NCBI RefSeq assembly: GCF_003258365.1
Contig: NZ_QHKM01000007.1
Coordinates: 124,001 to 188,000 of the forward strand
DNA length: 64,000 nt
Direction: 5' to 3'
Origin: Hymenobacter edaphi
GTDB lineage: Bacteria; Bacteroidota; Bacteroidia; Cytophagales; Hymenobacteraceae
Of the stretch, positions 1-64,000 are shown piece by piece. The position numbers were made by a program, and so were the translations under genes. Numbering within the stretch: position 1 is the first letter of the stretch; every line of letters begins with the position of its first letter. The notes under the pieces were generated by a model. The model saw only the letters and a program-made list of their open reading frames with translations, had not been told where the DNA came from and did no database searches.

Positions 1-1345
1 ACTTCGGGGCCAGTTGAATGGCCTCGCGGCGCTTGCTCCAGCCTACCTGGCCCAGCAGGCGCTCCAGCACCCAGTTTTTGGCCGCGGTGGGGGCCAGGCT
101 CCAGGTCCAGCGGTGCTTCATGCCGTAGAGCCAGAGCTTGATGCCGCGCTCCTCCTCCTTGTCGTTGAAGTGCTCTTTCACGGATTGCTGCCGGTTGAGC
201 AGCAGGATGTTGTGAATCGGGATGCGCACCGGACACACCGAGGTGCAGGCCCCGCACAGCGACGAGGCGTAGCTCAGGTGCTTGTTGTCCTCGAAGCCGG
301 CCAGGTGCGGGGTGATGACCGAGCCGATGGGCCCCGAGTAGGTGGCCTCGTAGGTGTGGCCGCCGATGTTTTTGTAGACCGGGCACACGTTCAGGCAGGC
401 GCCGCAGCGGATGCACTGCAGGGCCTCGCGCTTGTCGGGCTGGGCGAGCAGGTTGGTGCGCCCGTTGTCGAGCAGCACCACGTACATTTCGTCGGGGCCG
501 TCTTTTTCCAGCGGCTGGCGCGGGCCCAGGTACACCGTGTTGTACACCGTCAGCTGCTGGCCGGTGCCGCTGGTGCTCAGCAGGGGCCAGAACAGGTCCA
601 GGTCCTGCAGCGAGGGAATCAGCTTTTCGATGCCGACCACCGCAATGTGGGTGCGCGGAAACGTGGCGGAGAGGCGGGCGTTGCCCTCGTTTTCGGTCAC
701 GGCCACGCCGCCCACGTCGGCCACCAGGAAGTTGCCGCCCGTCACGCCCACTTCGGCCGCGGTGTACTTGCCGCGCAGCAGCTTGCGGGCCGTGGCCACC
801 AGCTTCTGCGCGTCGTCGGTGGGCTCGATGTGCAGGTGCTTGACGAAGATGTCGGCAATGTCCTTCTTGCTCAGGTGCATGGCCGGCGTCACGATGTGGT
901 AGGGCCGCTCGCCGTTGAGCTGCACGATGTACTCGCCCAGGTCCGTTTCCACCGATTCCACCCCGTTCTGCTCCAGGAAGTGGTTGAGGTGAATTTCCTC
1001 GGTGGTCATGCTCTTGGCCTTCACCACCGTGCGGGCCCGCTTGCGCGCCACGATCTTGCCGATTTCCGTCAGCGCCTCCTTCGCGTCCTGGGCCCAGATG
1101 ACCTTGCCGCCGCGCTTGGTGAAGTTTTCCTCCCACTGCAGCAGGTACTGGTCAAGATTGTTGACAATCTGTGACTTGCGATATGCGGCACGGGAGCGGG
1201 CCAATTCATGGTCGCGGTACCAGCCCAGGCCGGTCTGCACCGCCGCGTTGTACTTGCCGATGTTGAAGCGAATCTTGCGCCGGTGCTCCAGATCGAAGGC
1301 CTTCGAGTCGGAGTCGGTCAGAAACTGGGCGGATTTAGTAGTCAT
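1..1345 (-). CDS. lutB: Lactate utilization iron-sulfur protein LutB (partial, 3' end outside window)
   Basis: Translating the minus strand from the ATG at 1345 gives about 448 residues without a stop before the left edge. LutB belongs to the LutABC system, which oxidises L-lactate to pyruvate in the cytoplasm. The protein carries two ferredoxin-like 4Fe-4S motifs, CIRCGACLNVCP from residue 311 and CGACTSVCP from residue 364, in the order expected for LutB/LldF, after an LUD domain containing TGGNFLVADVGGVAVTENEG. The start is adjacent to repeat element E1, whose left arm covers two bases of the ATG, so no Shine-Dalgarno is visible. lutA or lutC would lie outside the window. The family call is secure; the substrate is inferred from the family. 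Confidence 0.92.
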   Translation of the reverse strand, partial: MTTKSAQFLTDSDSKAFDLEHRRKIRFNIGKYNAAVQTGLGWYRDHELARSRAAYRKSQIVNNLDQYLLQWEENFTKRGGKVIWAQDAKEALTEIGKIVARKRARTVVKAKSMTTEEIHLNHFLEQNGVESVETDLGEYIVQLNGERPYHIVTPAMHLSKKDIADIFVKHLHIEPTDDAQKLVATARKLLRGKYTAAEVGVTGGNFLVADVGGVAVTENEGNARLSATFPRTHIAVVGIEKLIPSLQDLDLFWPLLSTSGTGQQLTVYNTVYLGPRQPLEKDGPDEMYVVLLDNGRTNLLAQPDKREALQCIRCGACLNVCPVYKNIGGHTYEATYSGPIGSVITPHLAGFEDNKHLSYASSLCGACTSVCPVRIPIHNILLLNRQQSVKEHFNDKEEERGIKLWLYGMKHRWTWSLAPTAAKNWVLERLLGQVGWSKRREAIQLAPK

Positions 1346-1818
1346 TGCTGAATTGCTGCATTGTTGAATTGTTGACGCAAGTGGCCCAACGTCAAATTTT
1401 CAGCATATCGTCGGTGTAGCGGATCAGGCCGTTGAGGGCTTTGGGGAGGCGCTTTAGTTCGACAAAGAACGACTCGTATTGTTCGATGTCGAGCAACTGT
1501 CGCACTTTGGCCTTCTCATTCCAGTCCAGCGACTCATACATCGAACCCTGCGCGTAGCGGAAGAACTTGATCTTGTCGCGCTTCCCGTAGCGTCCGAAAC
1601 CCTCGGCAATGTTGGCCGAAATGCTGTCGACGCTGCGCACAAACTGCTGACCGATGGTGTCGCGGGCAAAGCTGTTCCAACTACCTACTGCCAGCCAAAC
1701 CCGGTTGCTGAGGGCAAAACTGATGCGGTAAGCCTCGATATCGTTCAGTCGTAGGAATTTACGCTCTTCCATCTGCATTGTCTGGATCAACAATTTAACA
1801 ATGCAGCAATTAAACAAT
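1344..1818. mobile_element. Element E1: inverted word-repeat arms enclosing a four-helix-bundle gene
   Basis: The left arm (1344-1375) is four tandem 8-mers of the type ATTGCTGA. The right arm (1787-1818) is its inverted copy, matching 29 of 32 positions. The 411-nt loop contains one gene, the four-helix-bundle protein. The element fills the whole gap between the stop of the M28 peptidase (1823) and the start of lutB (1345). Eight other copies in the window have the same arm length but no gene in the loop. Calling it mobile is inference: I see no transposase and cannot define target-site duplications. Confidence 0.6.
1392..1772 (-). CDS. Four helix bundle protein (23S rRNA intervening-sequence / S23 family)
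   Basis: This 126-residue protein has the hallmark SISANIAEGFGR segment followed by KFFRYAQGSMYESLDW. That is the pattern of the TIGR02436/S23 four-helix-bundle family, known from open reading frames inside 23S rRNA intervening sequences and related in fold to the Avd proteins of diversity-generating retroelements. Biochemical function is unknown; a basic helical bundle is compatible with nucleic-acid binding. I chose the ATG at 1772 (MEERKFLRL); the ATG at 1778 adds two residues, and a longer reading from 1817 would run through the repeat arm and is unlikely. The gene is the only cargo of the inverted-repeat element at 1344-1818. Neighbours on both sides are unrelated housekeeping or secreted enzymes on the same strand. 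Confidence 0.88.
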   Translation of the reverse strand: MEERKFLRLNDIEAYRISFALSNRVWLAVGSWNSFARDTIGQQFVRSVDSISANIAEGFGRYGKRDKIKFFRYAQGSMYESLDWNEKAKVRQLLDIEQYESFFVELKRLPKALNGLIRYTDDMLKI

Positions 1819-1822
1819 TACA

Positions 1823-3502
1823 TCAGGGCTTGTTGGAATCGACGACGGGGCGCTGGTCCTGGTTGGCCAGCTCCCAGGCGGTGTAGAACACCAGCCGGGC
1901 GCGGTCGGCCAGCTTATCGAACTCAATCTTGTCCACGTCGTCGGTGGCCTTGTGGTAGTCCTGGTGCAGGCCGCTGGTGTAGAAGATGACCGGGATGCCG
2001 TGCCGGGCGAAGTTGTAGTGGTCGGAGCGGTAGTAGAGCTTCTCTTCGTCTTTGGGGTCGTTGTAGAAGTAGTCGAGCTTGAGCTTGGCGTACTTCGCAT
2101 TGGCCGCCTCACTGAGCGCGTGCAGGCCGGAGGACAGCTTGTCGGCGCCGATAAGGTAGAGGTAGCGGTCCGCGGCGGCGTGGCGCTTGTCGGTGCGGCC
2201 CACCATGTCGATGTTCAGGTCCGTCACCGTCTGCTGCAGCGGCACCACGGGGTGGCCGGTGTAGTAGTCGGAGCCGAGCAGGCCGCGCTCCTCGCCGGCG
2301 TTGAGCAAAAACAGGATGCTGCGGCGCGGCCCGTGCCCTTCGGCCTTGGCTTTGACGAAGGCCTGCGCCAGCTCCAGCACCGCTGAGGTGCCGGAGCCGT
2401 CGTCGTCGGCCCCGTTGTAGATGGTGTCGTGCTGAATGCCCACGTGGTCGTAGTGGGCCGAAATGACCACCACTTCGTCCTTTTTGTCGCTGCCTTCCAG
2501 CAGCCCCAGCACGTTTTCGGAGGCCAGCTCCAGGCGCGTCTGGGGCAGCAGCACGGTGAAGGGCCGCAGGGCGAAGGCGTGCGGCGGGGGCTGCCGCGTC
2601 TGGTAGCTGGCCAGCACGTACTGACCCAGGGCCTCAGGGCCGGCCCCGAGCAGGGCCGCGCCGAGGTCGAGCGAGGTCAGGTAGGAGCCGATGCCGGTGG
2701 GCGGGGCCTCGGTGAGCATAAAGCCGGTGAGCGGCTGGCGTACGGGCTGCAGCAGCTCGTAGCCGGGCTCGTTCAGGGCCTCGCCCATGCCTTCGGCCAT
2801 GGGCACGAAGGCCGCACTGGGGGCGAAGGTGATGATGAACACGCTGCGGGCGCCCTTGTCGCGGGCCAGGGCGGCCTTGCGGAAGGTGCTGCTCCACTCC
2901 GATTCCTGCTTGGTGCCCGAGAGCAGGTAGCGGCCGCGCCCGTCGGTCGGTTCGCCCTGCAGCAGCACCACGTCCTTGCCCTGCACGTCGCGGCCCTGGT
3001 AGTCGTTGTACTGCTCGGTTTCGATGCCAAAGCCGAGAAACACCGCGTCGGCCTTGGTTTCGGTGCGGAAGGGTGAGGGGCCGAAGCCCAGGAAGTCGCG
3101 GCCGGCCTGGAAGGTCTGCGGGCCCACGCGCAGCTGCCCGGCGCCGTCGGGGGCGTAGCGCACCAGCCCGAACGGCTGCAGGTAGGGGCTCACGCCGCCC
3201 GGCACCGGCCCCGTCAGGCCCAGGTCCCGGAAACGGGCGGCGAGGTAGTCGGCGGCCATTTTCTGGCCTTTCTCGCCGGTGGCGCGGCCCTCGTAGGCGT
3301 CCGAAGCCAGAATGCCGAGGTGCCGGCGCAAATCGGCGGCGATGATGGTGCCGGCGTAGGTCACGGCCGCGTCGTCGGCCGCCGGGGCCGGGGCGGCGCT
3401 GGTTTTGGTCTTGACTTTGACCTTGCCCTGCGCCTGGGCCGAAAAGCTGCTGAGCCCGACGCCGGCGGCCAGCAGCAGCGTCAGAAAGGGAATGCGAAAC
3501 AT
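1823..3502 (-). CDS. Secreted M28 family metallopeptidase, copy 1
   Basis: A 559-residue exported zinc aminopeptidase-like protein. The start at 3502 gives a clear signal peptide ending near AQAQ, followed by a Lys/Thr- and Ala/Pro-rich linker (residues 25-45). The M28 domain lies at about 330-545: SAHYDHVG (H350, D352), NGADDDGSG (363-371), NAGEERGLLG (E404/E405), NIDMVGR (D432) and the final His near 513, all the metal and catalytic positions expected. An insert around 150-320 resembles a PA-type region. It is the most diverged of three tandem paralogues, which share the C-terminal VVDSNKP. It probably degrades peptides in the periplasm or outside the cell. A reading from 3604 is rejected because it hides the signal peptide. 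Confidence 0.9.
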   Translation of the reverse strand: MFRIPFLTLLLAAGVGLSSFSAQAQGKVKVKTKTSAAPAPAADDAAVTYAGTIIAADLRRHLGILASDAYEGRATGEKGQKMAADYLAARFRDLGLTGPVPGGVSPYLQPFGLVRYAPDGAGQLRVGPQTFQAGRDFLGFGPSPFRTETKADAVFLGFGIETEQYNDYQGRDVQGKDVVLLQGEPTDGRGRYLLSGTKQESEWSSTFRKAALARDKGARSVFIITFAPSAAFVPMAEGMGEALNEPGYELLQPVRQPLTGFMLTEAPPTGIGSYLTSLDLGAALLGAGPEALGQYVLASYQTRQPPPHAFALRPFTVLLPQTRLELASENVLGLLEGSDKKDEVVVISAHYDHVGIQHDTIYNGADDDGSGTSAVLELAQAFVKAKAEGHGPRRSILFLLNAGEERGLLGSDYYTGHPVVPLQQTVTDLNIDMVGRTDKRHAAADRYLYLIGADKLSSGLHALSEAANAKYAKLKLDYFYNDPKDEEKLYYRSDHYNFARHGIPVIFYTSGLHQDYHKATDDVDKIEFDKLADRARLVFYTAWELANQDQRPVVDSNKP

Positions 3503-3543
3503 CGAACCGGAGAAAAACGACCGTCTCAACGGACGGAAAACGA

Positions 3544-3589
3544 AATGGCTGGTTGCCGGGCCCTTGCGAAGGCGCGTCAACCAGCCATT
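3544..3589. repeat. Degenerate inverted repeat between M28 copies 1 and 2
   Basis: A 12-bp perfect inverted repeat (3544-3555 and 3578-3589, AATGGCTGGTTG) lies in the 114-bp gap between two M28 genes. The word resembles the ATGGCTGA units of element E2 about 1.7 kb away, so it may be a decayed member of the same family. It could equally be a weak hairpin terminator. Confidence 0.4.
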
Positions 3590-3616
3590 CAAAGCGGTAA
3601 GCAAGTTAACAAACCA

Positions 3617-5266
3617 TTACGGCTTGTTGGAGTCGACCACGATGCGGTTGTCGCGGTTGACCAGCTCCCAGGCGGTGTGAAACACCAGCTGGGCGCGCTT
3701 GGTCATGAGCGGAAACTCAATCTTGTCCACGTCGTCGCTGGCCTGGTGGTAGTCGGCATGGTCGCCGGTGGTGTAGAAGATAACCGGCACCTTGTGCTTG
3801 GCGAAGTTGTAGTGGTCGGAGCGGTAGTACACGCGCTCCGGGTCGTTGGGGTCGTTGTAGCGGTAGCCCAGGTCGAGCTGGGTGTACTTGCGGTTGGCCT
3901 CCTCGTTGATGGCGTGCAGCTCCGAGCTGAGCTTGTCCGAGCCCACCAGCTCCACGTACTGGTCGCCGGCCTTGTGCTTATCGTCGTAGCGGCCCACCAT
4001 GTCCATGTTCAGGTCGGCAACGGTCTGGGCGAGCGGAATGACGGGGTTGTCGGTGTAGTACTCCGAGCCGAACAGGCCCTTCTCCTCGCCCGTCACGGCC
4101 AGAAACAGGATGCTGCGGCGCGGCCCGTGGCCCTCGGCCTTGGCCCGGGTGAAGGCCTCGGCCAGCTCCAGCACCGACACCGTGCCCGAGCCGTCGTCGT
4201 CGGCCCCGTTGAACACCTTGCCGTCCTGAATGCCCAGGTGGTCGTAGTGGGCCGACAGCACCAGCAGCTCGTCTTTTTTGTCGCCGCCTTCGAGCAGGCC
4301 CAGCACGTTTTCGGTGGCGAAGGTTTCGGTCTGGCGCGGCGCCCGCACGGTTACTTTCGCCGGCTTAAAGGGCGACTTCACCGGCTGCCCGGCCTGGGCT
4401 ACGGCTGCCTGGTACTTGGCTACGCCGGCGGCGTTGCTGCCCAGCAGGGCGTAGCCCACCGCTGGGGCCACGGAAAAGGAAGCCGCGCGGGCCGGGCCCT
4501 GTTTGCCGGGGAAGTTCATGCGCGCCTGGCCCAGGTAAGGCTTGATGCGCGCCAGCAGCTGGCCGAACTTCTCCGCGTCGGGGTTGATAACAAACACCGA
4601 GCGCGGGTTTTTGCGCATGGCCAGCGACTCCTTGGCCCGCGAATCGGCCCACTTGCTGGGCTTGCCGTCCTTGCCCAGCAGCGGCTTGCCGTCCTTCAGC
4701 GGCTCCCCGCCCAGGATGATGAGGTCCTTGCCCGCCACGTCGAGGCCGGCGTAGTCGTTGTAGCCCTCCTGCTCGATGCCGTAGCCCACAAACACCGGCT
4801 GCAGCGTGGTGGCCTGCGCGAAAGCGGCGCTGCCGCCCACGTAGTAGTCCTGCAGCGGCTTGAAGCTCTGCTTGCCGATCTGCAGCTGCATCTGGTCGTA
4901 GGCCCAGCGGCTGCGCTCCATGGTGAAGTGCTGCAGGTAAGGGTTGTCGGAGCCCGTTACCGGGCCTGCCAGGCCCAGCTCCTTGAAGCGGGCGGCGAGG
5001 TAGTCGGCGGCCATCTTCTGGCCTTTCTCGCCGGTTTCGCGGCCCTCGTACTCGTCGGAGGCCAGCACGGTGAGGTGCTTGCGCAGGTCGGCCTCGGTAA
5101 TGGTATTGGCGTAGGTGACCGACCAGTCGGTGGGCGCGGCGGCCGGCTCGGCCGGCTTTTCGGTCTTGGTCTTGACTTTCACCTTGGCTTTCTGGGCCAG
5201 GGCCGGGGCGCTGCCGCCGGCCAGCACGGCCGTCAGCAGCAGGAAGGGGAGGATAGGTCTGGGCAT
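3617..5266 (-). CDS. Secreted M28 family metallopeptidase, copy 2
   Basis: A 549-residue paralogue of the flanking peptidases. The start at 5266 (MPRPILPFLLL) gives a signal peptide ending near ALAQ, then a KVKVKTKTEKPAEPAA linker. Motifs in order are SAHYDHLG, NGADDDGSGTVSVLELAEAF, VTGEEKGLFGSEYY, NMDMVGRYD and YRSDHYNFAKHKVPVIFYTTG, so the zinc site is complete. It is closer to copy 3 than to copy 1: both have YLQHFTMERS, QPVFVGYGIEQEGYNDYAGLDV and the DNRIVVDSNKP end. The upstream gap is repeat element E2. The earlier in-frame ATG at 5284 lies inside the repeat arm and is less likely. Substrate is unknown; an exported aminopeptidase is the best guess. Confidence 0.9.
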   Translation of the reverse strand: MPRPILPFLLLTAVLAGGSAPALAQKAKVKVKTKTEKPAEPAAAPTDWSVTYANTITEADLRKHLTVLASDEYEGRETGEKGQKMAADYLAARFKELGLAGPVTGSDNPYLQHFTMERSRWAYDQMQLQIGKQSFKPLQDYYVGGSAAFAQATTLQPVFVGYGIEQEGYNDYAGLDVAGKDLIILGGEPLKDGKPLLGKDGKPSKWADSRAKESLAMRKNPRSVFVINPDAEKFGQLLARIKPYLGQARMNFPGKQGPARAASFSVAPAVGYALLGSNAAGVAKYQAAVAQAGQPVKSPFKPAKVTVRAPRQTETFATENVLGLLEGGDKKDELLVLSAHYDHLGIQDGKVFNGADDDGSGTVSVLELAEAFTRAKAEGHGPRRSILFLAVTGEEKGLFGSEYYTDNPVIPLAQTVADLNMDMVGRYDDKHKAGDQYVELVGSDKLSSELHAINEEANRKYTQLDLGYRYNDPNDPERVYYRSDHYNFAKHKVPVIFYTTGDHADYHQASDDVDKIEFPLMTKRAQLVFHTAWELVNRDNRIVVDSNKP

Positions 5267-5274
5267 AGAAGGAA

Positions 5275-5361
5275 ATGGCTGCATGGCTGAATGGTTAAAT
5301 GGCTGATTGTTCCAGCGGCGCCAGAACGACCAGCCATTTAACCATTCAGCCATTCAGCCAT
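5275..5361. repeat. Element E2: inverted arms of ATGGCTGA-type 8-mers
   Basis: The left arm (5275-5306) and right arm (5330-5361) are each four 8-mers, and they match as inverted copies at 30 of 32 positions. The 23-nt loop has GTTC near its start and GAAC near its end. The element fills the gap between the start of M28 copy 2 (5266) and the stop of M28 copy 3 (5368-5370). It can fold into a very long hairpin in the transcript. No T-run follows, so a classical terminator role is not obvious. Confidence 0.85.
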
Positions 5362-5367
5362 GCAGCG

Positions 5368-7038
5368 TTACGGCTTGTTGGAATCGACTACGATGCGGTT
5401 GTCGCGGTTGGCCAGTTCCCAGGCCGAGTAGAACACCAGCCGGGCGCGCTTCTCCATCTTCGGAAACTCGATCTTGTCCACCTCGTCCTTGGCGCCGTGG
5501 TAGTCGGCGTGCACCCCGTTGAAGAAGAAGGCCACCGGGATTTTGTGCTTGGCGAAGTTGTAGTGGTCGGAGCGGTAGTAGAAGCGGTTCGGGTCCTGCG
5601 GGTCGTTGAAGCGGTAGTCCAGGTCGATGGGGCCGTACTGCTTGTTGGCGTTTTCCACGATGTTATACAGCTCCGAGGAGAGCTTGTCCGAGCCGATGAC
5701 GTACACGTAGTCGGGCTTGCCTTCGTGCTCCTTGTCGGTGCGGCCCACCATGTCGATGTTCAGGTCGGCAATGGTGCGCTCCAGTGGAAACACGGGGTGG
5801 TCGGTGTAGTATTCCGAGCCCAGCAGGCCCTTCTCTTCGCCCGTCACCGTCAGGAACAGCATGCTGCGGCGCGGGCCGTGCCCGGCGGCTTTGGCCTGGG
5901 TGAAGGCCTCGGCCATTTCCAGCACCGATACCGTGCCCGAGCCGTCGTCGTCGGCGCCGTTGTGCACCTCCCCGCTGATGATGCCGATGTGGTCGTAGTG
6001 CGCCGACACCACCAGGATTTCGTCTTTTTTGTCGCTGCCTTCGAGGAAGCCCAGCACGTTCTCGGTGGTGAACTGCTCCCGCTTCTTGGGCGCCGTGACG
6101 ACCACGGAAGCCGGTTTGAACGCGCTGGTCGGTTTGCCCGCCGCCGCGGCCGTGCGGTACTTGCCCAGGGCCGCTTCAGTAGTGCCCAGCAGCTTCAGGC
6201 CCACCGCCGGCGACACGAAGAGCGTGGCCGCCCGGCTTTCCTTCTTGTCCATAAAGCTGATGCTGGGCCGGCCCAGGTAGGGCGTCAGCCGCGTCAGGGC
6301 CTTGTCGAAGTCGTCCTTGCTGGCCGCCACAAAGAACACCGAACGGGCCCCTTTCTGGGTGGCCAGCGCCGATTTGGCGCGGTAGTCGTTGCCCCACTTG
6401 GTCGGCTTTTCGTCTTTGCTGAGCGTGGGTTTGCCGTCTTTCATCGGCTCCCCCAGCAGCACCACCACGTCCTTGCCCTTCACGTCGAGGCCGGCGTAGT
6501 CGTTGTAGCCCTCCTGCTCGATGCCGTAGCCCACAAACACCGGCTGCAGCGTGGTGGCCTGGTCGAAGGGCGAGTTGCCGGCGGCGTAGAAGTCCTTCAT
6601 CCACTGGAAGCTCTGCCCGCCCACTTTTAGCGTGCCGGTGCCCGCCCAGGTGCTGCGCTCCATGGTGAAGTGCTGCAGGTAGGGGTTGTCGGAGCCTTGT
6701 ACCGGGCCCACCAAACCCAGCTCCTTGAAGCGGTTGGCAATGTAATCGGCGGCCATTTTCTGGCCCTTTTCGCCGGTTTCGCGGCCCTCGTATTCATCGG
6801 AGGCCAGCACGGTGAGGTGCTTGCGCAGGTCGGCCTGCGTGATGCCCTCGGCGTAGGTGCGGGCGTGGTCGGCGGGCATCGGGGCCGGGGCAGCAGGCGC
6901 CGGGGCGGCTTCGGGAGCGGCCGCAGCCTCGGTTTTGGCCTTGCGCTTGACCTTGACTTTCTGCTTGGCGTCCTGGGCCACGGCCGGACTGGCCAGCAGC
7001 GCCGCGGCCAGCAGCACCGGCATTAGTTTGTACGACAT
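5368..7038 (-). CDS. Secreted M28 family metallopeptidase, copy 3
   Basis: A 556-residue paralogue that starts at 7038 (MSYKLMPVLLAAALLASPAVAQ, a good signal peptide), with a CTCCCTCC-rich leader upstream. A Lys-rich segment and an Ala/Pro-rich linker (about 25-55) precede the catalytic domain: SAHYDHIG, NGADDDGSGTVSVLEMAEAF, VTGEEKGLLGSEYY, NIDMVGRTD and YRSDHYNFAKHKIPVAFFFNG. All expected zinc ligands are present. It is first in transcription order of the three tandem M28 genes, and a GC-rich hairpin (7122-7152) separates it from ispF. Tandem duplication is the simplest origin of the trio. Confidence 0.9.
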   Translation of the reverse strand: MSYKLMPVLLAAALLASPAVAQDAKQKVKVKRKAKTEAAAAPEAAPAPAAPAPMPADHARTYAEGITQADLRKHLTVLASDEYEGRETGEKGQKMAADYIANRFKELGLVGPVQGSDNPYLQHFTMERSTWAGTGTLKVGGQSFQWMKDFYAAGNSPFDQATTLQPVFVGYGIEQEGYNDYAGLDVKGKDVVVLLGEPMKDGKPTLSKDEKPTKWGNDYRAKSALATQKGARSVFFVAASKDDFDKALTRLTPYLGRPSISFMDKKESRAATLFVSPAVGLKLLGTTEAALGKYRTAAAAGKPTSAFKPASVVVTAPKKREQFTTENVLGFLEGSDKKDEILVVSAHYDHIGIISGEVHNGADDDGSGTVSVLEMAEAFTQAKAAGHGPRRSMLFLTVTGEEKGLLGSEYYTDHPVFPLERTIADLNIDMVGRTDKEHEGKPDYVYVIGSDKLSSELYNIVENANKQYGPIDLDYRFNDPQDPNRFYYRSDHYNFAKHKIPVAFFFNGVHADYHGAKDEVDKIEFPKMEKRARLVFYSAWELANRDNRIVVDSNKP

Positions 7039-7121
7039 AATAAAGGAGGGAGTGAGGATACCGCCCGGGCGGGCGGCCGGAGTTTTGGTGAGGGGAATGG
7101 AATGAGCAGGGGCAAAGACGG

Positions 7122-7152
7122 CCGCGCCCGCCGAGGGTTGCGGCGGGCGCGG
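7122..7152 (-). terminator. Possible terminator downstream of ispF
   Basis: An 11-bp perfect GC-only stem (7122-7132 and 7142-7152) with a 9-nt loop. On the minus strand, downstream of ispF, only a short T-containing stretch follows, so it is a weak intrinsic terminator or a roadblock between ispF and the M28 genes. Confidence 0.45.
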
Positions 7153-7202
7153 CGGCTGGTTAAATGTAAGCGACGCGGCTACATCCTGCGCGGCGCCGGT
7201 GT

Positions 7203-7682
7203 CTACTCCTTGGTGATGAGCACCGCCGCGTAGGCCGCTACACCCTCGCGCCGGCCCACAAAGCCCAGCTTCTCGGTGGTGGTGGCCTTGATGCTCACGT
7301 CGTCGATATCAACGCCCATCACCTCGGCCAGCACGCGCTGCATCTCCGGGATGTGCGGGTTCACCTTGGGCGCCTCCAGGCAGATGGTCGAGTCGATGTT
7401 GCCGACCTCGTAGCCCCGCTCGCGCAGCAGGCGCACCACCTCGCGCAGCAGCCGCTTGGAGTCGATGCCCTTGTACTGCGGGTCGGTGTCGGGGAAGTGG
7501 AAGCCGATGTCGCGCAGGTTGGCCGCGCCCAGCAAGGCGTCGCAGATGACGTGGATGAGCACGTCGGCGTCGGAGTGGCCGAGGGCGCCGTGGGTGTGCG
7601 GCACCTGAATGCCGCCGAGCCAGAACGGCAGGCCTTCCTGGAGCTGGTGAACGTCGTAGCCGAAGCCGGTACGGATGCGCAT
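7203..7682 (-). CDS. ispF: 2-C-methyl-D-erythritol 2,4-cyclodiphosphate synthase
   Basis: 159 residues, the normal IspF length. IspF cyclises CDP-ME 2-phosphate to MEcPP in the cytoplasmic non-mevalonate isoprenoid pathway. The start at 7682 gives MRIRTGFGYDVHQL, with zinc ligands Asp8 and His10. GALGHSDADVLIH supplies the third ligand, followed by DIGFHFPDTDPQYKG and the C-terminal KATTTEKLGFVGRREGVAAYA. A longer reading to 7892 has no support. The start is preceded by a single arm of the word repeat (7688-7714). uppS, another isoprenoid gene, lies far away at 62.8 kb and is not linked to it. Confidence 0.97.
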   Translation of the reverse strand: MRIRTGFGYDVHQLQEGLPFWLGGIQVPHTHGALGHSDADVLIHVICDALLGAANLRDIGFHFPDTDPQYKGIDSKRLLREVVRLLRERGYEVGNIDSTICLEAPKVNPHIPEMQRVLAEVMGVDIDDVSIKATTTEKLGFVGRREGVAAYAAVLITKE

Positions 7683-7687
7683 GGGCG

Positions 7688-7714
7688 AAATGGTGAGGTG
7701 GTGAAATGGTGAGT
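7688..7714. repeat. Solo arm of GTGAAATG-type word repeat
   Basis: Three tandem 8-mers of the AAATGGTG type, five bases upstream of the ispF start. They have the same vocabulary as elements E4, E6, E7 and E9. I find no inverted partner arm nearby, so this is half an element or a decayed one. Confidence 0.6.
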
Positions 7715-7931
7715 GGGCCACCGCGCTGCAAGGTACGACGAGGGGAAAAGAACACCGACCTCCGGTTTGCTGCGCGCTCCGGACGACGGGCTGATGAAGG
7801 CAGCCCCGCCCCGGTGATAAAAATTCATCTTCTCCGATAAAGTATTTCTGCGGCGGCGGCGTCTGCCCGCGCACAGCTGTTTCGGGAACCAAGCCTCACA
7901 TGATTATGTCAGCAAAAAAACTACTGGAAAC

Positions 7932-7965
7932 TTTGGATTCACTGAAAGTTTCCGTTGTACCTTTG
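7932..7965 (+). promoter_or_regulatory. Bacteroidota-type promoter of the tetR-efflux operon
   Basis: TTTG at 7932-7935 and TACCTTTG at 7958-7965, spaced 22 bp, match the Bacteroidota sigma factor pattern (TTTG / TAnnTTTG). The transcript would start only a few bases before the ATG at 7976, a very short leader. A TetR operator could overlap here, but I see no clear palindrome. Confidence 0.6.
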
Positions 7966-7975
7966 TGGCGTGAGT

Positions 7976-8590
7976 ATGGAAATCAAGGACCGGATTCTGC
8001 TGACCGCCGTCGAGCTGTTTATGCGCAACGGTATCCGCAGCGTTTCGATGGACGACATTGCCGCCCAGCTCGGCATGTCGAAAAAGACCCTCTACAAGTG
8101 GTTCGATAACAAAGACCAGATCGTGCTGGCCACCATGCAGCAGCACCTCTGCAAAGAGGAATCGGACTGCGAAATGGTGTTTGCCGCCGGCGCCAACGCG
8201 CTGGAGGAGAGCTATAACCTGATGCAGTGGCACAAGACCATGCTCTCGGGCATCAACCCGAGCATCTTCCACGAGCTGCAGAAGTACTACCCCGAGGCCT
8301 GGGCGCTGTTTGAGCAGCACAAGAACACCTTCATCCTGCGCAAAATCATCGAAAACCTGCGCCGGGGCATCGACGAAGGCCTGTTCCGCCCCGACCTCGA
8401 CGTGGACGTGCTGGCCCGGCTGAAGCTGGCCGAAATCGAGCTGATGTTCGACGCCCGCGTGTTTCCGACCCGGCAATTCGAGCTGCAGCGCCTGCACACG
8501 GTCACCGTCGAGCACTTTCTCTACGGCATCTGCACCCTGAAGGGGCACCGCCTGATCAACCAGTACCGTCAGCTGACGGAAGCTGACTAA
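7976..8590 (+). CDS. TetR/AcrR family transcriptional regulator
   Basis: 204 residues. The N-terminal 50 form a TetR DNA-binding domain: RILLTAVELFMRNGIRSVSMDDIAAQLGMSKKTLYKWFDNKDQIV, with the recognition helix around SKKTLYKWF. The C-terminal part is a ligand-binding helical domain of unknown specificity. I chose the ATG at 7976, just downstream of a TACCTTTG promoter; a longer reading from 7955 would start inside that promoter. It is the first gene of a four-gene set with tolC-like, adaptor and RND genes in the same direction, so it most likely senses a toxic compound or envelope signal and controls the pump. Confidence 0.93.
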   Translation: MEIKDRILLTAVELFMRNGIRSVSMDDIAAQLGMSKKTLYKWFDNKDQIVLATMQQHLCKEESDCEMVFAAGANALEESYNLMQWHKTMLSGINPSIFHELQKYYPEAWALFEQHKNTFILRKIIENLRRGIDEGLFRPDLDVDVLARLKLAEIELMFDARVFPTRQFELQRLHTVTVEHFLYGICTLKGHRLINQYRQLTEAD

Positions 8591-8622
8591 ACCACCAACC
8601 CGCTCTCACCATTCGTTTCGCT

Positions 8623-10299
8623 ATGAACAAAGCGTTTCGCCTACTGCTGCTGCTAGCCGCTTTGGGCTTCCTCGGGCTGCACGAGCTACTGGCCCAGACG
8701 CCCGCCCCGGGCCAGGCGCCCGTGGCCTCGGGCGCGCCCATGTCGCTGAGCCTTTCGCAGGCCGTTGACTTCGCCCTCAAAAACAAATCCTCGCTGATGG
8801 CCACCCGCCTGGGCGAGCAGACCGCCCACGCCCGCGTCGGCGAAATTCGCTCCGCCGGGCTGCCGCAGGTGAACGTGGCCGCCAACCTGGCCGACAACTT
8901 CAAGCTGCAGAAGTCCCTGGTCGACGTGGGCGCCTTCGGGGGCTCCACCGCCACCCAGCTCACTTCCGCCGACGTGACGGCCGCCCAGGGCGGGCAGAAC
9001 GTCAACCTCTCCCAGGTGCAGGTGGAGCGCACGCCGGTGCCGCCCCAGGCCATTGCCTTCGGCCTGCGGCACGCCGGCAACACCAGCGCCTCGGTGTCGC
9101 AGCTGCTCTTCGATGGCTCGTATCTGATTGGCCTGAAGGCCGCTAAGGTGTACGAAGACCTGGCCAAGAAGCAAACCCAGCAGGCCGAAATCGACGTGGT
9201 GGAGCAGGTGCAGAAGGCCTACTACAGCACCCTGGTCGCCCGCGCCCGCCTGGAGCTGCTGGCCCGCAACGTGCAGCGCCTCGACACGCTGCTCTACCAG
9301 ACCAACGCTACTTATAAGGAGGGCTTCGTGGAGAAGCTCGATGTGGACCGCCTGCGCGTGCAGCGCAACAACCTGGTGGTGGAGCAGCAGAAAGCCCAGC
9401 GCCTGACCGAGCTGAGCGTGGCCCTGCTGAAGTTCCAGATGGGCCTGCCCCAGGAACAGCCGGTGGTGCTGACCGATCAGCTCGACGGGGCTCTGGTGGA
9501 TGCCAACTCCCTGCGCCAGCGCCTGGGCGCGGCCAACTTCAACACCGGCAGCGGCGACCGTAGCCTGGGCGGCGTGCCCACGGCCCCGGCCCCCACGGGC
9601 GGCAACGCCGCCGAGCAGGCCCGCCAGGACCAGCAGTCGGCCCTGAGCGGGGCCCGGCCCAGCCAGGCCGCGGCGGCCTTCAACTACAACAACCGCATCG
9701 AGTTCACGACCCTGGAAACCCAGCAGGCCCTGGCCGGCCTCGATTTGGCTAACCGCCGCGCCGGTGCCTACCCGCGCCTGGTAGCTACGGCTGCCTACGG
9801 CTTCAACGGCTCGGCCAACGGCCTGGGCAACCTGTTTGCCTTCCGCGGCCCGAACTCGGTGGACGGCAACGGCTTCCCCAACCAGAACTGGTTTGGCTTC
9901 GGCAACGTGGGCCTGAGCTTGCAGATTCCGGTGTTCGACGGCTTCCGCCGCAAGTACCAGGTGCAGCAGGCGCGCATTCAGCAGCAGACCATTGAGCGGG
10001 GCTTCGAGACGCTGCGCCAGAGCATCGACCTGCAGGACGCGCAGAGCCGCACCACGCTCACCAATGCCCTGGACGTGCTCGACAACCAGAAAGCCAACCT
10101 GGAGCTGGCTACCGACGTGGCCCGCGTGTCGCGCATCAAGTTCCAGGAGGGCGTGGGCTCGAACCTGGAAGTCATTACCGCCGAAACCGACCTGCGCTCG
10201 GCCCAGACCAACTACTACGCCGCCCTCTACGACGTGCTGGTGGCCAAGGTGGACCGCGACAAAGCCACCGGCGAGCTGTTCAATCAGACGAAAAAGTAA
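8623..10299 (+). CDS. TolC family outer membrane efflux protein
   Basis: 558 residues with a signal peptide (cleavage near LLAQ), then the two repeated helical-hairpin units of the TolC fold. Typical pieces are LSLSQAVDFALKNKSSLMATRLGEQ near the N-terminus and VGLSLQIPVFDGFRRKYQVQQARI followed by VGSNLEVITAETDLRSAQTNYYAALYDVLVAKVDRDKATGEL in the second half. It is long for the family because of a Gly/Ala-rich insert around 300-350. It would form the outer-membrane channel for the adaptor and RND pump encoded next. The stop codon at 10297-10299 touches repeat element E3. Confidence 0.93.
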   Translation: MNKAFRLLLLLAALGFLGLHELLAQTPAPGQAPVASGAPMSLSLSQAVDFALKNKSSLMATRLGEQTAHARVGEIRSAGLPQVNVAANLADNFKLQKSLVDVGAFGGSTATQLTSADVTAAQGGQNVNLSQVQVERTPVPPQAIAFGLRHAGNTSASVSQLLFDGSYLIGLKAAKVYEDLAKKQTQQAEIDVVEQVQKAYYSTLVARARLELLARNVQRLDTLLYQTNATYKEGFVEKLDVDRLRVQRNNLVVEQQKAQRLTELSVALLKFQMGLPQEQPVVLTDQLDGALVDANSLRQRLGAANFNTGSGDRSLGGVPTAPAPTGGNAAEQARQDQQSALSGARPSQAAAAFNYNNRIEFTTLETQQALAGLDLANRRAGAYPRLVATAAYGFNGSANGLGNLFAFRGPNSVDGNGFPNQNWFGFGNVGLSLQIPVFDGFRRKYQVQQARIQQQTIERGFETLRQSIDLQDAQSRTTLTNALDVLDNQKANLELATDVARVSRIKFQEGVGSNLEVITAETDLRSAQTNYYAALYDVLVAKVDRDKATGELFNQTKK

Positions 10300-10402
10300 G
10301 GAGCTAGGAGTCAGGAGCTAGGAGCTGGAAGCTCCTGACCCAGCCACAGTTGATTGCCCAACACCCCCGATTCTAGCTCCTAACTTCTTGCTACTAGCTC
10401 CT
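10299..10402. repeat. Element E3: inverted arms of AGGAGCT-type heptamers
   Basis: The left arm (10299-10330) is built of 7-mers of the type AGGAGCT. The right arm (10371-10402) is its inverted copy with 26 of 32 positions matching, separated by a 40-nt loop. It starts on the last base of the tolC stop codon and ends six bases before the adaptor ATG, so it fills the intercistronic gap of an efflux operon. AGGAG words resemble Shine-Dalgarno sequence, but in the right arm they lie on the minus strand. Confidence 0.85.
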
Positions 10403-10408
10403 TCTCCA

Positions 10409-11557
10409 ATGAAATACGTTTCTTCTTCGGCGCTGCTGTTCCTGGCTTTCCTGGCTTCCTGCGGCGGCGGTGATAAAGACCCCAAAGCCGAGCTGGAAAA
10501 GCTCAAAAAGGAACAGGCCACTAACGCTGCCAAAATTGCCGAGCTGGAAGCCAAAGCCGGTCCGGCCGCGGCCACCGAGCTGGCCGCCACGCCCGTATCG
10601 GTTATCAGCGTGCAGCCCGAAAGCTTCACCAGCTACCTGGAAGTGCAGGGCCGCGCCGACTTCGACGAAAACGCCAACGTGTCGCCCCGGGTCCCGGGCG
10701 TGCTCACCAGCATCCGCGTGCAGCGCGGCGACCGGGTGAGCAAGGGCCAGGTTATTGCCACCCAGGACGCGGCCGTGCTCGAATCGGGCATTGCCGAGCT
10801 GCGCACCCGCCTGGAGCTGGCCAAGACCGTGTACGAAAAGCAGGACCGCCTCTGGAAACAGCAGATCGGCACCGAAATCCAGTACCTGCAGGCCAAGAAC
10901 AACTACGAAGCCCTGCAGCGTAGCCTGGCCACCCAGCAGCAGCAGCGCGCCATGTACAACGTGGTAGCGCCCTTCGGCGGCACCGTGGACGACGTGCCGG
11001 CCAAGGTGGGCGAAATGGGCAACCCCGGCATGCCGGTGGTGCGCCTGCTCAGCGGCGGCGGCGGCAAGCTGGTGGCCGATGTATCGGAAAACTACGCCAG
11101 CACCATCAAGGCCGGTGACAAGGCCCTGGTGAGCATCCCGGATTTGGGCGTGAACGACGTGCCCTCGACGGTGCGCACCGTGAGCCGCACCATCAACCCG
11201 GCCAGCCGCACCTTCCCGGTGGAGCTGCGCCTGACCGGCCCGGCCGCCGCGCAGCTGCGCCCCAACATGGTGGCAACCGTCCGCATCCAGAACTACAGCA
11301 AGGCCAGCACCACCGTGCTGCCCGTGGACCTGGTGCAGAAGGACGAAACCAACAGCTACGTGTTCGTGGTGGAAGACAAAGGCGGCAAAAAAGTGGCCGC
11401 CAAGCGCGTGGTGCAGACCGGCGCCACCTACAACGGCCGCACCGAAATTACCGGCGGTCTGAAAGCCAACGACCAGGTCATTTCGGCCGGCTACCAGAAC
11501 CTCAACGAGGGCCAGACGGTGTCCCTCGCCGGCGCAGCCGGGCAAGCAGGCGCCTAG
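10409..11557 (+). CDS. RND efflux periplasmic adaptor (membrane fusion) lipoprotein
   Basis: 382 residues. The start at 10409 gives a lipoprotein signal ending in the lipobox LASC (Cys at about residue 14). A short coiled coil follows ([25 protein letters not shown]), then the barrel-sandwich segment [30 protein letters not shown], an alpha-hairpin and a beta-barrel domain ending [13 protein letters not shown]. It links the inner-membrane RND pump (next gene) to the TolC protein (previous gene). The substrate cannot be deduced. The upstream gap is repeat element E3, and the 80-bp downstream gap to the pump shows no repeat. Confidence 0.94.
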
Positions 11558-11637
11558 CGCAAGGACCAGCGCGGCGGGCACCTAACCCGGCCCGCCGCGC
11601 GGCCTGACACGTCACCCATCCTAGCTTCCGACTCCCC

Positions 11638-14600
11638 ATGCAGGATATCGAAAAAGAGTTTGGACCCACCAGTTGGTCCATTAATAACAAGACCAGCATT
11701 TACATCATCACGCTGCTGCTGTGCGTGGCGGGTATCTTCTCCTACATCAAGCTGGGCAAGGAGAAATTCCCGGATATCGTCATTCCGCGCATCATCGTGG
11801 CCACGGTGTACCCCGGCACTTCGCCGACGGACATCGAAAACCTGGTGACGCGCCAGCTTGAGAAGGAAATCAAGTCGGTGAACGGGGTGAAGAAAATCAA
11901 CTCCACCTCCAACCAGGACTACTGCATCGTGGACGTGGAGTTCAACTCCGGCGTGGACGTGCAGTACGCCAAGCAGCTCATCAAGGACGCCGTCGACAAG
12001 GCCGGCAACGAGCTGCCCAACGATTTGCCGACGCCGCCCACCGTGCAGGAAGTGAACCTGTCGGAGCTGCCCATCATGCAGATCAACCTGGCCGGCAACC
12101 TGCCCGCTTCGCAGCTGAAGAAGCTGGCCGACGACTTCCAGGATAAAATCGAGGCCCTGCCCGAAATTACCCGCGTCGACATCATCGGCGCCCTGGAGCA
12201 GCAGGTGAACGTGGACGTGGACCTCTACAAGCTCCGCGCCGCCCGCCTGGGCTTCACCGACATCGAGGGCGCCATTGCCCGCGAGAACATCACGATTTCG
12301 GGCGGCTCGGTGGACGTGGGCGACCAGAAGCGCGCCGTGCGCGTGGCCGGTCAGTACGTCAACGCCGCCGACATTGCCAACATCCAGATCAAGAACCTCT
12401 CCGGCTCGGCCGTGCGCCTCGGCGACATTGCCACCGTGGAGGACGCCTTCAAGGACCGCGAATCGTACGCCCGCCTCGACGGCAAGCCCTCGATTACGCT
12501 GAACGTGATTAAGCGCCAGGGCGAAAACCTCATCGACGCCTCCGACAAGATCAAGCAGCTGGTCGACGAGTCGAAGAAGGGCCAGTCCAGCGACCTGCGC
12601 ATCACCATTACCGGCGACACCTCGAACGACACCCGCGTAACGCTGCACGATTTGATCAACACCATCGTCATCGGCTTTATCCTCGTGACGGTGATTCTGA
12701 TGTTCTTCATGGGTACCACCAACGCCCTGTTCGTGGGTCTGTCGGTGCCGCTGTCGATGTTCCTGGCCTTCGTGGTGTTGCCCATGTTCGGCTTCGCCTT
12801 GAACATGATTGTGCTCTTCGCCTTCCTGCTGGCGCTGGGTATCGTGGTCGATGACGCCATTGTGGTGATTGAAAACACCCACCGCCTGCTGCACGAGCAC
12901 CCGAACCTGACCACGGCGCAAGCCGCCAAGTTTGCCGCCGGCGAGGTATTTGTGCCGGTACTGGCCGGTACCTTGACCACCGTGGCCCCCTTCGTGCCGC
13001 TGATGTTCTGGCCGGGAATTGTGGGTAGTTTCATGTTCTACCTACCAGTGACGCTGATTCTGACCTTGATGTCCTCGCTCATCGTGGCCTTCATCATGAA
13101 CCCGGTGTTTGCCGTGTCGTTCATGGAGCGCGAAGACCACCACGCCGAGGACAAGAAGCCCAAGCTGACCAAGACCTTCCTCATCGTGACGGGCGTGATG
13201 CTGCTGATTGCGCTGATTGGCTATGTGGCCGGTTCGTTCTTCGTCGGCAACCTGTTCATCTTCCTGATTGTCTTCGCCCTGCTCGACAAGTTCGTGTTCG
13301 TGCACATGATTGCCTGGTTCCAGACCCGGGCCTTGCCGCGCTTCATGGACGGCTACGCCAGCCTGGTGCGCTGGGCCATCGGCCACCCGGTGCTGGTCAT
13401 GGTGGGCGTGCTGGTGCTGTTCATCGGCTCGTTCGTGGCCGTGGGCATGCGCGGCCCCAAGGTGGACTTCTTCCCCAAGGGCGACCCGAAATTCGTGTAC
13501 ACCTACCTGAAGATGCCGGTGGGCACCCGCGTGGAGGTTACCGACTCGGTGGCCCGCGAGCTGGAAAAGCGCATCTACGGCGTCATCGGCACGAAAAACC
13601 CGGACGTGGAATCGGTAATTACCAACGTGGCCATCGGCGCCGGCGACCCGGGCGAGGCTACGGCTTCGGGGGTGTCGCAGTCGCACCTGGCCAAGGTGGC
13701 CGTGGCCTTCAAGGAGCTGAGTGAGCGGACCGGCCCCGAAACCCGCACCTACATGGACAAAATCCGGGAGGCCGTGAAGGGCATCCCCGGCACCGAAATT
13801 TCGGTGGACCAGGAGTCGAGCGGCCCGCCCACGGGTAAGGAAATTGCCATCGAAGTAGCCGGCGACGACTACCCGAAACTGGCCGCCCTCTCGAAGGACG
13901 TGATTCGCTACATCAACCAGAAGAACATCGGCGGCATCGAGCAGCTGCGCTCCAACCTGGAAGACCGTAACCCCGAAATTGCCGTGAACATCGACCGGAC
14001 CCGCGCCAACCGCGAGGGCATCAGCACGGCTCAGATCGGCATGGAAGTGCGCACGGCCATCTACGGCTACGAGGCCAGCAAATTCAAGACCCCCGACGAC
14101 GAGTACCCGATTCAGGTGCGCTACGCCAAGCCCTACCGCGAAGACGTGGACGCCATCCTGAACTCGCCGCTGACCTTCCGCGACGCCACCGGCCAGATGC
14201 GCCAGGTGCCCATCAGCTCCGTGGCCGACGTGAAGTACAGCACCACCTACGGCGGCATCAAGCGCAAGGACGTGAAGCGCGTCATCACCATCTCCTCGAA
14301 CGTGCTGAGCGGCTTCACCGGCCCCGACGTGGTGAGCAACATCCAGACGGCCCTGAAGGCCTACCCGACGCCTCCGGGCTACACCATCAAAATGGGTGGT
14401 GCGCAGGAAGACCAAAAGGAAACCTCCGACTTCCTGCCCCTGGCCGGTATCGGCGCCCTGGGCCTGATCTTCCTGATCCTGGTGGTGCAGTTCAACTCGT
14501 TCAGCAAGCCGGTTATCATCCTCTCCGAAGTGCTGTTCTCCATTGCCGGCGTATTCTGGGGCCTGGCCATTACGGGCATGAACATCAGCATCGTGATGAC

Positions 14601-15069
14601 GGGTGTGGGCATCATCGCCCTGGCCGGTATCGTGGTGAAAAACGGGATTCTGCTGGTCGAATTCACCGACATCCTGCGCAGCCAGGGTATGTCCCTGCGC
14701 GAAGCCATTGTACTGGCCGGCCGCACCCGCCTGAACCCGGTAATCCTGACGGCCACGGCCGCCACGCTGGGTTTGATTCCGCTGGCCATCGGCCTGAACG
14801 TGGACTTCTACGAGCTGTTTGCCTCGGGCCACCCCAACTTCTTTATCGGCGGTGAGTCGGTGGTGTTCTGGGGCCCGCTGGCCTGGACCATCATCTTCGG
14901 CCTGGTCTTCGCTACGCTCATTACCCTGGTGGTCGTGCCGGTGATGTACCTGCTGAGCGAGACGCTGAAAGGCAAGGTGACCGGCAACGACCCGGACGCC
15001 AACGTGCAGCCGGTCGCCGATGAAGAAGAGGTAGCGGCCGCCACTCCCCCGGTGCTGGCCGAATACTAA
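11638..15069 (+). CDS. Efflux RND transporter permease subunit
   Basis: 1143 residues, somewhat longer than the usual 1030-1060. Two six-helix halves are each followed by a periplasmic porter region. The proton-relay motif in TM4 is intact: LALGIVVDDAIVVIENT with D405 and D406. GVGIIALAGIVVKNGILLVEF marks TM10. The extra length comes partly from a basic loop after TM6 (REDHHAEDKKPKLTKT, about residue 500) and added hydrophobic segments. It is the inner-membrane drug/proton antiporter of the tripartite pump. HAE1-type multidrug export is the best match; metal-type specificity is not indicated. Confidence 0.94.
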   Translation: MQDIEKEFGPTSWSINNKTSIYIITLLLCVAGIFSYIKLGKEKFPDIVIPRIIVATVYPGTSPTDIENLVTRQLEKEIKSVNGVKKINSTSNQDYCIVDVEFNSGVDVQYAKQLIKDAVDKAGNELPNDLPTPPTVQEVNLSELPIMQINLAGNLPASQLKKLADDFQDKIEALPEITRVDIIGALEQQVNVDVDLYKLRAARLGFTDIEGAIARENITISGGSVDVGDQKRAVRVAGQYVNAADIANIQIKNLSGSAVRLGDIATVEDAFKDRESYARLDGKPSITLNVIKRQGENLIDASDKIKQLVDESKKGQSSDLRITITGDTSNDTRVTLHDLINTIVIGFILVTVILMFFMGTTNALFVGLSVPLSMFLAFVVLPMFGFALNMIVLFAFLLALGIVVDDAIVVIENTHRLLHEHPNLTTAQAAKFAAGEVFVPVLAGTLTTVAPFVPLMFWPGIVGSFMFYLPVTLILTLMSSLIVAFIMNPVFAVSFMEREDHHAEDKKPKLTKTFLIVTGVMLLIALIGYVAGSFFVGNLFIFLIVFALLDKFVFVHMIAWFQTRALPRFMDGYASLVRWAIGHPVLVMVGVLVLFIGSFVAVGMRGPKVDFFPKGDPKFVYTYLKMPVGTRVEVTDSVARELEKRIYGVIGTKNPDVESVITNVAIGAGDPGEATASGVSQSHLAKVAVAFKELSERTGPETRTYMDKIREAVKGIPGTEISVDQESSGPPTGKEIAIEVAGDDYPKLAALSKDVIRYINQKNIGGIEQLRSNLEDRNPEIAVNIDRTRANREGISTAQIGMEVRTAIYGYEASKFKTPDDEYPIQVRYAKPYREDVDAILNSPLTFRDATGQMRQVPISSVADVKYSTTYGGIKRKDVKRVITISSNVLSGFTGPDVVSNIQTALKAYPTPPGYTIKMGGAQEDQKETSDFLPLAGIGALGLIFLILVVQFNSFSKPVIILSEVLFSIAGVFWGLAITGMNISIVMTGVGIIALAGIVVKNGILLVEFTDILRSQGMSLREAIVLAGRTRLNPVILTATAATLGLIPLAIGLNVDFYELFASGHPNFFIGGESVVFWGPLAWTIIFGLVFATLITLVVVPVMYLLSETLKGKVTGNDPDANVQPVADEEEVAAATPPVLAEY

Positions 15070-15279
15070 GGCCGCCGCCATATCAGCCCGGCGGTGGTGG
15101 TGCGTTCTACACCTGCAACTGCCCACCGCCGGGCTGCGGGCGGCCCAAGCCGGGCCGCCGAAAAATCTGATGCAACCTTTTGCGGCCTTGCCGACTCCGA
15201 CCTACGGCCACCGGCCGTTCGCCGGCAGCCCCCAGGCTTTGTTTCTCCCATTTTCCGTTCACCCGTCGTTTCAACAGCC

Positions 15280-15555
15280 ATGTTAACCCGAACGACTACC
15301 ATCCCCGGCAGCACCAACATCGAACAGCAGGTGCTCCGGATCATCAGCAAGCGCAAGGCCATTAAGCCTACCCGCCTGCGTGTTTCCAGTAACCTGAGCC
15401 GCGAGCTGGGCTTCGATACCGTCGACGTGGTCGACATCATTCTGGAGCTGGAGCGCCGCTTCAAAATCACCATTCCCGACGAGGTGCCCCTGCACACCGT
15501 ACGCGACTTTGTGCGCTACGTGGCCTCGCACCTGGGGGGCTCCAAAGCCCGCTAA
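15280..15555 (+). CDS. Acyl-carrier-protein-like protein with Thr at the pantetheine site
   Basis: 91 residues with an ACP-like four-helix pattern: LSRELGFDTVDVVDIILELERRFKITIPDEV. The position that is Ser in the DSL motif of true acyl carrier proteins is Thr47 (DTV), so standard 4'-phosphopantetheine attachment is doubtful. The rest of helix II and the IPDE loop are well kept, so the fold is probably conserved. The start at 15280 is chosen because the upstream reading is low-complexity GC-rich sequence. It lies 210 bp after the RND pump, followed by a strong bidirectional terminator. Function is unknown: a carrier decoy, regulatory ACP homologue, or a partner of a lipid enzyme. Confidence 0.8.
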   Translation: MLTRTTTIPGSTNIEQQVLRIISKRKAIKPTRLRVSSNLSRELGFDTVDVVDIILELERRFKITIPDEVPLHTVRDFVRYVASHLGGSKAR

Positions 15556-15592
15556 GCAGCGTAGACGCCAGCAATACCCTCGATAGTCTGAA

Positions 15593-15645
15593 AAACGCCA
15601 ACGGCCCGCTTCCCTCACGCAGAGGGAAGCGGGCCGTTGGCGTTT
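15593..15645. terminator. Bidirectional hairpin terminator
   Basis: A perfect 23-bp inverted repeat (15593-15615 and 15623-15645) with a 7-nt loop between the convergent ACP-like gene and the DUF1232 gene. The outer ends are AAAC/GTTT, giving short U-tracts in both directions. Confidence 0.85.
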
Positions 15646-15662
15646 GGAATAAGGAGGCCGGT

Positions 15663-16457
15663 TTAGCGCACGTTGCCGCCGGTGTCGCCGCCGCGCAGGG
15701 TGCTGTCCTTCGGGTCGCGGCTGCCAGCCGTGCTGGCGGCGGCCACGTTGGGGTTGGGCTGGTTGCCCACTTCCGGGTGGTGCTTGGCGTGAGCGGCCGG
15801 GCTGTCCGCATCGGAAGCCGCTGAGTTGGCCGGATCGGGGTTGGGGCCGCCGGGCAGGTCGGCCGCGCCGGCCCGCTTCGCCGACTCAGCCGACTCCACA
15901 AACGAGCCGCTGGTCACGCTGTGCTCCGCCTTTTCCACCGGCGACTCGGTGATGGCACCCAGACGGCGCGTTACCGGGCCTTTCTTGGCCGACTCCGGCG
16001 CTGCCTCGAACCGCTCGCTGGGCACCGCAATGGGATGCGGGCGCGACTTTTCCCAGTCGGCAAACTTGTCCATCTCGGTCTTGAGGGTGCTGGTAAACCA
16101 GGCCATCAGCGCCACGTCGTCGAGCAGGCCGACCACGGGAATGAAGTCGGGCACCAGGTCGATGGGGGAGAGGAAGTAGATGAGCACCGCCACGGCCGCC
16201 ATTACCGTGGGCGTTGGAATGCCGGTGTACTCGCCCGAGGCGGCGTACTTCACCAGGCGGAACAGCGTCTGCAGGCTTTCCCAGGCTTCGTGGGCAATAT
16301 GGCCGACGTCCTTCTTGGCGCTGGCTTTCTGATAGGCGTCGTTGAGCAGTTGCTTGATGCGCAGCGGCTGCTTGAGGTAGCTTTCGGCCTTGCTCAGAAA
16401 GCCCTTAAAAAGCGGCGACGACGCAATTCGTTCGCCGTCGGGAGTGGATGTAGCCAT
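15663..16457 (-). CDS. DUF1232 (YkvA-like) membrane protein
   Basis: 264 residues. The DUF1232 core is AVLIYFLSPIDLVPDFIPVVGLLDDVALM (about 92-120), a hydrophobic segment with the family signature SPIDLxPDFIPxxGxxDD. The N-terminal 80 residues are helical and soluble. The C-terminal 110 residues are a low-complexity Ala/Ser/Gly/Pro tail with repeated ESAK/ESAE-type words, probably disordered. Role is unknown; relatives are found near envelope and stress genes. It lies downstream of the NlpC/P60 gene on the same strand but is separated from it by a terminator. Confidence 0.85.
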   Translation of the reverse strand: MATSTPDGERIASSPLFKGFLSKAESYLKQPLRIKQLLNDAYQKASAKKDVGHIAHEAWESLQTLFRLVKYAASGEYTGIPTPTVMAAVAVLIYFLSPIDLVPDFIPVVGLLDDVALMAWFTSTLKTEMDKFADWEKSRPHPIAVPSERFEAAPESAKKGPVTRRLGAITESPVEKAEHSVTSGSFVESAESAKRAGAADLPGGPNPDPANSAASDADSPAAHAKHHPEVGNQPNPNVAAASTAGSRDPKDSTLRGGDTGGNVR

Positions 16458-16579
16458 GGTATGAAAGGAGTTGAGAGAACAAACAAAAGCCCGCCGCCGA
16501 AGCAGCCGGCGGCTGCCGTGCTATACTGTTTCGCGCCAAAATAGTTATCGGGCGCTATTTCCACCGGGCTATAAACAAA

Positions 16580-16606
16580 AAGCCCCGGCTCAGGGAGCAG
16601 GGGCTT
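16580..16606 (-). terminator. Rho-independent terminator of the NlpC/P60 gene
   Basis: AAGCCCC at 16580-16586 pairs with GGGGCTT at 16600-16606, with an inner GGCTC/GAGC pairing. On the minus strand the stem is followed by a T-rich stretch (the A-run at 16576-16581 on the plus strand). Confidence 0.7.
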
Positions 16607-16627
16607 CGCAGAACAGGCTGTTGAGAG

Positions 16628-17212
16628 CTATTCGACGTTGACGCGGCCGGCCGCGTAGAAATTGCGGTGGTAGTAGGGCTGCTCCAGCGAGCTGACCATC
16701 ACGCCGCCGTTGGTGGCCGAGTGGGCAAACTTGCCGTCCTTCAGGTAGATGCCGACGTGGTAAATGGGCTGGCCCGGGCCGCGGCGGAAAAACACCAGGT
16801 CGCCGGTCTTCATCTCGTCCTTGGCTACGCGCGTGGCGTTGCTGAACATGGAGCGGGAGCTGTGCACCAGGTTGACGCCGTACACTTCCTTAAAGACGCG
16901 GGTTACGAAGCCAGAGCAGTCGGTGCCGCTCTTGCTGTTGGAGCCGAAGCGGTAGGGCGTGCCCAGCCATTCGGTGATGGTGCGCAGCAGCGAGGCGTTG
17001 TCCTCGTAGTCGGCGCGGATGCCGAGGGCCTGCGAGTAGTAGCCGACGTTCAGCGAGTCGCGGAAATCCTCGCTGCCCCCGTCGGGCAGGGCGAAAAGCG
17101 ACGCTTCAGCCATGGCCGGCAAACCGGCCGGGCGGGAATCAGGAGCGTAGTCAAAGAAAAAAGAAAGGGCCAGTGAAACAGCGGCGAGGCAACACAAAAA
17201 GGTATTCTTCAT
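16628..17212 (-). CDS. Secreted NlpC/P60 family cell-wall endopeptidase
   Basis: 194 residues with a hydrophobic N-terminal signal (CCLAAVSLALSFFF). The NlpC/P60 domain occupies about 75-190, with TDCSGFV (catalytic Cys), HVGIYL (catalytic His) and a downstream FAHSA segment, a complete active site. Such enzymes cut D-Glu/meso-DAP type links in peptidoglycan. The cell-wall role is well supported by family; the exact bond is not. It is transcribed away from the small HExxH protein across a 306-bp gap. Confidence 0.9.
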   Translation of the reverse strand: MKNTFLCCLAAVSLALSFFFDYAPDSRPAGLPAMAEASLFALPDGGSEDFRDSLNVGYYSQALGIRADYEDNASLLRTITEWLGTPYRFGSNSKSGTDCSGFVTRVFKEVYGVNLVHSSRSMFSNATRVAKDEMKTGDLVFFRRGPGQPIYHVGIYLKDGKFAHSATNGGVMVSSLEQPYYHRNFYAAGRVNVE

Positions 17213-17518
17213 TGTCCGTCGTGTGGGTAGTGGATCCGCTCCCAGGCGGCGGTCCGGCAGGACCGGGTGGCGTACTTTTCTTCTCTAGAAGATGCCGTTG
17301 GAGAAAGTGAAAAAGAGGTTTTTTTCAACCGGTCCGGAAAGATTCTATCCGGGCCGATAGGGTAAAGCTAGCCGCCGACCCGTTGCAGTCCAAGCTTTCG
17401 GCGCAGAAAAGCCGAATATTCCTTCTAATATTCAATTCGGTGGCAGAATAGTATTGCTGAGGTTGCCAACCTTGGGCTACTTGTTTCGTATCCTGTTGTC
17501 TTTCAATCAGCTCGTACG
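17213..17518. promoter_or_regulatory. Divergent intergenic region with small inverted repeat
   Basis: A 306-bp gap between divergent genes that must hold both promoters. I see a 7-bp perfect inverted repeat GAATATT / AATATTC (17414-17420 and 17427-17433) in AT-rich surroundings, a possible operator. I see no convincing TAnnTTTG element and no RNA gene. Confidence 0.4.
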
Positions 17519-17917
17519 GTGGAGCTTCCCCGCATTGTCGAAAACTCGCCGCTGGCCCGGTTGGCCCGCCTGAAACTGGGCCAGGGCAACGTAGCCATGG
17601 TGCTGGGCAAAACCATTCACCTGAGCGGCGTCACGCGGGAGCAATTTCTGCGGGAGCCCTCGTGGGTGGCGCACGAAATGTGCCACATCCGGCAGGTGCA
17701 GGAGCGCGGCGTGCTGCGGTTTCTGTGGGAATACCTGGTCGAGTCGGCGCGGGTGGGCTACTACGCCAACCGCTTCGAGGTGGAAGCCCGCGAGGCCGGC
17801 CTGCGCGACGCGGCCGCGTACGCCGCCCTGCTGCAGGTGCCGCTGCCCGCCGGCCCGGGCCGCGGGGCATCGGAGCATGCCTCGGCCGGCCACAACCGGC
17901 CCGACGTGGTGGTGTAG
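17519..17917 (+). CDS. Small putative zinc metallopeptidase with HExxH motif
   Basis: 132 residues from a GTG start at 17519; no in-frame ATG precedes it. HEMCHIRQ (about residues 53-60) fits the zincin HExxH motif, and the surrounding pattern (WVAHEMCHIRQVQERG...FLWEYL) resembles DUF4157-like or small peptidase-like proteins that carry HExxH with little else. A third zinc ligand could be the Glu in NRFEVEAREA. The C-terminal 30 residues are Gly/Ala-rich and probably disordered. No signal peptide is visible. Activity is unproven. Confidence 0.7.
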   Translation: MELPRIVENSPLARLARLKLGQGNVAMVLGKTIHLSGVTREQFLREPSWVAHEMCHIRQVQERGVLRFLWEYLVESARVGYYANRFEVEAREAGLRDAAAYAALLQVPLPAGPGRGASEHASAGHNRPDVVV

Positions 17918-18029
17918 GGCGGCCACTCATTCGCTGATTTGCTGTAACCTGCGGGGCGCGTTTTACGAATATGCTACCCGACGGCCGGGCTGCCCCGGCT
18001 ACCCTCTGAACCCCAAAACTCCGATCAAC

Positions 18030-18287
18030 ATGGCTACGCAAAACACCCCCGATTTCAAAGGCTCCAGCAGCAGCGACGTGCAAGGTCAGCAGCACCAGCA
18101 GCCGGCTTCCATTCAGGACAAAGCCAGCGGCCTGCTCAGCGGCCTGAACGGGCAGCTGAAAACCTTCGGTGACTCGGCCGCCGGCCAGCTCGGCAAACTC
18201 AGCACCACCCAGAAAGTAGTGGGCGGCCTGGCCCTGGCCGCCGGCATCAGCTGGCTGAGCAAGGCCATGAACAAGCGCAGCGCTTAA
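18030..18287 (+). CDS. Small hypothetical protein with glycine-rich hydrophobic C-terminus
   Basis: 85 residues, start at 18030. The N-terminal half is polar and Gln/Ser-rich (SSSSDVQGQQHQQ). The C-terminal half contains KVVGGLALAAGISWLSKAMNKRSA, a single weak membrane-like segment with a basic end. It follows the HExxH gene by 112 bp on the same strand and is closed by the bidirectional terminator at 18331-18368. I do not recognise the family. Confidence 0.7.
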   Translation: MATQNTPDFKGSSSSDVQGQQHQQPASIQDKASGLLSGLNGQLKTFGDSAAGQLGKLSTTQKVVGGLALAAGISWLSKAMNKRSA

Positions 18288-18330
18288 GCCACGGCCCACC
18301 AGCGGGCCTGAAATGCTGGTCTGAAAAACG

Positions 18331-18368
18331 CAACAAGGCCCGTCTCCGAGAGGAAACGGGCCTTGTTG
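18331..18368. terminator. Bidirectional terminator between small gene and tRNA-Thr
   Basis: Perfect 13-bp arms (18331-18343 and 18356-18368) with a 12-nt loop. An A-run on the left and T-rich sequence on the right allow termination of the plus-strand gene and of the minus-strand tRNA. Confidence 0.8.
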
Positions 18369-18375
18369 TTTGTGG

Positions 18376-18448
18376 AGCCTGCTATTGGACTCGAACCAAC
18401 GACCTGCTCATTACGAATGAGCTGCTCTACCAACTGAGCTAAGCAGGC
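18376..18448 (-). tRNA. tRNA-Thr(CGT)
   Basis: The minus strand folds into a 73-nt cloverleaf. The acceptor stem is GCCTGCT/AGCAGGC, the D arm GCTC...GAGC, the anticodon stem GCTCA/TGAGC with loop TTCGTAA (anticodon CGT), and the T arm contains TTCGAGT. No CCA is encoded. It reads ACG threonine codons, which are common in GC-rich genes. Confidence 0.96.
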
Positions 18449-18620
18449 TTCTGTCCCGGCCGGAGCGTATGCGCCGTTCGGGGCTGCAAATATAAAAAGC
18501 CGTTTTCAAACGACGCAACCCAGCGGCTGAAAAAAATATCCGGCCGGCCTAACCCGGGCGGGCCGCGTGCGTTTCGACTAACACCCCACGCGGCCCCGCG
18601 GCCGCCAATTGCAAGCACTT

Positions 18621-19073
18621 ATGGCTGATTCTCATTCGGATGACCTTATTCAGGCTCTAGTCAGCGGCCTGAGCGGCTCGGTGGTACTGACGCTGGTACA
18701 CCAAGCCGCCAAGGAGCTAAGCCCCGACGCCCCGCGCATGGACGTGCTGGGCGTGCGCGGCCTGCGCAAGCTGCTGGCTGCCGCCGATGCCCCGCAACCC
18801 GGCCCCGAAACCGCCTACAACGTGACCATGGCCGGCGACCTGCTGGTCAACGGCCTCTACTACAGCCTGGTGGGCTCGGGGCCCGACGCGTGGTGGCGCG
18901 GCGCGGCCCTGGGCGTAGCGGCCGGCGTGGGCGGGGTGGTGCTGCCCGGTCCGCTCGGCCTGGGCGACGGCCCCAGCAACCGCACCCCGCAAACCAAGCT
19001 GATGACCGTGGCCTGGTACACGCTGGGCGGGCTGGTGGCGGCGGGCGTGTCGCGCTGGTGGGCCAGGAAGTGA
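18621..19073 (+). CDS. Hypothetical small integral membrane protein
   Basis: 150 residues, start ATG at 18621. There are hydrophobic segments around 10-30 (LVSGLSGSVVLTLVHQAAKEL), 68-86, 90-110 (GAALGVAAGVGGVVLPGPLGL) and 125-145 (KLMTVAWYTLGGLVAAGVSRWW), suggesting three or four membrane helices. Gly- and Ala-rich packing is typical of small membrane proteins. No family recognised. Its stop is followed after four bases by repeat element E4. Confidence 0.75.
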   Translation: MADSHSDDLIQALVSGLSGSVVLTLVHQAAKELSPDAPRMDVLGVRGLRKLLAAADAPQPGPETAYNVTMAGDLLVNGLYYSLVGSGPDAWWRGAALGVAAGVGGVVLPGPLGLGDGPSNRTPQTKLMTVAWYTLGGLVAAGVSRWWARK

Positions 19074-19077
19074 CAGA

Positions 19078-19162
19078 GTGAAATGGTGAGGTGGTGAACT
19101 AGTGAGTTTGACGTTCGGGTAATTCGGACGACACTCACTATTTCACTATCTCGCCATTTCAC
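19078..19162. repeat. Element E4: inverted arms of GTGAAATG-type 8-mers
   Basis: The left arm (19078-19109) and right arm (19131-19162) are each four 8-mers, mostly GTGA plus four variable bases; 27 of 32 positions match in inverted orientation. The 21-nt loop contains GTTC near its start and CGGACG at its end. It lies between the membrane-protein stop (19073) and the fkbM promoter (19169). Confidence 0.9.
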
Positions 19163-19168
19163 CACTCG

Positions 19169-19176
19169 TACCTTTG
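19169..19176 (+). promoter_or_regulatory. TACCTTTG -7 element of the FkbM gene
   Basis: A perfect TAnnTTTG hexad lies seven bases before the ATG at 19184, so the transcript would be leaderless or nearly so. A -33 TTG is not evident because the arm of element E4 occupies that position. Confidence 0.55.
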
Positions 19177-19183
19177 CCGGCAC

Positions 19184-19954
19184 ATGAAGGCATTGCGCAA
19201 ACTGTTGGTCAGCACCCTGGGCTTCGAGCGGTATATCCGGCTGGCTAGCTACGCCTACCTGCGCCTGGTGGCGGCGGGTTGGGGCCGCAGCAAGTACCCC
19301 GAGCTGTTTTTCCTGGAAAAGCTGGTGAAGCCCGGCGACGTGTGCCTCGATATCGGCGCCAACCTGGGCTACTACTCCGTGGCTTTGTCGCGGCTGGTGG
19401 GGCCGGCGGGCAAGGTGCTGGCGGTGGAGCCGGTGCCGCTGTTTCAGCGCATCTGGGAGGATAACGTGCGCCTGAGCGGGCACGACAACCTGCTGCTGCT
19501 GCCCTACGCCCTCGGGGGCAACAACGACACCGTGCGCATGGGCACGCCGGCCCGCAACGGCCTGCTGCACCACGGCATGACCAAGGTGGCCGACAGCAGC
19601 CCCACCGAGCAGTACGCGCAGTTCTACGAGGTGCCCATGCGCGTGCCCGACGAGCTATTGGCCGACTTCACCCGCCTGGATTTCGTGAAGTGCGACGTGG
19701 AGGGTTTCGAGTACGAAGTGTTCCGGCACATGCAACAGACGCTGCGCCGCCACCGTCCTGTGATTCAGACCGAGCTGAACGGCCTCGATAACCGCCGCCG
19801 GGTGGCCGGGCTGCTGGCCGAGCTGGGCTACCGCCCCTACGTGCTTGAAACCCAATCGGGCCCGGCGCGGTTAGTACCCTGTCCGCCGGCCGTGCTCGAG
19901 GGCCCCGCCGACCGCGACTTTTACTTCAAACCCGACGCTGAACCTGTAAGCTGA
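19184..19954 (+). CDS. FkbM family methyltransferase
   Basis: 256 residues. A Rossmann SAM-binding fold: VCLDIGANLGYYSVALSRLVGPAGKVLAVEPVP (motif I and the acidic strand-2 end), then LDFVKCDVEGFEYEVFRHM, the FkbM DxEG(x)E motif. The family O-methylates sugars, polyketides or other surface metabolites; the substrate is unknown. It is cotranscribed with the DUF4834 gene, whose ATG overlaps the TGA stop by one base (19954). Confidence 0.9.
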   Translation: MKALRKLLVSTLGFERYIRLASYAYLRLVAAGWGRSKYPELFFLEKLVKPGDVCLDIGANLGYYSVALSRLVGPAGKVLAVEPVPLFQRIWEDNVRLSGHDNLLLLPYALGGNNDTVRMGTPARNGLLHHGMTKVADSSPTEQYAQFYEVPMRVPDELLADFTRLDFVKCDVEGFEYEVFRHMQQTLRRHRPVIQTELNGLDNRRRVAGLLAELGYRPYVLETQSGPARLVPCPPAVLEGPADRDFYFKPDAEPVS

Positions 19955-20262
19955 TGAGCTTTATTTCGTTTCTGCTGGTTTCCTTTCTGATTTTCTGGGT
20001 GTTGCGCCTGGTGCTGCCGTACGTGCTGCGCTACGTGCTCACGGCCTTCGTGCGCAAGCAGATGCGCACCGGCGGCATACCCTTCGGGGCCGAAGCGGCC
20101 GACTTCGGTCAGCAGGCGCCGCCCCGCTACGAGCGGCCTGGCCCGCGCCCCACCGCGCCCAGCGGCGAGGTGCGGGTGGATTACGTGCCGCCCAAAGCGC
20201 CGCGCCAGGCCAAAAAGGAATTCCGCGGCGGTGACTACGTCGAGTTCGAGGAAGTGAAATAA
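19954..20262 (+). CDS. DUF4834 family membrane-anchored protein
   Basis: 102 residues: one N-terminal membrane helix (SFISFLLVSFLIFWVLRLVLPYVLRYVL), then a basic stretch (VRKQMR) and a Pro-rich cytoplasmic tail ending KKEFRGGDYVEFEEVK, the conserved end of DUF4834 proteins of Bacteroidota. Function is unknown. Translationally coupled to fkbM through a TGATG overlap. A clear intrinsic terminator follows. Confidence 0.85.
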   Translation: MSFISFLLVSFLIFWVLRLVLPYVLRYVLTAFVRKQMRTGGIPFGAEAADFGQQAPPRYERPGPRPTAPSGEVRVDYVPPKAPRQAKKEFRGGDYVEFEEVK

Positions 20263-20282
20263 TCGACCTACCTTCGGGCTTC

Positions 20283-20317
20283 AAGCCCGGCTGGCGCCTG
20301 CCGGCCGGGCTTTTTTT
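20283..20317 (+). terminator. Rho-independent terminator
   Basis: A 12-bp stem with one mismatch (20283-20294 and 20301-20312), loop CGCCTG, followed by a run of seven T. It ends the fkbM-DUF4834 transcript. Confidence 0.9.
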
Positions 20318-20346
20318 GCGGATAACCATTCGGGTAATGCCCGCTT

Positions 20347-20382
20347 CTCAATAGCTCAGGGTTTAAACCCTGAGCTATTGAG
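20347..20382. repeat. Perfect 36-bp palindrome without loop
   Basis: Every base from 20347 to 20382 pairs around a TTTAAA centre. Each half contains CTCAATAG and CTCAGGG, that is, CTCA repeated at 8-bp spacing, as in the word-repeat elements. There is no T-run, so a terminator role is doubtful; dimeric protein binding or a decayed repeat element are options. Confidence 0.8.
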
Positions 20383-20446
20383 GCGTTAGGCGCCGTTGGG
20401 TATCTATCGTTCTGGTACCGACTACTCACTACCGACTACTTTTTCC

Positions 20447-23068
20447 ATGCCCTCCCCAGTCGTTTCGCCGACTCCGGCTGCCGCGGCGCCGCAGCCGCTC
20501 TGGTCGCGCCTGCTGCCTCACCTGCTGGCCGTGGCCTTCCTGCTCGTGCTGGCCGTGCTGTACTTCTCGCCCATCGTGTTCGGGGGCAAAACGCTCAGCC
20601 AGCACGACATCGTGCAGTTCAACGGCGGGGCCCGCGAGGCGCTGCTGTTCCGGGAGAATACCGGGCAGGAAGCCCTGTGGACCAACTCCATGTTCTCGGG
20701 CATGCCCACCTACCTGATCAGCACCCGCTTCCCCGGCGACCTGACGGTGTACCTGACCAGCATCTTCACCTTCGGCCTGCCGCCGATTGTGGCCAACCTG
20801 TTTGCGGCCCTGTTCTGCGGCTACCTGCTGTTTGCGGCCCTGGGCATGCGGCCGCTGGTGGCGCTGGTCGGGGCCGTTGCCATCGGCTTTACCAGCTACA
20901 ACCTGATCATCCTCGCCGCCGGGCACAACTCCAAGTCCTACGCCCTGGCCTACGCGCCGCTGGTGCTGGCGGGCCTGCTGGTCACGTTCCGGCGCAACTG
21001 GCTGGCCGGCGGCGTACTCTTCGCCCTGGGCCTGACCATGAACATCCGGGCCAATCACCTGCAGATTACCTACTACTTGCTGCTGCTGGTGCTGGTGTTC
21101 GGCATCGTGGAACTGATTTTTGCTTTGCGCGAAAAGCGCCTCGCGGAGTTTCTGCGCAACACCGCCGTGCTGGCCGTGGGCGCGCTGCTGGCCGTGGGCG
21201 TGAGCTTCGGCCGCCTCTACACCACCGCCGAGTACGGCAAATACAGCATCCGGGGCCGCTCGGAGCTGAAGACGCCCGCGCCGGCCCAGCCCGGGCAGGC
21301 ACCGGCCGCCGCCGAAGAAGCCGGCTCGGGCCTCGACCACGACTATGCCTTCTCCTACAGCTACGGGGTGGGGGAGACGCTCACCCTGCTCATTCCGAAC
21401 TACTACGGCGGCGCCTCCACCAGCAAGCTGGCCGCCGACTCGAACACCGGCAAGGCCCTGAGTGGCATGGTCGATCCGGCGCAGCTGGACCAGTACCTGG
21501 CCGGCATGCCCACTTACTGGGGCGACCAGCCCATTACCAGCGGCCCGGTGTACGTGGGCGCGGTGGTGGTGCTGCTGTTCGTGCTCGGCGTGTTCGTGGC
21601 CGACCGCCGCACCCGCACCTGGCTGCTGGCCGCCACGCTTTTCTCCATCGTGCTGGCCTGGGGCAAGAACTTCGCCTCGTTCAATGACCTGATGTTCGAC
21701 TTCTTCCCGGGCTACAACAAGTTCCGGGCGGTGTCGATGGCCCTGACCATTGCCCAGCTGGCCATGCCGCTGCTGGCCGTGCTGGCCCTGGCCCGGGTGC
21801 TGCGCGCCCGCCCGGCCGCGGCGGCCCCGCTGGTGGCCGGCCTGCCCGTGGCCCAGAAGGACACGCCCGAAGTGGCCGGCCTGCGCCGGCACCTGCTGCT
21901 GGCCGTGGGCATCACCGCCGGCCTGTGCCTGCTGGCCCTGGTGTTCAGCCTCGGCAGCGACTTTGCCGGCCCCGTCGACAGCCAGCTGCCGCAGGGCTTC
22001 CCGCTGGATGCGCTGCGCCAGGACCGCGCCGCCCTGCTGCGCACCGACGTGTTCCGCTCCATCTTCTTTATCGTGGCCACGGCCGGGGTGCTCTGGTTCT
22101 ACCTCAGCCGCAAGCTCGGCCTGACGCTGGCCGCCGCGCTGGTGGGCCTGCTGGTGCTGGCCGACCTCTGGACGGCCGACAAGCGCTACCTGGGCGAGGG
22201 CAACTTCACTACCCAGACCGTAACCGAGCAGTTTGCGCCCACCAAGGCCGACGAGCAGATCCTGGCCGACAAAACCCTGCACTACCGGGTGCTGAACCTG
22301 GCCAACCCCTTCAACGACGCCCAGACGTCCTACCTGCACAAAAGCATCGGCGGCTACCACGGCGCCAAGCTGCGCCGCTACCAGGAACTGATTGAGCGGC
22401 AGATCAGCCCCGAGATGCAGCAGCTGTTTCAGCAGCTCTCGACCACCGGCCAGGTGGGCAACCCGCGGGTGCTGAACATGCTCAACGCCCGCTACTTCAT
22501 CAGCCCGCCCCAGCAGAACGGCGAGACGCAGGCCATTCCGAACGCCGGCGCCCTGGGTAATGCCTGGTTTGTGAGCAAGGTGCAGCCGGTGCAGAACCCC
22601 GACCAGGAAATAGCCGCGCTGAGCACCTTCGACCCGGCCACCACGGCCGTGGTCGACGTGAGCAAGTTTCCGCAAACGACGACCAGCTACGACCCGGCCG
22701 GCTCCACCATTCAGCTCACCAGCTACTCGCCCAACGAGCTGAAGTACAACGCTAATGCCGCTCGCCCGGGTTTGGTAGTCTTCTCCGAAATCTACTACGC
22801 CGACGGCTGGAACGCCTACCTCGACGGCCAGCTGGTGCCGCACCTGCGCGCCAACTACGTGCTGCGGGCCCTGCCCGTGCCGGCCGGCCGGCACACCATC
22901 GAATTCAAGTTCGAGCCCAAGGAGTATCGCCTCGGCAACATCATCTCGATGGTGTCGTCGGTGCTGCTGTTCCTGGTAGTTATCGGCGGGGTGGTCTTCG
23001 TGCTGCGCCGCGGCAGCCCTCCTGCCGCCGCGGCCCCCGCCGACAACGACGACCTGCTGGCGGCGTAG
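20447..23068 (+). CDS. YfhO family multi-pass membrane protein
   Basis: 873 residues, start at 20447. There are many membrane helices (about 12), from LLPHLLAVAFLLVLAVLYFSPIVFGGKTLSQHDIVQFNGG to an LGNIISMVSSVLLFLVVIGGVVFVLRR end. It has the GT-C-like layout with an early periplasmic loop and a C-terminal extracytoplasmic domain (EIYYADGWNAYLDGQLVPHLRANYVLRALPVPAGRHTIEFKF), characteristic of YfhO proteins. In other bacteria YfhO takes part in glycosylating cell-surface polymers. The 30 bp before the ATG hold TACCGACTACT-type words that may be a solo repeat arm. Confidence 0.9.
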   Translation: MPSPVVSPTPAAAAPQPLWSRLLPHLLAVAFLLVLAVLYFSPIVFGGKTLSQHDIVQFNGGAREALLFRENTGQEALWTNSMFSGMPTYLISTRFPGDLTVYLTSIFTFGLPPIVANLFAALFCGYLLFAALGMRPLVALVGAVAIGFTSYNLIILAAGHNSKSYALAYAPLVLAGLLVTFRRNWLAGGVLFALGLTMNIRANHLQITYYLLLLVLVFGIVELIFALREKRLAEFLRNTAVLAVGALLAVGVSFGRLYTTAEYGKYSIRGRSELKTPAPAQPGQAPAAAEEAGSGLDHDYAFSYSYGVGETLTLLIPNYYGGASTSKLAADSNTGKALSGMVDPAQLDQYLAGMPTYWGDQPITSGPVYVGAVVVLLFVLGVFVADRRTRTWLLAATLFSIVLAWGKNFASFNDLMFDFFPGYNKFRAVSMALTIAQLAMPLLAVLALARVLRARPAAAAPLVAGLPVAQKDTPEVAGLRRHLLLAVGITAGLCLLALVFSLGSDFAGPVDSQLPQGFPLDALRQDRAALLRTDVFRSIFFIVATAGVLWFYLSRKLGLTLAAALVGLLVLADLWTADKRYLGEGNFTTQTVTEQFAPTKADEQILADKTLHYRVLNLANPFNDAQTSYLHKSIGGYHGAKLRRYQELIERQISPEMQQLFQQLSTTGQVGNPRVLNMLNARYFISPPQQNGETQAIPNAGALGNAWFVSKVQPVQNPDQEIAALSTFDPATTAVVDVSKFPQTTTSYDPAGSTIQLTSYSPNELKYNANAARPGLVVFSEIYYADGWNAYLDGQLVPHLRANYVLRALPVPAGRHTIEFKFEPKEYRLGNIISMVSSVLLFLVVIGGVVFVLRRGSPPAAAAPADNDDLLAA

Positions 23069-23132
23069 GTGCCGATGCCCGGCCGGAAGCTGCCGCCGAC
23101 TTGCTAAAACGGAGTCGCGCCAGCCCTGCTTG

Positions 23133-23176
23133 CCCGGGGAGTCGTCCTGGTTACGACTCCCCGGGTATTTTTTATC
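23133..23176 (+). terminator. Rho-independent terminator after the YfhO gene
   Basis: Perfect 13-bp arms (23133-23145 and 23153-23165), a 7-nt loop, then TATTTTTTATCC. It ends the YfhO transcript. Confidence 0.85.
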
Positions 23177-23388
23177 CGGCGGGTCCTCTCTGCCACGACG
23201 GCGCTCGGAATTTTTACCCGGGCACTGGTGTACAAGAGGGCTCCGCGGGTAGAATTTGCCCGGTGAGTTGGTGGCAGCACAACTGATTGGGCAAGTTCTG
23301 CCCGGTTAGTGGTCGGCGCTGCTCAACCGGTCATCTTTTTTACAGCCGGGCGGGTAAGTTTTCCGCGCCCGGCCGTACAATTCACCCG
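23163..23388. repeat. Cluster of degenerate GGGTA-AATTT-CCCGG words
   Basis: Between the YfhO terminator and the deaminase gene, five or six related words occur: an AT-rich core flanked by GGG and CCCGG, near 23163, 23209, 23246, 23288, 23347 and 23374. Several are small palindromes, for example GGGCAAGTTCTGCCC at 23289-23303. They may be operator sites or another locally evolved repeat. Confidence 0.5.
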
Positions 23389-23419
23389 GCTGTTCCTCAC
23401 CTGCCTTATTATACTGCCC

Positions 23420-24346
23420 TTGCCTGCTGCCCCGTTTCTGCAAGACCTGGCCGAGTCCGCCGCCGAGCGGCGCGGCGTGCGCCTGCGTTTGCTACGCGAC
23501 GACTGGCAGCACCCCGAGCTGCCCGGCAACAAGTGGCGCAAGCTCAAATACAACCTGTTGGCCGCCCGCGAGCAGGGCCACGACGCGCTGCTGACCTTCG
23601 GCGGAGCTTACTCCAACCACCTGGCCGCCGTGGCCGCTGCCGGGCGCCTGCAGGGCTTCCGCACCCTGGGCGTGGTGCGGGGCGAAGAAGCCCCGGCGCT
23701 GAGCCCCACCCTGCAGCAGTGCCGCGCCGACGGCATGCAGCTGCACTTCGTGAGCCGCGAGGCCTACCGTCGGCGCAACGACCCCGCCTGGGTGGCCGAG
23801 CTGCTGACCACTCTGGGCCCGGCCTACGTGCTGCCCGAAGGCGGCACCAATGCTCTGGCCCTGCGCGGGGTGGCCGAGCTGGTGCAGGAGCTGAACGCCG
23901 CCGGCGAAGCCTACGATGCCCTGACCGTGGCCTGCGGCACTGGCGGCACCCTGGCGGGCCTGCTTACCGGCCTCGACGGCCGCCGGCAGGCCGTGGGCGT
24001 AGCCGCGCTGAAGGGCGCCGACTGGCTGCGCACCGAAGTGGACGCGCTGACCGAGCAGGCCGTGGGCCGGCGCTACGCCAACTACCACCTGCACCACGGC
24101 GCCCACTTCGGCGGCTACGCCAGCTACTCGACGGAGCTGCTGGGCTTTATCGAGGAGTTCTACCTGCGCCACCGCGTCGTGCTCGACCCGGTGTATACCG
24201 GCAAGCTGCTGGTGGGCACGCTGCAGCTGATCGAGGCCGGGCATTTCGCGCCGGGCAGCACGGTGGTGGCGGTGCACACCGGCGGGCTGCAGGGCTGGGC
24301 GGGTTTTCAGCAGCGGTTCGGCAGCTATCCGCCCGCGGCCGTATAG
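23420..24346 (+). CDS. PLP-dependent 1-aminocyclopropane-1-carboxylate deaminase / D-cysteine desulfhydrase family
   Basis: About 308 residues from the proposed TTG start at 23420; the true start is uncertain and a reading from 23309 exists. PGNKWRKLKYNLLAA carries the PLP lysine (GNKxRK), followed by LTFGGAYSNHLAAVA, YVLPEGGTNALALRG and ACGTGGTLAGLL, the phosphate-binding glycine loop. The family breaks down D-cysteine or similar beta-substituted amino acids to pyruvate and ammonia; the ACC deaminase name is historical. It stands alone with its own repeat-rich upstream region. Confidence 0.88.
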   Translation: MPAAPFLQDLAESAAERRGVRLRLLRDDWQHPELPGNKWRKLKYNLLAAREQGHDALLTFGGAYSNHLAAVAAAGRLQGFRTLGVVRGEEAPALSPTLQQCRADGMQLHFVSREAYRRRNDPAWVAELLTTLGPAYVLPEGGTNALALRGVAELVQELNAAGEAYDALTVACGTGGTLAGLLTGLDGRRQAVGVAALKGADWLRTEVDALTEQAVGRRYANYHLHHGAHFGGYASYSTELLGFIEEFYLRHRVVLDPVYTGKLLVGTLQLIEAGHFAPGSTVVAVHTGGLQGWAGFQQRFGSYPPAAV

Positions 24347-24377
24347 CAGCAGAGTTGCTCATCGTTTAGTTGCGGGT

Positions 24378-25010
24378 ATGTCCCTTGTTCGTTTGCTGCG
24401 GCGCGTGCTGCCGCTGGTGTTTTTGCTGGCCCTGGGCTGGTTTCTGTGGCAGAAGGTGGCCGGCACCCTCACCGAGCTGAACCCGCTCAACCCCGCCCCG
24501 CGCGTGACGGTGAGCCACAATACGGTGCTGGAAAAAATCGAGGGGCTGGGCCGACTGGAGCTGGTGCGCTACCAGTTCAAGGACATCGTGGAGTACAAAA
24601 GGAGCACTTACCGCTTCCTGCCCGACGCCAAAGTGGCCCTCATCGTGGCCGGCGAGGCCGTGGGCTGCCTGGACCTGCGCCAGGTGAAGGCCACCGACGT
24701 GGTTTTCGAGGGCGACTCGGTGGTGCGCGTGGCGTTGCCCAAAGCCGAGCTGTGCACCTGGCGCGTCGACCACAACCGCAGCCGGGTGTACGGGGTCGAA
24801 AACGGCTTTTTTCAGGACGCCGAACTGGTGGACCAGGGCTACAAGTACGCCGAGGCCAACGTGAAGCGCGCCGCCCTGCAGTCGGGCATCCTGGCCCAGA
24901 CGGAGCGCAACGCCCAGCAGATTCTGCGGCCCATGCTCGAAACCCTCACCGGCCGCCGCGTGATACTGGTGCCGCAGACGGCCCCGCCGGTGCGCGGCCC
25001 GCGCGGCTAG
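24378..25010 (+). CDS. DUF4230 domain-containing membrane-anchored protein
   Basis: 210 residues. An N-terminal membrane anchor (RVLPLVFLLALGWFLWQKV) precedes the DUF4230 domain, with the family pattern VTVSHNTVLEKIEGLGRLELVRYQFKDIVEYK and VALIVAGEAVGCLDLRQVKATDVVFEGDSVVRVALPKAEL. Found widely in Bacteroidota and Firmicutes; function unknown, probably facing the periplasm. It follows the PLP enzyme by 31 bp and may be cotranscribed. Confidence 0.85.
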   Translation: MSLVRLLRRVLPLVFLLALGWFLWQKVAGTLTELNPLNPAPRVTVSHNTVLEKIEGLGRLELVRYQFKDIVEYKRSTYRFLPDAKVALIVAGEAVGCLDLRQVKATDVVFEGDSVVRVALPKAELCTWRVDHNRSRVYGVENGFFQDAELVDQGYKYAEANVKRAALQSGILAQTERNAQQILRPMLETLTGRRVILVPQTAPPVRGPRG

Positions 25011-25121
25011 AGCAGCGCAGCCGCACATATTGATGCGAGGCGCAGCGGCCCGCAGGCACCGGTAACGCCTCTATCGGCCGCAATGGCGTTGACGAGCTGC
25101 ATTTTATGTGATGCCGCGCGC

Positions 25122-25153
25122 TTGGCCGCCGCGGGGCGCGCGGGGTAGATTTG
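25122..25153 (+). promoter_or_regulatory. Promoter of the cupin gene
   Basis: TTG at 25122-25124 and TAGATTTG at 25146-25153 with 21-bp spacing, a good Bacteroidota sigma match, 28 bp before the cupin ATG. Confidence 0.6.
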
Positions 25154-25181
25154 GGGACGCTCCCGCCCAACCCTGCCCGCT

Positions 25182-25727
25182 ATGAAAACTCCCGCCATAC
25201 CTGCCGCCGGCCCGCTGAGAGCCGCTGCCCCGGCCGTCGAAATAGTCGAACCCACGCTGATGCCCGGCCGCCAGCCGCTGCTGCGGCACCGCTGCCTGCA
25301 GCATTCGTGGTGGCATCGGGGCAGCCTGGTCACGCCCCTGGTCACCGGCGCCGATTCGCTGGGCGAGTTTGCCCTGCTCGACGTGAGCCTGCAGCGCGGC
25401 TGCGAGCTGCCCCCGCACACCCACCGCTGCGAGGATGAAACCTACGTGGTGCTGGAAGGCCGCCTGCGCTTCTACGTGGACAACGACGTGCTGCCCGCTG
25501 GCCCCGGCGACACCATGCACCTGCCCCGTCACCGCCGCCACTGGTTTCGCCTCGAATCGGACTACGCCCGCGTGCTGCTGCACGTGGCGCCGGCGGGCCT
25601 CGAGCACTTCTACCGCGCGCTGAGCGAGCCGGCCCAGGCCCTGATTGTGCCGCCGCTGCCCCCCGCCGAGCCCGACCCGGCGCCCCTCGCGGCGGTGGCG
25701 GCCCGGTTCGGCCTGTGCTTCGACTGA
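25182..25727 (+). CDS. Cupin domain-containing protein
   Basis: 181 residues. The cupin motif 1 region is PPHTHRCEDETYVVLEGRLRFYV (about 85-107), giving the His-His-Glu metal ligands. Motif 2 is represented by PAGPGDTMHLPRHRRHWFRLESDYARVLLHVAP, with a His. The C-terminal 40 residues are Pro/Ala-rich. Small single-domain cupins of this kind are often quercetinase-like or metabolite-binding proteins; no substrate can be given. It has its own promoter. Confidence 0.85.
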   Translation: MKTPAIPAAGPLRAAAPAVEIVEPTLMPGRQPLLRHRCLQHSWWHRGSLVTPLVTGADSLGEFALLDVSLQRGCELPPHTHRCEDETYVVLEGRLRFYVDNDVLPAGPGDTMHLPRHRRHWFRLESDYARVLLHVAPAGLEHFYRALSEPAQALIVPPLPPAEPDPAPLAAVAARFGLCFD

Positions 25728-25784
25728 GGGCGGTGCCGGCCGCCGACACCTACCTTGCGGGCCCGACCGTCAACGCCGCCGCTT

Positions 25785-26192
25785 ATGGATACCGTCGACT
25801 ACCCCCGCACCCTGCCCTGGGTGGGCCACCTGCGCTGCCCGCACTGCCAGCACCCGAACGAAGCCTGGCGCTCCAGCGGGATGAGCGAGTGTTTCCCGCA
25901 TTTCTACTGCTCCGTTTGCTCCAACGTGGTGCACCGCGAGGCCGACAAGGCGACGGTGTGGGACGCGGCTACCCCCGAGCTGCTGGCGCAGGTGGCCGCC
26001 ACGTTGCCCGAGTGCCCCTGCGGCGGCCGGTTTGTGCCGGGCGCCGGGCCCAAGTGCGCGCAGTGCCGCCAGGATACCGACCTTGTGGCCGACCCGGTGG
26101 CCTACCTGCACAACCCGCACATGGTCGTGCTCGACGGCGCCTGCGTGTTTTCGGACCGGCGCGGCCCCTACCGCGTGCGCATCGTCGGCTAG
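25785..26192 (+). CDS. Hypothetical zinc-ribbon protein
   Basis: 135 residues, start ATG at 25785. Four Cys pairs form two possible zinc ribbons: CPHC (about 18-21) with CSVC (about 43-46), and CPCG with CAQC (about 77-95). No catalytic motif is visible. A TACCTTGC box at 25751-25758 is a possible -7 element. It converges on recX with only 5 bp between stop codons and no visible terminator. I do not recognise a named family. Confidence 0.75.
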   Translation: MDTVDYPRTLPWVGHLRCPHCQHPNEAWRSSGMSECFPHFYCSVCSNVVHREADKATVWDAATPELLAQVAATLPECPCGGRFVPGAGPKCAQCRQDTDLVADPVAYLHNPHMVVLDGACVFSDRRGPYRVRIVG

Positions 26193-26197
26193 GGGGC

Positions 26198-26707
26198 CTA
26201 CGCCTCGGCTTCGCCGCCGAGCACCTCGCCTAGTGCGTCCTGAATAAACTCGCTTTCGTAGCCCTTCTGGGTGGCGTAGGCCATGAGCTTCTGGCGACGC
26301 TTGTAGGGGTGTGGCTCCTTTTCCAGGGCGTTTTTGCGCTCCAGCAGCTCTTTCAGGTTCTGGTAATACTCGTCGCCGTCGATTTCGCTCAGGCCGGCCT
26401 TGATGCAGAACTCCGAGAGGCCGCGCTGCTTCAGCTCCATGCGGATGCGGCGGCGGCCCCACTTCTTCAGCCGGTGCTTGCCGCGAGTAAAGGAGCGGGC
26501 GTACCGCTCGTCGTCGAGCAGCTTCTCGCGCACCAGTCGGATCATGATTTCGCCGGCCTCGTCCTCGTCGAGGCCGTAGCTGCGCAGCTTGTCTTCCACT
26601 TCTTTGGAGTTGCGCTCCTGGTAGGCGCAGTAGGCGGCAATCTTGGGCAGGGCTTCGCCGGGCGTGTAGGTTTTGCGCTTGCGCGGGGCCTGATCGTCGA
26701 GGGGCAT
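26198..26707 (-). CDS. recX: Regulatory protein RecX
   Basis: 169 residues of RecX-type three-helix repeats: AAYCAYQERNSKEVEDKLRSYGLDEDEAGEIMIRLVREKLLDDERYARSFTRGKHRLKKWGRRRIRMELKQRGLS, with the strongly conserved LDDxRYAxSF segment. RecX binds RecA filaments and limits their growth. In many bacteria recX sits next to recA; here it stands alone, with the small-RNA region upstream. The C-terminus ends in a short acidic Glu/Ala stretch. Confidence 0.92.
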   Translation of the reverse strand: MPLDDQAPRKRKTYTPGEALPKIAAYCAYQERNSKEVEDKLRSYGLDEDEAGEIMIRLVREKLLDDERYARSFTRGKHRLKKWGRRRIRMELKQRGLSEFCIKAGLSEIDGDEYYQNLKELLERKNALEKEPHPYKRRQKLMAYATQKGYESEFIQDALGEVLGGEAEA

Positions 26708-27244
26708 GGCGGGAGGGGGCCGGAGCCGTTGGCGGGTTACGGGGTCGTCAGTGAGGGCTTACGCAGCCGCCGGCTCGGGAGCTGCCCGCATTGGGATAGG
26801 CCAAAAAAACAGCCGCCGCCCAGAAGGCGGCGGCTGTTCGCTCACATAAACAAGTTGAATCCAAAAAACAAAACCAGCGAACCAGCAGAGGTTCTTTGGG
26901 TTCAGCTGCGGCAAGGTAATACGCAGCTGTCACATTTCACACAATATTAAGGAATTAATATCCGTTGCGTGGGTTTTAGAAACGAATGGGCTCGTTTGCT
27001 GCGATGTTCGCAGCCACCACGCCCGCCGGGCTGAGAATCTGCCAGTGAATTATTCGCGTCCCGAAGTGTTGCGTAAGCCGAGCGTTTATGCGATAATACT
27101 GGGACGCGGGGCCGGTGCCCGGGCGCGTGAGCGAACAATCACCCGCCGGCCGGCCGGAAAAAATACGGCGGGGCGGGCAACGTCCGGGAGGCTTCGCTTA
27201 TCTACTCCATAAATTACCCCGCTGTCTTGCGTTCCGGTCGATTC
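26708..27244. other. Long intergenic region between recX and the DUF5686 gene
   Basis: 537 bp with no convincing protein gene. It contains the candidate small RNA on the minus strand (26803-26936) with its terminator. The part 26950-27230 should hold the promoter of the DUF5686 gene; I see no clean TAnnTTTG there. A 61-residue minus-strand reading over 26748-26933 crosses the terminator and looks non-coding. Confidence 0.6.
26803..26936 (-). ncRNA. Candidate small RNA ending in a strong intrinsic terminator
   Basis: The minus strand has a possible -7 box TAATATTG (26942-26949), an 8-bp hairpin CAGCTGCG/CGCAGCTG (26922-26929 with 26903-26910), a GAACC/GGTTC hairpin just after it, and a perfect 12-bp GC stem (26826-26837 with 26809-26820) followed by seven T. 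No gene on that strand explains the terminator: recX starts beyond it, and the gene to the right runs the other way. I infer an independent RNA of about 130 nt. It does not match tmRNA, SRP or RNase P signatures that I know. Confidence 0.5.
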
Positions 27245-29887
27245 ATGGTTTGTCGCTTACTCTCCCTGCTGCTTTTGCTGAGCCTCCTACCGCTGCTGGC
27301 GTCGGCCGGCGTCGTGCGTGGCCGCATCACCGACCCCAAGGGCCAGCCGCTGGGCTTCGCCAACGTGGCCGTGAAAGGTACCCCCACCAACACCGCCTCC
27401 AACGAGCAGGGCAACTACCAACTCCCGCTGGCGGCCGGCCGCTACGAGCTGGTGTTTCAGTTTGTGGGCTACAAGCCGCTGCTGCAACCGGTGCGCGTGC
27501 TGGGCGGCGACACGGCCACCGTGCTGAACGTGACGCTCACGCCCGAGCAGTACCAGCTGCGCGAAGTGGTGGTGCGGGCCAAGGACCGCGACCCGGCCTT
27601 CGCCATCGTGCAGCACGCCATCGACTGGCGCAGCTACCATAAGCGCGAGGTGGCGGCCTTCACGGCCCGCGGCTACATCAAGGCCCTGGCCCGCCTCAAG
27701 GACGTGCCGAGCAAGGTGCTGGGCCTGTTCAAGGTCGGGCCCGACCTGAAGCCGGGCATTATTTACCTGTCCGAGTCGGTGTCGGAGGTGTCGTTTCGGC
27801 AGCCCAACGTGGTGAAGGAGCGCATGATATCCTCGCGGGTGAGCGGTGACGCCAAGGCTTTCAGCCTGAACCGGGCCGGGGCGGGCCGGGGCCTGAGCTT
27901 CTACAACCCGGTGCTGAAGGTGTTTTCGGAGCGCGGCTTCGTCTCGCCGATTGCGCCCAACGCCTTCCTGTTCTACCAGTACGTGCTGGAGGGCAGCACC
28001 CAGCAGGACGGGCAGCTGATTCACAAGATTCGCGTGATTCCGCGCCGCCGCACCGACCCGGTGTTCAGCGGGCACATTTTCGTGGTGGATGGCACCTGGC
28101 GGCTGCACTCGGTGTCGCTCACGCTCAACGAGGACGCCCAGCTCGACTACGTCGACAACGTGCGCATCGACCAGCAGTTTGTGCCCGCGCCCGGCGCCCC
28201 GCACGCCTGGGTGCTGCAAAGCCAGACGCTGACGGCCAACATCTCGGCGTTCGGCTTCAAGGGCAACGCCTACCTGACGGCTATGTTTTCGCAGTACCGC
28301 GTGACGCCGACCTACCCCAGCCGCCCCGAGCCGGCCGCCCCGGCCCCGGCCGCGCCCTCGAACGAGCCCGTGCACGCCGAAACCGTGGCCGAGGCCCGGC
28401 AGCAGCGCCCGGCCGCCCGCCAGGCCAGCCGGCAGGCCAAGCGCCAGAGCCGCAAAACCGTGCAGGCCGCCCTCGATTCTTCGGCCCGCCGCGGCAACCT
28501 GCTGGAAGTGGAGAAGCTGGCCGCCGGCGAGGTGATGCGCGTGGAAAAGGGTGCCAACGAGCGGGACAGCGCCTACTGGAGCCAGGTGCGCCCGGTACCG
28601 CTGACCGAGGAGGAGGTGAAGGACTACCACCTCAAGGACAGCACCGAGGCCATTCGCAACTCCAAGCCCTACCAGGATTCGCTGGACCGCATCCGCAACA
28701 AGTTCAGCATGCAGCAGTTCATCTCGCTGGGCTACACCTACAACAACACCCACAAAAAGCAGATGTACCGGGCCAAACCGCTGGTGTACATGCTGCAGTA
28801 CAGCACCGTGGAGGGCACCATCGTCAACCCCGAGGTGACCTACTCGCGCTACACCGACGACGAGCGGCGCTTCTGGCTGACGCCCTCGCTGCGCTACGGG
28901 GTGGCAGCCAAGCTCTTCAGCCCCTCGGTGGAGCTCAACTGGCAGCACGACGCGGTGAAGCTGGCCCGCTGGCAGGTGCAGGTGGGCCGCACCATCGAAA
29001 ACTTCGACCCGAACACCCAGCTCACGCCGATTATCAACACCTCGGCCACGCTGTTTCGCAACCACAACTACGCCAAGTACTACCAGCGCCGCGGGGCCGA
29101 AATTGGCTACCTGGCGGAGGTCATCAACGGCCTGCAGGTGCGCGGGGCGGTCAGCTACTTCGACCGGCGCGAGTTGGACAACGCCACCATCAACCTGATC
29201 CGCGACATTCCGGGCCGGGCCTTCACGCCCAACGACCCGGTGGCGCTGGAGTTGCCCGGCGGCACCGGCTTCGGGCGCAGCCGGGCGCTGAGCTCGGAGC
29301 TGTGGCTGAGCTGGCGCCCCGGGCAGCGCTACATCACCCGCCCCGACGGCAAAATCAACCTTGGCTCGCGCTACCCCACCTTCCGCCTGACCTGGCGGCA
29401 GGGCTGGCACGCCCCCGGCTCCGACGTGCAGTATACCTTCCTGGAAGCGGGCATCCGACAAACGGTGCAGTTCGGGCTGCTCGGCACCAGCTCGTATCGC
29501 CTGAGCGCGGGCGGCTTTCTGGGCAAGCCGCAGCTGGCTTTCATGGACTACCGGCAGTTTTCGGGCAACCGCTTTTTCCTGGCCGCCGACTTCACCCGCT
29601 TCCAGCTGCTCGATTACTACAAGTACGCCACGCGGGAGCGGTTCGTGGAAGGCCACTTCGACCACCACTTCAACGGCTTCTTCCTAAACAAAATCCCGCT
29701 GATGCGCCGGCTGAAGTGGCAGGAAGTGGGCTCGGTAAACTACCTCTACACGCCCACCGCCGGCCAGTACGCGGAGCTGGGCGCCGGCATCGAGCACATC
29801 TTCAAGCTGGTGCGCGTCGATTACTACACCGCGTTTCAGCAAGGGCAGAAGCTCACGCACGGCTTCCGGCTGGGCATCGGGTTCTGA
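27245..29887 (+). CDS. DUF5686 outer-membrane protein with N-terminal carboxypeptidase-regulatory-like domain
   Basis: 880 residues. The start at 27245 gives a signal peptide (LLSLLLLLSLLPLLASAG). Residues 25-110 form a CarboxypepD_reg-like beta-sandwich (GRITDPKGQPLGFANVAVKGT...ELVFQFVGYKPLL), then a DUF5686 region with a Pro/Ala- and Arg/Gln-rich disordered insert at about 365-410. The C-terminal 350 residues show alternating strands typical of a beta barrel and end in GFRLGIGF with the terminal Phe. It probably sits in the outer membrane; function is unknown. Confidence 0.88.
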   Translation: MVCRLLSLLLLLSLLPLLASAGVVRGRITDPKGQPLGFANVAVKGTPTNTASNEQGNYQLPLAAGRYELVFQFVGYKPLLQPVRVLGGDTATVLNVTLTPEQYQLREVVVRAKDRDPAFAIVQHAIDWRSYHKREVAAFTARGYIKALARLKDVPSKVLGLFKVGPDLKPGIIYLSESVSEVSFRQPNVVKERMISSRVSGDAKAFSLNRAGAGRGLSFYNPVLKVFSERGFVSPIAPNAFLFYQYVLEGSTQQDGQLIHKIRVIPRRRTDPVFSGHIFVVDGTWRLHSVSLTLNEDAQLDYVDNVRIDQQFVPAPGAPHAWVLQSQTLTANISAFGFKGNAYLTAMFSQYRVTPTYPSRPEPAAPAPAAPSNEPVHAETVAEARQQRPAARQASRQAKRQSRKTVQAALDSSARRGNLLEVEKLAAGEVMRVEKGANERDSAYWSQVRPVPLTEEEVKDYHLKDSTEAIRNSKPYQDSLDRIRNKFSMQQFISLGYTYNNTHKKQMYRAKPLVYMLQYSTVEGTIVNPEVTYSRYTDDERRFWLTPSLRYGVAAKLFSPSVELNWQHDAVKLARWQVQVGRTIENFDPNTQLTPIINTSATLFRNHNYAKYYQRRGAEIGYLAEVINGLQVRGAVSYFDRRELDNATINLIRDIPGRAFTPNDPVALELPGGTGFGRSRALSSELWLSWRPGQRYITRPDGKINLGSRYPTFRLTWRQGWHAPGSDVQYTFLEAGIRQTVQFGLLGTSSYRLSAGGFLGKPQLAFMDYRQFSGNRFFLAADFTRFQLLDYYKYATRERFVEGHFDHHFNGFFLNKIPLMRRLKWQEVGSVNYLYTPTAGQYAELGAGIEHIFKLVRVDYYTAFQQGQKLTHGFRLGIGF

Positions 29888-29892
29888 GGCCG

Positions 29893-30582
29893 CTACCACG
29901 CCACGCCCACGCGCAGGCCCACCGGGGTGTACTGGCCGGCGTGGCCGTAGTCAAGCGAGTTTCTTTCGTAGGACCAGCCCGCGGCCGTGGCCCGGCGGCG
30001 CGCCCAGCGGAAGCCCAGGCCCAGGTACATATCCAGAAAAACGGGCGTGTCGGGCAGAAATACCTGCCCGCCCACCACCAGCGCCGTGGCGTAGCGGCGG
30101 ATGGCAGTTTGCTGCTCGCGCAGCCGGAACTCGTAGTAGGTCAGGCCGTCGTCGCGCAGCTCGGGCAGCCAGTTCTTGGCCTGGTAGTCCAGCGTGAAGC
30201 GCTGGTAGCCGCCGCCGTAGCCGACGTAAAACCCCTCCTGGGCCACCTCGCGCGGCCCGAGGAAGATGCGGTGCTGCACCTCGAGGCCGTAACCCCGCAC
30301 GTGGTCGGGGGCGCCGGCGCTGATGCGCGACGTGAGGCCCTGCACCCGGCCGCCGTACCACTGCGGCGTGACGACCAGGGCGTGGCGCCTCTGCGGACCC
30401 AGCAGCTTGGCGGCGCCGAGGTGGTAGCCCCGCGCCAGCAGCGGAAACAGCCCGGCCTGCACGGAATACCCGTGCTTCGCCCCGGGGGCGGGCGGCGCGG
30501 CGGGCGCCTGGGCCCAGGCCGCGCCGCCCAGGGCCAGCAGCCCGCCGGCCACCAGCGCCCACGGCCGCAGCCGGTAACTCAC
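29893..30582 (-). CDS. Hypothetical exported outer-membrane-type protein
   Basis: About 229 residues from a GTG at 30582, five bases after the upstream gene's TGA. The N-terminus is a signal peptide (WALVAGGLLALGGAAWAQ). The rest alternates aromatic and polar strands (GYGLEVQHRIFLG, EGFYVGYGGGYQRFTLDY, PVFLDMYLGLGFRWA) and ends VGLRVGVAW with a terminal aromatic residue, as in small 8-strand barrels. It is the last of a three-gene operon with two lipoproteins. Confidence 0.75.
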   Translation of the reverse strand: MSYRLRPWALVAGGLLALGGAAWAQAPAAPPAPGAKHGYSVQAGLFPLLARGYHLGAAKLLGPQRRHALVVTPQWYGGRVQGLTSRISAGAPDHVRGYGLEVQHRIFLGPREVAQEGFYVGYGGGYQRFTLDYQAKNWLPELRDDGLTYYEFRLREQQTAIRRYATALVVGGQVFLPDTPVFLDMYLGLGFRWARRRATAAGWSYERNSLDYGHAGQYTPVGLRVGVAW

Positions 30583-30587
30583 GCGGC

Positions 30588-31352
30588 TCAATTGGTGGGC
30601 CGGATGGGCAGGTGGCTGAGCTGGCTGAGCCGGCCGCCCCGGTAGCGGTACTGGTACAGGCCGCCGGGCCCGATGGCCAGCAGCAGCCCGCGGTGCGGTA
30701 TCACGTCGAACACATTCACGTCGAACGTCTGCGGCGCGGGCAGCACGGGGGCGGTGGCGGTGCTGAACACCTTTAGCTGGTCTTTGTCGCACACGAAGAG
30801 CAGCGTGCTGTCGACGCCCAGGCCTAGCGGGTGCTGCATGGGGTAGGCCTGGGCCAGCCGCGGCGCCCGCAGGTTGGCCAGGTCGATAACCTGCAGCTGA
30901 TTGGGGCCGCCGCCGCAGGTGCGCCCGTCGCGCAGCGTGACGTAGGCAAAGCGGTTGTCGACCACCACCGGGTCGCAGCTGACCACGTGCTGGTAAAAGG
31001 CTACCTGCGTGGGCGCGGTGGGCGTGGAGGCGTCGAAGATGTACATGCCGCGCTGGGTGCCCAAAAACAGGTAGGGCGCCTGCGGGTAGATGGTTTCGAC
31101 GCCGGGCACCAGCGGTATCACCGGGCCGGCCGCCGGGGCGGCGGGCGTGGCCAGGCTGAACAGGCGCAGGTTGCTCTCGTCGACCACGTAGAGGTTGTCG
31201 CCGAGCACGGTAAAACGGGCCAGCGAGCCGCCCTTGCCGTTGTCGGCGGCGCGGGCCGCGCTGTCGGGGCTGGCGCTGTCGGCGCTGCAGCCGCCCAGGG
31301 CCGCGCTCAGCAGGCCCAGCGCCGCGGCCGATACGATAGTGGATAGCTTCAT
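30588..31352 (-). CDS. LVIVD-repeat-like lipoprotein, copy 2
   Basis: 254 residues. The start at 31352 gives a lipoprotein signal with lipobox LGGC. The body has repeats of the LVIVD/beta-propeller type: LYVVDESNLRLFSLATPAAP, LFLGTQRGMYIFDASTPTAPTQVAFY and NQLQVIDLANLRAPRLAQAYP. Cys residues at VVSCDP, RTCGGG and VCDKD could form disulphides. It is probably attached to the outer membrane. Related to the smaller lipoprotein upstream, with a 15-bp gap between them. Confidence 0.82.
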   Translation of the reverse strand: MKLSTIVSAAALGLLSAALGGCSADSASPDSAARAADNGKGGSLARFTVLGDNLYVVDESNLRLFSLATPAAPAAGPVIPLVPGVETIYPQAPYLFLGTQRGMYIFDASTPTAPTQVAFYQHVVSCDPVVVDNRFAYVTLRDGRTCGGGPNQLQVIDLANLRAPRLAQAYPMQHPLGLGVDSTLLFVCDKDQLKVFSTATAPVLPAPQTFDVNVFDVIPHRGLLLAIGPGGLYQYRYRGGRLSQLSHLPIRPTN

Positions 31353-31367
31353 CACGGTAGGGGCGGG

Positions 31368-31877
31368 TTAGAGTTTCTGCCAGCCCACCACTACCGCGTC
31401 GGCCGGGCGGTTCTGGGGCTGGTATTCGGCCGGCACCTGGCCCAGCTCGGGCATGGGCAGCTCGGGCACGGCGTTGCGCACGCGGTGCAGCAGCCGCACC
31501 TGCTGGACGTTGCTCACGTCGAAGGTCAGCAGGTCGGCGCCGCTGTCGGCGTAGAGCAGGCTGCCCTTCATGGCCACGTCCACGTTGCCGGGGATACGCA
31601 CGAAGGCCAGCGGCTGCGGCTGGGCCGGGTTCTGGTTGTCGATGACGTGAAAGCCCTCGTACCGCTCATTGATGAAGATGTACGGGTCGCGCAGGTAGAT
31701 TTTGCCGGTGTTGCGCATTTCCCGCGGCGGCAGCACGGCCACGGCCTGCTCCAGCTGGCTGCGCGGCATCAGAACGGGCTTGTACTGCGGCAGCGGGGGC
31801 AACCGATCCACGAACGGGCAGGCGCTCAGGCCAAGGCACAACGTCCCGGCGAGCAGCAGTGAGTAAAGTCGACGCAT
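31368..31877 (-). CDS. LVIVD-repeat-like lipoprotein, copy 1
   Basis: 169 residues, start at 31877, lipobox LSAC. Contains YIFINERYEGFHVIDNQNPAQPQPLAFVRIPGNVDVAMKGSLLYADSGADLLTFDVSNVQQVRLLHRV, two LVIVD-type repeats, fewer than its neighbour. It is the first gene of the three-gene minus-strand operon and is transcribed divergently from murF-alr. Function is unknown; surface or periplasmic binding is likely. Confidence 0.82.
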   Translation of the reverse strand: MRRLYSLLLAGTLCLGLSACPFVDRLPPLPQYKPVLMPRSQLEQAVAVLPPREMRNTGKIYLRDPYIFINERYEGFHVIDNQNPAQPQPLAFVRIPGNVDVAMKGSLLYADSGADLLTFDVSNVQQVRLLHRVRNAVPELPMPELGQVPAEYQPQNRPADAVVVGWQKL

Positions 31878-32098
31878 AGCAATCAGCGGATAAGACAACC
31901 GACCGCAGCGGCCCGCGGCCCGCCGTGCGGCGGGGCCGGGCGGTGCTACCCCGGTTGGGGTAAGAGCCCGCCGCCCGCCCGATGGTTGCACGGGTGCGGC
32001 CCGAAAAACGGGCTGCCTTTGGCGAGGCGCCAGCCCACCGCTCGGGGGCGAAGCGGCGGGGCCGGCCTACCTTTGCCAGCAGAATCCCGCTGCCGCCT
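31878..32098. promoter_or_regulatory. Divergent promoter region of the lipoprotein operon and murF-alr
   Basis: 221 bp. TACCTTTG at 32068-32075 is a perfect -7 box, 23 bp before the murF-alr ATG. A TACCCC-GGTT-GGGGTA hairpin lies at 31947-31962. The rest is GC-rich without other signals that I can support. Confidence 0.55.
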
Positions 32099-34600
32099 AT
32101 GCTTTCCTTCGCCGACCTGCCCGCCCTCACCGGCGGCGCGCTGCTGCAGGCCCCCGCCGAGGCCGCCGCGCCCGTGCTGACGCTGCTGCTCGACAGCCGC
32201 CGCGTGGCCCAGGCCGCCGGCACGCTGTTCGTGGCCCTGCGCGGCCCCCACCACGACGGCCACCAGTACCTGCCCGAGCTCTACCAGCAGGGCGTGCGGC
32301 TGTTTCTGGCCGACCGGGCCGCGCTGATTCCGGGCGGCGTGGCGGCTTACCCCGGCGCGGGCTTCGTGCTGGTGGCCGATGCCCTGACGGCCCTGCAAAC
32401 CCTGGCCGCCGCGCACCGGGCCGCGTTTCCGGGGCTGCCGGTGCTGGCCGTGACGGGCTCCAACGGCAAAACCATCGTGAAGGAGTGGCTGGCCCAGCTG
32501 CTGAGCCCGGACGAGCTGATCTGCCGCTCGCCACGCTCCTACAACTCGCAGGTGGGCGTGCCGCTGAGCGTGTGGGAACTGCGCCCGGCGCACACCCTGG
32601 GCATCTTCGAGGCGGGCATTTCCGAGCCGGGCGAGATGCCGCGGCTGGCCGCCGTGATTCAGCCCACTTTGGGTTTGTTCACCAACCTCGGCCCGGCCCA
32701 CGACGCGGGCTTTGCCTCGCGCCAGCAGAAGGCGGCCGAGAAGATGCAGCTGTTCCGGGGCGTCCGGACGCTGTTTTACTGCCACGACCACGCCGAGGTG
32801 CACGAGGCCGCCGCGGCGCTGCCCGCCACGGTGCAGCGCCTGACCTGGACGCGCCACGGCGCGGCCGAAGCGCAGGTGCAGGTGCGCGTGGAAGCCGGCG
32901 CCGACCCCGGGCAAACCATTGCCCACGTGCGCTACGAACAGGCCGAGCACCCGTTTACGCTGCCCTTCGCCGACGAGCCCTCGGTGGAAAACGCCCTGCA
33001 CTGCCTCGCGGTGCTGCTCTGGCGCGGGCTGCCCGCCGCCGAGGTGCAGCGCCGCCTGCTGCGCCTGCAGCCGGTGGCCATGCGCCTCGAGATGAAGCAG
33101 GCCATCCACGACTGCTACGTCCTCGACGACACCTACAACAACGACCTGACCGGCCTCGATCTGGCCCTGGATGCGCTGCGCCGCCAGCCCCGCCGCGGCC
33201 GCCACACCCTCATCCTCTCCGACGTGCTCGAATCGGGCCTGCCGGCCGATGAGCTGTACCAGCGCGTGGCCGAGTTGGCCCGGCGCCACGGCGTGCAGCG
33301 CCTGCTGGCCGTAGGACCCGAAATCGGCCGGCACGCGGCCGTGCTGCGGGCGGCCGTGCCCGAGTGCGCGTTTTTTGCCGATACCGCCGCGCTGCTGCGC
33401 TGGTTTCAGCCCGACTACTTCCGCCACGAAACCATCCTGGTGAAGGGCGCCCGGCGCTTCGAGTTCGAGCGGGTGGTGACGGCCTTTCAGCGCCAGATCC
33501 ACGGCACCGTGCTCGAAGTCAACCTCGATGCGCTGGTGCACAACCTCAACTACTACCGCGCCCGCCTGCAGCCCGGCACCCGGCTGATGGTGATGGTGAA
33601 GGCCTTTGCCTACGGCAGCGGCTCCTACGAAGTGGCCAGCCTGCTGGAGTTTCACCGCGTCGATTACCTCGCCGTGGCCTACACCGACGAGGGCGTGCAG
33701 CTGCGGGAGCACGGCATCTCGCTGCCCATCATGGTGATGAACCCCTCGCCGGATTCCTTCGCCCTGCTTCGCCAGTACCACCTGGAGCCCGAAATCTACT
33801 CCTTCGCCCGGCTGCGCGAGTACCTGCAGGCGGCCGAGGACGGCCCGCTGCCCGCCATTCACCTCAAGCTCGATACCGGCATGCGCCGCCTGGGCTTCGC
33901 CGAGGACGACCTGCCCGAGCTGCTGCCCCTGCTGCAGCGCCACGCCGGCACCCTGCGCGTGGCCAGCGCCCTTACCCACCTGGCCGGCGCCGACGAAGAG
34001 CAGCACAACCGCTTTTCCGAGCAGCAGCTGGCCGCCTTCCGGCGCATGACGGCCCGGCTCGAAGCGGCCCTGGGCTACCCGGTCATCAAGCACGCGCTGA
34101 ACTCGCCGGGCATCATGCGCTTTCCGAAGGCGCAGTTTGATATGGTGCGCCTCGGCATCGGGCTCTACGGGGTGGAAGCGGCCGGCCTCGCGCCCGAAGC
34201 GCTGCAGCCCGTCAGCACCCTGCGCACCACCGTCTCGCAGCTCAAGCGGCTGCCGGCGGGCGAAACCGTGGGCTACGGCCGCCGCGGTGAGGCGGCCGAC
34301 CACGACCGGCGCATTGCCACCCTGGCCATTGGCTACGCCGACGGCTACGACCGGCGCTTTTCGCGGGGTGGGGGCGAGGTGCTTATCCGCGGCCGGCGCG
34401 CGCCCATCATCGGCAACGTGTGCATGGACATGTGCATGGTCGACGTGACGGGCATTGCGGACGTGCAGGAGGGCGACGCGGCCGTGCTCTTCGGTGCCGG
34501 CCTGCCCCTGACGGAACTGGCCGCCCGCATCGGCACCATTCCGTACGAGCTGCTGACCAACGTGAGCGAGCGGGTCAAGCGCGTGTTTGTGGCTGAGTAA
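32099..34600 (+). CDS. Bifunctional UDP-MurNAc-tripeptide:D-Ala-D-Ala ligase / alanine racemase
   Basis: 833 residues. The N-terminal half (1-460) is MurF-like: the P-loop VTGSNGKTIVKEW, SYNSQVGVPLSVWEL, EAGISEPGEMPRLA and YVLDDTYNNDLTGLDLALDAL. The C-terminal half (about 470-833) is a PLP alanine racemase: EVNLDALVHNLNYYRARL, MVMVKAFAYGSGSYE with the PLP Lys, HLKLDTGMRRLGF, NSPGIMRFPKAQFDMVRLGIGLYG and GYADGYDRRFSRGG. The fusion, known in Bacteroidota, makes D-Ala and joins D-Ala-D-Ala to the peptidoglycan precursor. Both active sites look intact. Start ATG at 32099. Confidence 0.95.
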   Translation: MLSFADLPALTGGALLQAPAEAAAPVLTLLLDSRRVAQAAGTLFVALRGPHHDGHQYLPELYQQGVRLFLADRAALIPGGVAAYPGAGFVLVADALTALQTLAAAHRAAFPGLPVLAVTGSNGKTIVKEWLAQLLSPDELICRSPRSYNSQVGVPLSVWELRPAHTLGIFEAGISEPGEMPRLAAVIQPTLGLFTNLGPAHDAGFASRQQKAAEKMQLFRGVRTLFYCHDHAEVHEAAAALPATVQRLTWTRHGAAEAQVQVRVEAGADPGQTIAHVRYEQAEHPFTLPFADEPSVENALHCLAVLLWRGLPAAEVQRRLLRLQPVAMRLEMKQAIHDCYVLDDTYNNDLTGLDLALDALRRQPRRGRHTLILSDVLESGLPADELYQRVAELARRHGVQRLLAVGPEIGRHAAVLRAAVPECAFFADTAALLRWFQPDYFRHETILVKGARRFEFERVVTAFQRQIHGTVLEVNLDALVHNLNYYRARLQPGTRLMVMVKAFAYGSGSYEVASLLEFHRVDYLAVAYTDEGVQLREHGISLPIMVMNPSPDSFALLRQYHLEPEIYSFARLREYLQAAEDGPLPAIHLKLDTGMRRLGFAEDDLPELLPLLQRHAGTLRVASALTHLAGADEEQHNRFSEQQLAAFRRMTARLEAALGYPVIKHALNSPGIMRFPKAQFDMVRLGIGLYGVEAAGLAPEALQPVSTLRTTVSQLKRLPAGETVGYGRRGEAADHDRRIATLAIGYADGYDRRFSRGGGEVLIRGRRAPIIGNVCMDMCMVDVTGIADVQEGDAAVLFGAGLPLTELAARIGTIPYELLTNVSERVKRVFVAE

Positions 34601-35039
34601 AGCCCTGGAGCCAATGCGAGCAAGCAGCCGTGGCCAAACTGCCGCGGGCGGCGTTCGGCCAGTAAATAGCGCCGTTTGACAAGGGGAGGCCGGACTTGAT
34701 AAGCCGAACGGTTAACGGCCAGGCTTTCTGTGATATTTTTGATTCATTGACTCGGAGTAACCTGGGGTCGACGAGCGGTTGGCTGATCGGCGCTTCCCGT
34801 TGACATAATCAACTGCTGGCTATGCCCGCCGGGCTCGTCGCCGGGGCAAACCGCCCCCGGCGCGGGCCGGCCGTGCACCCCATACCGGGGGCGGCGGAGG
34901 CCGCTGGCGGAATGCTGGTTAGATTCATTAGGGTTTACTGGGTTATTCTGATAATAAATTTGATTATGTTCGTAGGCCGAAAACGCGCTGACTGGTTCGG
35001 CTCCTCCTTTTTCGTCCCGTTTACCTCCCGCACCTAGCC
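34601..35039. other. 439-bp intergenic region before the alpha/beta hydrolase gene
   Basis: No convincing gene; a 71-residue reading at 34822-35037 has no family resemblance and an unconvincing start. TAAATTTG at 34955-34962 (perfect TAnnTTTG) with TTTA 17 bp upstream is a candidate promoter for the hydrolase gene, 77 bp before its ATG. No repeat element seen. Confidence 0.5.
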
Positions 35040-36428
35040 ATGAAGCAATGCCTACTGTCTTACTTTAAAAGCCTAAGCTGTCTGCTGCTGACGCTGAGCT
35101 GGTTCAGCGCCCAGGCCGCGCCCGCCCTCGACGGTTTCTGGAAAGGGCCGCTTAAGGTGCCCGGCGGCCAGTGGGAAGTTATTTTCCGCGTGGTCACGCT
35201 CACCGGCGGCAAGTACTTCGCCACCCTCGACGTGCCCATGCAGAAAGTCACCCGCATGAGCGTCGACGTGCAGCTGCACGGCGACACCGTCATGTTTGTG
35301 GCCGAAGAAGCAGCCAGCCAGTTTGTGGGCCGCATATCGGCCGATGGCAAGCACGTGGAAGGCACCTGGCAGCAGCCGGGCCTGAAAGCGCCCATGACGC
35401 TGGAATACAGCGTGCCGCCCGCCAGCACCGGCGCCAAGGTGCGCCTGACCCCGCCTTACCGCGAGGAGGAAGTCACGTTCACCAACATTCCGGTGGACCT
35501 GCGCATGGCCGGCATGCTCTCGGTGCCGCCCGGCAAAGGCCCGTTCCCGGCCGTGGTGCTCGTGTCGGACGCCGGCGCCCAGGACCGCGACGCCACCGTG
35601 GGCGAGTACCGCCCCATGGGCTCCCTGGCCGATTTTCTGACCCGCCGCGGCATTGCCGTGCTGCGCGTGGACGACCGCGGCGTGGGCCAGTCGGGCGGCA
35701 CGCCGGCCACGGCCACCACGGCCGAGCTGGTGAGCGACGTGCAGGCTGCCCTGAACTTCCTGCGCGCCCGCCCCGAGGTGGACCTGGCCCGGCTGGGCGT
35801 TATCGGGCACGGCGAGGGCGGCAACGTGGCCTTGCTGGCGGCCGCGCAGCCCCTGCCCCCGGCCTTCGTGGTCACGCTGGCCGCCCACGGCCTGCCCGGC
35901 CGCGACATCGTGGTGCAGCAGCAGGCGAACACGCTCCGCTCCCTCGGCACCGACCCGGCCCAGATCGAAGCCGCCTCTAAGCGCCAGCAGACCATGCTCG
36001 ACATCATTCAGCAGACCCAGGACAACAACCAAGCCCAGGCCATCGTGGCCAACATGCTGCGCCAGAACAACGAGGCCATCGACCAGGCCACGGCCCAGGC
36101 CAGCGCCACCGAGCTGACCTCGCCCCGCTACCGCCACTTCCTGAGCTTCAACCCCGTGGAGAAGCTGGCCGGGGTAAGCTGCCCGGTGCTGCTGCTGCAC
36201 GGCACCGCCGATACCTACGCCGCCGCCGAGCCCAATCTGCCGCTGCTCGCCAAAGGCTTGAAAGGCAATAAAAACGTGGTGAGCCGAAAGCTCAACGGCG
36301 TCAACCACCTGTTCCAGTCCGACCCGGCCGAATGGCCCATCGTGGCTGGGCAGCAGCGCGAAACGTTTTCGCCCCAGGCGCAGGAAATGATCCGGGAGTG
36401 GATTATCGGACAGGCCAAAAAACAGTAA
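35040..36428 (+). CDS. Exported alpha/beta-hydrolase-fold protein with substituted nucleophile
   Basis: 462 residues with a signal peptide (SCLLLTLSWFSAQA). Residues 30-135 are a beta-rich N-terminal domain; the hydrolase domain starts near 145. The nucleophile elbow reads VIGHGEGGNVA (residues 255-264): Gly258 stands where related proteins have Ser (GHSEGG). The oxyanion-loop segment reads VSDAGAQDRD instead of the usual GSGPQDRD. The later acid (LLLHGTADTY) and His (GVNHLF) are present. Either an inactive binding protein or an enzyme with altered chemistry. A long Gln/Ala helix insert (about 295-345) forms the lid. Confidence 0.85.
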   Translation: MKQCLLSYFKSLSCLLLTLSWFSAQAAPALDGFWKGPLKVPGGQWEVIFRVVTLTGGKYFATLDVPMQKVTRMSVDVQLHGDTVMFVAEEAASQFVGRISADGKHVEGTWQQPGLKAPMTLEYSVPPASTGAKVRLTPPYREEEVTFTNIPVDLRMAGMLSVPPGKGPFPAVVLVSDAGAQDRDATVGEYRPMGSLADFLTRRGIAVLRVDDRGVGQSGGTPATATTAELVSDVQAALNFLRARPEVDLARLGVIGHGEGGNVALLAAAQPLPPAFVVTLAAHGLPGRDIVVQQQANTLRSLGTDPAQIEAASKRQQTMLDIIQQTQDNNQAQAIVANMLRQNNEAIDQATAQASATELTSPRYRHFLSFNPVEKLAGVSCPVLLLHGTADTYAAAEPNLPLLAKGLKGNKNVVSRKLNGVNHLFQSDPAEWPIVAGQQRETFSPQAQEMIREWIIGQAKKQ

Positions 36429-36445
36429 GCCGGCGGAATAGTCAA

Positions 36446-36490
36446 CGGAGGGACGGAAGGCTGCGTATGCCGCGGTATTCCGTCCCTCCC
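36446..36490. repeat. Short inverted repeat of ACGGAGGG-type words / possible terminator
   Basis: 12-bp perfect arms (36447-36458 and 36478-36489); the left side reads as two 8-mers, ACGGAGGG and ACGGAAGG. It fills the gap between the hydrolase stop and the OmpA lipoprotein start. CTTCTTTTCC follows, so it may also act as a terminator. Confidence 0.6.
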
Positions 36491-36505
36491 TTCTTTTCCC
36501 CAACC

Positions 36506-37117
36506 ATGCAAAAGCACCTTCTACTGCTGCCCCTGGCAGCCCTGACCCTTTCCCTAGGCGCCTGCGACGGCCTGAACAAGCCCCAGACCAAGGACGAACC
36601 GCAGGAAGCCACCCAGGATACCGCCGTCGTGTACCGCGAGGGCGAGTCGGCCGCCGGGGCCGTGGCCGGGGCCGCCGACCGCTGGGACGTCGACGCGGAT
36701 CTGCCCGACGCCCGCTTCGACGAGATTACCACCAAGGACGTGACGGTGCGCGGCAACGAGCAGTACAGCGTGTACTCCGTCGACGAAACCGTGTTCTTCG
36801 ACACCGACAAGAGCGAGCTGAAGCCCACGGCCAAAGCCACCCTCGACCAGATTACCGGTTCCATCGGCAAGCGCTTCGCCGACAAGCAGGTGCGCATCAT
36901 GGGCTTCGCCGACGCGCGCGGCTCCAAGGACTACAACGAGGAGCTGAGCGCCCGGCGCGCCGAGGCCGTGAAAACCTGGCTGGTGCAAAACGGCAAGATT
37001 GACGCCGCCCGCGTGAGCGTGCAGCCCATGGGCGAGGAAGCCCCGGCCGCCTCCAACGCCACGGCCGCCGGCCGCCAGCAAAACCGCCGCGTGGAAATCG
37101 TGGTGAAGAACAGCTAG
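36506..37117 (+). CDS. OmpA family lipoprotein
   Basis: 203 residues. Lipoprotein signal with lipobox LGAC (start 36506). The C-terminal 110 residues form an OmpA-like peptidoglycan-binding domain: VFFDTDKSELKPTAKATLDQITGSIG, IMGFADARGSKDYNEELSARRAEAVKTWLVQNG and GRQQNRRVEIVV. It probably links the outer membrane to peptidoglycan, as Pal-like proteins do. The middle part (20-90) is acidic and disordered. A strong bidirectional terminator follows. Confidence 0.92.
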   Translation: MQKHLLLLPLAALTLSLGACDGLNKPQTKDEPQEATQDTAVVYREGESAAGAVAGAADRWDVDADLPDARFDEITTKDVTVRGNEQYSVYSVDETVFFDTDKSELKPTAKATLDQITGSIGKRFADKQVRIMGFADARGSKDYNEELSARRAEAVKTWLVQNGKIDAARVSVQPMGEEAPAASNATAAGRQQNRRVEIVVKNS

Positions 37118-37130
37118 CCGCCAGCCGCCC

Positions 37131-37172
37131 CCCACAAAAAAGGCCCGCAGTAATGCGGGCCTTTTTTGTGGG
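37131..37172. terminator. Bidirectional rho-independent terminator
   Basis: Perfect 18-bp arms (37131-37148 and 37155-37172) with a 6-nt loop and A6/T6 tracts in the stem, between convergent genes. It serves both strands. Confidence 0.95.
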
Positions 37173-37187
37173 AGAGAGAAAACGCTC

Positions 37188-38087
37188 TTACTTGTAGACG
37201 TCGACTTCGGCCTTGATCATGGCGTTGTAGCGCAGACCCGAGCCGTTCGACATCGTAATCAGGCTCCAGCCCTTGCCCATGGAGTACGTCCAGGTGCGGC
37301 TTTCCTTGAACTCGAAGGTCGGGCGCATGATCTGGCCGTAGGGCGTGTAGTTGTCCATGAAGTTGGTGGTGTAGAACTTGTCGCCCGACACAATCCACTC
37401 CATGGCCACGAAGAAGCCTTCGTCGGGGGCCGGAATGTTGTAGGGCGTCATGTCCACCGTGAACCAGGCACCGCCACCCGGGGCCGACACCACTACGTTT
37501 TCGGTGAGCAGGTCGGTGTTGGGGGCGTTGTAGTCGCCGTCGTTCTTGTAGATGCGCACGCGGAAGGGCTCCTTCGGGAAGCCGTGCTCCCCGATGTAGA
37601 ACGACACGGTGCGGATCATGCCCAGCTTCTTGCCCTTCTCGTTTTTCACGAAAAAGGCGTACTGGCTGCCCGGCATGCCCTGAATCATGCCTTCGCCGGG
37701 GTTGTTGCTGCGGGCCCCCATGTTGGCATTCTTCACCTTGTCGGCCGAAACCTCCACGTTTTTCAGCACGATGTTGCGCTTTTCCACCTCGATGATCAAA
37801 TCCTCGAGTTTGTCGGCCTTCTGCACCGCCACGGCCTTGCGCAGGTAGCCCAGCGCCTGCACGATCAGGGAGTCTTGCGCAGTTTTATCGGGCTTGGCCA
37901 TCTGGAAGAAGCCGTACTCGTTGGTCAACGCGCCGGTGGCTTCCTCTTTGAGGCCAATGGAAGCAAAGGGAATGGGCTCTTTGGTCTTGGAGTCGACCAC
38001 GCGGCCTGTGATGCGGTTATCCTGCGCACTTGCCAACTGCGGGAGCAACCAACCTAGCGCAACGAAGAAAAGTAAGCGTCTGAGCAT
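37188..38087 (-). CDS. Exported carboxypeptidase-regulatory-like domain protein
   Basis: 299 residues. The start at 38087 gives a signal peptide (LLFFVALGWLLPQLASAQ). Residues 25-105 are a CarboxypepD_reg-like domain (ITGRVVDSKTKEPIPFASIGLKEEATGALTNEYGFFQM). The rest (about 130-299) is a beta-rich domain with PGSQYAFFVKNEKGKKLGMIRTVSFYIGEHGFPKEPFRVRIYKND. It resembles N-terminal domains of TonB-dependent or DUF5686 proteins but lacks a barrel. Surface or periplasmic role unknown. Confidence 0.85.
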   Translation of the reverse strand: MLRRLLFFVALGWLLPQLASAQDNRITGRVVDSKTKEPIPFASIGLKEEATGALTNEYGFFQMAKPDKTAQDSLIVQALGYLRKAVAVQKADKLEDLIIEVEKRNIVLKNVEVSADKVKNANMGARSNNPGEGMIQGMPGSQYAFFVKNEKGKKLGMIRTVSFYIGEHGFPKEPFRVRIYKNDGDYNAPNTDLLTENVVVSAPGGGAWFTVDMTPYNIPAPDEGFFVAMEWIVSGDKFYTTNFMDNYTPYGQIMRPTFEFKESRTWTYSMGKGWSLITMSNGSGLRYNAMIKAEVDVYK

Positions 38088-38105
38088 AAGCGTTGGATTA
38101 TACCC

Positions 38106-38138
38106 CAAAAATACAAGCCACCGGGCCTTGGATTGCAA
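38106..38138 (-). promoter_or_regulatory. Promoter of the carboxypeptidase-regulatory-like gene
   Basis: Minus strand TTG (38136-38138) and TATTTTTG (38106-38113) with 22-bp spacing, 18 bp before the ATG at 38087. Confidence 0.6.
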
Positions 38139-38224
38139 GTCTGCTAAGAATATTTATAAGAATGCAATTCCGCAAAGCCTAAGTACTAACGGCAGTTTGC
38201 GGGGCCCGGGCCGACGGCCGCTTT

Positions 38225-38256
38225 TTTGGCGGAAACCTTTGCAGGTAGTACCTTTG
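38225..38256 (+). promoter_or_regulatory. Promoter of feoAB
   Basis: TTTG at 38225-38228 and TACCTTTG at 38249-38256, spacing 20 bp: a near-perfect Bacteroidota promoter, 32 bp before the feoA GTG. No Fur-box-like 19-bp repeat is obvious. Confidence 0.7.
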
Positions 38257-38288
38257 TTTATAGCTTGTCTAAATAATCCCGCCCGCCC

Positions 38289-38543
38289 GTGCCCACTTTG
38301 ACTGCCCCCCTCGCCACACCCCGGAGTGTGAAGGATTTGCGCCTCGGCGAAACCGGCACCATCTGCTGCCTCAACGACCCCGAAATGGCGTTGAAGCTGC
38401 TGGAAATGGGCTGCATCCCGGGCACGCGGGTGAAGCTGAGCGGCCGGGCACCGCTGGGCTGCCCCATCACTCTGCACGTCGACGGGGAGTACACCCTGTC
38501 GTTGCGGGTGAGCGAGGCGGCCACGATAATGCTGAAAGATTAA
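38289..38543 (+). CDS. feoA: Ferrous iron transport protein A
   Basis: 84 residues from a GTG at 38289. An SH3-like FeoA domain: LRLGETGTICCLNDPEMALKLLEMGCIPGTRVKLSGRAPLGCPITLHVDGEYTLSLRVSEAATIML. FeoA is a small cytoplasmic regulator of FeoB. Its stop lies 9 bp before feoB, a standard operon. The GTG start is supported by the position of the promoter. Confidence 0.93.
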   Translation: MPTLTAPLATPRSVKDLRLGETGTICCLNDPEMALKLLEMGCIPGTRVKLSGRAPLGCPITLHVDGEYTLSLRVSEAATIMLKD

Positions 38544-38552
38544 CGGGAACGA

Positions 38553-40721
38553 ATGGCGCGTGCGGCAGTAATTGACAAACCCCAGCCTCTGGGGCCGGAT
38601 GTGACGACGGGTAGCGCGGCCGGCCGCCACACGCGCATTGCGCTGATCGGCAACCCCAACTCGGGTAAATCCTCGCTGTTCAATCAGCTGACGGGCCTCA
38701 ACCAGAAGGTGGGCAACTTCCCGGGCGTGACGGTGGACCGCAAAACCGGCTCGGCCCAGCTCACCCCGCAGCACCGGGCCGACATTATCGACCTGCCCGG
38801 CACCTACTCGCTCTACCCCAAAAGCCTCGACGAGAAGGTCATTACCGACCTGCTCTACGACCGCGGCGCCGACGGCTACCCCGACTTCGTGGTGGTGACG
38901 GCCGATGCTTCCAACCTGAAGCGCAACCTGCTGCTGTTCACTCAGCTGGCTGATTTGCAGCTGCCCATGGTGCTGGCCCTGAACATGATGGACACGGCCG
39001 CCCAGCATGGCATCCAGATCGACGTGGAGGAGCTGCAGCGCCAGCTGGGCGTGCCCATCATCCCGATGAATGCCCGCAAGGGCGTGGGCGTGACGGCCCT
39101 CAAGATCGTGATGGCGCAGGAGCTGGGGCCGCCCACCGCAACGTTCTACCAGCCCTCGGAGCAGCTGCTGCCGATGATCCGGCAGATCCGTTACTACTTC
39201 AACCTCCACAACGACTACCTCGCGCTGCACTACGCCCACCAGGGCGACCGGCTGCGCTTTCTCTCGGCCGACGACCGGGCCTACCTCAGCGAGCTACGCG
39301 AGAAATACCAGTTCGACTCCATCAGCCTGCAGGCCCAGGAGACGATTGACCGGTACGCGCGCATCTCGGAGCTGCTGCTGGACGTGGTGCGCGTGACGCG
39401 GGCCGAGCAGAACGAGTCGACCAGCAACCGGCTGGACCGGGTGCTGACCCACAAGATCTGGGGCTACCTGATTTTTCTGTGGGTGCTGTTCATGCTCTTC
39501 CAGGCCATCTTCTCCTGGGCCGCTTATCCCATGGACCTCATCGACCAAGGCGTGGCCTGGCTGGGGGCGCAGGTGAAGCTGCTGGGCGAGGGGCCACTCA
39601 TCGATTTGCTGTCCGACGGCATCATTGCCGGCCTGGGCGGGGTGCTGATGTTCATTCCGCAGATTGCGCTGCTGTTTGCCTTCATTGCCGTGCTCGAAGA
39701 ATCGGGCTACATGGCGCGGGTCACGTTCATGATGGACAAGATCATGCGCAAGTTCGGGCTGAACGGCAAGAGCGTGGTGCCGCTGATTTCGGGTATGGCC
39801 TGCGCCGTGCCGGCTATCATGAGCACGCGCACCATCGAGAACTGGAAGGACCGCATCATCACCATTTTCGTGGTGCCGCTGATGTCGTGCTCGGCGCGCA
39901 TCCCGGTGTACACGGTGCTGGTGGCGCTGGTGGTGCCCGACGAGAAAGTGCTGGGTGTCTTCAATTTGCAGGGCGTGGTGCTGATGGGTTTGTACCTGCT
40001 GGGCTTCGTGTCGGCGGTGCTGTCGGCCTGGGCCCTGAAGTCTATCCTGAAAGCCAAGGAGCGGAGCTTCTTCATCATGGAATTCCCGGTGTACCGCTGG
40101 CCGCGCTGGAAAAACGTGGGTCTGACCATCGTGGAGAAGGTGAAAGCCTTTGTATTCCAGGCCGGTAAGGTTATCGTGGCCATTTCGGTGCTGCTGTGGG
40201 TGCTGGCCTCCTACGGCCCCGGCGACGCCCTGGACCAGGCCGAGCAGCAGGCCCGCACCGAGGCTACCCGGCAGCAGCTGACGCCCGCCCAGACCGAAAA
40301 CCTGATTGCCTCGCACAAGCTGGAAAACTCCTACGCCGGCGTGTTCGGCCGCAGCATTGAGCCGGCGGTGCGGCCCCTGGGCTTCGACTGGAAGGTGAGC
40401 ATCGCGCTGCTCACCTCGTTTGCCGCCCGGGAGGTGTTCGTCGGCACCATGTCGACCATCTACAGCGTGGGGCAGGACGCGGACATGAGCACCGTGCAGG
40501 AAAAGCTGCGGGCCGAAAAGGACGAGAACGGGCAGCCCTTCTTCACCCCGGCCCGGGCCGCCTCGCTGCTGGTGTTCTACGTGTTTGCCATGCAGTGCGT
40601 GAGCACCCTGGCCACCACCTACCGCGAAACCAAGGGCTGGACCTGGCCGCTGCTGCAACTGGTGTACATGAGCGGCCTGGCCTACGTGCTGTCGTTTGTG
40701 ACGTACCAGCTGCTGAAGTAA
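38553..40721 (+). CDS. feoB: Ferrous iron transport protein B
   Basis: 722 residues. The N-terminal G domain (about 25-190) has G1 GNPNSGKSS (33-41), switch I NFPGVTVDRKTG, G3 DLPGTYSL and G4-like ALNMMD. A cytoplasmic helical domain and the membrane part follow, with gate motifs (GCxxP-like MACAVPAIMSTRTIENWKDR near residue 415 and LLTSFAAREVFVGT near 625). It imports Fe2+ through the inner membrane. A polar insert (ALDQAEQQARTEATRQQLTP) precedes the last helices. feoC is absent. Confidence 0.96.
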   Translation: MARAAVIDKPQPLGPDVTTGSAAGRHTRIALIGNPNSGKSSLFNQLTGLNQKVGNFPGVTVDRKTGSAQLTPQHRADIIDLPGTYSLYPKSLDEKVITDLLYDRGADGYPDFVVVTADASNLKRNLLLFTQLADLQLPMVLALNMMDTAAQHGIQIDVEELQRQLGVPIIPMNARKGVGVTALKIVMAQELGPPTATFYQPSEQLLPMIRQIRYYFNLHNDYLALHYAHQGDRLRFLSADDRAYLSELREKYQFDSISLQAQETIDRYARISELLLDVVRVTRAEQNESTSNRLDRVLTHKIWGYLIFLWVLFMLFQAIFSWAAYPMDLIDQGVAWLGAQVKLLGEGPLIDLLSDGIIAGLGGVLMFIPQIALLFAFIAVLEESGYMARVTFMMDKIMRKFGLNGKSVVPLISGMACAVPAIMSTRTIENWKDRIITIFVVPLMSCSARIPVYTVLVALVVPDEKVLGVFNLQGVVLMGLYLLGFVSAVLSAWALKSILKAKERSFFIMEFPVYRWPRWKNVGLTIVEKVKAFVFQAGKVIVAISVLLWVLASYGPGDALDQAEQQARTEATRQQLTPAQTENLIASHKLENSYAGVFGRSIEPAVRPLGFDWKVSIALLTSFAAREVFVGTMSTIYSVGQDADMSTVQEKLRAEKDENGQPFFTPARAASLLVFYVFAMQCVSTLATTYRETKGWTWPLLQLVYMSGLAYVLSFVTYQLLK

Positions 40722-40826
40722 CCTCCGGGATGTGGCCGGGCGCCGGTAAGCCGCTGAAGCGCCGCGGGGCGCCAGAGATACCGTTTTGCACGTACCGCGC
40801 AGCTACTGCCCTACGAAATAAAAAAA

Positions 40827-40860
40827 GCAGCCCCGGCGCCTTGAGTGGTGCCGGGGCTGC
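40827..40860 (-). terminator. Rho-independent terminator of the beta-propeller gene
   Basis: A 14-bp stem (40827-40840 and 40847-40860) with one G-T pair. On the minus strand it is followed by a T-run (plus-strand A-run 40818-40826). Confidence 0.9.
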
Positions 40861-40877
40861 CTGTTGTCGGGGCGGGG

Positions 40878-43800
40878 CTAGCGGCGCGTCACCGGCACCA
40901 CACCGTGGTAGTTGACCGCGTCGATGCTGAGGAAGTACAGGCCCGCGGGCAGCGCCGCCACCGAAACCGATGCTTCGCGGGTGGCCGGCACGCCGACGAG
41001 CTGCTGCCGGACGGTGCGGCCCAGGGCGTCGCGCAAGGTGAGCGTAGCCGTGGCCACGGGCGCGTCGACGCGCAGGGTGAGCTGGTCGGCGAAGGGGTTG
41101 GGGTAAGCCGTAAGCTGCCCATCGGCCGAGCTGCGCGGCTTGGCGGCGGTAACGAAGCCGCTGAGCTTGGCCACGAACCCGTTGCCGTAGTCCAGGCTGC
41201 TGGTTGCGGGAATGCTGCCGAAGCTGGCTCCCGCGCCCACGTAGCCGGCAACAAAGACGCTGCCGGCGGGGTCCGTTACCAGGCCGTAGGCACCGTCGTA
41301 CCCGGCGCTGCCGGCTTTCACCGCGCCCAGCCACTGCCCGTTGGCCGCGGCGAGCTTGGCCACGAACAGGTCGGAAGTGGGGTCGTCGAGCGGGTTGGCG
41401 ACCGTGTTGGCCAGGCTGATGCTGCCGAAGCTGGCGGTGGGCCCGAAAAAGTTGCCGCCTACGTACACGCCGCCGGCGCCATCGGTGGCCAGGGCGTAGC
41501 CGTAGTCGTCGCCGGCGCCGCCGGCCTTGACGGCCCACTGCCAGTTGGCCACGCCGCTCGGCACCCGGGCCACGAACACGTCGCTGCTGTCGGTGCTGGT
41601 GGAGGCAAGGGAGATGGTGCCAAACGTGGCCGTGGGGCCGTGGAAGCTGCCGGTCAGGTAGAGGTTGCCGGCCGCGTCGACGGCCATGCGCCCGCCGAAG
41701 TCGTCGTAGCGGCCGCCGGCGCGCAGGGCCCATTGCCACTGGCCGGCCGGGCTCAGCTGGCCCAGGAAGATGTCGCCCTCGCCGCTGCTGGTCAGAGTTG
41801 TATTGCCGAAAGCCACGCCGGCGCCGCTAAAGCTGCCGGTGAGGTAGAGGTTGCCCGTCGCGTCGAAGGCCATGCTGGTGGCTTCGTCGCGGCCCGCGCC
41901 GCCTACCTGGCCGGCCCACTGCCAGGCCCCGGTGCTGCCGTCGAGGCGGGCTACGTAGGCGTTGTAGGAGGAGGTGCTGTTGGGGAGCGTGGTGCTGCCG
42001 AACGTAAGCGGGCTGCTGTTGCCGCTCCCGCAGACGTACACCCGGCCCGCGGCATCGACCGCCACGTGGTTGCTGTAATCCGAGTCGGGGCCGCCGCCTT
42101 TGCTGACCCACTGCCACTGCCCGCTGGCGTTGAGCTTGCCCACGAATACGTCGTCCGTGGCGTAGCTGCCGCGGGTGTTGTCGTTGTTGGTGAGCGAGAA
42201 GCTGCCAAAGTCTGCGCTGAGGCTGCCGAAGCTGCCGCTCACGTACACGTTGCCCGCCGCGTCGAGGGCCACGGCCGAGCTCGATTCGTAGCCCTCGCCA
42301 CCGCCCTGCACTGCCCAGAGCCACTGCCCGGAGGCATCCAGCTTGCCCACGAACAGGTCCGCCTCGCCGGTGCTGACCAGCGTGGTCGTGCCGAAGCTCA
42401 CCGTGCCGCTGAAGTTGCCGACCGCGTAGAGGTTGCCGTTGGTGTCGCGGGCCACGCCGTTGGTGTAGTAGCCGCTGCTGCCGACGTTGGAGGTGGCCCA
42501 CTGCCAGGCGCCGGCCGCATTCAGCTTGGCCACGAGGACGTTGCTGCCGTAGCCGTTGCTAGGCAGTACGCTGCTGCCCGCGGTCAGGCGGCCGCTGTAG
42601 AACTCGCCCGAGACAAGCACGTTGCCGCTGGCATCGAGGGCCACGTCGCTGGCGTCTTCGCCGCGCGTGCCGGTGGCCTTGCTGGCCCACTGCCACTGCC
42701 CGCTGGCGTTGAGCTTGGCCACGTACAGGTCCGATTCGGTGTAGGTAAAACCGGCTGGCATGGGCGTCGAGTTGGTGAGCGTCAGCGTGCCAAACGCGGC
42801 GGTGGGGCTGCGGAAGGAGCCGGCCACAAAGGCGTTGCCGGCCGCGTCGACGGCAATACCCTGCACCATGTCGTCGCTGGAGCCGCCGGCTTTGCTGGCC
42901 CACTGCCATTGGCCGCTGGGGTTGAGCTTGGCCACGTAGACCTCGGAGAAAGAAGACGTTGAAGAGCCGGTGGTAACCGTCGCCGTGCCGAAGGTGAGCG
43001 TGCCGCTGAAGTTGCCGGCCACGTACACGTTGCCGCTGGCATCGGTGGCCAGGCGCACGCCGTAGCCGTAGCCCGTCCCGCCGGATTTGCTGGCCCACTG
43101 CCAAGTGCCCGTTGCCGCCGTCAGCTTGGCCACGAACAGGTTGGAGAAGCCGCTGCCCGTCAGCGGATAAGTCCCGAAAGTGGCGGGGTTGCTGGCGTAG
43201 GTACCGGTGATGTAAACCCCGCCGTTGCCGTCCACGGCTAGTCCGCTGGCTTGGTCCGTGTTGGCGCCTCCGGCCTTGCTGGCCCAGAGCCACTGGCCGG
43301 CCGCGTTGAGCTTGGCCACGAAGATGTTGTAGTTATAGGGCCCCGGCTGGGCCACGCCGTTGACGAGCGTGGTGCTGCCGAAGCTGGCGCTGGCGCTGGC
43401 GAAGTGCCCGGTTACGTACACGTCGCCGGCCCCGTCCAGGGCCAGATCCACGCCGAAGTCGGCGTCGGGGCCGCCGGCTTTCACGGCCCACTGCCACTGG
43501 CCGGTGCCGTTGAGCTTGGCCACGAACACGTCGGGCGAAGGATACTGGCCGGGGTCGTTGTTGGTCAGCGTGGTGCTGCCGAACGTGACGGTGTGCCGCT
43601 CGCCGCCGAAGGTGCCGGCCAGGTACACGTTGCCGGCCGCGTCAAGGGCCAGCCCGCTCGGCGAAGCGCCGGCTACTTGCACGGCCCACTGGTACTGCCC
43701 GCTGGGGTCCAGCTTGGCCACAAACATATTGCTTTCGTCCGGGCTGGTCAGGCTGATGCTGCCCAGGGAAATTGATTGTTGGAAGTAGCCCGCCACGTAC

Positions 43801-44000
43801 ACGTTGCCGGCCGCGTCGGTGGCGGTGCGGTTGGCAAACGAGCCGCTGCTGCTGGGCCGGGCGGCGGCCTGGCTGACCCACTGCCAGCTCTGCGCCCGGG
43901 TGCTTAGGCCCGCCAGGCAGAGCAGCAGGAACAGCAGGGCCCGCAGGGAAAGCCGCCGCGCGAAGCCGGGACGGGAAAAAGAGGGTAAGGGTGTAGGCAT
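40878..44000 (-). CDS. Giant SBBP-type beta-propeller repeat protein with T9SS sorting domain, copy 1
   Basis: About 1040 residues. The start at 44000 gives a signal peptide (LSLRALLFLLLCLAGLSTRAQ). The body is some 17 repeats of about 55 residues with the core WQWA(S/V)KAGG...AVDAAGNVYVTGSF and a strand FVAKLN, as in SBBP-repeat beta propellers. The C-terminal 80 residues are a type A T9SS sorting domain: LTAYPNPFADQLTLRVDAP, LRDALGRTVRQQL and LPAGLYFLSIDAVNYHG. It should be exported by T9SS to the cell surface. A TATTTTTG -7 box lies at 44028-44035. Earlier ATG 44021 is possible. Confidence 0.92.
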   Translation of the reverse strand: MPTPLPSFSRPGFARRLSLRALLFLLLCLAGLSTRAQSWQWVSQAAARPSSSGSFANRTATDAAGNVYVAGYFQQSISLGSISLTSPDESNMFVAKLDPSGQYQWAVQVAGASPSGLALDAAGNVYLAGTFGGERHTVTFGSTTLTNNDPGQYPSPDVFVAKLNGTGQWQWAVKAGGPDADFGVDLALDGAGDVYVTGHFASASASFGSTTLVNGVAQPGPYNYNIFVAKLNAAGQWLWASKAGGANTDQASGLAVDGNGGVYITGTYASNPATFGTYPLTGSGFSNLFVAKLTAATGTWQWASKSGGTGYGYGVRLATDASGNVYVAGNFSGTLTFGTATVTTGSSTSSFSEVYVAKLNPSGQWQWASKAGGSSDDMVQGIAVDAAGNAFVAGSFRSPTAAFGTLTLTNSTPMPAGFTYTESDLYVAKLNASGQWQWASKATGTRGEDASDVALDASGNVLVSGEFYSGRLTAGSSVLPSNGYGSNVLVAKLNAAGAWQWATSNVGSSGYYTNGVARDTNGNLYAVGNFSGTVSFGTTTLVSTGEADLFVGKLDASGQWLWAVQGGGEGYESSSAVALDAAGNVYVSGSFGSLSADFGSFSLTNNDNTRGSYATDDVFVGKLNASGQWQWVSKGGGPDSDYSNHVAVDAAGRVYVCGSGNSSPLTFGSTTLPNSTSSYNAYVARLDGSTGAWQWAGQVGGAGRDEATSMAFDATGNLYLTGSFSGAGVAFGNTTLTSSGEGDIFLGQLSPAGQWQWALRAGGRYDDFGGRMAVDAAGNLYLTGSFHGPTATFGTISLASTSTDSSDVFVARVPSGVANWQWAVKAGGAGDDYGYALATDGAGGVYVGGNFFGPTASFGSISLANTVANPLDDPTSDLFVAKLAAANGQWLGAVKAGSAGYDGAYGLVTDPAGSVFVAGYVGAGASFGSIPATSSLDYGNGFVAKLSGFVTAAKPRSSADGQLTAYPNPFADQLTLRVDAPVATATLTLRDALGRTVRQQLVGVPATREASVSVAALPAGLYFLSIDAVNYHGVVPVTRR

Positions 44001-44080
44001 AAGCCAGCCGAAAATGAACATGAAAGACAAAAATAGGCCGGATCGGATAGCCCTAGATTAAGAATAGGATATAAATAATT

Positions 44081-44106
44081 CGGCTCCGGGATATTTCCCG
44101 GAGCCG
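44081..44106 (-). terminator. Terminator of the RsmI-like gene
   Basis: A 10-bp perfect stem (44081-44090 and 44097-44106), loop ATATTT. On the minus strand AATTATTTATA follows. Confidence 0.7.
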
Positions 44107-44159
44107 GTAGGCAAAACCCCTGGCCGCTTGGCGTCGCGCCGGCCGCTGGTCGTGGCGGG

Positions 44160-44861
44160 CTAGGCCCCGATCAGGAACACTGCCGGCTGCTTGTGGATGT
44201 CGGGCAGGCCGGTTTTGCGCCAGCCGGCCACGGTGTCGGTGCGCAGGTACTCGGTGGGAGCCGTCAGGTTGGCGGCCACGCAGAGGCGGGTGCTGGGCTG
44301 CAGCGCGGCCAGCAGGTCTTCCAGCAGCTGCCCGTTGCGGTAGGGCGTTTCGATGAAGAGGTGGGTTTGCTGCTGGGCCGTGCGCTCCAGCTGCTTGATG
44401 GCCGCCGTGCGCTTGCCCCGCTCGATGGGCAGGTAGCCGTGGAAGGCAAAGCTCTGCCCGTTCAGGCCCGAGCCCATCAAGGCCAGCAGCAGGGACGAGG
44501 GTCCCACCAGCGGCACCACCCGCACGCCCACGCGGTGCGCCTCGCGCGCCAGCAGGGCCCCGGGGTCGGCAATGCCCGGGCAGCCGGCTTCCGACAGCAC
44601 GCCGGCGTCGAGCCCGTCCCGGAGCATGACCTGCAGCGCGGCCTTCACTTGCGCCTCGCTCGCGTCCTTGTCGATGACGGTGAGGCGCAGCTCCTCCATC
44701 ACCTGCGCCGGGGCCACCTGCTTGATGAAGCGCCGGGCCGTGCGGGCATTTTCGACCAGGAAGTAGCGCAGCGCGGCCACCTGCGCCGGCACCTGCGGGG
44801 GCAACACCTGCGCGGCCGTGTCGTCGGCCAGCACCGTGGGAATGAGGTAGAGGGAGGGCAT
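44160..44861 (-). CDS. RsmI-like SAM-dependent methyltransferase (tetrapyrrole methylase fold)
   Basis: 233 residues, start at 44861. Tetrapyrrole methylase family, as in RsmI, which 2'-O-methylates C1402 of 16S rRNA: SEAGCPGIADPGALLAREAHRVGVRVVPLVGPSSLLLALMGSGLNGQSFAFHGYLP and LFIETPYRNGQLLEDLL. Compared with full RsmI (about 280) it is shorter, lacking the usual N-terminal glycine-rich stretch and C-terminal domain; such short forms are common in Bacteroidota. The upstream gap is element E5. Confidence 0.85.
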   Translation of the reverse strand: MPSLYLIPTVLADDTAAQVLPPQVPAQVAALRYFLVENARTARRFIKQVAPAQVMEELRLTVIDKDASEAQVKAALQVMLRDGLDAGVLSEAGCPGIADPGALLAREAHRVGVRVVPLVGPSSLLLALMGSGLNGQSFAFHGYLPIERGKRTAAIKQLERTAQQQTHLFIETPYRNGQLLEDLLAALQPSTRLCVAANLTAPTEYLRTDTVAGWRKTGLPDIHKQPAVFLIGA

Positions 44862-44868
44862 AGGCAAT

Positions 44869-44956
44869 GAGTGAATGAGCGAATGAGTAATTGAGTGATT
44901 GAGCGGACGGTTTCCTGGCCTGTCACTCATTCACCGAGTCCGTCACTCACTCATTG
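44869..44956. repeat. Element E5: inverted arms of GAGTGAAT-type 8-mers
   Basis: The left arm (44869-44900) is four 8-mers. The right arm (about 44921-44956) is an imperfect inverted copy, less well matched than the others, around a 20-nt loop. The right arm runs through the stop codon of the upstream hydrolase gene (stop 44951-44953) and encodes its last residues. Confidence 0.75.
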
Positions 44957-45727
44957 ATTGACAAAGGCCGTCACCAGCTCGAACACCTCCTGGGGCTTTT
45001 CGGCGTGAACCCAGTGGCCGGCGTCGACGATGGTTTCCACCTGCGAGTTGGGGAACAGGGCCGGAATGCCGTGCAGCTTGTCCTCGGCGTTGACGTAGTC
45101 GGACTTGCCGCCGCGGATGAAGAGGGCGGGCTTGAGGAAGGGCGCGGCGGCGGTAATTTCCTCGCCGAGGGCGGCCACGCCGGCCGTCAGCACGGGCAGG
45201 TTGATGCGCCAGGCAAAGGAGTTGTCCTCGCGGCGGTAAAGGTTTTTGAGCAGAAACTGCCGCACGTCGGGCTGCCGGATGTGCCGGGCCAGGGCGTCGT
45301 CGGCCTGCTGGCGGTTGTCGATACCCGCGAAATTCAGCGCGTTCAGCCCCTCGATAACGTCGTCCTGGTGCTCCATGTCGGAAAAACGCGGGGCAATGTC
45401 GACCACCACGATCTGGCGGACGCGCTCGGGGTGGTCGAGGGCGAAGCGCATGGCCACCTTGCCGCCCATGCTGTGGCCCAGCAGGGTGGTATCGGCCGGG
45501 AGCTGCAGCTGGTCGAAGAGGCCGCGCACGTCCTCGGCCATCAGGGCGTAGGTGTGCTCGGCGGCGTGCGGGGAACGGCCGTGGTTGCGCAGATCCACCA
45601 GGATGACGCGGAAATGCGCGGCCCACTGCCGGGCCAGCGTCTGCCAGTTGTCGAGGGTGCCGAACAGGCCGTGCAGGATGACCAGCGGCCGGCCCTGGCC
45701 TTGTTCGCGGAAATTCAGCTGTAGCAT
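44951..45727 (-). CDS. Alpha/beta fold hydrolase (YbfF-like)
   Basis: 258 residues. LVILHGLFGTLDNWQ (oxyanion HG), DLRNHGRSPHA, LLGHSMGGKVAMRFAL (nucleophile Ser in GHSMG), LFIRGGKSDYV (acid) and VDAGHWVHAEKP (His): a complete catalytic triad. It is close to acyl-CoA/ester hydrolases of the YbfF type, cytoplasmic with no signal peptide. Its 3' end is part of repeat element E5. Probably cotranscribed with the RsmI-like gene. Confidence 0.9.
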   Translation of the reverse strand: MLQLNFREQGQGRPLVILHGLFGTLDNWQTLARQWAAHFRVILVDLRNHGRSPHAAEHTYALMAEDVRGLFDQLQLPADTTLLGHSMGGKVAMRFALDHPERVRQIVVVDIAPRFSDMEHQDDVIEGLNALNFAGIDNRQQADDALARHIRQPDVRQFLLKNLYRREDNSFAWRINLPVLTAGVAALGEEITAAAPFLKPALFIRGGKSDYVNAEDKLHGIPALFPNSQVETIVDAGHWVHAEKPQEVFELVTAFVNQ

Positions 45728-45763
45728 ACGCGGGCAAAGGTCGGAAACAGCGGCTAAACGCAG

Positions 45764-45799
45764 CCGGGCCCGCCGCAGTTGGCGCTGCGGCGGGCCCGG
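45764..45799 (-). terminator. GC-rich hairpin after beta-propeller copy 2
   Basis: Perfect 15-bp arms (45764-45778 and 45785-45799) with loop TTGGCG, downstream of the minus-strand propeller gene. T-run weak (CTGCGTTTAG). Confidence 0.6.
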
Positions 45800-45826
45800 T
45801 TCGGGACTGGAAGCGTGGCGAAAAGG

Positions 45827-48826
45827 CTACTGCCGCACCACGGGCAGCACCTGCTGCTGCCCACCCTGCCTGATGATGAGCCGGTACACGCCCGCGGGCC
45901 AGGTGGCGGCCTCGTCCAGCGTCAGCTGCTGCCGGACGCCCGCCGCCCCGCCGAGGGTGCGCGTAGTGCGCACCCGGCCCAGCGCGTCGCGCACGGTCAG
46001 CAGCACGGGGCCGGGCTGCCGGGGCTGCACCGCCACCGTCAGCGGGCCGGCCGAGGGCGAGGGGTAGGCTTCGCCGCCCAGCAGCGCGGTGGCCGCGGCG
46101 GCGTGCGCGGCCAGCGGGCGGTCGGCCAGCACGGCCAGGAAGGTGCCGCTGAAGTCGCCCTGCGTGTTGCTCACTACGCTGCTGCCGAAGGTGGCCGCGG
46201 AGGTGTAGAAGTCGCCGGCCACGTACAGCTGCTGGCCGCTCAGGGCCAAGGCCGTGGTGCCGCTGCTGGGTACGGGCTGAGCCCAGCTCCACTGTCCGGC
46301 CGGCGTAGCCTTGGCCACGAAGGCGTAGGTGCCGCCGGTGTGGTAGAGCGTCGTACTGCCGAATACGGCCCGGTTGCTGGCGTAGAAGCCGGTCAGGTAG
46401 GCGTTGCCCGCGGCGTCGAGGGCAAAGTCAGTGAGGTTTTCTCTGCCGGTGGCGCCCGCGCCCAGGCCCCAGAGCCACTGCCCGCTGGGGTTGAGCTTGG
46501 CCACGAACACGTTGCTGCTGTCGCCGCGCGGCAGCGTGACGCCGCCGATGGTGGGCATGCCCCAGTAACCGCCACCCACGTAGACGTTGCCGGCTGCGTC
46601 CAGCTGCACGCGGGAGCCGCTGGCGTCTGCCTGCCCGCTGCCCCACAGCCAGTTGCCGGTAGCATCGAGCTTAGCCACGAAAGCCATATAGCCCGCGCCG
46701 GTGAGCGTGGTGCTGCCCAGCGTGAGCGAGGGACTTTGGGAGAAGCCCGTTACGTAAGTGTTGCCGCTGGCATCCAGGGCAATGCCGTAGCTTTCGTCGC
46801 GGCCGCTGCTGCTGCCCTTGGTGGCCCAGAGCCACTGGCCGCCGGTGTTGAGCTTGGCCACGTACAGTTCGGTGGCGTAGTTGCTGCCCGCGTTGGGGAG
46901 CGTGGTGCTGCCGAAAGCCAGCTGCGGGCTGCCGTATTCGCCGGTGATGCTGAGGTTGCCGGCCGCGTCGACGGCTAGGCCGTGGCAGTAATCGTCGCCG
47001 GTGCCGCCGGCCGCTTGGGCCCAGAGCCACTGGCCGCTGCCGTTGAGCTTGGCCACGAACAGGTCCATGCCGTAGCTGGTGCCGCCGTTGCTGCTGAGCG
47101 GAGTGGTGCCGAATAGGGCGTCGCGGCTGGCAAATTCGCCGACTACGTACACGTTGCCGGCCGCGTCGAGGGCCAGGGCGTTGATTTGGTCGGCCGCGCT
47201 GCCGCCGCCGCGCACCACCCACTGCCACTGGCCGGCGCTGTTGAGCTTGCCCACGAAGGCGTCGCTGCCGGCGGCGCTGAGCGTGGTGCTGCCAAACGTC
47301 TGAGTGCCGCTGAAAAAGCCCGCCAGGTAGGTATTGCCGGCCGCGTCGGTCATCAGGGCCGTCACCTTCCGCAGACCGCCCGTCGCCGAGCCTTTGGCCC
47401 ACTGCCACTGGCCCGTGGCATTCAGCTGCGCGATGAAGGCGTCCGTCTGGCCGCCCGATTCGAGTACCGTGGCGCCCAGGGTCAGGCTCGCCTGCCGGTA
47501 GGCGCCGACCACGCTGAGGTTGCCGTTGGTGCCCAGGGCCAGTCCGTAGGCGTAGTCAGAGCCGGGGCCGGTAGCCTGCGTAGCCCATGCCCACTGCCGG
47601 TTGGTGCCCAGCTTGGCCACGAAAGCGTCTGACAAGGAGGTGGTGAGCGTGGTGCTGCCGAAGGTGATGCCCGGGCCCTGAGCCTGCCCGCTCACGTACA
47701 CCGCGCCGGCGACATCCACGGCCAAGGCCTCGGCGATAATGTAGGCGCCGACGCCGCCCAGGTTCTGCTGCGCCCACTGCCACTGGCCGGCCGCGTTAAG
47801 CTGGGCCACAAACAGGGCCGAACCCGAGCCGTAGCCTATGCCAGCCAGGGTGATAGTACCGAAGGTAGGGTTGTAGCCGTTGTTAAGTTGGCCCGCCACG
47901 TACACATTGCCGGTGGCGTCCAGGGCGACAGCCGCGACTTCCGCGCTGCAGCCGCTGCCGGTGCTGCTACTGCCGCTCACCCATTGCCACTGCCCGCTGG
48001 CGCTGAGCTTGGCCACGTAGGTGTTGGAGCTGTAAGCTTGCCCGCCGGTCAGCGTGAGGCTGCCGAAACTCAGGGAGGTGCCACGGTAGGAGCCCGTTAG
48101 GTACACGTTGCCGGCGGCGTCCGCCACCATGCTCTTGGCCCCGGCACCGATGGCGCTGACCCATTGGCACTGGCCGGTGCTGCTCACCTGCGCCACAAAG
48201 CTGCTGTTGGCCGGCAGCGTTTGGGCGCCCAGGCTGGCCGTGCCGGTACAGTTACCCGCTACGTACACCGTGCCGGTCGCATCGGCCGCCAGCGCCGTCA
48301 GTTCGGCGTATCTGCCGCCTTGGGTCTGGATGGCCCATTGCCACTGCCCGCTGCCGTTGAGCTTGGCCACGTACCCGGTGAGCGTGTATTGGACGGCGCT
48401 GCTGAGTACGGTAGTGCCGAACGTAGCCAGGTTAGCGCCGAACGTGCCGGCTACGTACACGTTGCCGGCGGCGTCCACCGCTAGGCTCCGTGCTAGCTTG
48501 CTTTCTTCGCTGCCCCCGCCCCCGCGCACCACCCACTGGTAAGTGCCGGAAGCGTTGAGCTTGGCCACGAAGACGTCGTTGTAGCCGCCAGTAAGTATGG
48601 TGCTGCCAAACGCTACGGTGCCGCTGAACGAGCCGGCCACGTAGGTGTTGCCGGCTGCATCGGTAACGGTCTTGGTGGCGCTGGCCGTACCCTGGTACGG
48701 CGAGGTGCCGACGGCCTGGGCCCGTTCCCAGACCTGCGCCTGGACGCCGGCAGCCCGGCAGAAGAAAAGGATGGCCAGCAGCCAGAAACCGGGGCCGCGC
48801 CGGGGGCGAAGTAGTGTTGTAATCAT
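45827..48826 (-). CDS. Giant SBBP-type beta-propeller repeat protein with T9SS sorting domain, copy 2
   Basis: About 999 residues; start at 48826 with a signal peptide (FWLLAILFFCRAAGVQAQ). About 16 repeats of roughly 55 residues share the vocabulary of copy 1 (GQWQWA...LALDAAGNVYVAGxF...FVAKLNxSGQW). The C-terminal 85 residues form a T9SS sorting domain: AYPSPSAGPLTVAVQPRQPGPVLLTVRDALGRV ... WPAGVYRLIIRQGGQQQVLPVV. A TAGCTTTG -7 box at 48870-48877 overlaps the stop codon of the kinase gene. Surface-exposed protein of unknown binding partner. Confidence 0.92.
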   Translation of the reverse strand: MITTLLRPRRGPGFWLLAILFFCRAAGVQAQVWERAQAVGTSPYQGTASATKTVTDAAGNTYVAGSFSGTVAFGSTILTGGYNDVFVAKLNASGTYQWVVRGGGGSEESKLARSLAVDAAGNVYVAGTFGANLATFGTTVLSSAVQYTLTGYVAKLNGSGQWQWAIQTQGGRYAELTALAADATGTVYVAGNCTGTASLGAQTLPANSSFVAQVSSTGQCQWVSAIGAGAKSMVADAAGNVYLTGSYRGTSLSFGSLTLTGGQAYSSNTYVAKLSASGQWQWVSGSSSTGSGCSAEVAAVALDATGNVYVAGQLNNGYNPTFGTITLAGIGYGSGSALFVAQLNAAGQWQWAQQNLGGVGAYIIAEALAVDVAGAVYVSGQAQGPGITFGSTTLTTSLSDAFVAKLGTNRQWAWATQATGPGSDYAYGLALGTNGNLSVVGAYRQASLTLGATVLESGGQTDAFIAQLNATGQWQWAKGSATGGLRKVTALMTDAAGNTYLAGFFSGTQTFGSTTLSAAGSDAFVGKLNSAGQWQWVVRGGGSAADQINALALDAAGNVYVVGEFASRDALFGTTPLSSNGGTSYGMDLFVAKLNGSGQWLWAQAAGGTGDDYCHGLAVDAAGNLSITGEYGSPQLAFGSTTLPNAGSNYATELYVAKLNTGGQWLWATKGSSSGRDESYGIALDASGNTYVTGFSQSPSLTLGSTTLTGAGYMAFVAKLDATGNWLWGSGQADASGSRVQLDAAGNVYVGGGYWGMPTIGGVTLPRGDSSNVFVAKLNPSGQWLWGLGAGATGRENLTDFALDAAGNAYLTGFYASNRAVFGSTTLYHTGGTYAFVAKATPAGQWSWAQPVPSSGTTALALSGQQLYVAGDFYTSAATFGSSVVSNTQGDFSGTFLAVLADRPLAAHAAAATALLGGEAYPSPSAGPLTVAVQPRQPGPVLLTVRDALGRVRTTRTLGGAAGVRQQLTLDEAATWPAGVYRLIIRQGGQQQVLPVVRQ

Positions 48827-48869
48827 AAGCGCATCAAGGCAGGTAAAACGAGGCAATACGCCCCGATGC

Positions 48870-48877
48870 CAAAGCTA
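48870..48877 (-). promoter_or_regulatory. TAGCTTTG -7 element overlapping the kinase stop codon
   Basis: Minus strand TAGCTTTG; its TAG is the stop codon of the histidine kinase gene (48875-48877). It lies 43 bp before the propeller gene's ATG. No clear -33 box. Confidence 0.5.
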
Positions 48878-50812
48878 CGCCGAGGTTACAATATGTTGTT
48901 CGGGCACCGGCGCCGGTTCCTGGGCCAGCGGCAGCGAAAACGTGACGGTGGTGCCCAGGCCGGGCTTGCTCCGCAGCTGCAGCTGCCCGCCCTGCCGCTG
49001 CACGAAGGCCTGGCACAACGGCCAGCCCAGCCCGGTGCCGGAGCGGGCGTGGCCGTGGCGGGCCGGCGCGTGGTCCGGGTTCAGCAGGGCCGTTACCTGC
49101 TCCGGGCTCATGCCGCTGCCCGTATCGGTCACCTGCACCAGTACTTCGCCCGGGGTGGTGGCGCGCACGGCGCTGAGGCGGATGCTGCCCCCCCGGGGCG
49201 TGAAGCGCAGCGCGTTGCCGAGCAGGTTGCGGAGCACGGTGCGGGTCATGTGGGCGTCGGCCCAGGCGGCCAGGCCCTCGGGCGCCGCGCTGGTGAGGGT
49301 AATCTGGCGGGCTTCGGCGGCGCTTTGGTGCAGCTCCACGGCCTCCCGCAGCAGCGCGTCCAGCGTCAGCACGGCCGGCTCGAAGGCCAGCTCGCCGGTT
49401 TCCGTCACGGCCCAGTTCAGCAGGTTGTCGAGCAGGCCGTTGAGGTGCTGGGCCGACTGCCGCACCTGCTCCGGTAGGCGGCGCAGGCCCTCCTCGTCGC
49501 CGCGGCGCAGGTAGAAGTCAATCAGCTCCGTCACGCCCACGAAGGACGTAACCGGCCCGCGCAGGTCGTGGGCCACGATGGAGTAGAGACGGTCCTTGCT
49601 GGCGGCCAGGCGGCGGGTGTCGGCGTTGGCTTGCTCCAGGGCCGCGTGGTGGCGGGCCAGGGCCTGGCGGCTGCGGCGCAGCTTCCAGCTGAGGGCGCCC
49701 ACGCCGGCCAGGCCCAGCAGCAGCGTGGCCACCACGGCCCAGAGCACGCGGTTGCGCAGCTGCTGGAGCTGGGCACGCTGGGTCAGCAGCCGGATCTGGT
49801 GTTCCTTGGCGCGGGTTTCGTAGCGCGTCTGCAGGGCCGAGAGGGTGCTCAGGCGGGCCTTGCTGTTGAGCGTATCGTTCAGGGTCACGTACAGCTGCCG
49901 CCAGCCGTAGGCCTGCTCGTAGTCCTGGCGCACTTCGTTGATGCCGGCCAGGATGTCGTAGGCATCGAGCACGCGCTCGGGAAAGCTGATGCGCCGGGCC
50001 AGAGCCAGGGCACGGCGGGCCAGCTCCTCGGCCTCGTCGGGCTGGTCGCGCAGCAGCAGGATGGTGGCGAGCATAGTCAGCTGGCTGGCCTCCACGCGCG
50101 GATTACGGGCGGCTTCGCTCAGGGCCAGCGCCTTGCGCAGCAGGCCTTCGGCCACGTCGAGGCGTTCCTGGCGCAGGTAGTAGGTGCCCAGGTGCCCCAC
50201 GTACACCGACTCGCCGCTCAGGTCGCCGTAGCGGTGGGCCAGCTGCATGGCGCGGCGGGTGTAGAGCAGCCCATCGGCGGTGCGGCCCATGTAGAAGGAG
50301 AGGCCGCCGAGGTTGCCGAGCAGCATCAGCTGGGTGCGCACGCTCACGCCTGGCTCGTGCAGGTGCGCCAGGCCGAGGCGGTAGTTGCGCAGGGCACTGG
50401 TGGTGTCGCCGCGCTCGTGGTGAATGCCCCCCATGCCGGCGTAGCTGCGCACGATGCCGTCGGCATGGCGCAGGCGCTGGGCCAGGGTCAGGGCCTGCTG
50501 CTGCAACTGCAGCGCGTGCGGGCCGTCGGAGAGGTTGGCGTAGCAGCTGCTGAGGTAGAGCAGGGCGTAGAGCAGCCCGGGCTGGTCGTTCAGGCGGCGG
50601 GCCAGGGTCACGGCCTGCTCGCCGAAGGGCAGCGCGCGCGTGGGCGCCACGTCGTGCAGGCCGTAGCAGAGCTGGTTGAGGGCCCGCACGCGGCTGGTGT
50701 CTGCGGGAAGCACGCGCAGGCGCTGCCGTAGCCCGGGCAGGGCCAGCGTGTCCTGGGCGCGCGCGGGCAGCACGCTCCCAAGCAGAAGCAACCAGAGCGG
50801 AATCCACCGCAT
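48875..50812 (-). CDS. TPR-containing sensor histidine kinase
   Basis: 645 residues. Signal peptide (1-20), a periplasmic TPR array (about 45-330, e.g. DGLLYTRRAMQLAHRYGDLSGE), a coiled coil, a membrane helix (357-376), then HisKA SIVAHDLRGPVTSF with phospho-acceptor His415 and the HATPase domain (LLGNALRF N-box, TDTGSGM G1, GTGLGWPLCQAFV G2). Related to the large Bacteroidota class of TPR kinases. No response regulator is adjacent, so it is an orphan. Its gene ends inside the promoter of the surface propeller gene. Confidence 0.92.
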   Translation of the reverse strand: MRWIPLWLLLLGSVLPARAQDTLALPGLRQRLRVLPADTSRVRALNQLCYGLHDVAPTRALPFGEQAVTLARRLNDQPGLLYALLYLSSCYANLSDGPHALQLQQQALTLAQRLRHADGIVRSYAGMGGIHHERGDTTSALRNYRLGLAHLHEPGVSVRTQLMLLGNLGGLSFYMGRTADGLLYTRRAMQLAHRYGDLSGESVYVGHLGTYYLRQERLDVAEGLLRKALALSEAARNPRVEASQLTMLATILLLRDQPDEAEELARRALALARRISFPERVLDAYDILAGINEVRQDYEQAYGWRQLYVTLNDTLNSKARLSTLSALQTRYETRAKEHQIRLLTQRAQLQQLRNRVLWAVVATLLLGLAGVGALSWKLRRSRQALARHHAALEQANADTRRLAASKDRLYSIVAHDLRGPVTSFVGVTELIDFYLRRGDEEGLRRLPEQVRQSAQHLNGLLDNLLNWAVTETGELAFEPAVLTLDALLREAVELHQSAAEARQITLTSAAPEGLAAWADAHMTRTVLRNLLGNALRFTPRGGSIRLSAVRATTPGEVLVQVTDTGSGMSPEQVTALLNPDHAPARHGHARSGTGLGWPLCQAFVQRQGGQLQLRSKPGLGTTVTFSLPLAQEPAPVPEQHIVTSA

Positions 50813-50912
50813 GAAGGGCAACAGGTGTGTGGGTAAGCGGGGCAACGGCAGCGCCCGAAGACGGAAGCCGCCCGGAAGATAACAGGTCGTGCTCTGTTTC
50901 GGTGCGCCGGCG

Positions 50913-51497
50913 CTACAGCCAGCAGAACCAGCGGCGCACCGGCTGCAGGCGGGTGTTGCGCAAAAATTCGGCCAGCGGCCCCAGATCCGCCAGCAGCGAG
51001 GTCAGCTCCACGGTGCGGCCGTCGCGCAGGTGCAGGCGCAGGTACTCGTAATTGCTCCAGAACGCGCGCCGCGCCCGGCAGCGGCAGTATTCTACCCGCT
51101 CGATGTCGTGGCGCGCAAACGACACGGGTACCGGGCCTTCGTACACTTCCAGGGTATTCAGGCGGGCATCGAAGAGCAGGGTGGTGTGGCGGTTGCGGCG
51201 GTAGTACTGCGCGTGCAGCAGCAGGCTGGGCACCGCAAAGCCGAGCACCACCGCGCCCAGCAGGCCCAGCAAGCCGATTTCCCACCAGCTGCGCGGGCCC
51301 ACCAGCAGGGGGCGAAACAGCGGCAGGGCCACGCACAGGCTGGCCAGCGGCCAGATCAGCAGCTGCACTCCGCGCCAGTACGTGACCTGAAACACCGTGC
51401 GCCGCCGCCCCAGCAGGCGCAGCCCCCACTGTAGCAGCAGGCTGGCCGCGCCCAGCGCCAGGGCCAGCTGCACCACCGGCCAGAGCAGGCGCCGCAC
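50913..51497 (-). CDS. Hypothetical membrane protein with PH-like cytoplasmic domain
   Basis: 194 residues from a GTG at 51497, directly after the selD TAA stop. Three or four membrane helices occupy about 1-95 (LWPVVQLALALGAASLLLQWGLRLLG; LLIWPLASLCVALPLF; IGLLGLLGAVVLGFAVPSLLL). The C-terminal 90 residues (YYRRNRHTTLLFDARLNTLEVYEGPVPVSFARHDIERVEYCRCRARRAFWSNYEYLRLHLRDGRTVELTSLL) look like a PH-like fold. The last gene of the selenium operon; function unknown. Confidence 0.78.
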   Translation of the reverse strand: MRRLLWPVVQLALALGAASLLLQWGLRLLGRRRTVFQVTYWRGVQLLIWPLASLCVALPLFRPLLVGPRSWWEIGLLGLLGAVVLGFAVPSLLLHAQYYRRNRHTTLLFDARLNTLEVYEGPVPVSFARHDIERVEYCRCRARRAFWSNYEYLRLHLRDGRTVELTSLLADLGPLAEFLRNTRLQPVRRWFCWL

Positions 51498-52568
51498 TTA
51501 CCCGACGATGATGGCCGGCTCGTCGGCCGACTGGCGGGCCCGCAATTGCCCGAACGGCTCGGCCGGTACGCCCGCCTCGCGCAGCAGGGCTTCCACGGCC
51601 GCGCGCCCGGCGGGCGTCACGCACACCAGCAGGCCGCCCGAGGTTTGCGGGTCGCAGAGCCAGTGGCGCTGCTCCTCCGTGATGACCCCGACCTTGTGGC
51701 CGTAGGACGCCCAGTTGCGCTGGGTGCCGCCCGGAATGGCTTTCTGTTGCCGGTAGCTTTCGGCGGCTTCGATGCGCGGCACCCGCGCAAAGTCGATTTC
51801 GGCGGTGAGGCCGCTGCCCTCGGCTACTTCGGCCAGGTGGCCCAGCAGGCCGAAGCCCGTCACGTCGGTCATGGCCTGCACCTCGGCCAGGCGGCCCAGC
51901 GGCTCGCCCAGCTTGTTGAGCTGCATCATCTGCCGCGGGGCCAGCTGGGCGTCCTCGGCGCGCAGCAGGCCTTTCTTCTGGGCCGTGGTGAGCATGCCCA
52001 CGCCCAGAGGCTTGGTCAGGTACAGCAGGCAGCCCGCGGTGGCCGTGTCGTTGCGCTTCAGGTTCTGGATGTCCACCAGGCCGTTGACGGCCAGGCCGAA
52101 AATGGGCTCGGGCGAATCGATGCTGTGGCCGCCGGCCAGGGCAATGCCGGCCTCCTGGCACACGCTGCGCCCGCCCTCGATGACGCGCCGGGCCACCTCG
52201 GGCGCCAGCTTGTCGATGGGCCAGCCCAGGATGGCAATGGCCAGCACCGGCCGCCCGCCCATGGCGTACACGTCGCTGATGGCATTGGCCGCCGCAATGC
52301 GCCCGAAGTCGTACGCGTCGTCGACGATGGGCATAAAGAAGTCGGTGGTGCTGATCAGCGCCTGCCCGCTGCCCAGGTCGTACACGGCCGCGTCGTCGCG
52401 GGAAGCGTTGCCCACGAGCAGGCGCGCATCCGGCGCCTGGGGCACGGTGGTGTGCAGAATCTGGTCGAGCACCGAGGGCGCGATTTTGCAGCCGCAGCCG
52501 GCGCCGTGGCTGTACTGGGTCAGGCGAATGGCCTCGGCGGCGGTGGGGGCGGGGGTAGCAGCGTTCAT
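51498..52568 (-). CDS. selD: Selenide, water dikinase
   Basis: 356 residues. SelD makes selenophosphate from selenide and ATP. The catalytic GAGCGCKI motif gives Cys25 (not selenocysteine) with Lys28. Further conserved parts are [80 protein letters not shown] and [14 protein letters not shown]. With mnmH in the same operon, the selenium is most likely used for tRNA 2-selenouridine. No selA/selB is in the window. Confidence 0.96.
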
Positions 52569-52607
52569 AGGAAGGCGAAGTTACAAGGGGATACGTGCCC
52601 AAAGGCC

Positions 52608-53000
52608 TTACCGCTCCCAGGCCGCCCGCTGCAGCACCACGCGGTAGCCGTCGGGGTCCTGGAACGTCAGGCCGTGCTGGTCCCAGTACGGGTTGTGGGC
52701 GGGCACCGGCGCAAAGCCCGCCCGGCGCATCCGGTCCACGGCCGCCAGCCACGCATCGGCGTCGGGCAGGTAAAACACCAGCAGGTGCTCGGGCGAAGGC
52801 GCCCCGCCGGCCGCGTGGCCGTGCTCCCGGGTGAATTCCAGGTGATACGGGGCCCGCGCGTGGCCCAGCATCAGCCCGTCGAAGCCGGCGTGGTCGGTGA
52901 ACTGCCCGATAACCGCGAAGCCCAACCCGTCGCGGTAGAAGGGCAGCAGGGCCGCCGGGTTGTTGGTGGGGCGCGCCACGCGCAGCACGGGAACCGACAT
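52608..53000 (-). CDS. VOC (glyoxalase/bleomycin resistance) family protein
   Basis: 130 residues, start at 53000. The VOC fold is seen in LRVARPTNNPAALLPFYRDGLGFAVIGQF, YHLEFTREHGHA and HGLTFQDPDGYRVVLQRAAW. Metal-binding positions (Glu of LEF, Glu/Asp near the end) are partly kept, but substrate cannot be inferred. It sits between mnmH and selD, with short gaps of 11 and 39 bp, so is probably cotranscribed with the selenium genes. Confidence 0.88.
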   Translation of the reverse strand: MSVPVLRVARPTNNPAALLPFYRDGLGFAVIGQFTDHAGFDGLMLGHARAPYHLEFTREHGHAAGGAPSPEHLLVFYLPDADAWLAAVDRMRRAGFAPVPAHNPYWDQHGLTFQDPDGYRVVLQRAAWER

Positions 53001-53011
53001 CGGCGCGCGGT

Positions 53012-54052
53012 TTAGGCTGACTGAGGGGCCGGGTGCCACTGCTGCACGGCCGCCAGCACCCGGTCGGCGTTGGCTTCCGCGTCGCAGCTGTCGGCGGGCA
53101 CCCGCAGCACGTGTGGCCGTCCTTCGAGGCCGTGGGTGTAGGTCCGGTCGTAGTAGTCGAGCACCAGCGTCACCATCTTCTCCATGTCGCCCTCGCCGAT
53201 GGCGCCCATGGCTTCCTTGGTGACGAGGCCGCCGAGGCGCTTGCGCAGGCGCAAAATGGCGGCGGCCAGCGCGGCCGGGTCGTGGCGGCCGTATTCGTCG
53301 GCCAGCTTGTGCACCCGGGCGGCGCGCGGTACGTCCAGCACCACCAGCGGGGCTTCGCGCAGCCGGGCGTAGAAGGGCCCCGGCACGGCCACCGAGCCGA
53401 TGGTGCGGCTTTCGTCCTCCACCCACAGCCGCGCCGCCTCGGGCGAGGTGCGGTACAGCTGCCAGGCCAGGTCGTTTTCAAACTGCTCGGTGGTCGGCTG
53501 CGGCCCCTGCCCGATGGCCCCGAACGCGGAGCCCTTGTGGTGCGCCAGGCCTTCCAGGTCGAGGATGGCCTCGTGGCGGCGGGCCAGCGCGTGCAGCACG
53601 TCGGTTTTGCCCGAGCCGGTAAGGCCGCCGAGCACCACCAGCGGCTGGGGCTGCTCAAACGAGGCCAGCGCCCAGCGGCGGTAATCCTTGTAGCCCTTGT
53701 CGAGCAGGTGCACTTTGAAGCCGGCCAGCTCCAGCAGCCACTGCATGGCCCCGGAGCGCATGCCCCCGCGCCAGCAGTGCAGCCGCACTTCCCGGTGGGG
53801 CGCCAGCTTCTGCGCCGCCTTCACCACCTGGCTCATGCGCGGCCCGAAGAAGTCCAGCCCCAGCAGCACCGCCTTGTCCGGGCTCACGCGCTTGTAGGTG
53901 GTGCCAATCTGGGCCCGCTCCTCGTCGGAGAAGATGGGGAAGCTCACGGCCCCGGGAATGTGCCCCTGGGCGTACTCCAGCGGCGCCCGCGCGTCGAAAA
54001 TCGGCGCGTCGGCCGGGCCGGAAAGAAAGTCGGGGAGGGGAAGGCGGGGCAA
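53012..54052 (-). CDS. mnmH: tRNA 2-selenouridine synthase (MnmH / SelU)
   Basis: 346 residues. An N-terminal rhodanese domain with catalytic Cys93 in LHCWRGGMRS, then a P-loop domain (GLTGSGKT, 143-150). It replaces sulphur by selenium, using selenophosphate from SelD, at the wobble uridine of tRNAs. The start codon is TTG at 54052: an in-frame TAG lies four codons upstream inside repeat element E6 and there is no ATG or GTG between. The repeat arm begins four bases upstream. First gene of the selenium operon. Confidence 0.95.
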   Translation of the reverse strand: MPRLPLPDFLSGPADAPIFDARAPLEYAQGHIPGAVSFPIFSDEERAQIGTTYKRVSPDKAVLLGLDFFGPRMSQVVKAAQKLAPHREVRLHCWRGGMRSGAMQWLLELAGFKVHLLDKGYKDYRRWALASFEQPQPLVVLGGLTGSGKTDVLHALARRHEAILDLEGLAHHKGSAFGAIGQGPQPTTEQFENDLAWQLYRTSPEAARLWVEDESRTIGSVAVPGPFYARLREAPLVVLDVPRAARVHKLADEYGRHDPAALAAAILRLRKRLGGLVTKEAMGAIGEGDMEKMVTLVLDYYDRTYTHGLEGRPHVLRVPADSCDAEANADRVLAAVQQWHPAPQSA

Positions 54053-54056
54053 GGCG

Positions 54057-54146
54057 GTGAACTAGTGAGGTGGTGAAATGATAAGTTGATGTTCTGGTGA
54101 AGCAAGCTGCCGGGCAACTCACCATTTCACCGGCTCACCACCTCAC
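54057..54146. repeat. Element E6: inverted arms of GTGA-type 8-mers
   Basis: The left arm (54057-54088) and right arm (54115-54146) are each four 8-mers, 25 of 32 inverted matches, loop 26 nt with GTTCTGG near its start. It fills the gap between the mnmH TTG start and the pdxJ stop (54143-54145), which the right arm overlaps. Confidence 0.88.
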
Positions 54147-54856
54147 TGCAGCTGCCGCAGGTACTGCTGAATGGTGTTTTCCAAACCCAGGTAGAGCGCG
54201 TCGCAGACGAGGGCGTGGCCGATGCTGACTTCGGCCAGGCCGGGCAGCTGCTGGTGCAGGAAAGCGAGGTTGTCGAGGTCCAGGTCGTGGCCGGCATTCA
54301 CGCCCAGGCCAAGCTGCCGGGCCAGTGCGGCGGCGTCGCGGTAGGGGGCCACGGCGGCTTCGCGGTCCTGGTGGTAGCCGGTGGCGTAGGCTTCGGTATA
54401 CAGCTCGATGCGGTCGGTGCCGGTGGTGGCGGCGGCGCGCACCAGCTCCGCCACCGGGTCGAGAAAGATGCTCACGCGGCAGCCCATCTGCTTGAAATCC
54501 TGCACGATGCCGCGCAGGTAGTCCTGGTGGCGGATGGTGTCCCAGCCGGCGTTGGAAGTAATGGCGTCGGGCGCGTCGGGCACTAGGGTCACCTGCTCGG
54601 GGCGCACTTCGCGCACCAGCGCGATGAAGTCGGGCGTGGGGTTGCCTTCGATGTTGAACTCGGTGGTGACCAGCGGCTTCAGGTCGCGCACGTCTTGGTA
54701 GCGAATGTGCCGCTCGTCGGGGCGCGGGTGCACCGTGATGCCCTCGGCCCCGAACCGCTCACAGTCGCGGGCGACCAGCAGCAGGTCGGGGCGGTTGTGG
54801 CCGCGGGCGTTCCGCAGGGTGGCAATTTTGTTGATGTTTACGCTTAGCTTCGTCAT
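54143..54856 (-). CDS. pdxJ: Pyridoxine 5'-phosphate synthase
   Basis: 237 residues, normal PdxJ length. PdxJ condenses 1-deoxyxylulose 5-phosphate with 3-amino-2-oxopropyl phosphate to form PNP. Key pieces: [89 protein letters not shown] and [14 protein letters not shown]. The start at 54856 is fixed by the [12 protein letters not shown] beginning. A CATCTTTG box about 30 bp upstream (54887-54894, minus strand) is a possible -7. Its stop lies in element E6. Confidence 0.96.
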
Positions 54857-54902
54857 GAATCCCGGAATTAGCGGATTTTTGCCGCCCCAAAGATGGGGAA
54901 TG

Positions 54903-55041
54903 GTGAACTGGTGAGGTGGTGAACTGGTGAGTGCCGTTCATTAGCCCATAATTTCCTGTTCTACGCTTTGGGTAGCGGTCCGAGGTGCATCCCCGCGCCG
55001 CCGGGCCGTCAACTCACCATTTCACAAATTCACCATTTCAC
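54903..55041. repeat. Element E7: inverted arms of GTGA-type 8-mers
   Basis: The left arm (54903-54934) and right arm (55010-55041), four 8-mers each, 25 of 32 inverted matches, loop 75 nt. It lies between the divergent starts of pdxJ and the yqeY-like gene. The loop contains a TACGCTTTG word (54962-54970) that could serve as a promoter for the right-hand gene. Confidence 0.88.
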
Positions 55042-55046
55042 CGCTT

Positions 55047-55508
55047 ATGTCCCTGAAAGAACGCATCGACGCCGATATCAAGAAGGCCATGCTGGCCAAA
55101 GACAAAGTGCGCCTGACCGCGCTGCGCAGCATCAAGTCGCAAATCATGCTGGCCGAAACCGCCGAGGGCGCCCACGGCACCATCAGCGCCGACGCCGAGC
55201 TGAAGCTGCTCAACAAAGCCGCCAAGCAGCGCCGCGAAGCCGCCGAAACCTACCAGCAGCAGTTTCGCTCCGACCTGGAAGAAGTGGAGCTGGCCGAGCT
55301 GGCCATCATCGAAGAGTACCTGCCCGCCCAGCTCTCCGAAGCCGATTTGGTGGAGCGCCTCGTCGAAATCATCCGCCGGGTGGGCGCCACCGGCCCCTCC
55401 GACCTGGGCAAGGTGATGGGCGTGGCCGCCCGCGAGCTGTCGGGCCAGGCCGACGGCAAAGCCATTTCGCAGACCGTGAGCCACCTGCTGAACAACACCA
55501 ATTTTTAA
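55047..55508 (+). CDS. GatB/YqeY domain-containing protein
   Basis: 153 residues, the full length of YqeY-type proteins: MSLKERIDADIKKAMLAKDKVRLTALRSIKSQI, then TYQQQFRSDLEEVELAELAIIEEYLPAQLSE and IIRRVGATGPSDLGKVMGVAARELSGQADGKAISQTV. The domain is that of the tail of amidotransferase subunit GatB; free-standing YqeY has no proven role. The ATG lies five bases after element E7 and the stop seven bases before E8. Confidence 0.93.
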   Translation: MSLKERIDADIKKAMLAKDKVRLTALRSIKSQIMLAETAEGAHGTISADAELKLLNKAAKQRREAAETYQQQFRSDLEEVELAELAIIEEYLPAQLSEADLVERLVEIIRRVGATGPSDLGKVMGVAARELSGQADGKAISQTVSHLLNNTNF

Positions 55509-55514
55509 TTTGAG

Positions 55515-55592
55515 GTGACAAGTGACAGGTAACACGTGACAGGTTAGTCGTGCTGACCTGTCACGTGTTACCTCTCACTTGCCACGTGTCAC
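55515..55592. repeat. Element E8: inverted arms of GTGACAG-type heptamers
   Basis: The left arm (55515-55547) and right arm (55553-55592) are four to five 7-mers each; the inner 28 positions match in inverted orientation with two differences. The loop is only 5 nt, making this the longest near-perfect hairpin in the window. It lies between the yqeY-like stop and the cvpA start. Confidence 0.88.
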
Positions 55593-55600
55593 TCAAAAAA

Positions 55601-56119
55601 ATGTCCGGCTTCGACCTGCTCTTGTTGATGCCCCTCGCGGTGGGGGCGGTGAAAGGCTTCCGGCGCGGTATCGTGCTGGAGGTGGTTTCCCTGCTGGCCT
55701 TCGTGCTCGGCGTGGTCGGCGGACTGAAGCTGCTGGGCACGGCCATTCCGCTGGTGCGGCACTACGTGGGCGAGGCCTTTGGCATGCTGCCGCTGGTGTC
55801 GTTCGTGCTGGTGTTTGCCCTCATTGCCTGGGGCGTACACATGGCGGGCGGCCTGCTCAAGAGCATGATTCACCTCACGCCCTTCGGCATGCTCGACAAC
55901 CTGCTGGGCGGCGCCGCGGGCGTGCTCAAGTGGGTGCTGGGCCTGAGCTTGCTGCTCTACGCCACCGGCCTGGCCGGCCTGCCCCTCGGCCGCGAGCTGA
56001 CCCACGGCTCCATGGTGCTGCCGCTGGTGCAGGATGCCACGCCCGTCGCGCTGAACGTGGTCGGCCTCGTCATGCCCTTCGCCTCCGAGCTGCTGAGCAC
56101 GCTGCGGAACGTTTTCTAG
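55601..56119 (+). CDS. CvpA family membrane protein
   Basis: 172 residues from the ATG at 55601. Four hydrophobic segments with the CvpA pattern: FDLLLLMPLAVGAVKGFRRGIVLEVVSLLAFVLGVVGG, FVLVFALIAWGVHMAGGLLKSMI, GMLDNLLGGAAGVLKWVLGLSLLLYATG. CvpA is linked to colicin V production and envelope stress in other bacteria. Element E8 fills the gap upstream and E9 the gap downstream. Confidence 0.9.
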   Translation: MSGFDLLLLMPLAVGAVKGFRRGIVLEVVSLLAFVLGVVGGLKLLGTAIPLVRHYVGEAFGMLPLVSFVLVFALIAWGVHMAGGLLKSMIHLTPFGMLDNLLGGAAGVLKWVLGLSLLLYATGLAGLPLGRELTHGSMVLPLVQDATPVALNVVGLVMPFASELLSTLRNVF

Positions 56120-56120
56120 C

Positions 56121-56203
56121 GGTGAACTGGTGAGATGGTGAAACAGGGAGTGCTGTTCTGGCCTCCCGGACGTCACTCACCACTTCGCTATTTCACCGTC
56201 TCA
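56121..56203. repeat. Element E9: inverted arms of GTGA-type 8-mers
   Basis: The left arm (56121-56152) and right arm (56172-56203), four 8-mers each, 21 of 32 inverted matches (the most decayed of the full elements), loop 19 nt with GTTCTGG at its start and CGGACG at its end. It begins one base after the cvpA stop and ends five bases before the pabA/trpG ATG. Confidence 0.82.
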
Positions 56204-56208
56204 CCGCC

Positions 56209-56865
56209 ATGCGCCTGCTGCTGCTCGACAACTTCGATTCGTTTACCTACAACCTGCTGGACTACCTGCAGCAGCTGGGGGCCGAAGTCGTGGTGCGCCG
56301 CAACGACACCCCGCTGCCCGAGCTGCTGGCCCTGGAGTTCGACGCCGTGGTGTTGTCGCCGGGGCCGGGCACGCCGCGGGCCGCCGGGGTGATGATGGAG
56401 CTGCTGGCGGCCGTGCACGAACGGGTGCCGGTGCTCGGCGTCTGCCTCGGGCACCAGGCCCTGGGCGAGTTTTTCGGGGCCGAGCTGCGGCGCGGCGCCC
56501 GGCCCATGCACGGCAAGGTGTCGGAAATCGAGCTGAACACCGAGTCGAACCAAACCAGCGAAGCGCTGTTTGAAGGACTGCCGGCGCGCATACCGGTTAC
56601 GCGCTATCATTCGTTGGTGCTCAGCCAGCTGCCCGCCGCGCTGCTGCCGCTGGCCCGCACCACCGACCCTGCAGCCGAGCTGATGGCCCTGCGCCACCGT
56701 ACCCTGCCGCTCTACGGCGTGCAGTTTCACCCCGAAGCCTTGCTCACCCCCCACGGGCTGGCGTTGCTGCGCAATTGGGTCCGGATTGCGTATCATTGCA
56801 CGAATACGACCGCGCCGCCGGCCCCGCCCGCGGCGCAGACAGACCACGATGGAATTGCAGATTAA
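56209..56865 (+). CDS. Glutamine amidotransferase, aminodeoxychorismate/anthranilate synthase component II
   Basis: 218 residues. A class I amidotransferase with catalytic Cys79 in GVCLGHQALGE and the His174-Glu176 pair in VQFHPEALLTPHG; DNFDSFTYNLLDYL and LSPGPGTP are the N-terminal family signs. It supplies ammonia from glutamine for folate (PabA) or tryptophan (TrpG) synthesis; the window does not decide which, since component I is absent. The C-terminal 25 residues extend beyond the usual end and overlap the next gene by 17 bp. Confidence 0.93.
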   Translation: MRLLLLDNFDSFTYNLLDYLQQLGAEVVVRRNDTPLPELLALEFDAVVLSPGPGTPRAAGVMMELLAAVHERVPVLGVCLGHQALGEFFGAELRRGARPMHGKVSEIELNTESNQTSEALFEGLPARIPVTRYHSLVLSQLPAALLPLARTTDPAAELMALRHRTLPLYGVQFHPEALLTPHGLALLRNWVRIAYHCTNTTAPPAPPAAQTDHDGIAD

Positions 56866-57631
56866 GCAGCACAACGGATTCAAGTACGTCGACGAGGGCC
56901 AGGGCGAAACCCTGCTGCTGTTGCACGGCCTGTTCGGCGCGCTGAGCAACTGGCAGGGCGTGGTCGAAGAGTTTGCCCGCACCCACCGCGTGGTCATTCC
57001 CATGCTCCCGGTGTACGACATGCCGCTCACCCGGGCAGGCATTTCCGGCTTGGTCGACTTCGTGGAGGACTTCACCCAGGCCATGCAGCTGACTCAGCCC
57101 GCCGTGGTGCTCGGCAACTCCCTCGGCGGCCACGTGGCCCTGGTCTATGCCCTGCGCAACCCCCAGCGGGTGAAGCAGATGGTGCTGACCGGCAGCAGCG
57201 GCCTGTTCGAGGACGGCATGGGCGGCTCCTTCCCCCGCCGCGGCGACTACCAGTACGTGCAGGAGCGCGTGGCCTACACCTTCTACGACCCGAAGGTAGC
57301 CACCAAGGAGCTGGTCGACGAGGTGTTCGACGTCACCAACTCCAACGCCAAGTGCCTGCGCATCATTGCTATTGCGCGCTCGGCCCAGCGGCACAACATG
57401 GCCAAGGACCTCGGCCGGATCAAAGCCCCCACGCTGCTGATCTGGGGCCTGAACGACACCATCACCCCGCCGGTCGTCGCCCACGAGTTTCGCCGCCTGC
57501 TGCCCCACTCCGAGCTGCACTTCCTCGACCACTGCGGCCACGCGCCCATGATGGAGCGCCCGCAGGCCTTCAACCGCCTGCTGCAGCAGTTTCTGGTGCC
57601 CGCCGCGGGCCCGGCTGCCACCCCGGCGTAG
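56849..57631 (+). CDS. Alpha/beta fold hydrolase
   Basis: 260 residues, start ATG at 56849 inside the end of the amidotransferase gene (17-bp overlap, likely coupled). LLLLHGLFGALSNWQG, VVLGNSLGGHVALVYAL (nucleophile Ser in GNSLGG), LLIWGLNDTITPP (acid) and LDHCGHAPMMERPQAFN (His): a complete triad. Similar in style to MenH/BioH-type hydrolases. Substrate unknown. Confidence 0.88.
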   Translation: MELQIKQHNGFKYVDEGQGETLLLLHGLFGALSNWQGVVEEFARTHRVVIPMLPVYDMPLTRAGISGLVDFVEDFTQAMQLTQPAVVLGNSLGGHVALVYALRNPQRVKQMVLTGSSGLFEDGMGGSFPRRGDYQYVQERVAYTFYDPKVATKELVDEVFDVTNSNAKCLRIIAIARSAQRHNMAKDLGRIKAPTLLIWGLNDTITPPVVAHEFRRLLPHSELHFLDHCGHAPMMERPQAFNRLLQQFLVPAAGPAATPA

Positions 57632-57781
57632 CATTTCTGCCCGTCACCCCGTAGTTTACCCCGACGATTGAGTTGTTGCGGCGCCACTTCCTGTGGCGCG
57701 GCATGCAACCCAACCCGCCCCTTGGCGCTTCTATTAGGAAGCCGACTCGGGTCGTTCCCTCACCGCTTACTCCGAGCCGCC

Positions 57782-58462
57782 ATGCATTCGATGCTCGCCG
57801 AAGACTTGCTCAACCAGATGATTCCGCCGCTGAAGGTGTCCGACTCCGCCGGCAAGGCCGCCCGCTGGCTGGAAGAATTCCACGTGGATCAACTGCCGGT
57901 GGTCCAAAACCGGCAGTACCGCGGCATGATTACCGAAGCCGACCTGATCGACGTGGCCGCCGACCCCGAGCAACTGCTCTCGTCCGTGCCCTTCGGCTTC
58001 TCCGAGGTGCACGTGCAGCGCGACCAGCACTTCTACACCGTCATGGAGCTGGCCATCCGCAACAAGGTGCAGCTGGTGCCCGTGCTCGACGACCAGCGCG
58101 AGTACCTGGGCGTAGTGACGGTGGGCGACACCCTGGCCGCCTTCGGCCAGACGCCCGGCGGCGCTACCGGCAACGGCATCATCGTGCTGGCCCTGGAGGA
58201 GCGCGACTACTCGCTGAGCCAGATTAGCCGCTACGTGGAGGAAAACAACGCCAAAATCCTCAGCGCCCACGTGTCGGAAGACCCCGACGACGCGCGCCGC
58301 ATCCGGCTCACGCTGAAAATCAACACCAGCAACCTCAACCGCATCGTGGCCACGCTGGAGCGCTTCGGCTACGTCATCACGGCCCAGTTCAGCGGCACCG
58401 GCGAAATTTCCGAGTCCGACCAGGACCGCCTCGACGCGCTGCTGCGCTACCTGAGCCTCTAA
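57782..58462 (+). CDS. CBS domain-containing protein
   Basis: 226 residues, ATG at 57782 (57791 is an alternative). Two CBS motifs occupy about 1-125 (LKVSDSAGKAARWLEEFHVDQLPVVQNRQYRGMITEADLIDV and QRDQHFYTVMELAIRNKVQLVPVLDDQREYLGVVTVGDTLAAF). An ACT-like domain may occupy 135-215 (GIIVLALEERDYSLSQISRYVEENNAKILSAHVSED). CBS pairs bind adenine nucleotides. Starts the nadK-containing run, two bases before the next start. Confidence 0.88.
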   Translation: MHSMLAEDLLNQMIPPLKVSDSAGKAARWLEEFHVDQLPVVQNRQYRGMITEADLIDVAADPEQLLSSVPFGFSEVHVQRDQHFYTVMELAIRNKVQLVPVLDDQREYLGVVTVGDTLAAFGQTPGGATGNGIIVLALEERDYSLSQISRYVEENNAKILSAHVSEDPDDARRIRLTLKINTSNLNRIVATLERFGYVITAQFSGTGEISESDQDRLDALLRYLSL

Positions 58463-58463
58463 G

Positions 58464-59945
58464 GTGCGCCTGGGCTTGCTCGTCGTGGGCCTATGGCTGA
58501 CGGCGGTTTCGGTAGGGTGGGGACGGCCGGCCGAAGGCTGGGCGCGGAATAAAATTGCTTTATCAGCCCCGCCCGATACGCTGCGGCGGGCCAATCTGGA
58601 CAGCCTGCTGCAAAGCCAGTGCGCCGGCTACGCCCGGGTGCGGATTCACCAGATCCTCTTCGTTGGCAACGAAGTCACCAAGGAGCGCGTGCTGCGGGCC
58701 GAGCTGGACATCCACGAAGGCGACACGCTGCCGGCCCCCGACGTGGCCAAGCGCCTGGAGCGCAACCGCCGCCGGTTGTTCAACCTGCAGCTGTTCAACC
58801 AGGTAAATCTGCAGCTCACCTGCCGCAACGGAGAAGTAATTGTGCTCTACAGCGTGCAGGAGCGGTGGTATACCTTCCCGGTGCCCATCTTCTCCCTGGC
58901 CGACCGCAACTTCCGCTCCTGGCTGGGCCGCCCCGACCGGTGGCGCCGCCTCGACTACGGCGTGCACGTGTCGCGCGCCAACTTCCGCGGCCGCAACGAG
59001 CAGCTCTACGGCAACCTGCAGCTGGGCTTCAACCGCAAGTACGAGCTGTTCTACATCCGGCCCATGCTCGGCCGGCACCGCCTCGGCCTCTCGGCCGGCG
59101 CCTCGCTCTACCAGGCCCGCGCCGTCGACTACACCACCCGCGGCGACGTGCTGCAGGCGTTTCGGGCCGATAACAGCTTCCCCATTCAGCGCTGGTACGT
59201 GACCGGCGGCCTGCGCTGGCGCCGCACCGTGCAGCGGCTCACCACGCTGGAGGCGTACTACTACCAGGAGCGCATCACCGATTCGGTGCGCCTGATCAAT
59301 CCGGAGTATTTCCTCGGCGCCACCCGCCGAACCTACGTCGACCTGGTGCTGACCCGCACGCTCAACCAGCGCAACACCTTCGCCTACCCGCTGACCGGCT
59401 CGTTTTTGCAGGCCAGCCTCAGCCAGCGGGTGTTTCTGTCGTCGCCGAGCCCGCCCATCACCACCGCGCTGCTCACCTACGCCCGCTACTTCGACCTTGG
59501 CCGGGGCTTCTACTACACCGCCGGGGCCGAGGGCCGGCTGCGGCTCACCCAGCGCCTCGCCTACGCCGACAGCCGGGCCCTGGGCTACCGCCAGGCCCTG
59601 GTGCGCGGCTACGACGCCTACGTCGTCGACGGGCGCCACTACGGCGTGCTGCGGCAGGGCCTCACCCGGCGGGTGTTCGACGCCGGCCGCCTCAACCTTC
59701 CCATGCTCAACGACCCGCGCCTCGACCGGATTCCGCTGGTGCTCTACGCCAACGTTTTCGCCGATGCGGGCTTCGTGGCCGAGCGCACCGTGCCGGCTTC
59801 AAACCGTTTGCCCAACGAACTGTTAGCCAGCGCGGGTATCGGTCTGCACCTGGTTACGTACTACGACCGGGTCTTCACGCTGGAGTACACCCGCACTATT
59901 CACGGATTCGGTGGTTTCTTTGCCCGCACCGAGTTTCCCTTCTAA
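58464..59945 (+). CDS. POTRA/beta-barrel outer membrane protein (BamA/TamA-like)
   Basis: 493 residues from a GTG at 58464 (the stop of the CBS gene is at 58462). Signal-like N-terminus, one POTRA domain (VRIHQILFVGNEVTKERVLRAELDIHEGDTLPAPDVAKRLERNRRRLFNLQLFNQVNLQL, about 58-120), then a C-terminal barrel ending FTLEYTRTIHGFGGFFARTEFPF with a terminal Phe. Smaller than BamA, which starts at the end of the window. Possibly an accessory assembly factor. Confidence 0.87.
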   Translation: MRLGLLVVGLWLTAVSVGWGRPAEGWARNKIALSAPPDTLRRANLDSLLQSQCAGYARVRIHQILFVGNEVTKERVLRAELDIHEGDTLPAPDVAKRLERNRRRLFNLQLFNQVNLQLTCRNGEVIVLYSVQERWYTFPVPIFSLADRNFRSWLGRPDRWRRLDYGVHVSRANFRGRNEQLYGNLQLGFNRKYELFYIRPMLGRHRLGLSAGASLYQARAVDYTTRGDVLQAFRADNSFPIQRWYVTGGLRWRRTVQRLTTLEAYYYQERITDSVRLINPEYFLGATRRTYVDLVLTRTLNQRNTFAYPLTGSFLQASLSQRVFLSSPSPPITTALLTYARYFDLGRGFYYTAGAEGRLRLTQRLAYADSRALGYRQALVRGYDAYVVDGRHYGVLRQGLTRRVFDAGRLNLPMLNDPRLDRIPLVLYANVFADAGFVAERTVPASNRLPNELLASAGIGLHLVTYYDRVFTLEYTRTIHGFGGFFARTEFPF

Positions 59946-59965
59946 TTTCTTCTGGCCTCCGGCGT

Positions 59966-60859
59966 ATGCGCATTGCCATCCTGGGAAAACCCTTCGAAGC
60001 GGACATGGCGCCGCACCTGCAGCGCCTGTTCGATGACCTCGCGGCCCGGCAAGTCCAGGTATCCGTGGCCAGGTCGTTTCACGCGGCCCTGAGCCAGCAG
60101 CTGACGCTGCCCGACAACCTGCGCCTGTTCGACCGCGGCGACGACCTGCGCGGCACCGATTACGTGCTCAGCATCGGCGGCGACGGCACCCTGCTCGATA
60201 CCGTCACCTACGTCGGCCGCCTGCAGATTCCCATCCTCGGCATCAATACCGGCCGGCTGGGGTTTCTCTCCACCGTCTCGCCCGACCAGATTCCGCCGGC
60301 CCTCGATGCCCTCTTCCGCGGGCACTTCACGCTGGAAAGCCGCAGCCTGATCCACGCCGACACCGACCCCGACGTGTTCGAGGGACTCGACTTCGGCCTC
60401 AACGAGTTTTCCATCCTGAAGCGCGACTCCTCGTCGATGATTGTGGTGCACACCTACATCGACGGCGAATATTTGAACTCCTACTGGGCCGATGGGCTAG
60501 TCGTCTCAACGCCAACGGGTTCGACCGGGTACTCGCTCAGCTGTGGCGGCCCCGTGATGCTGCCGCAGACGAACAATTTCATCATCGCACCCGTATGCCC
60601 CCACAATCTCAACGTGCGGCCGCTCATCGTACCCGACCGCAGCGTCATCTCCTTCGAGATTGAGGGCCGTAGCAACAACTTCCTGTTGTCGCTCGATTCT
60701 CGCTCCGTAACGGTGGACGCGGGCATTCAGGTCGCCGTGCGGCGCGAGGCGTTTGATGCCAAATTAATTAAGTTGAACCATGTAAATTTTCTGAGCACCT
60801 TGCGCAGCAAGCTTAACTGGGGGTTGGATCGGCGCAACCCTGCTGGATTTTCGGTATAA
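59966..60859 (+). CDS. nadK: NAD kinase
   Basis: 297 residues. Phosphorylates NAD to NADP. GGDGTLLDTV at 71-80 is the ATP/NAD-binding GGDGT motif; further ILGINTGRLGFLSTV, NEFSILKRDSSSMI and DGLVVSTPTGSTGYSLSCGGPVMLP are the conserved loops. The start at 59966 (MRIAILGKPF) is typical. Lies between the POTRA gene and two DUF6089-like genes, the usual order in this phylum. Confidence 0.96.
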   Translation: MRIAILGKPFEADMAPHLQRLFDDLAARQVQVSVARSFHAALSQQLTLPDNLRLFDRGDDLRGTDYVLSIGGDGTLLDTVTYVGRLQIPILGINTGRLGFLSTVSPDQIPPALDALFRGHFTLESRSLIHADTDPDVFEGLDFGLNEFSILKRDSSSMIVVHTYIDGEYLNSYWADGLVVSTPTGSTGYSLSCGGPVMLPQTNNFIIAPVCPHNLNVRPLIVPDRSVISFEIEGRSNNFLLSLDSRSVTVDAGIQVAVRREAFDAKLIKLNHVNFLSTLRSKLNWGLDRRNPAGFSV

Positions 60860-60907
60860 AGCATCGGATTTTTTCTATGATTTGTTTTTATAATTCCGAG
60901 GTCCTAC

Positions 60908-60980
60908 TACTTTTGCTGGTAACTGCAACTTGCGTCCAGGCGCAAACCCCGCTTTCCTGAACTTTGATATCATAACTTTG
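60908..60980 (+). promoter_or_regulatory. Two candidate -7 boxes before the DUF6089-like genes
   Basis: TACTTTTG at 60908-60915, with TTTG at 60881-60884 (23-bp spacing), and TAACTTTG at 60973-60980, only eight bases before the ATG at 60989. Both fit TAnnTTTG. Confidence 0.5.
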
Positions 60981-60988
60981 CTCACAGT

Positions 60989-61915
60989 ATGAAGAAACTC
61001 TTGACCCTCACCCTGACGCTGGTGCTGGCGCTGGTGCTAGTTGCCAACCAGGCGAGTGCCCAGCAGTTCAGCAAGCGGAAGCAGTATAACTCCGTTGGGC
61101 TGTCCCTGAACGCCATGAACTACTTTGGCGACGTTGTACCCAAGCCCAGCATCACCAGCCTGCGTTTCGCCGCTACGCGGCCGAACATTGGCCTGAGCTT
61201 CACCCGTCGCTTCGCCCCGCGGATTTCGGCCCGTGCCGCCCTCTCGTACGGCCGTATCACCGGCGACGACTTTAAAGCCGCTGACGACACCGATCCGGAC
61301 GCCAAGTACCGCTACAACCGCAACATGAGCTTCCGCAACGACATCGTGGAATTCTCGGCGGTTGGTATCTTCGACCTGATCGAAAACCGTAACAACTACC
61401 TGAAGCGCCCCGACTTCGTTCCGTACGTATTCGCCGGCTTCGCCGTATACCACCACAACCCCAAGGGCCTGGTAGGCGCCAACGGTGTTAGCGGTGCCAA
61501 CTTCGGCCTGAACGACGGTGACTGGATTGCCCTGCAGCCGCTGGGCACCGAAGGTCAGCGCACCAACGGCGAAGGCACGTACACGCTGTGGCAGTTTTCG
61601 ATTCCTTTCGGCGGCGGTGTGCGCTACAAACTCAACAAAAGTTTCGACCTTGGCCTGGAAATCGGCTGGCGCAAGACCTTCACCGACTACCTGGATGACG
61701 TAAGCGGCAACTACTACGGCACGTCGAACCTCGACGCCGGTGCAGCCCGTTACTTCGGCGGCGGCAACGTTCGCAGCGACCGGGGCGAGTACAACAACTT
61801 CAATGCTCCCGGCAGCATGCGCGGCAAGAGCAATGAAAAGGACTGGTACATCGTTACGGGTCTTACGCTGAACTACATCCTCGCTCCGCGCATCAAGAGC
61901 CCCAAATTCCGTTAA
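60989..61915 (+). CDS. DUF6089-like outer membrane beta-barrel protein, copy 1
   Basis: 308 residues with a signal peptide (LLTLTLTLVLALVLVANQASA). Strand-rich barrel with NSVGLSLNAMNYFGDVVPKPSITSLRFAATRPNIGLSFTRRFAPRISARAALSYGRITGDD at the N-terminus, the family pattern of outer-membrane proteins before uppS in Bacteroidota. Ends ILAPRIKSPKFR. Codon use is less GC-extreme than neighbours, with more GCT/GTT codons, suggesting high expression. Confidence 0.88.
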   Translation: MKKLLTLTLTLVLALVLVANQASAQQFSKRKQYNSVGLSLNAMNYFGDVVPKPSITSLRFAATRPNIGLSFTRRFAPRISARAALSYGRITGDDFKAADDTDPDAKYRYNRNMSFRNDIVEFSAVGIFDLIENRNNYLKRPDFVPYVFAGFAVYHHNPKGLVGANGVSGANFGLNDGDWIALQPLGTEGQRTNGEGTYTLWQFSIPFGGGVRYKLNKSFDLGLEIGWRKTFTDYLDDVSGNYYGTSNLDAGAARYFGGGNVRSDRGEYNNFNAPGSMRGKSNEKDWYIVTGLTLNYILAPRIKSPKFR

Positions 61916-61951
61916 TCAGACGTTGGCTGCTGCCAACGCAGCCTTCACCTG

Positions 61952-62695
61952 ATGACCAAGCAACTTCTCTTTAAAACGCTCCTGGTTGGCCTCGCGCCGG
62001 CTGGGAGCGTTTTTTTTGCCGCCAGTGCCGCCGCGCAGAACACCAGTGAAATCGGCCTTGGCCTCGGCGGGCTGAACTTCAAGGGCGACCTGGCCCCCGA
62101 ATACCGCCTGCTGAACAACCGGCCGGCGGTATCGGCCTTTTACCGCAAGGATATTTCGGCGCCGGTAACGCTGCGCGGAACCGTAACCTACGGCTTGCTG
62201 CGCGCCAACGACGCCGACGTGAAAGGCGAAAACGGCAACCAGCTCCCGCTGGCGGCCCTGCGGCAAGCCAGCATGAAGGGCTCGATGCTGGATCTGGCCG
62301 GTACGCTCGAATACAACTTTTTCGATTACCACAACCGGCGCGACAAGCTGCACTTCACGCCCTACGTGTTCGTCGGGGCAGCGGGCTTTATGGCCTTCAC
62401 CCGCACCACCGGGGCGCAGGCAGGCTTCGAGCAATCCGAAAATACCCTGGGCATTGCCATACCCGTCGGCATTGGAGCTAAGCTGGCCCTGTCGCGCCAC
62501 TGGAACCTGGGGCTGGAAACCGGGGCCCGTAAGGCTATTACCGACCTGATAGACCACGTGAAGGAGCAGAGCCCGGCATTTGCCAACCGCTACGACCAGG
62601 ATTGGTACTACTACACCGGGATTAGCGTGTCGTACACGTTCTATAAAATCAACTGCCCGGACCCCTACAAAGCGGATCCAAAACTGCTGCGCTAA
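61952..62695 (+). CDS. DUF6089-like outer membrane beta-barrel protein, copy 2
   Basis: 247 residues, signal peptide ending near AAAQ. TSEIGLGLGGLNFKGDLAPEYRLLNNRPAVSAFYRKDISAPVTLRGTVTYGLLRAND parallels the N-terminus of the previous gene, so the two are tandem paralogues. The C-terminus ends in ISVSYTFYKINCPDPYKADPKLLR. Cotranscription with copy 1 is likely (36-bp gap). Function unknown. Confidence 0.87.
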   Translation: MTKQLLFKTLLVGLAPAGSVFFAASAAAQNTSEIGLGLGGLNFKGDLAPEYRLLNNRPAVSAFYRKDISAPVTLRGTVTYGLLRANDADVKGENGNQLPLAALRQASMKGSMLDLAGTLEYNFFDYHNRRDKLHFTPYVFVGAAGFMAFTRTTGAQAGFEQSENTLGIAIPVGIGAKLALSRHWNLGLETGARKAITDLIDHVKEQSPAFANRYDQDWYYYTGISVSYTFYKINCPDPYKADPKLLR

Positions 62696-62762
62696 CGCAC
62701 TCAGTCCCGGGCGTGTGCAACCATTTGCGTAACTTGCGGCCTCTTTTACGCAAATAGTTCGC

Positions 62763-63509
62763 ATGTCTGCCCGCTCCGCCATTGACTCCGCTCGCATTCC
62801 TGCCCACGTGGCCGTCATCATGGACGGCAACGGACGCTGGGCCAAGAAACGTGGAGGACTGCGCATTTTCGGGCACCAAAGTGCCATTACGGCCGTTCGG
62901 GACACGGTGGAGGCGGCGGCCGAGCTGGGGGTGCAATACCTCACGCTTTACGCCTTTTCTACCGAAAACTGGGGCCGGCCCAAGCACGAGGTGATGGCGC
63001 TGATGCAACTGCTGGTGCACACCATCCGCCAGGAAACGCCGACGCTGCTCAAGAACAACATCCGCCTGCAGGCCATCGGCGACACCAGTCAGCTACCGGA
63101 CGCCTGCCAGCGTGAGTTGGCCGAAGCCATGGAGCTAACGGCTGCCGGCAGCGGCACCACGCTGGTGCTGGCGCTGAGCTACAGCGGGCGGTGGGATCTG
63201 GCCCAGGCGGCGCGGCGGCTGGCCGAGGAGGTGGCCGCTGGCAACGTGCAACCCGCGGAAGTGGGGGAGGACCTGTTGGCGCGCTACCTGGCAACGGCGG
63301 GCATGCCCGACCCGGAACTGCTGATTCGCACCAGTGGAGAGCAGCGCATCAGCAACTTTTTGCTGTGGCAGCTGGCTTACACCGAACTATATATCACCGA
63401 GTTGCTGTGGCCGGACTTCCGGCGCGAGCATTTCTACGAAGCTGTACTGGCCTACCAGCGCCGGGAACGGCGTTTCGGCAAAACCAGTGAGCAACTGACC
63501 GTTTCGTAA
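62763..63509 (+). CDS. uppS: Isoprenyl transferase (undecaprenyl diphosphate synthase)
   Basis: 248 residues. cis-Prenyltransferase: HVAVIMDGNGRWAKKRG with the catalytic Asp21, YLTLYAFSTENWGRPKHEV and PDPELLIRTSGEQRISNFLLWQLAYTELYIT near the C-terminus. It makes the C55 lipid carrier for peptidoglycan and surface polysaccharides. Start ATG at 62763. Followed at once by bamA, the order usual in Bacteroidota. Confidence 0.97.
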   Translation: MSARSAIDSARIPAHVAVIMDGNGRWAKKRGGLRIFGHQSAITAVRDTVEAAAELGVQYLTLYAFSTENWGRPKHEVMALMQLLVHTIRQETPTLLKNNIRLQAIGDTSQLPDACQRELAEAMELTAAGSGTTLVLALSYSGRWDLAQAARRLAEEVAAGNVQPAEVGEDLLARYLATAGMPDPELLIRTSGEQRISNFLLWQLAYTELYITELLWPDFRREHFYEAVLAYQRRERRFGKTSEQLTVS

Positions 63510-63523
63510 GCTTTTTTTCTTCG

Positions 63524-64000
63524 ATGAGTTCTTTCTTCCCACGGCTCCGCGGCACCATGCTGACGGGGCTGCTGCTGGGGCTGACGGCCGGTTCGCTCCG
63601 AGCCCAAACCACGCCGGCTGCCGCCCCTGGCCAGGAGCCGCGTTACGAAATCGGTGGCATCACCATTAGCGGCATCCGTTACCTCGACCCCAACACCATG
63701 ATCGGGCTGACCGGCCTTAAAGTGGGCGACCCGGTGTCGTTGCCGGGGGAAGAAATCGGCCGCGCCATTCGCCGGCTCTGGGACCAGGGCATTCTAGGCG
63801 ACGTGAATGTGGTCGTGGACCGCATCGAGGGCAACCGCGTGTTCCTGGACTTCCAGCTTAAGGAACGGCCGCGCCTCTCCAAAATCTACTTCACCAACAT
63901 CGGCAAAAACCAGGCGGACGAGCTGCGCAACAAGATCAAGATTGTGCGCGGCAAGGTGGTGACCGATGCCCTCCTGAACAACACCCGGCAGGCAGTACGC
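63524..64000 (+). CDS. bamA: Outer membrane protein assembly factor BamA (partial, 5' end)
   Basis: The first 159 codons of an open frame that leaves the window. Signal peptide (LTGLLLGLTAGSLRAQ), then POTRA 1: YEIGGITISGIRYLDPNTMIGLTGLKVGDPVSLPGEEIGRAIRRLWDQGILGDVNVVVDRIEGNRVFLDFQLKERPRL, followed by the beginning of POTRA 2 (KIYFTNIGKNQADELRNKI). It inserts barrel proteins into the outer membrane. 14 bp after uppS. Confidence 0.93.
   Translation, partial: MSSFFPRLRGTMLTGLLLGLTAGSLRAQTTPAAAPGQEPRYEIGGITISGIRYLDPNTMIGLTGLKVGDPVSLPGEEIGRAIRRLWDQGILGDVNVVVDRIEGNRVFLDFQLKERPRLSKIYFTNIGKNQADELRNKIKIVRGKVVTDALLNNTRQAVR

Follow-up and report, generated by a model that had tools for sequence, protein, structure and literature searches.

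Inverted arrays of short tandem repeats frame most of the four-helix-bundle genes examined and point to an undescribed kind of spreading genetic element

What is a short gene doing between two inverted repeats, in a gap between ordinary protein genes? The question is raised by a locus, E1, at positions 1344-1818 of a 64,000-nucleotide stretch of Hymenobacter edaphi DNA (the window). An earlier note, made from the letters alone, held that 32-nt arms matching at 29 of 32 positions frame exactly one gene there, and that this gene belongs to the protein family encoded in 23S rRNA intervening sequences (IVS). Both statements were confirmed: the arms frame one open frame of the four-helix-bundle (FHB) family, at 1392-1817 on the minus strand, and its product matches PF05635 with E 1.9e-21. 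The observation at E1 is right, and it is one case of a general pattern which is wider than first proposed. The parts of E1 are as follows.

1344 to 1375, plus strand: E1 left arm, four 8-nt units ATTGCTGA ATTGCTGC ATTGTTGA ATTGTTGA, read inward.
1787 to 1818, minus strand: E1 right arm, four inverted 8-nt units, 29 of 32 positions identical to the left arm.
1392 to 1778, minus strand: E1 FHB gene (PF05635 / TIGR02436), 128 codons plus stop, from the ATG at 1778, its likely start.

The arms, of the ATTGTTGA type, pair without gaps and score 23 at +1/-2; a repeat search lengthens them to 35 nt at 89%, spaced 411 nt apart. A lutB-type gene with LUD and Fer4 domains lies on one side of E1 and a gene for an M28 peptidase on the other, and E1 takes up the space between them. 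Rfam found one tRNA only in the window, with E1 outside any 23S rRNA gene, and PADLOC matched nothing. The protein scored 76.7 bits against PF05635 (cut-off 33.8), its sole match in the Pfam search, which returned no transposase domain, and 84.6 bits against TIGR02436 (E 5.2e-24, cut-off 24). An AlphaFold monomer model is a confident four-helix bundle (mean pLDDT 93.9), and its nearest solved folds are 2gsc (XCC0516, the best match) and 2rld, with five chains each. The passages of PMC4990558 used here describe XCC0516 as a homopentamer and the function of PF05635 as not known. FHB proteins are under purifying selection, because dN/dS was 0.02-0.24 in six pairs (dS was unmeasurable in two of the eight pairs compared and high in others).

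The fold is also that of Avd, the accessory protein of diversity-generating retroelements (DGRs), whose entry 4dwl likewise has five chains. The match of the E1 model to 4dwl has a probability of 0.99-1.00 but an E of 0.04-0.28 and an identity of just 9-11%; two FHB proteins, L001 and L002, score below the cut-off of the Avd-family profile, and a passage of PMC10053308 notes PF05635 as Avd-like. Such resemblances would fit an FHB protein that partners a reverse transcriptase, with the element RNA copied in trans and the cDNA inserted. This reading, like membership in the DGRs, was set aside on a search with the RVT_1 model, whose reach is reverse transcriptases near that model: it matched in two of eight genus genomes, with no match in the source genome (G000, 6.04 Mb) or in five of the seven others, even though G000 holds four FHB genes and hundreds of repeat pattern sites. 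A reverse-transcriptase partner seems scarcely credible.

All four FHB genes found in G000 have inverted arms, and the units differ from gene to gene: ATTGTTGA; CAGTTGT; a GTTTTTC/GTTGTTC mix; and AGGGTAGG. Across the genus, 23 FHB loci were found in seven of eight genomes, and 20 of them outscored the best of 100 shuffles with a gapped +1/-1 arm score, the exceptions being L005, L016 and L023. That gapped score was too permissive in GC-rich coding DNA, where 185 of 627 window positions reached 18 or more, and therefore an ungapped +1/-2 score was used instead; by the gapped score, 111 of a larger set of 158 loci outscored all 100 of their own shuffles. An ungapped score of 12 or more was reached by 120 of the 158 loci, by 2 of the 312 neighbour controls and by 23 of the 627 positions tried in the window. 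With the threshold raised to 14, the counts were 108 of 158, 0 of 312 and 1 of 627, the one position in this sliding control (250-nt flanks, 320-nt gap) being E1 itself.

FHB genes were present in at least 55 of 60 family genomes drawn and at least 116 of 148 phylum genomes drawn, and the loci from these genomes, which were taken from the best matches listed, do not form a random sample. In named contigs, 47 of 80 loci scored 12 or more, including loci in metagenome-assembled genomes labelled Ignavibacteriae, Fibrobacter, Alpha- and Betaproteobacteria, Acidobacteriaceae, Clostridia and Paceibacterota. The same score was reached by three of six Nostocales plasmid loci, by 18 of 25 viral loci (26 were found, L172 being unscored) and by at least 37 in a further set of 60, a lower bound with some loci cut by contig ends. 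Annotated phage records gave no FHB match.

A combined criterion, an inverted score of 12 or more or unit arrays in both flanks, was passed by 214 of 255 FHB loci versus 7 of 338 controls displaced by 900 nt. By source the counts were 137 of 158, 60 of 78 (named contigs, without L265 and L269, whose flanks were under 100 nt) and 17 of 19 (viral loci, without near-duplicates and two weak matches; of those left out of the 26, L185 and L189 pass, L173, L190, L191 and L192 fail, and L172 is the unscored one). The 255 loci span Bacteroidota, other phyla and viral contigs. The earlier expectation that sister FHB genes would be framed by inverted arms of tandem 7-8-mers is thus borne out, in 20 of 23 genus loci and 214 of 255 overall. 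FHB genes lacking arms, which the earlier note had named as its refuter, do exist, as a minority of 41 of the 255. The idea that such repeats frame any intergenic region is ruled out by the neighbour, displaced and sliding controls and by a de novo scan described below. The inverted-array architecture is nearly certain, and the framing of most FHB relatives examined suggests a type of spreading genetic element that has not been described before.

What the arms share is not a sequence. Common to them are a period of 7 nt or, in fewer cases, 8, a count of about four to five units, the inverted orientation, an inward strand poor in C, and an AG core. The self-identity of 240 arms was 0.67, 0.68, 0.67 and 0.58 at lags of 7, 14, 21 and 28 and from 0.20 to 0.38 at the remaining lags up to 30. 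Strong arrays in both flanks, scored over 257 loci, had period 7 in 129 and period 8 in 22, and periods 5, 6, 9, 10 and 11 in 1, 0, 3, 0 and 0; in a control 700-900 nt off, period 7 appeared in 1 of 162. The median period-7 array has 4.7 units; of 328 arrays, 128 come closest to five units and 106 to four. The inward strand is 10.5% C, with more G than C in 204 of the 240 arms. Cyclic alignment of 159 period-7 loci gave a common core T-n-A-G-[T/A] (G 85%, A 73%) with 2.43 bits per locus, versus at most 1.76 in ten column-permuted sets, and the two positions 3' of the core are the least conserved inside a locus.

The AG core suggests a ring that would read such heptads, one per subunit. TRAP, which binds spaced (U/G)AG triplets, offers a model for how a ring could bind such an array. 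The FHB protein, a homopentameric ring in its solved relatives, would most likely bind the single-stranded array at about one unit per subunit; we regard heptad binding by the ring as a toss-up. Bound arrays would probably mark the ends of the element, since on each strand an AG array lies 5' and its complement 3'. E1 would then be the gene-bearing form of a compact dispersing element, made of two inverted arrays of about four to five 7-nt units (8 nt in E1) with an AG core and one FHB gene between them. Such an element appears to encode neither a nuclease nor a transposase nor a reverse transcriptase, and would probably be copied into intergenic gaps by host replication and repair enzymes. 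A selfish element of this sort, transposase-less and with a ring-shaped protein that reads the repeat units, is our preferred reading, and we put it at an even chance. Its value is that the heptad-array frame would give PF05635 a testable function, heptad binding, and a reason for the patchy spread of FHB genes.

The same arrays could instead belong to an autoregulated gene for a nucleic-acid-binding protein, in which they would serve as operators or translational control sites, the gene-less pairs described below would be a regulon or leftovers, and the gene itself would not be mobile. Autoregulation is the main rival. Its attraction is in the position of the arrays, which lie a median of 28 nt from the most upstream ATG (189 loci) and a median of 7 nt from the stop codon, overlapping the gene end in 61 of 208 loci, and in the strong purifying selection on the protein. 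It also agrees with the age of one copy, between rseP and dxr, which is carried by G000, G003 and, with a stop codon in frame, G002; this copy looks old in the genus and lost in G004-G007, because short left-array remnants can be seen by eye there. Autoregulation leaves the downstream inverted array unexplained, and it does not account for two further observations, on sites and on arms, and is unlikely.

The first is that sites exist in occupied and empty form. In a gammaproteobacterial genus, an FHB element with arms of the GGGAATC type sits between accB and accC in two of eight genomes, G581 and G787, and its FHB gene is interrupted in G581; the other six have no array there, and in the nearest of them, whose accC is 97% identical, the gap is 13 bases. 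In Nostoc edaphicum an element lies between ribonucleotide reductase genes, and at the same place in Calothrix NIES-4105 there are 16 bases up to the matching ATG. No target-site duplication was evident by eye at either site. Insertion polymorphism, which had been proposed as a check by comparison of orthologous loci, was therefore found at these two places. The E1 site has no clean empty counterpart in seven sister genomes, where the intergenic DNA differs, G002 and G006 having an unrelated open stretch. Dispersal of the element is likely.

The second is that arms tend to follow the protein at unrelated sites. Over 208 loci, compared at sites without flank homology, arm similarity rose weakly with protein identity (Spearman 0.14, 0 of 200 permutations, kinship uncorrected). 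Similar arms were found in about 1% of pairs below 50% protein identity, 4.3% at 50-60%, 12.8% at 60-70% and 63% of the 30 pairs at 70-80%. A protein-level flank check kept 151 of 180 pairs at 62% identity or more, 30 of them with similar arms, again with kinship uncorrected, and among pairs at least 70% identical and without flank homology, 11 of 22 had similar arms. Arm agreement was 0.81 within an element versus 0.38 between elements with 60-70% identical proteins, in loci chosen for arm agreement. Some pairs at 71-73% protein identity have unrelated arms. Autoregulation does not explain similar units of protein plus arms at unrelated sites, as the preferred reading of a dispersing element would.

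The earlier note had also described other elements in the window with the same arms and no gene. Eight gene-less inverted pairs are indeed present, with the same architecture as E1; their arms are not those of E1, and fall into five other unit types.

5275 to 5366, no strand: gene-less pair, AATGGCTG type, which also frames FHB gene L009 (G001).
10290 to 10404, no strand: gene-less pair, AGGAGCT type, period 7, which also frames FHB gene L015 (G007).
19078 to 19162, no strand: gene-less pair, GTGAAATG type, which also frames L010, L017 and L018.
44865 to 44956, no strand: gene-less pair, AATGAGTG type, absent at the matching sites in G005 and G004.
54054 to 54149, no strand: gene-less pair, GTGAAATG type.
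54890 to 55046, no strand: gene-less pair, GTGAACTG type, grouped with GTGAAATG.
55502 to 55598, no strand: gene-less pair, GTGACAGG type; L019 (G007) is framed by similar units.
56118 to 56205, no strand: gene-less pair, GTGAACTG type, grouped with GTGAAATG, absent at the matching site in G004.

For four of the five unit types, arms of the same kind surround an FHB gene in some sister genome; the remaining type, AATGAGTG, is similar to the arms of L014 and L023. The pairs at 44865 and 56118 are missing at sister sites with short gaps; for four other pairs, the sister compared has unrelated sequence at that place. In the preferred reading the FHB protein may help gene-less pairs of its own family in trans, and for one family such pairs are denser where the matching FHB gene is present, whereas the others tested show no such link or have exceptions. 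The family that does is the CAGTTGTC type, that of L002: 964 kb from genomes that have the matching FHB gene contained 23 sites, and 1180 kb from genomes that lack it contained 3. Per genome (samples of 80 to 364 kb) this is 11, 8 and 4 sites with the gene and 1, 2, 0, 0 and 0 without, and 0 in reversed controls; the eleven clusters listed from G000 and G002 comprise eight inverted pairs and three single arrays. In these counts one inverted pair may count as two sites, and the scan covered the 18 of 23 loci whose arms were long enough, five being too short.

The exceptions include GTGAAATG, the commonest arm type in the window. Its pattern sites, which overlap within arrays, number 416 in G000, 404 in G002, 134 in G005, 111 in G006, and between 0 and 4 in each of the remaining genomes, of which there are four. 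FHB genes with GTGAAATG arms occur in G002, G005 and G006, which form one clade (support 95/96), and not in G000. Three of three genomes with the matching gene are thus GTGAAATG-rich versus one of five without, a comparison that is not independent because the rich genomes are mutually closest by lutB identity. The AGGAGCT and GTGACAAG types have 4 and 4 gene-less sites in G000, and their FHB genes are in G007, where an 80-kb sample has 0 sites. The L014 type is evenly spread and shows no tie to the genome that has its FHB gene; the AT-rich types (L013, L020, L021) show no excess over reversed controls; and the E1 arm type has 2 sites in 364 kb, the window and E1's own arms included. Gene-less copies that share the end sequence of a coding member in the same genome were accordingly found for CAGTTGTC, in G000, G002 and G003, and not for GTGAAATG in G000. 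The earlier proposal of gene-less derivatives stands, and its suggestion that they are mobilised in trans finds no support in GTGAAATG in G000, where none of the four FHB genes has the arms of those 416 sites.

Numbers like these raise the thought that the FHB gene is only a passenger, the inverted heptad pairs being moved by something else and FHB genes being captured in their loops, perhaps many times. Gene-less pairs do outnumber FHB genes, and similar proteins can carry unrelated arms. The de novo scan covered 2.144 Mb of genus sequence away from other known FHB genes, and in it E1 was the one case of arrays around a single short gene; the remaining wide pairs were ordinary genes between two hairpins, or held no ORF (31 hairpins were counted). 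With no other cargo there, and a framing that is near-constant across many phyla, passenger status is decidedly unlikely.

The preferred reading, a dispersing element with its own array-binding protein, can be set beside systems already described, and membership in the IVS, REP/RAYT, IS/MITE and DGR classes fails on the features tested. REP/RAYT and REPIN systems combine a coding member with many gene-less inverted pairs in intergenic DNA. FHB elements likewise have a coding member and many gene-less intergenic pairs, and in the way they work they appear closest to a REP/RAYT pair that has an IVS protein at its core. The analogy drawn in the earlier note is apt to that extent. It does not extend to membership, because E1 has no Y1 (RAYT) transposase (its four-helix protein matches only PF05635) and the arm sequence varies by locus. 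Insertion sequences and MITEs resemble FHB elements in their terminal inverted repeats, intergenic insertion and gene-less forms; FHB elements differ in having no transposase and in ends that keep period and orientation but not sequence, so that the four G000 genes, with their differing units, have no fixed terminal inverted repeat.

The 23S rRNA IVS, which encodes S23p/IVP, shares with E1 a PF05635 protein and one small ORF within a terminal inverted repeat. This kinship supports an RNA-level reading, in which the transcribed arms would pair into a stem and RNase III would excise it from the transcript, so that the insertion does no harm; in the Coxiella IVS, according to a passage of PMC4990558, RNase III cuts a terminal stem of 28 bp. 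E1 differs in lying between protein genes, as do the other sites read closely, and in having arms that are tandem 7-8-nt arrays. No sign of an RNA stem was seen either: in 208 loci scoring 13 or more, with thirteen duplicate arm pairs removed, G.U mismatches between the arms, read on the FHB strand, were no commoner than A.C mismatches (139 vs 162, p 0.20). The RNA-stem reading, unsupported by this test, is very improbable.

A more tentative proposal goes beyond single loci. It is possible, though we would not call it an even chance, that the FHB 'IVP' pentamers are heptad-reading rings (about five AG-core 7-mers, one per subunit), that they are the missing partner of orphan heptameric repeats in cyanobacteria, Beggiatoaceae, Xanthomonas and Bacteroidota, and that they drive transposase-less elements, with ends set by period and orientation, through much of bacteria, the 23S rRNA IVS being an rRNA-resident offshoot. 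Heptad-framed FHB genes would then be a possible origin of the intervening sequences, and the FHB protein a candidate partner for heptameric repeats that have none. If this is true, mobile DNA would be marked in a new way, by ends in which period and orientation are constant while the sequence varies.

Among the matches listed from the open-access literature, to which the search was confined with subscription papers outside its scope, none linked an FHB gene to a heptad array. Passages of PMC4679880 describe the orphan heptameric repeat TAACTGA in Beggiatoaceae, cyanobacteria and Bacteroidetes, and passages of PMC4692102 describe two more, GGGAATC from Xanthomonas and GGGGA(C/T)T from Nostoc, and count 70 and 75 inverted heptamer pairs in two Xanthomonas genomes. 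These repeats resemble the FHB arms as tandem intergenic 7-nt units, paired inversely in Xanthomonas, and differ in being described, in those passages, without a protein partner; a word search of both papers for 'four helix' and 'S23' returned neither term. A search for the XCC0516 locus with a PDB-sequence fragment gave at most 67% identity. The author of PMC4679880 suggests, in one such passage, that the mobile element may be a protein that binds the repeats, and one locus found here, L332, is an FHB element with GGGAATC-type arms.

Tandem arrays of the GGTGAGGT-type 8-mers form long one-sided runs at two places in the H. edaphi genome, C11:1506284-1506376 and C11:1076412-1076512, and neither run has an inverted partner among the sites listed. 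Because these runs are long and stand without a facing array among those sites, arrays can expand locally.

Plasmids of Anabaena sp. 90 and Pseudanabaena galeata carry a four-helix-bundle (FHB) element in a type I-D CRISPR locus, with cas6 on one side and cas4 on the other:

L275, 1060-1490: FHB element at the cas6-cas4 site
L394, 1760-2470: FHB element at the cas6-cas4 site

The arrays of both elements are strongly expanded. At the same site in Pseudanabaena ABRG5-3 (L395 2447-2487) there is one short AATTACG array, and the gene is absent. At a gammaproteobacterial locus (L309 1420-1890), an array can be seen downstream of the FHB gene, and the one upstream is degenerate.

Two sites were read in sister genomes. 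Between rseP and dxr (L360, L361, L363, L365), the former place of the FHB element is held by a different repeat of the GTCATCCTGAGC...GAAGGACCTT type, inverted copies included. Between the lutB-type and M28 peptidase genes (L160, L161), G002 and G006 carry an unrelated stretch, open for about 100 codons, where H. edaphi has E1, the window's FHB element.

Pairs of GTGAAATG-type hairpins, both of one type, enclose ordinary genes at L405 1978-3305 and at window 54127-54930. At window 15593-15645, 24-nt arms match perfectly across a 5-nt loop; this inverted repeat lacks tandem units and is probably a terminator. Window 46823-47257 holds about two copies of a tandem repeat of about 195-198 nt, with 74-75% matches.
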